In this document: piece after piece, positions 1 through 5,042 of the stretch
Numbering within the stretch: position 1 is the first letter of the stretch
Layout: each line of letters opens with the position of its first letter
Source: Candidatus Cloacimonadota bacterium
Lineage (GTDB): Bacteria; Cloacimonadota; Cloacimonadia; Cloacimonadales; TCS61
Assembly: GCA_018654125.1 (NCBI GenBank)
Contig: JABIME010000121.1
Span: 1-5,042, forward strand
DNA: 5,042 nucleotides
Direction: 5' to 3'
Translations under genes and position numbers: made by a program
The notes under the pieces: model-generated
Seen by the model: only the letters and a program-made list of their open reading frames with translations
Database searches by the model: none
Told to the model about the DNA's origin: nothing

Positions 1-1020
1 AAAACCACGATTATCTTTTTTGATCTTTATCCCGGGAGAATAGTTTTTTCCTATCTGGCTTATTTGAATTTCATAGAAAGAAACATCCATTTGATCATCA
101 AAAAAAGTAGCAGTATAAATATTCAAAAGTTCATTCTTAAAAATTCTGCTATCCATCACCCAGCAAATTCCCAACCACTCCTTTTCATTATTCAACGTAT
201 GCATTACATCTAATCCGGAACGAATAAATTTGTTAAAATGAAGTCCTCCAGATATTCGCGACAATTTAGAGCTGACTAGATCCAGTTCTAAGCCAGTATT
301 TACAGACCAATTCTTCTTGGAATTGAAAGCTATCTTGAACTGATTTGTTTCCAATTTGTGCAAAGTGTTTTTAATAGAAATTTTTCTACCCTTGTATCTT
401 AATTCAAAATCTCCAAACATATGTTTCTGAAATTCACCATGATGCACAAAGCCGAATTTATAATAATTGTATTTCATTCGCCAGTTGTATTTATACTTTT
501 CGGATAGTGTTTTATAAGTAGAAAATGAGCCTGAAAAATTACTGATATAATAATAAATATTAGAATCAACAAACTGTGTTTTTTCACCATCCAATTCTGC
601 TCTTATAAATCTGGAATTGAATAAAAGATTACTGGAAATTAATAAGGAATTTGTGAACAAAAAATTCTGTAGTTTATTATCTTCACTAAAATTTCCTGCA
701 AAATTGCCGCTAAAACGTTTTCCTTGTTTAGATAATGAGAAATAATAATCACTCTTCTCATCAGTCTGATTCCATAAAGCCTGACTATTCCAAGTATTAT
801 AATTTAGAAGTATTCCATTTCTGCTTTCATTTTTCTCTTCACTATTGTGTTGAAGCGCTATTGTTCCATTATCAAAAAATCTATCGAAAGCAAATTGATA
901 ATCTATATCATTTTTTAATTCTTCACGATCCGCATAAATGTGATATTGTCGGAAATTTATTTCGGCTGATGTGAAATGATGGTCTCTAAAATAACTTTCT
1001 TGTAGGAAATAGAATGTGTC
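1..1020 (-). other. Region of the lyase gene encoding a putative C-terminal beta-barrel (residues about 913-1252)
   Basis: The translated segment is a run of roughly ten to twelve stretches of 10-20 residues in which polar and hydrophobic or aromatic residues alternate, for example NIYYYISNFSGSFSTY, KYNWRMKYNYYKFGFVHH and DVSFYEIQISQIG. They are separated by short polar turns rich in N, D, G, K and E. There is no long hydrophobic helix. This is the pattern of transmembrane strands in outer-membrane barrels rather than of a globular carbohydrate-binding module. The segment continues beyond the left edge, so the terminal strand and any C-terminal aromatic residue cannot be seen. An extended soluble beta-sheet domain remains possible. 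Confidence 0.5.
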
Positions 1021-3756
1021 TTCAATCTCTAATCTATGAAAATTAGTTGAAAGTCCTTTATCTGTAATGTGGCCTTCCTCGAAATAAGATACTTGTTTGC
1101 CAGCTATTTCCCGTTCTAATTCAAAAGATTGAGGTAGATTGATTTTGAAGCTTTCTGAAGAACTCCAAGCCGCATTAACCAATCCTGCAGTGATTCCATA
1201 AATATTTTTCAAAGGATAATTAATTAGAGAATCAACTTCGTTTCTCATGGCTTTACTAGTTAGCATGGTAATCTCATTTCGTAACTGATTCTTCTCAAAA
1301 TTATTCATTAATTCAATGTCATAGTTTGGGTCTTGTGAAAAATTCAAGCTATTTAGAATTGGATAATTGGGTTTAAATTTGTCAGCAGTGTAAATCTTAT
1401 TCCTAGATGGATGAAAATCAAATACTCCACTTTCGGTTATTACGAACCTGCAAATAGAATCATCAAATTCGACTATTTTATTATTGAAGCTCATAAATCC
1501 TTGATTATTTGTTGGGAAGAATTCTATGAAATTGTTTTTCTTCTGCTTAGAAGAGATGTGTCCGAACCAATTTTCATAGGATAAATGTATCGTTATATCA
1601 ATTGGTTTATCTGCTCTGAATATTACTTCATCATCTATAGTGAAATATGTAACACTATTTGCTGATAAATATTCTACTGCATTAAACTCATTTTGATGAA
1701 AAACTGCAATATTAGCATCACTAGAAACATTCTCACAATTCCAAACGGAATCAGCTAGTACAATGAAATCCTTCCAATTATTAGCACGATCAATAATTAC
1801 TCTTGCATTAATATTACTGTTAGAAAAGGCTTCAGTTACATCAGCTTGAACTTCTTCTTCACCAACCATATTTGGAATGAAAACTGAAATAAATTTATTC
1901 TGCTTACTTGGTGGTAGTTTTGCTTCAAGAATTTGATGTTCATAGTTAAAAATGCGATTTGTGTGCAATCCTGTTTTTGTTGTGAATAATAGTGAATTAT
2001 CATTTTCAGAAATAAATTCAGCATCAAGAATATAATTATCCTGTGTCCATCTTGCACTAGTTGATCTAACTTTTTCAAAAATACCAAGCCCATGCCAGGG
2101 GATAGAAAATCTTTTCTTTCTGTTAGAAATAAATTCATCCACTACAATAAAATACCTCTGATTTGCAAACCAGATTGAGCGAGTAAGATCTGCTCCTCTA
2201 TAATTAGATCTAACCTGAGAAGCTGATATTTGTTCCGATCCAAAATAATTGCCCATTTCAGCGTCTAGATCATCTCCCCAAACAGGATTTAGGTTAGGCC
2301 CGAGCCCATTAACTAATGGAATATTGTGAGCCTGAGCAGAAGTAAACCAACTTCTATCAAGATCATAAGGACCAATTATTCCGTATCCACTATCGATAAG
2401 AAAATCTTTATTATAAGCTGATAGAGTAATTGCTCCCGGTTCAAAATGATCATGATGAGAATAGTTCTTTCTACCTGGTTCACCCAGTAAAAGTGCGTAG
2501 ATATCCCTATCTCCTCGGAATATGGACATACCACCATCAGGATAGAATGTTGCCGGATCATAGTTCGGTACTTGAGGAAAAGTTCTATCATCAAAACCAC
2601 AGAAAGCATCAATAAACATCAGGTCATTATCTCTAAAATTTTCTGCATTTTTTTCAAATAGATAAAACAGCTCATGCTCATAATTTGTTAAACCAGAGCC
2701 TAAAGGTTGAAATGGGAAGAACATGCTGTATGCATCATCAAAGAGCGGAATTGTTCCATCAGGTTTTTCCATATCAATAAGCCAGCGAGTGAACTTTTTA
2801 ATACGAGGTGAATTCAGAATGTTAGTATTAGTTATGTTTTTAATATAATGAGCCAAAGGGAAGATTATTGATGCAACGAATCTTCCATAGTTAGCTCCTT
2901 CTCGATAAGACCCATCTACATCGATCATTGCTAAACCATATTGTAACTCTCTTATCGCATCATTAAAGTACTTTTTGCATCTTGAATTGTCGATTACTAA
3001 AGTAACTGTAGCAACTCCCGCAGCAATTTCTATTATGTGATTATTTTTTGGAATTCCAATTCCTGACGATATTTCAACTTTATTTAAGTTACATGGGAAT
3101 TTTCTGAAGTTCCTGTGATGCTGTTCAACCTGTTTCATCATTTTATTTTCAATGATCTCACGTTGCTGTTCGGTAAGTTCCCAATAGATCAGATCATAAG
3201 TAACTGCAAAATTTCTGAGTGCTTGTGCAGCTCTCATCCAATCTCCCCAACCAACTCTATCATTTTGTCCCTCAGGTGATACAGGTGGAAGAGTATCACC
3301 GATATTTAGTAGTGCTGCTTTGGCAGTCTCAAGAAAATCATTATCAAAAGTTAGAAAATAAGCAAACGCATTTGCTTTGGCTCCCTCACTTCTCAATAAT
3401 TCATAGAGTAAAGGTGATGTAAGATCATGATTGTTTGTTAATGCTCGCTCGATTATATTTTCTCCCCAGCTTTTGTAGGGTTCTCGATAAAATCTGGATC
3501 GGATCAAATGGGCATTCTCTTTTTTGAAGAGTAGAGATGGATGCTCTTTTGTATTTGGGTATTTGGGTTGTGGAATTGCAACACTGTTTAATGGGAAGAA
3601 CTCATCAAATGGTGTCTCTTTATAATTAGCTTTTAATATCCCTTTCAAGAAATTCTGCGGAATTTCTAAAAAAATATTATCATCCGATGCATATAAATTA
3701 TTGATGCAGATAATTAACAAAAGTAAAAGGATAAACTTTTTGCAACAATTAATCAC
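1..3756 (-). CDS. Secreted heparinase II/III-family polysaccharide lyase with C-terminal putative outer-membrane beta-barrel (3' end outside window)
   Basis: The frame is open for all 1252 codons and leaves the window at base 1. The GTG start follows GGAG by 10 bases, and an in-frame TAG lies just upstream. Residues 1-23 form a signal peptide: KK at 6-7, hydrophobic core 8-18, likely cleavage after LYA(23). About residues 70-385 resemble the alpha/alpha toroid of heparinase II/III and alginate lyases: HPSLLF at 72-77, NNH at 238-240, DGSYREGANY at 281-290 and DGTIPLFDD at 333-341. About residues 400-780 resemble the beta-sandwich domain, with YPDGG (405-409), HHDH (434-437), DSG (455-457) and AHN (476-478). 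By analogy with heparinase II, N239/H240, a tyrosine (Y290 or Y284) and H435 are candidate catalytic residues, and H437, D455 and H477 a candidate metal site. The family cleaves uronic-acid polysaccharides by beta-elimination; the substrate cannot be told. Relatives usually end near 650-800 residues. Here a linker (about 790-910) leads into amphipathic strands (about 913-1252) resembling an outer-membrane barrel. The lyase call is firm; the barrel is inference. Confidence 0.88.
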   Translation of the reverse strand, partial: MINCCKKFILLLLLIICINNLYASDDNIFLEIPQNFLKGILKANYKETPFDEFFPLNSVAIPQPKYPNTKEHPSLLFKKENAHLIRSRFYREPYKSWGENIIERALTNNHDLTSPLLYELLRSEGAKANAFAYFLTFDNDFLETAKAALLNIGDTLPPVSPEGQNDRVGWGDWMRAAQALRNFAVTYDLIYWELTEQQREIIENKMMKQVEQHHRNFRKFPCNLNKVEISSGIGIPKNNHIIEIAAGVATVTLVIDNSRCKKYFNDAIRELQYGLAMIDVDGSYREGANYGRFVASIIFPLAHYIKNITNTNILNSPRIKKFTRWLIDMEKPDGTIPLFDDAYSMFFPFQPLGSGLTNYEHELFYLFEKNAENFRDNDLMFIDAFCGFDDRTFPQVPNYDPATFYPDGGMSIFRGDRDIYALLLGEPGRKNYSHHDHFEPGAITLSAYNKDFLIDSGYGIIGPYDLDRSWFTSAQAHNIPLVNGLGPNLNPVWGDDLDAEMGNYFGSEQISASQVRSNYRGADLTRSIWFANQRYFIVVDEFISNRKKRFSIPWHGLGIFEKVRSTSARWTQDNYILDAEFISENDNSLLFTTKTGLHTNRIFNYEHQILEAKLPPSKQNKFISVFIPNMVGEEEVQADVTEAFSNSNINARVIIDRANNWKDFIVLADSVWNCENVSSDANIAVFHQNEFNAVEYLSANSVTYFTIDDEVIFRADKPIDITIHLSYENWFGHISSKQKKNNFIEFFPTNNQGFMSFNNKIVEFDDSICRFVITESGVFDFHPSRNKIYTADKFKPNYPILNSLNFSQDPNYDIELMNNFEKNQLRNEITMLTSKAMRNEVDSLINYPLKNIYGITAGLVNAAWSSSESFKINLPQSFELEREIAGKQVSYFEEGHITDKGLSTNFHRLEIEDTFYFLQESYFRDHHFTSAEINFRQYHIYADREELKNDIDYQFAFDRFFDNGTIALQHNSEEKNESRNGILLNYNTWNSQALWNQTDEKSDYYFSLSKQGKRFSGNFAGNFSEDNKLQNFLFTNSLLISSNLLFNSRFIRAELDGEKTQFVDSNIYYYISNFSGSFSTYKTLSEKYKYNWRMKYNYYKFGFVHHGEFQKHMFGDFELRYKGRKISIKNTLHKLETNQFKIAFNSKKNWSVNTGLELDLVSSKLSRISGGLHFNKFIRSGLDVMHTLNNEKEWLGICWVMDSRIFKNELLNIYTATFFDDQMDVSFYEIQISQIGKNYSPGIKIKKDNRGF
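3687..3756 (-). other. Signal peptide coding segment of the lyase
   Basis: Codons 1-23 encode a short basic n-region (MINCCKK), an uninterrupted hydrophobic core of Phe, Ile, Leu and Cys, and a c-region ending LYA before SDD. This fits Sec export and signal peptidase I. Cys17 is preceded by L-I-I, which lacks the small residue needed at -1 of a lipobox, so a lipoprotein is unlikely. The signal begins at the GTG codon and no in-frame ATG lies nearby, so it also supports that start. Confidence 0.8.
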
Positions 3757-3766
3757 AATTTGTAAT

Positions 3767-3770
3767 CTCC
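3767..3770 (-). promoter_or_regulatory. Ribosome binding site of the lyase gene
   Basis: On the minus strand GGAG lies 10 bases before the GTG start at 3756. It is the only Shine-Dalgarno-like motif near the beginning of the open frame and supports use of a non-ATG start. Confidence 0.6.
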
Positions 3771-3844
3771 GAATCTAAAACTGATTTCTCAAAATCATTT
3801 AATGCATTCGCTGTAAAACAAACTTTCAATACTAATGCCTTCCT

Positions 3845-3850
3845 ATTATA
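3845..3850 (-). promoter_or_regulatory. Alternative -10 box (TATAAT) for the lyase gene
   Basis: A perfect TATAAT reads on the minus strand about 90 bases before the start codon. The sequence 16-18 bases further upstream has no clear TTGACA-like box. It would need an activator or be fortuitous. Confidence 0.2.
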
Positions 3851-3872
3851 TTTATTAATTAATGCAAAATCG

Positions 3873-3901
3873 AATCTATGAATCTGAACCGATAAAGTCA
3901 A
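3873..3901 (-). promoter_or_regulatory. Candidate promoter for the lyase gene
   Basis: Reading the minus strand, TTGACT (3901-3896) and TAGATT (3878-3873) are separated by 17 bases, matching the sigma-70-type -35 and -10 boxes at five of six and four of six positions. This would give a leader of about 110 bases before the GTG. Two GAATCT copies overlap or flank the -10 box. A perfect TATAAT at 3850-3845 on the same strand is an alternative -10, but it has no good -35 partner. In sequence this rich in A and T the call is weak. Confidence 0.3.
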
Positions 3902-4068
3902 TTATAAAATGTATCAATAGCCTTAAGAATCAAAGATCAAAATTGATATAGAAAGCAAAGAATGTTTGATTACTTAAACTGAAACATGTTGAAGCCAAAG
4001 AAAGATTGATAATATTAAGTAATACATTAAGAATTTTAAGGTAGATATTAAAATAATCAAAAAAGTAT

Positions 4069-4096
4069 TTGACATAATTAATTATGAAAATAATTT
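4069..4096 (+). promoter_or_regulatory. Promoter of the DUF2089-DUF4097 operon
   Basis: A perfect TTGACA (4069-4074) is followed after 16 bases by TAATTT (4091-4096), a weak -10 box. Read another way, TTTG (4068-4071) lies exactly 19 bases before TAATTTAT, close to the Bacteroidota-type TTTG/TAnnTTTG arrangement. The sequence does not decide which sigma type applies. Either reading puts the transcription start near 4103, just before the ribosome binding site. The leader would be short, and the earlier in-frame ATG at 4084 would not be transcribed. Confidence 0.55.
4073..4086. promoter_or_regulatory. 14-base palindrome at the promoter, candidate operator
   Basis: CATAATTAATTATG is a perfect inverted repeat. 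Its left end overlaps the last two bases of the TTGACA box and the rest lies in the spacer before the -10 box. The half-site TTATG recurs at 4095-4099, overlapping the -10. A dimeric repressor here would block RNA polymerase. The DUF2089 protein encoded directly downstream has a helix-turn-helix and is an obvious candidate ligand, but that link is inference. Confidence 0.4.
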
Positions 4097-4108
4097 ATGT
4101 CACAGGTC

Positions 4109-4114
4109 AGGAGG
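4109..4114 (+). promoter_or_regulatory. Ribosome binding site fixing the DUF2089 start
   Basis: A full AGGAGG lies five bases before the ATG at 4120. It decides between this ATG and the in-frame ATG at 4084, which has no such site and sits between the promoter boxes. The 4120 start also places the first zinc-ribbon cysteine at residue 8, as is usual for this family. Confidence 0.9.
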
Positions 4115-4119
4115 AAAAA

Positions 4120-4485
4120 ATGAATAAAAGATTGAAGCAATGCCCCGTATGTAATTCCAATTTGGATATAGTTGAATATCATTGTTCAAGTTGTGATACA
4201 AGTATAAAAGGGAAATTTGGAATTGGAGATCTATCTTTATTAACAGCTACCCAACAGGAATTTGCAAAAACATTCCTATGTTGTAGCGGTAATATTAAGG
4301 AAGTAGAAAAAGCGTTGAATATTTCATATCCAACAGTTAAGAACAGATTAGCAGAGATTATTAATACTTTGTGTTCAAAAGAGCAAAAAGTTGAAGATGT
4401 CAGATCTGATGAGATATTAAATGAAATTGAAAATGGAAATCTATCAGTAGAAGAAGCACTTTCCAAATTAAAAAAGAGAGGATAA
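4120..4485 (+). CDS. DUF2089-family protein: zinc ribbon, helix-turn-helix and SHOCT-like C-terminal hairpin
   Basis: This 121-residue protein matches the usual DUF2089 layout. An N-terminal zinc ribbon has CPVC at 8-11 and CSSC at 22-25, a complete four-cysteine metal site. A helical part follows (about 38-84), with a helix-turn-helix around 57-80 containing ISYPTVKNRL (68-77), the family's most recognisable stretch. The end (about 95-119) has the pattern ILNEIENGNLSVEEALSKL, a short helical hairpin of the SHOCT-like type that Pfam also places at the start of LiaX/YvlB-type proteins. No signal peptide or membrane segment is seen, so it should be cytoplasmic. The likely role is DNA-binding regulation or assembly with the partner encoded two bases downstream; neither is proven. 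It begins a probable operon with its own promoter and a palindrome that could serve autoregulation. Family assignment is confident; function is inferred. Confidence 0.9.
   Translation: MNKRLKQCPVCNSNLDIVEYHCSSCDTSIKGKFGIGDLSLLTATQQEFAKTFLCCSGNIKEVEKALNISYPTVKNRLAEIINTLCSKEQKVEDVRSDEILNEIENGNLSVEEALSKLKKRG
4476..4481 (+). promoter_or_regulatory. Ribosome binding site of the DUF4097-type gene
   Basis: GAGAGG lies six bases before the ATG at 4488 and inside the last codons of the preceding gene. Only two bases separate the stop and start codons. This arrangement favours translational coupling of the two proteins. Confidence 0.7.
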
Positions 4486-4487
4486 TA

Positions 4488-5042
4488 ATGAAAAAGCTAG
4501 AGTTGAATTATAAATTTGATGTGAAAGATGAGCTCAAATTGGAATTTGCATCAGAAAATTATGGAGTGAGTATTGCAGGAAGTGATGAAAGTACTGCTAA
4601 AATAGAAATAACGGCAAAACAGGAAGAGATCTTCGAAGACGATCTAGAAAAGGTTGTTCAGTGTAAGTATGATGAAAAAAAGAATATTCTTACTATAAAA
4701 ACAGATGAAAAGGATAGTAACTTTAGAAATATCAAAATTAATGTACTGGTTCCCGAGAAGACAAATATTAATGCTAAAACTGAAAACGCTCCGATCTCGA
4801 TTATCAAATTGAATGGTTCACATACTATCACCAATGAAAATGGTCCTGTTAGTATTGCAAATAATGAAGGAGACCTTCAGATTATTTCTGAAAATGGACC
4901 AGTAGCTATAAAAGAAAACACAGGAAATATTGATCTTACTTTTGAGAACAGTCCATTATCACTGAAAAGCAGTATTGGTAAAATTAAAATACAAACAGAG
5001 AATAGTCCAATAAAATTAGGAAATTGTAAGGGAGAGCTTACC
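4488..5042 (+). CDS. DUF4097-type beta-solenoid protein (3' end outside window)
   Basis: The first 185 residues are visible and the frame is open at the right edge. It begins with MKKLELNYKF and has no hydrophobic signal or membrane segment, so it appears cytoplasmic unless anchored later. Residues 1-95 are beta-rich and end with KINVLVPEKTNINAKTEN, the entry typical of DUF4097 proteins. From residue 98 a repeat of exactly 18 residues follows, with E-N-[AGS]-P at 99, 117, 135, 153 and 171 and alternating hydrophobic residues, as in a right-handed beta-helix. Known relatives include YvlB and LiaX of Bacillota; LiaX takes part in the response to membrane-active peptides. Those proteins carry an N-terminal SHOCT-like hairpin that is absent here but present at the end of the upstream gene product. 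A shared function with that product is therefore likely but inferred. Distant beta-helix adhesins are an alternative relation. Confidence 0.82.
   Translation, partial: MKKLELNYKFDVKDELKLEFASENYGVSIAGSDESTAKIEITAKQEEIFEDDLEKVVQCKYDEKKNILTIKTDEKDSNFRNIKINVLVPEKTNINAKTENAPISIIKLNGSHTITNENGPVSIANNEGDLQIISENGPVAIKENTGNIDLTFENSPLSLKSSIGKIKIQTENSPIKLGNCKGELT
4779..5042 (+). repeat. 18-residue (54-base) tandem coding repeat of the beta-solenoid
   Basis: Five successive units start at residues 98, 116, 134, 152 and 170, with no insertion or deletion; the fifth is cut by the window edge. Each contains the turn E-N-[AGS]-P followed by a hydrophobic-x-hydrophobic strand (ISI, VSI, VAI, LSL, IKL) and a second strand about ten residues later (HTI, LQI, IDL, IKI). 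At DNA level the units share a GAAAAY-like core but differ at many synonymous positions. The repeat is therefore old and kept at protein level rather than a recent duplication. Confidence 0.85.

Follow-up and report, generated by a model that had tools for sequence, protein, structure and literature searches.

A PL39-like lyase joined to a putative outer-membrane beta-barrel in a predicted fusion protein of Candidatus Cloacimonadota and relatives

Does the long reading frame in this stretch of Candidatus Cloacimonadota DNA encode a polysaccharide lyase that carries its own outer-membrane barrel, and what would such a protein do? Within the window (the whole stretch analysed, 5,042 nucleotides), the minus strand of positions 1-3756 forms a single open frame of 1252 residues, which begins with a GTG start at 3756 and exits the window at its left edge. 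Comparison with the 99% identical protein P0002, whose chain ends in ...GEGYVSWEF, indicates that 11 residues are lost beyond this edge. The frame was divided as follows:

1..3756, minus strand: lyase-barrel fusion gene, 1252 of about 1263 codons; the final ~11 codons lie left of the window
3688..3756, minus strand: signal-peptide-like segment, residues 1-23; KK, then FILLLLLIICINNLYA, read by eye
1405..3567, minus strand: PL39-like lyase, residues 64-784; helical toroid plus beta domains
3037..3042, minus strand: Asn239-His240, aligned to Dp0100 Asn186-His187; 45/45 rows
2887..2889, minus strand: Tyr290, aligned to Dp0100 Tyr239, the predicted catalytic acid; 45/45 rows
2734..2736, minus strand: Asp341, aligned to Dp0100 Asp288 of the His-Asp-His-Mn tetrad; 45/45 rows
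2077..2553, minus strand: Pfam Hepar_II_III_C, residues 402-560; E 3.6e-15
2446..2454, minus strand: His435 and His437, aligned to Dp0100 His405 (base) and His407 (metal); 45/45 and 44/45 rows
1168..1359, minus strand: helical connector, residues 800-863; 27-residue helix, conserved NEI motif; helices 737-800 in model numbering
1..1140, minus strand: C-terminal beta-meander, putative outer-membrane barrel, residue 873 to the window edge; 29 predicted strands minus the end

The original prediction placed the end of the lyase fold near residue 780 and noted some 470 visible residues of open frame beyond it; both points were borne out, with the fold ending at about 780-784, helices at ~800-863, and strands from about 873. 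At its core was the fusion of a lyase of the heparinase II/III type to an outer-membrane beta-barrel, for which the conserved architecture, confident models, strand amphipathicity beyond shuffles, C-terminal phenylalanine and membrane-barrel structure matches all speak, with a barrel that is putatively closed. The further suggestion of a degradation device whose products travel through the barrel is no more than a possibility. The N-terminal segment may be a signal peptide; a hydrophobic 11-mer lies close to the N-terminus in 38 of 45 family proteins by a lenient test run without a control, and for at least P0006 and P0034 among the seven remaining proteins the locus shows an extended frame.

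A search with the frame aligned 28 proteins over 88-100% of its length, 27 of them over at least 95%; the frame is therefore neither a chance opening nor an artefact of joined genes. P0002 counts among the 28 and is listed as the window's own cluster. The profile of these 28 rows, used to score the 7995 candidates that share most words, gave 47 matches, of which 45 (P0002-P0046) have the full architecture; the two others, P0047 and P0048, are weak matches (E 2.6e-5 and 2.1e-4) that lack it. The source organisms of full-architecture members are named Candidatus Cloacimonetes, candidate division KSB1, or simply 'bacterium'. Among the 124 genomes in the Cloacimonadota set, 12 contain a match to the C-terminal profile, or 11 when G034 (E 3.5e-4, a 284-residue frame containing a stop) is dropped; in the KSB1 set two of 82 do. 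Assembly error or accidentally joined genes, the explanation that would have undone the original prediction, was rejected on the strength of these 11/124 and 2/82 genomes and by the occurrence of the architecture in 44 proteins besides P0002. Three of the 11 Cloacimonadota frames are cut by contig ends (G072, G079, G080). In two relatives the frame is interrupted, through either decay or assembly error: it is broken in G102 (locus L005, 10001-13638) near the lyase-barrel junction, into 773 and 405 residues, and it contains an internal stop in G081 (locus L008, 3015-6845). Among the titles and abstract starts listed by searches of the open-licence PMC literature for the fusion or its group, none describes the fusion.

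The lyase assignment rests on fold and active site together. Apart from Hepar_II_III_C, Pfam reported for the window protein just a weak DUF5118 match that falls within the signal segment. The closest solved relative is an alginate lyase, Dp0100 of Defluviitalea phaphyphila (PL39; 6jp4/6jpn/6jph), with which the fusion shares its lyase fold, including the PL39 feature of DUF4962 plus a Hepar_II_III fold, at an identity of about 20-22%. All six mapped active-site residues are alike, and the catalytic Asn/His, Tyr acid, His base and Asp-His-metal residues of PL39 are in place; the sole deviation among the aligned proteins is P0046 at H437. Tyr290, like Tyr239 of Dp0100, presumably acts as the catalytic acid. 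The active-site roles in PL39 follow in part the excerpted text of PMC12915356 and PMC10056287, the former for the His-Asp-His-Mn tetrad of Dp0100, and in part general background. The window protein, a candidate for PL39, has the fold and active-site features of that family that were compared; its predicted activity is the cleavage of acidic polysaccharides. A uronate epimerase, or an enzyme otherwise modified on the lyase fold, is very improbable: human dermatan sulfate epimerase 1 does occur among the fold and sequence matches, but it ranks far below Dp0100 in sequence (1.5e-08 vs 2e-59), and the residues of the Dp0100 tetrad are retained. The statement that known members of this lyase family are soluble proteins of 650-800 residues fails for Dp0100, which has 1799 residues; unlike the fusion, it continues after its catalytic domain with FN3 and carbohydrate-binding modules and not with a barrel (PMC9971899).

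The structure prediction proposed originally, one that includes the part left of the window, was obtained with AlphaFold2 for P0002 residues 64-1263 in window numbering (1200 residues, 45 rows; window residue = model residue + 63), with a mean pLDDT of 86.4 and a pTM of 0.89. In model numbering, a helical toroid and beta domains extend to ~720, followed by helices at 737-800 and a meander of 29 strands at 810-1197; the high pTM suggests a fixed arrangement of lyase and barrel. A second model, limited to the last 476 residues of P0034, a relative from KSB1, likewise has 29 strands (pLDDT 88.1, pTM 0.64), in one-to-one register with those of P0002; it is not independent of the first because most alignment rows are common to both. 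Across 44 members, the C-terminal domain keeps a steady length of 386-414 residues at a mean pairwise identity of 24% (lyase, 42%). Scans of the window protein and six members against Pfam, and of four proteins against NCBIfam, gave this domain no family name, and P0046 had no Pfam match whatever. Sequence matches to GFP (from the search with the single protein) and to VDAC (C-terminal profile, E 0.1-0.5) were at chance level and were not used.

Whether this meander is a membrane barrel or a soluble or lipid-binding amphipathic sheet, with a groove of the LptA/TamB or ApoB kind, has to be weighed on several features. Strand alternation is strong (1.04 vs 0.58 +/- 0.08 in shuffles, reached by 0/2000), yet alternation by itself is blind to inside versus outside; the turns in the P0002 model measure 2-5 residues on both sides, without long outer loops, and ApoB100 is among the structure matches, all of which would suit a soluble sheet. 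The C-terminal residue, however, is Phe in 41 of 44 proteins (one Tyr, one Trp and one Leu; the truncated P0017 was left out), Ser, Asn, Arg, Glu and Thr abound on the polar strand face, and 49 of the 50 VIA matches listed are membrane barrels by title. Matches of the region include VDAC, TOM40, LptD, FimD, TonB receptors and AlgE; Foldseek TM-scores to barrels reach 0.48 at most, the VIA matches have rmsd values of 13.8-19.6, and the model of the C-terminal part by itself has a pTM of just 0.64, all of which count against a barrel; a viral structure library gave low TM-scores only. On balance the soluble or lipid-binding sheet seems quite unlikely, and the C-terminal domain is treated below as a putative barrel.

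A free-standing version of this barrel was sought and rejected: the C-terminal profile gave five shorter proteins, none of which looks free-standing by eye. P0049-P0051 start inside the gene, and P0053 is without its N-terminal part. P0052 combines an N-terminal PF08843 domain, which we take to be AbiEii, with the helical and barrel region of the fusion, and ends early on a 5.9 kb contig; it is probably a recombination or assembly chimera.

On which side of the membrane would the lyase lie? The C-terminus of an outer-membrane barrel is usually periplasmic, and 29 strands would therefore put the lyase outside; since one strand more or fewer would flip its side, the strand count alone does not fix the orientation. 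In both models the loops that follow even-numbered strands exceed the others in length (permutation p 0.025 and 0.035), which also points outward, but the bias is not significant family-wide (p 0.13); because of this, and because the two models share alignment rows, loop parity carries little weight. The enzyme-barrel protein PlpD, with its periplasmic enzyme (PMC11116518), speaks against a lyase outside. An autotransporter-like arrangement, in which the barrel does no more than export the lyase and hold it on the cell surface while the helix passes through the lumen, would agree with the order of N-terminal enzyme, connector with its 27-residue helix, and C-terminal barrel-like domain ending mostly in Phe; the 29 predicted strands, against 12 in classical (type Va) autotransporters, make it doubtful, as does the analogous fusion protein PlpD, whose enzyme lies in the periplasm according to the excerpt of PMC11116518. 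We regard as equally doubtful a single-chain, lyase-gated pore, an odd-stranded (29) barrel with the lyase on the surface, the C-terminus in the periplasm and the long helix running through the lumen; if true, bacteria would have a barrel of odd parity like that of VDAC, and this barrel would either export the enzyme attached to it or link the passage of a polymer with its cutting. The helical connector is possibly a lumen plug or a linker.

The reading that we favour, tentatively and at somewhat less than an even chance, is that of a PL39-like lyase that a large C-terminal barrel of its own anchors in the outer membrane and that trims or clears the cell's own envelope or capsule polysaccharide. 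The predicted chain is secreted; its lyase fold with His/Tyr-plus-metal residues leads, through the helical connector, into 29 meandering strands of the outer-membrane type. The barrel would sit in the outer membrane, the connector helices would fill or line its lumen, and the lyase would dock on one barrel mouth; a uronic-acid-containing polysaccharide would be cut, by beta-elimination, on its way through or out of the outer membrane. Lyase and porin would be welded together for trimming or clearing and not for foraging.

Foraging, with an outward lyase that cuts environmental alginate-like polymers and a barrel that takes up the oligosaccharides, is unlikely, though the most probable of the alternatives. 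In its favour are the alginate lyase as closest solved relative and both indications, strand parity and loop lengths, of a lyase outside; against it stands the genomic context. In 10 of 13 fusion genomes Hepar_II_III_C has no match apart from the fusion itself, and neither a SusD-like protein nor a further lyase family occurs among 20 chosen neighbouring proteins. KDPG aldolase catalyses the final reaction in the usual pathway for unsaturated uronates. In a count that covers this aldolase alone, in genomes that come without completeness figures, both KSB1-set genomes exceeded the cut-off, but none of the 11 fusion genomes from Cloacimonadota did, two of them showing matches that fall short of it; this absence provides a weak argument against nutritional use of uronates. 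It is a phylum trait and not a fusion trait, since KDPG aldolase occurs in 2/124 of the whole Cloacimonadota set. PF03721, which includes uronate-forming dehydrogenases, is present in 13/13 fusion genomes and, like the missing aldolase, favours trimming, but it is near-universal (13/14 controls) and so not fusion-specific either. One enriched Cloacimonadota member uses propionate and has a limited number of carbohydrate-active enzymes, as described in the excerpt of PMC11129491. Taking genome content, neighbourhoods and this member together, the balance tips somewhat towards trimming of the cell's own polysaccharide at the outer membrane and away from foraging. Counting against the trimming role, polysaccharide export PF02563 was found in only 5 of 13 fusion genomes, and clear polysaccharide genes in the scanned neighbourhoods were limited to L011, where the fusion lies beside a glycosyltransferase, a polysaccharide deacetylase and an LPG_synthase_TM protein.

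The neighbourhood scan comprised the 20 chosen proteins and covered L008, L010 and other loci in part; the majority of these proteins have no connection with polysaccharides, four have no family, and L008 contributes an FkbM methyltransferase. Divergent to the fusion, positions 4084-5042 (plus strand) of the window encode a DUF2089 zinc-ribbon/HTH regulator and an adjoining gene with repeated NENGP-like motifs; the pair recurs with a third, SHOCT-like gene in L001, L002, L004, L005 and L006 (by ORF starts, with Pfam on L001), and the set was not seen in L007, L008, L010 and L011. Directly upstream of the lyase start, at about 3760-3835 (minus strand), a frame reads LKVCFTANALNDFEKSVLDSEITN by eye and resembles the start of an intact glyoxalase-family gene at the same place in L001 and L004; it is possibly a decayed remnant of such a gene, and tblastn did not report it. 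In L006, a patatin plus POTRA protein of PlpD architecture lies at 17312-19453 (minus strand), about 3.5 kb downstream of the fusion.

To our knowledge, fusions of an enzyme with a barrel are few. PlpD, a patatin enzyme with an Omp85 barrel, resembles the fusion in having a secreted enzyme N-terminal to a barrel in one chain, as the available part of PMC11116518 describes it, and differs in being a phospholipase with a POTRA domain and a 16-strand barrel; Pfam found neither a POTRA nor a patatin domain in the window protein at E up to 1. In the alginate system of Pseudomonas, the uronate lyase AlgL and the export porin AlgE serve one polymer (PMC9734138, in excerpt), but as two separate proteins; AlgE is represented by its structure match, and no sequence-family match to it was found. 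LptD, VDAC, TOM40 and FimD share with the fusion a long antiparallel meander, which in them forms a membrane barrel, and differ in strand number and, by the rmsd values above, in curvature. By analogy, the fusion would resemble in its working a union of AlgL and AlgE in a single polypeptide, or a PlpD equipped with a different enzyme. It unites a polysaccharide lyase fold with a barrel-like domain that, in the scans described above, matched no named family and was not found on its own. Outer-membrane barrels span 8-36 strands (PMC11116518, in excerpt), and if this one is closed, its predicted size falls near the upper end. The lyase-barrel arrangement is common to dozens of relatives in little-known bacteria, and the fusion would offer a compact system for studying how the cutting of a polymer may be linked to its passage across the outer membrane, in phyla of which few members have been cultured.
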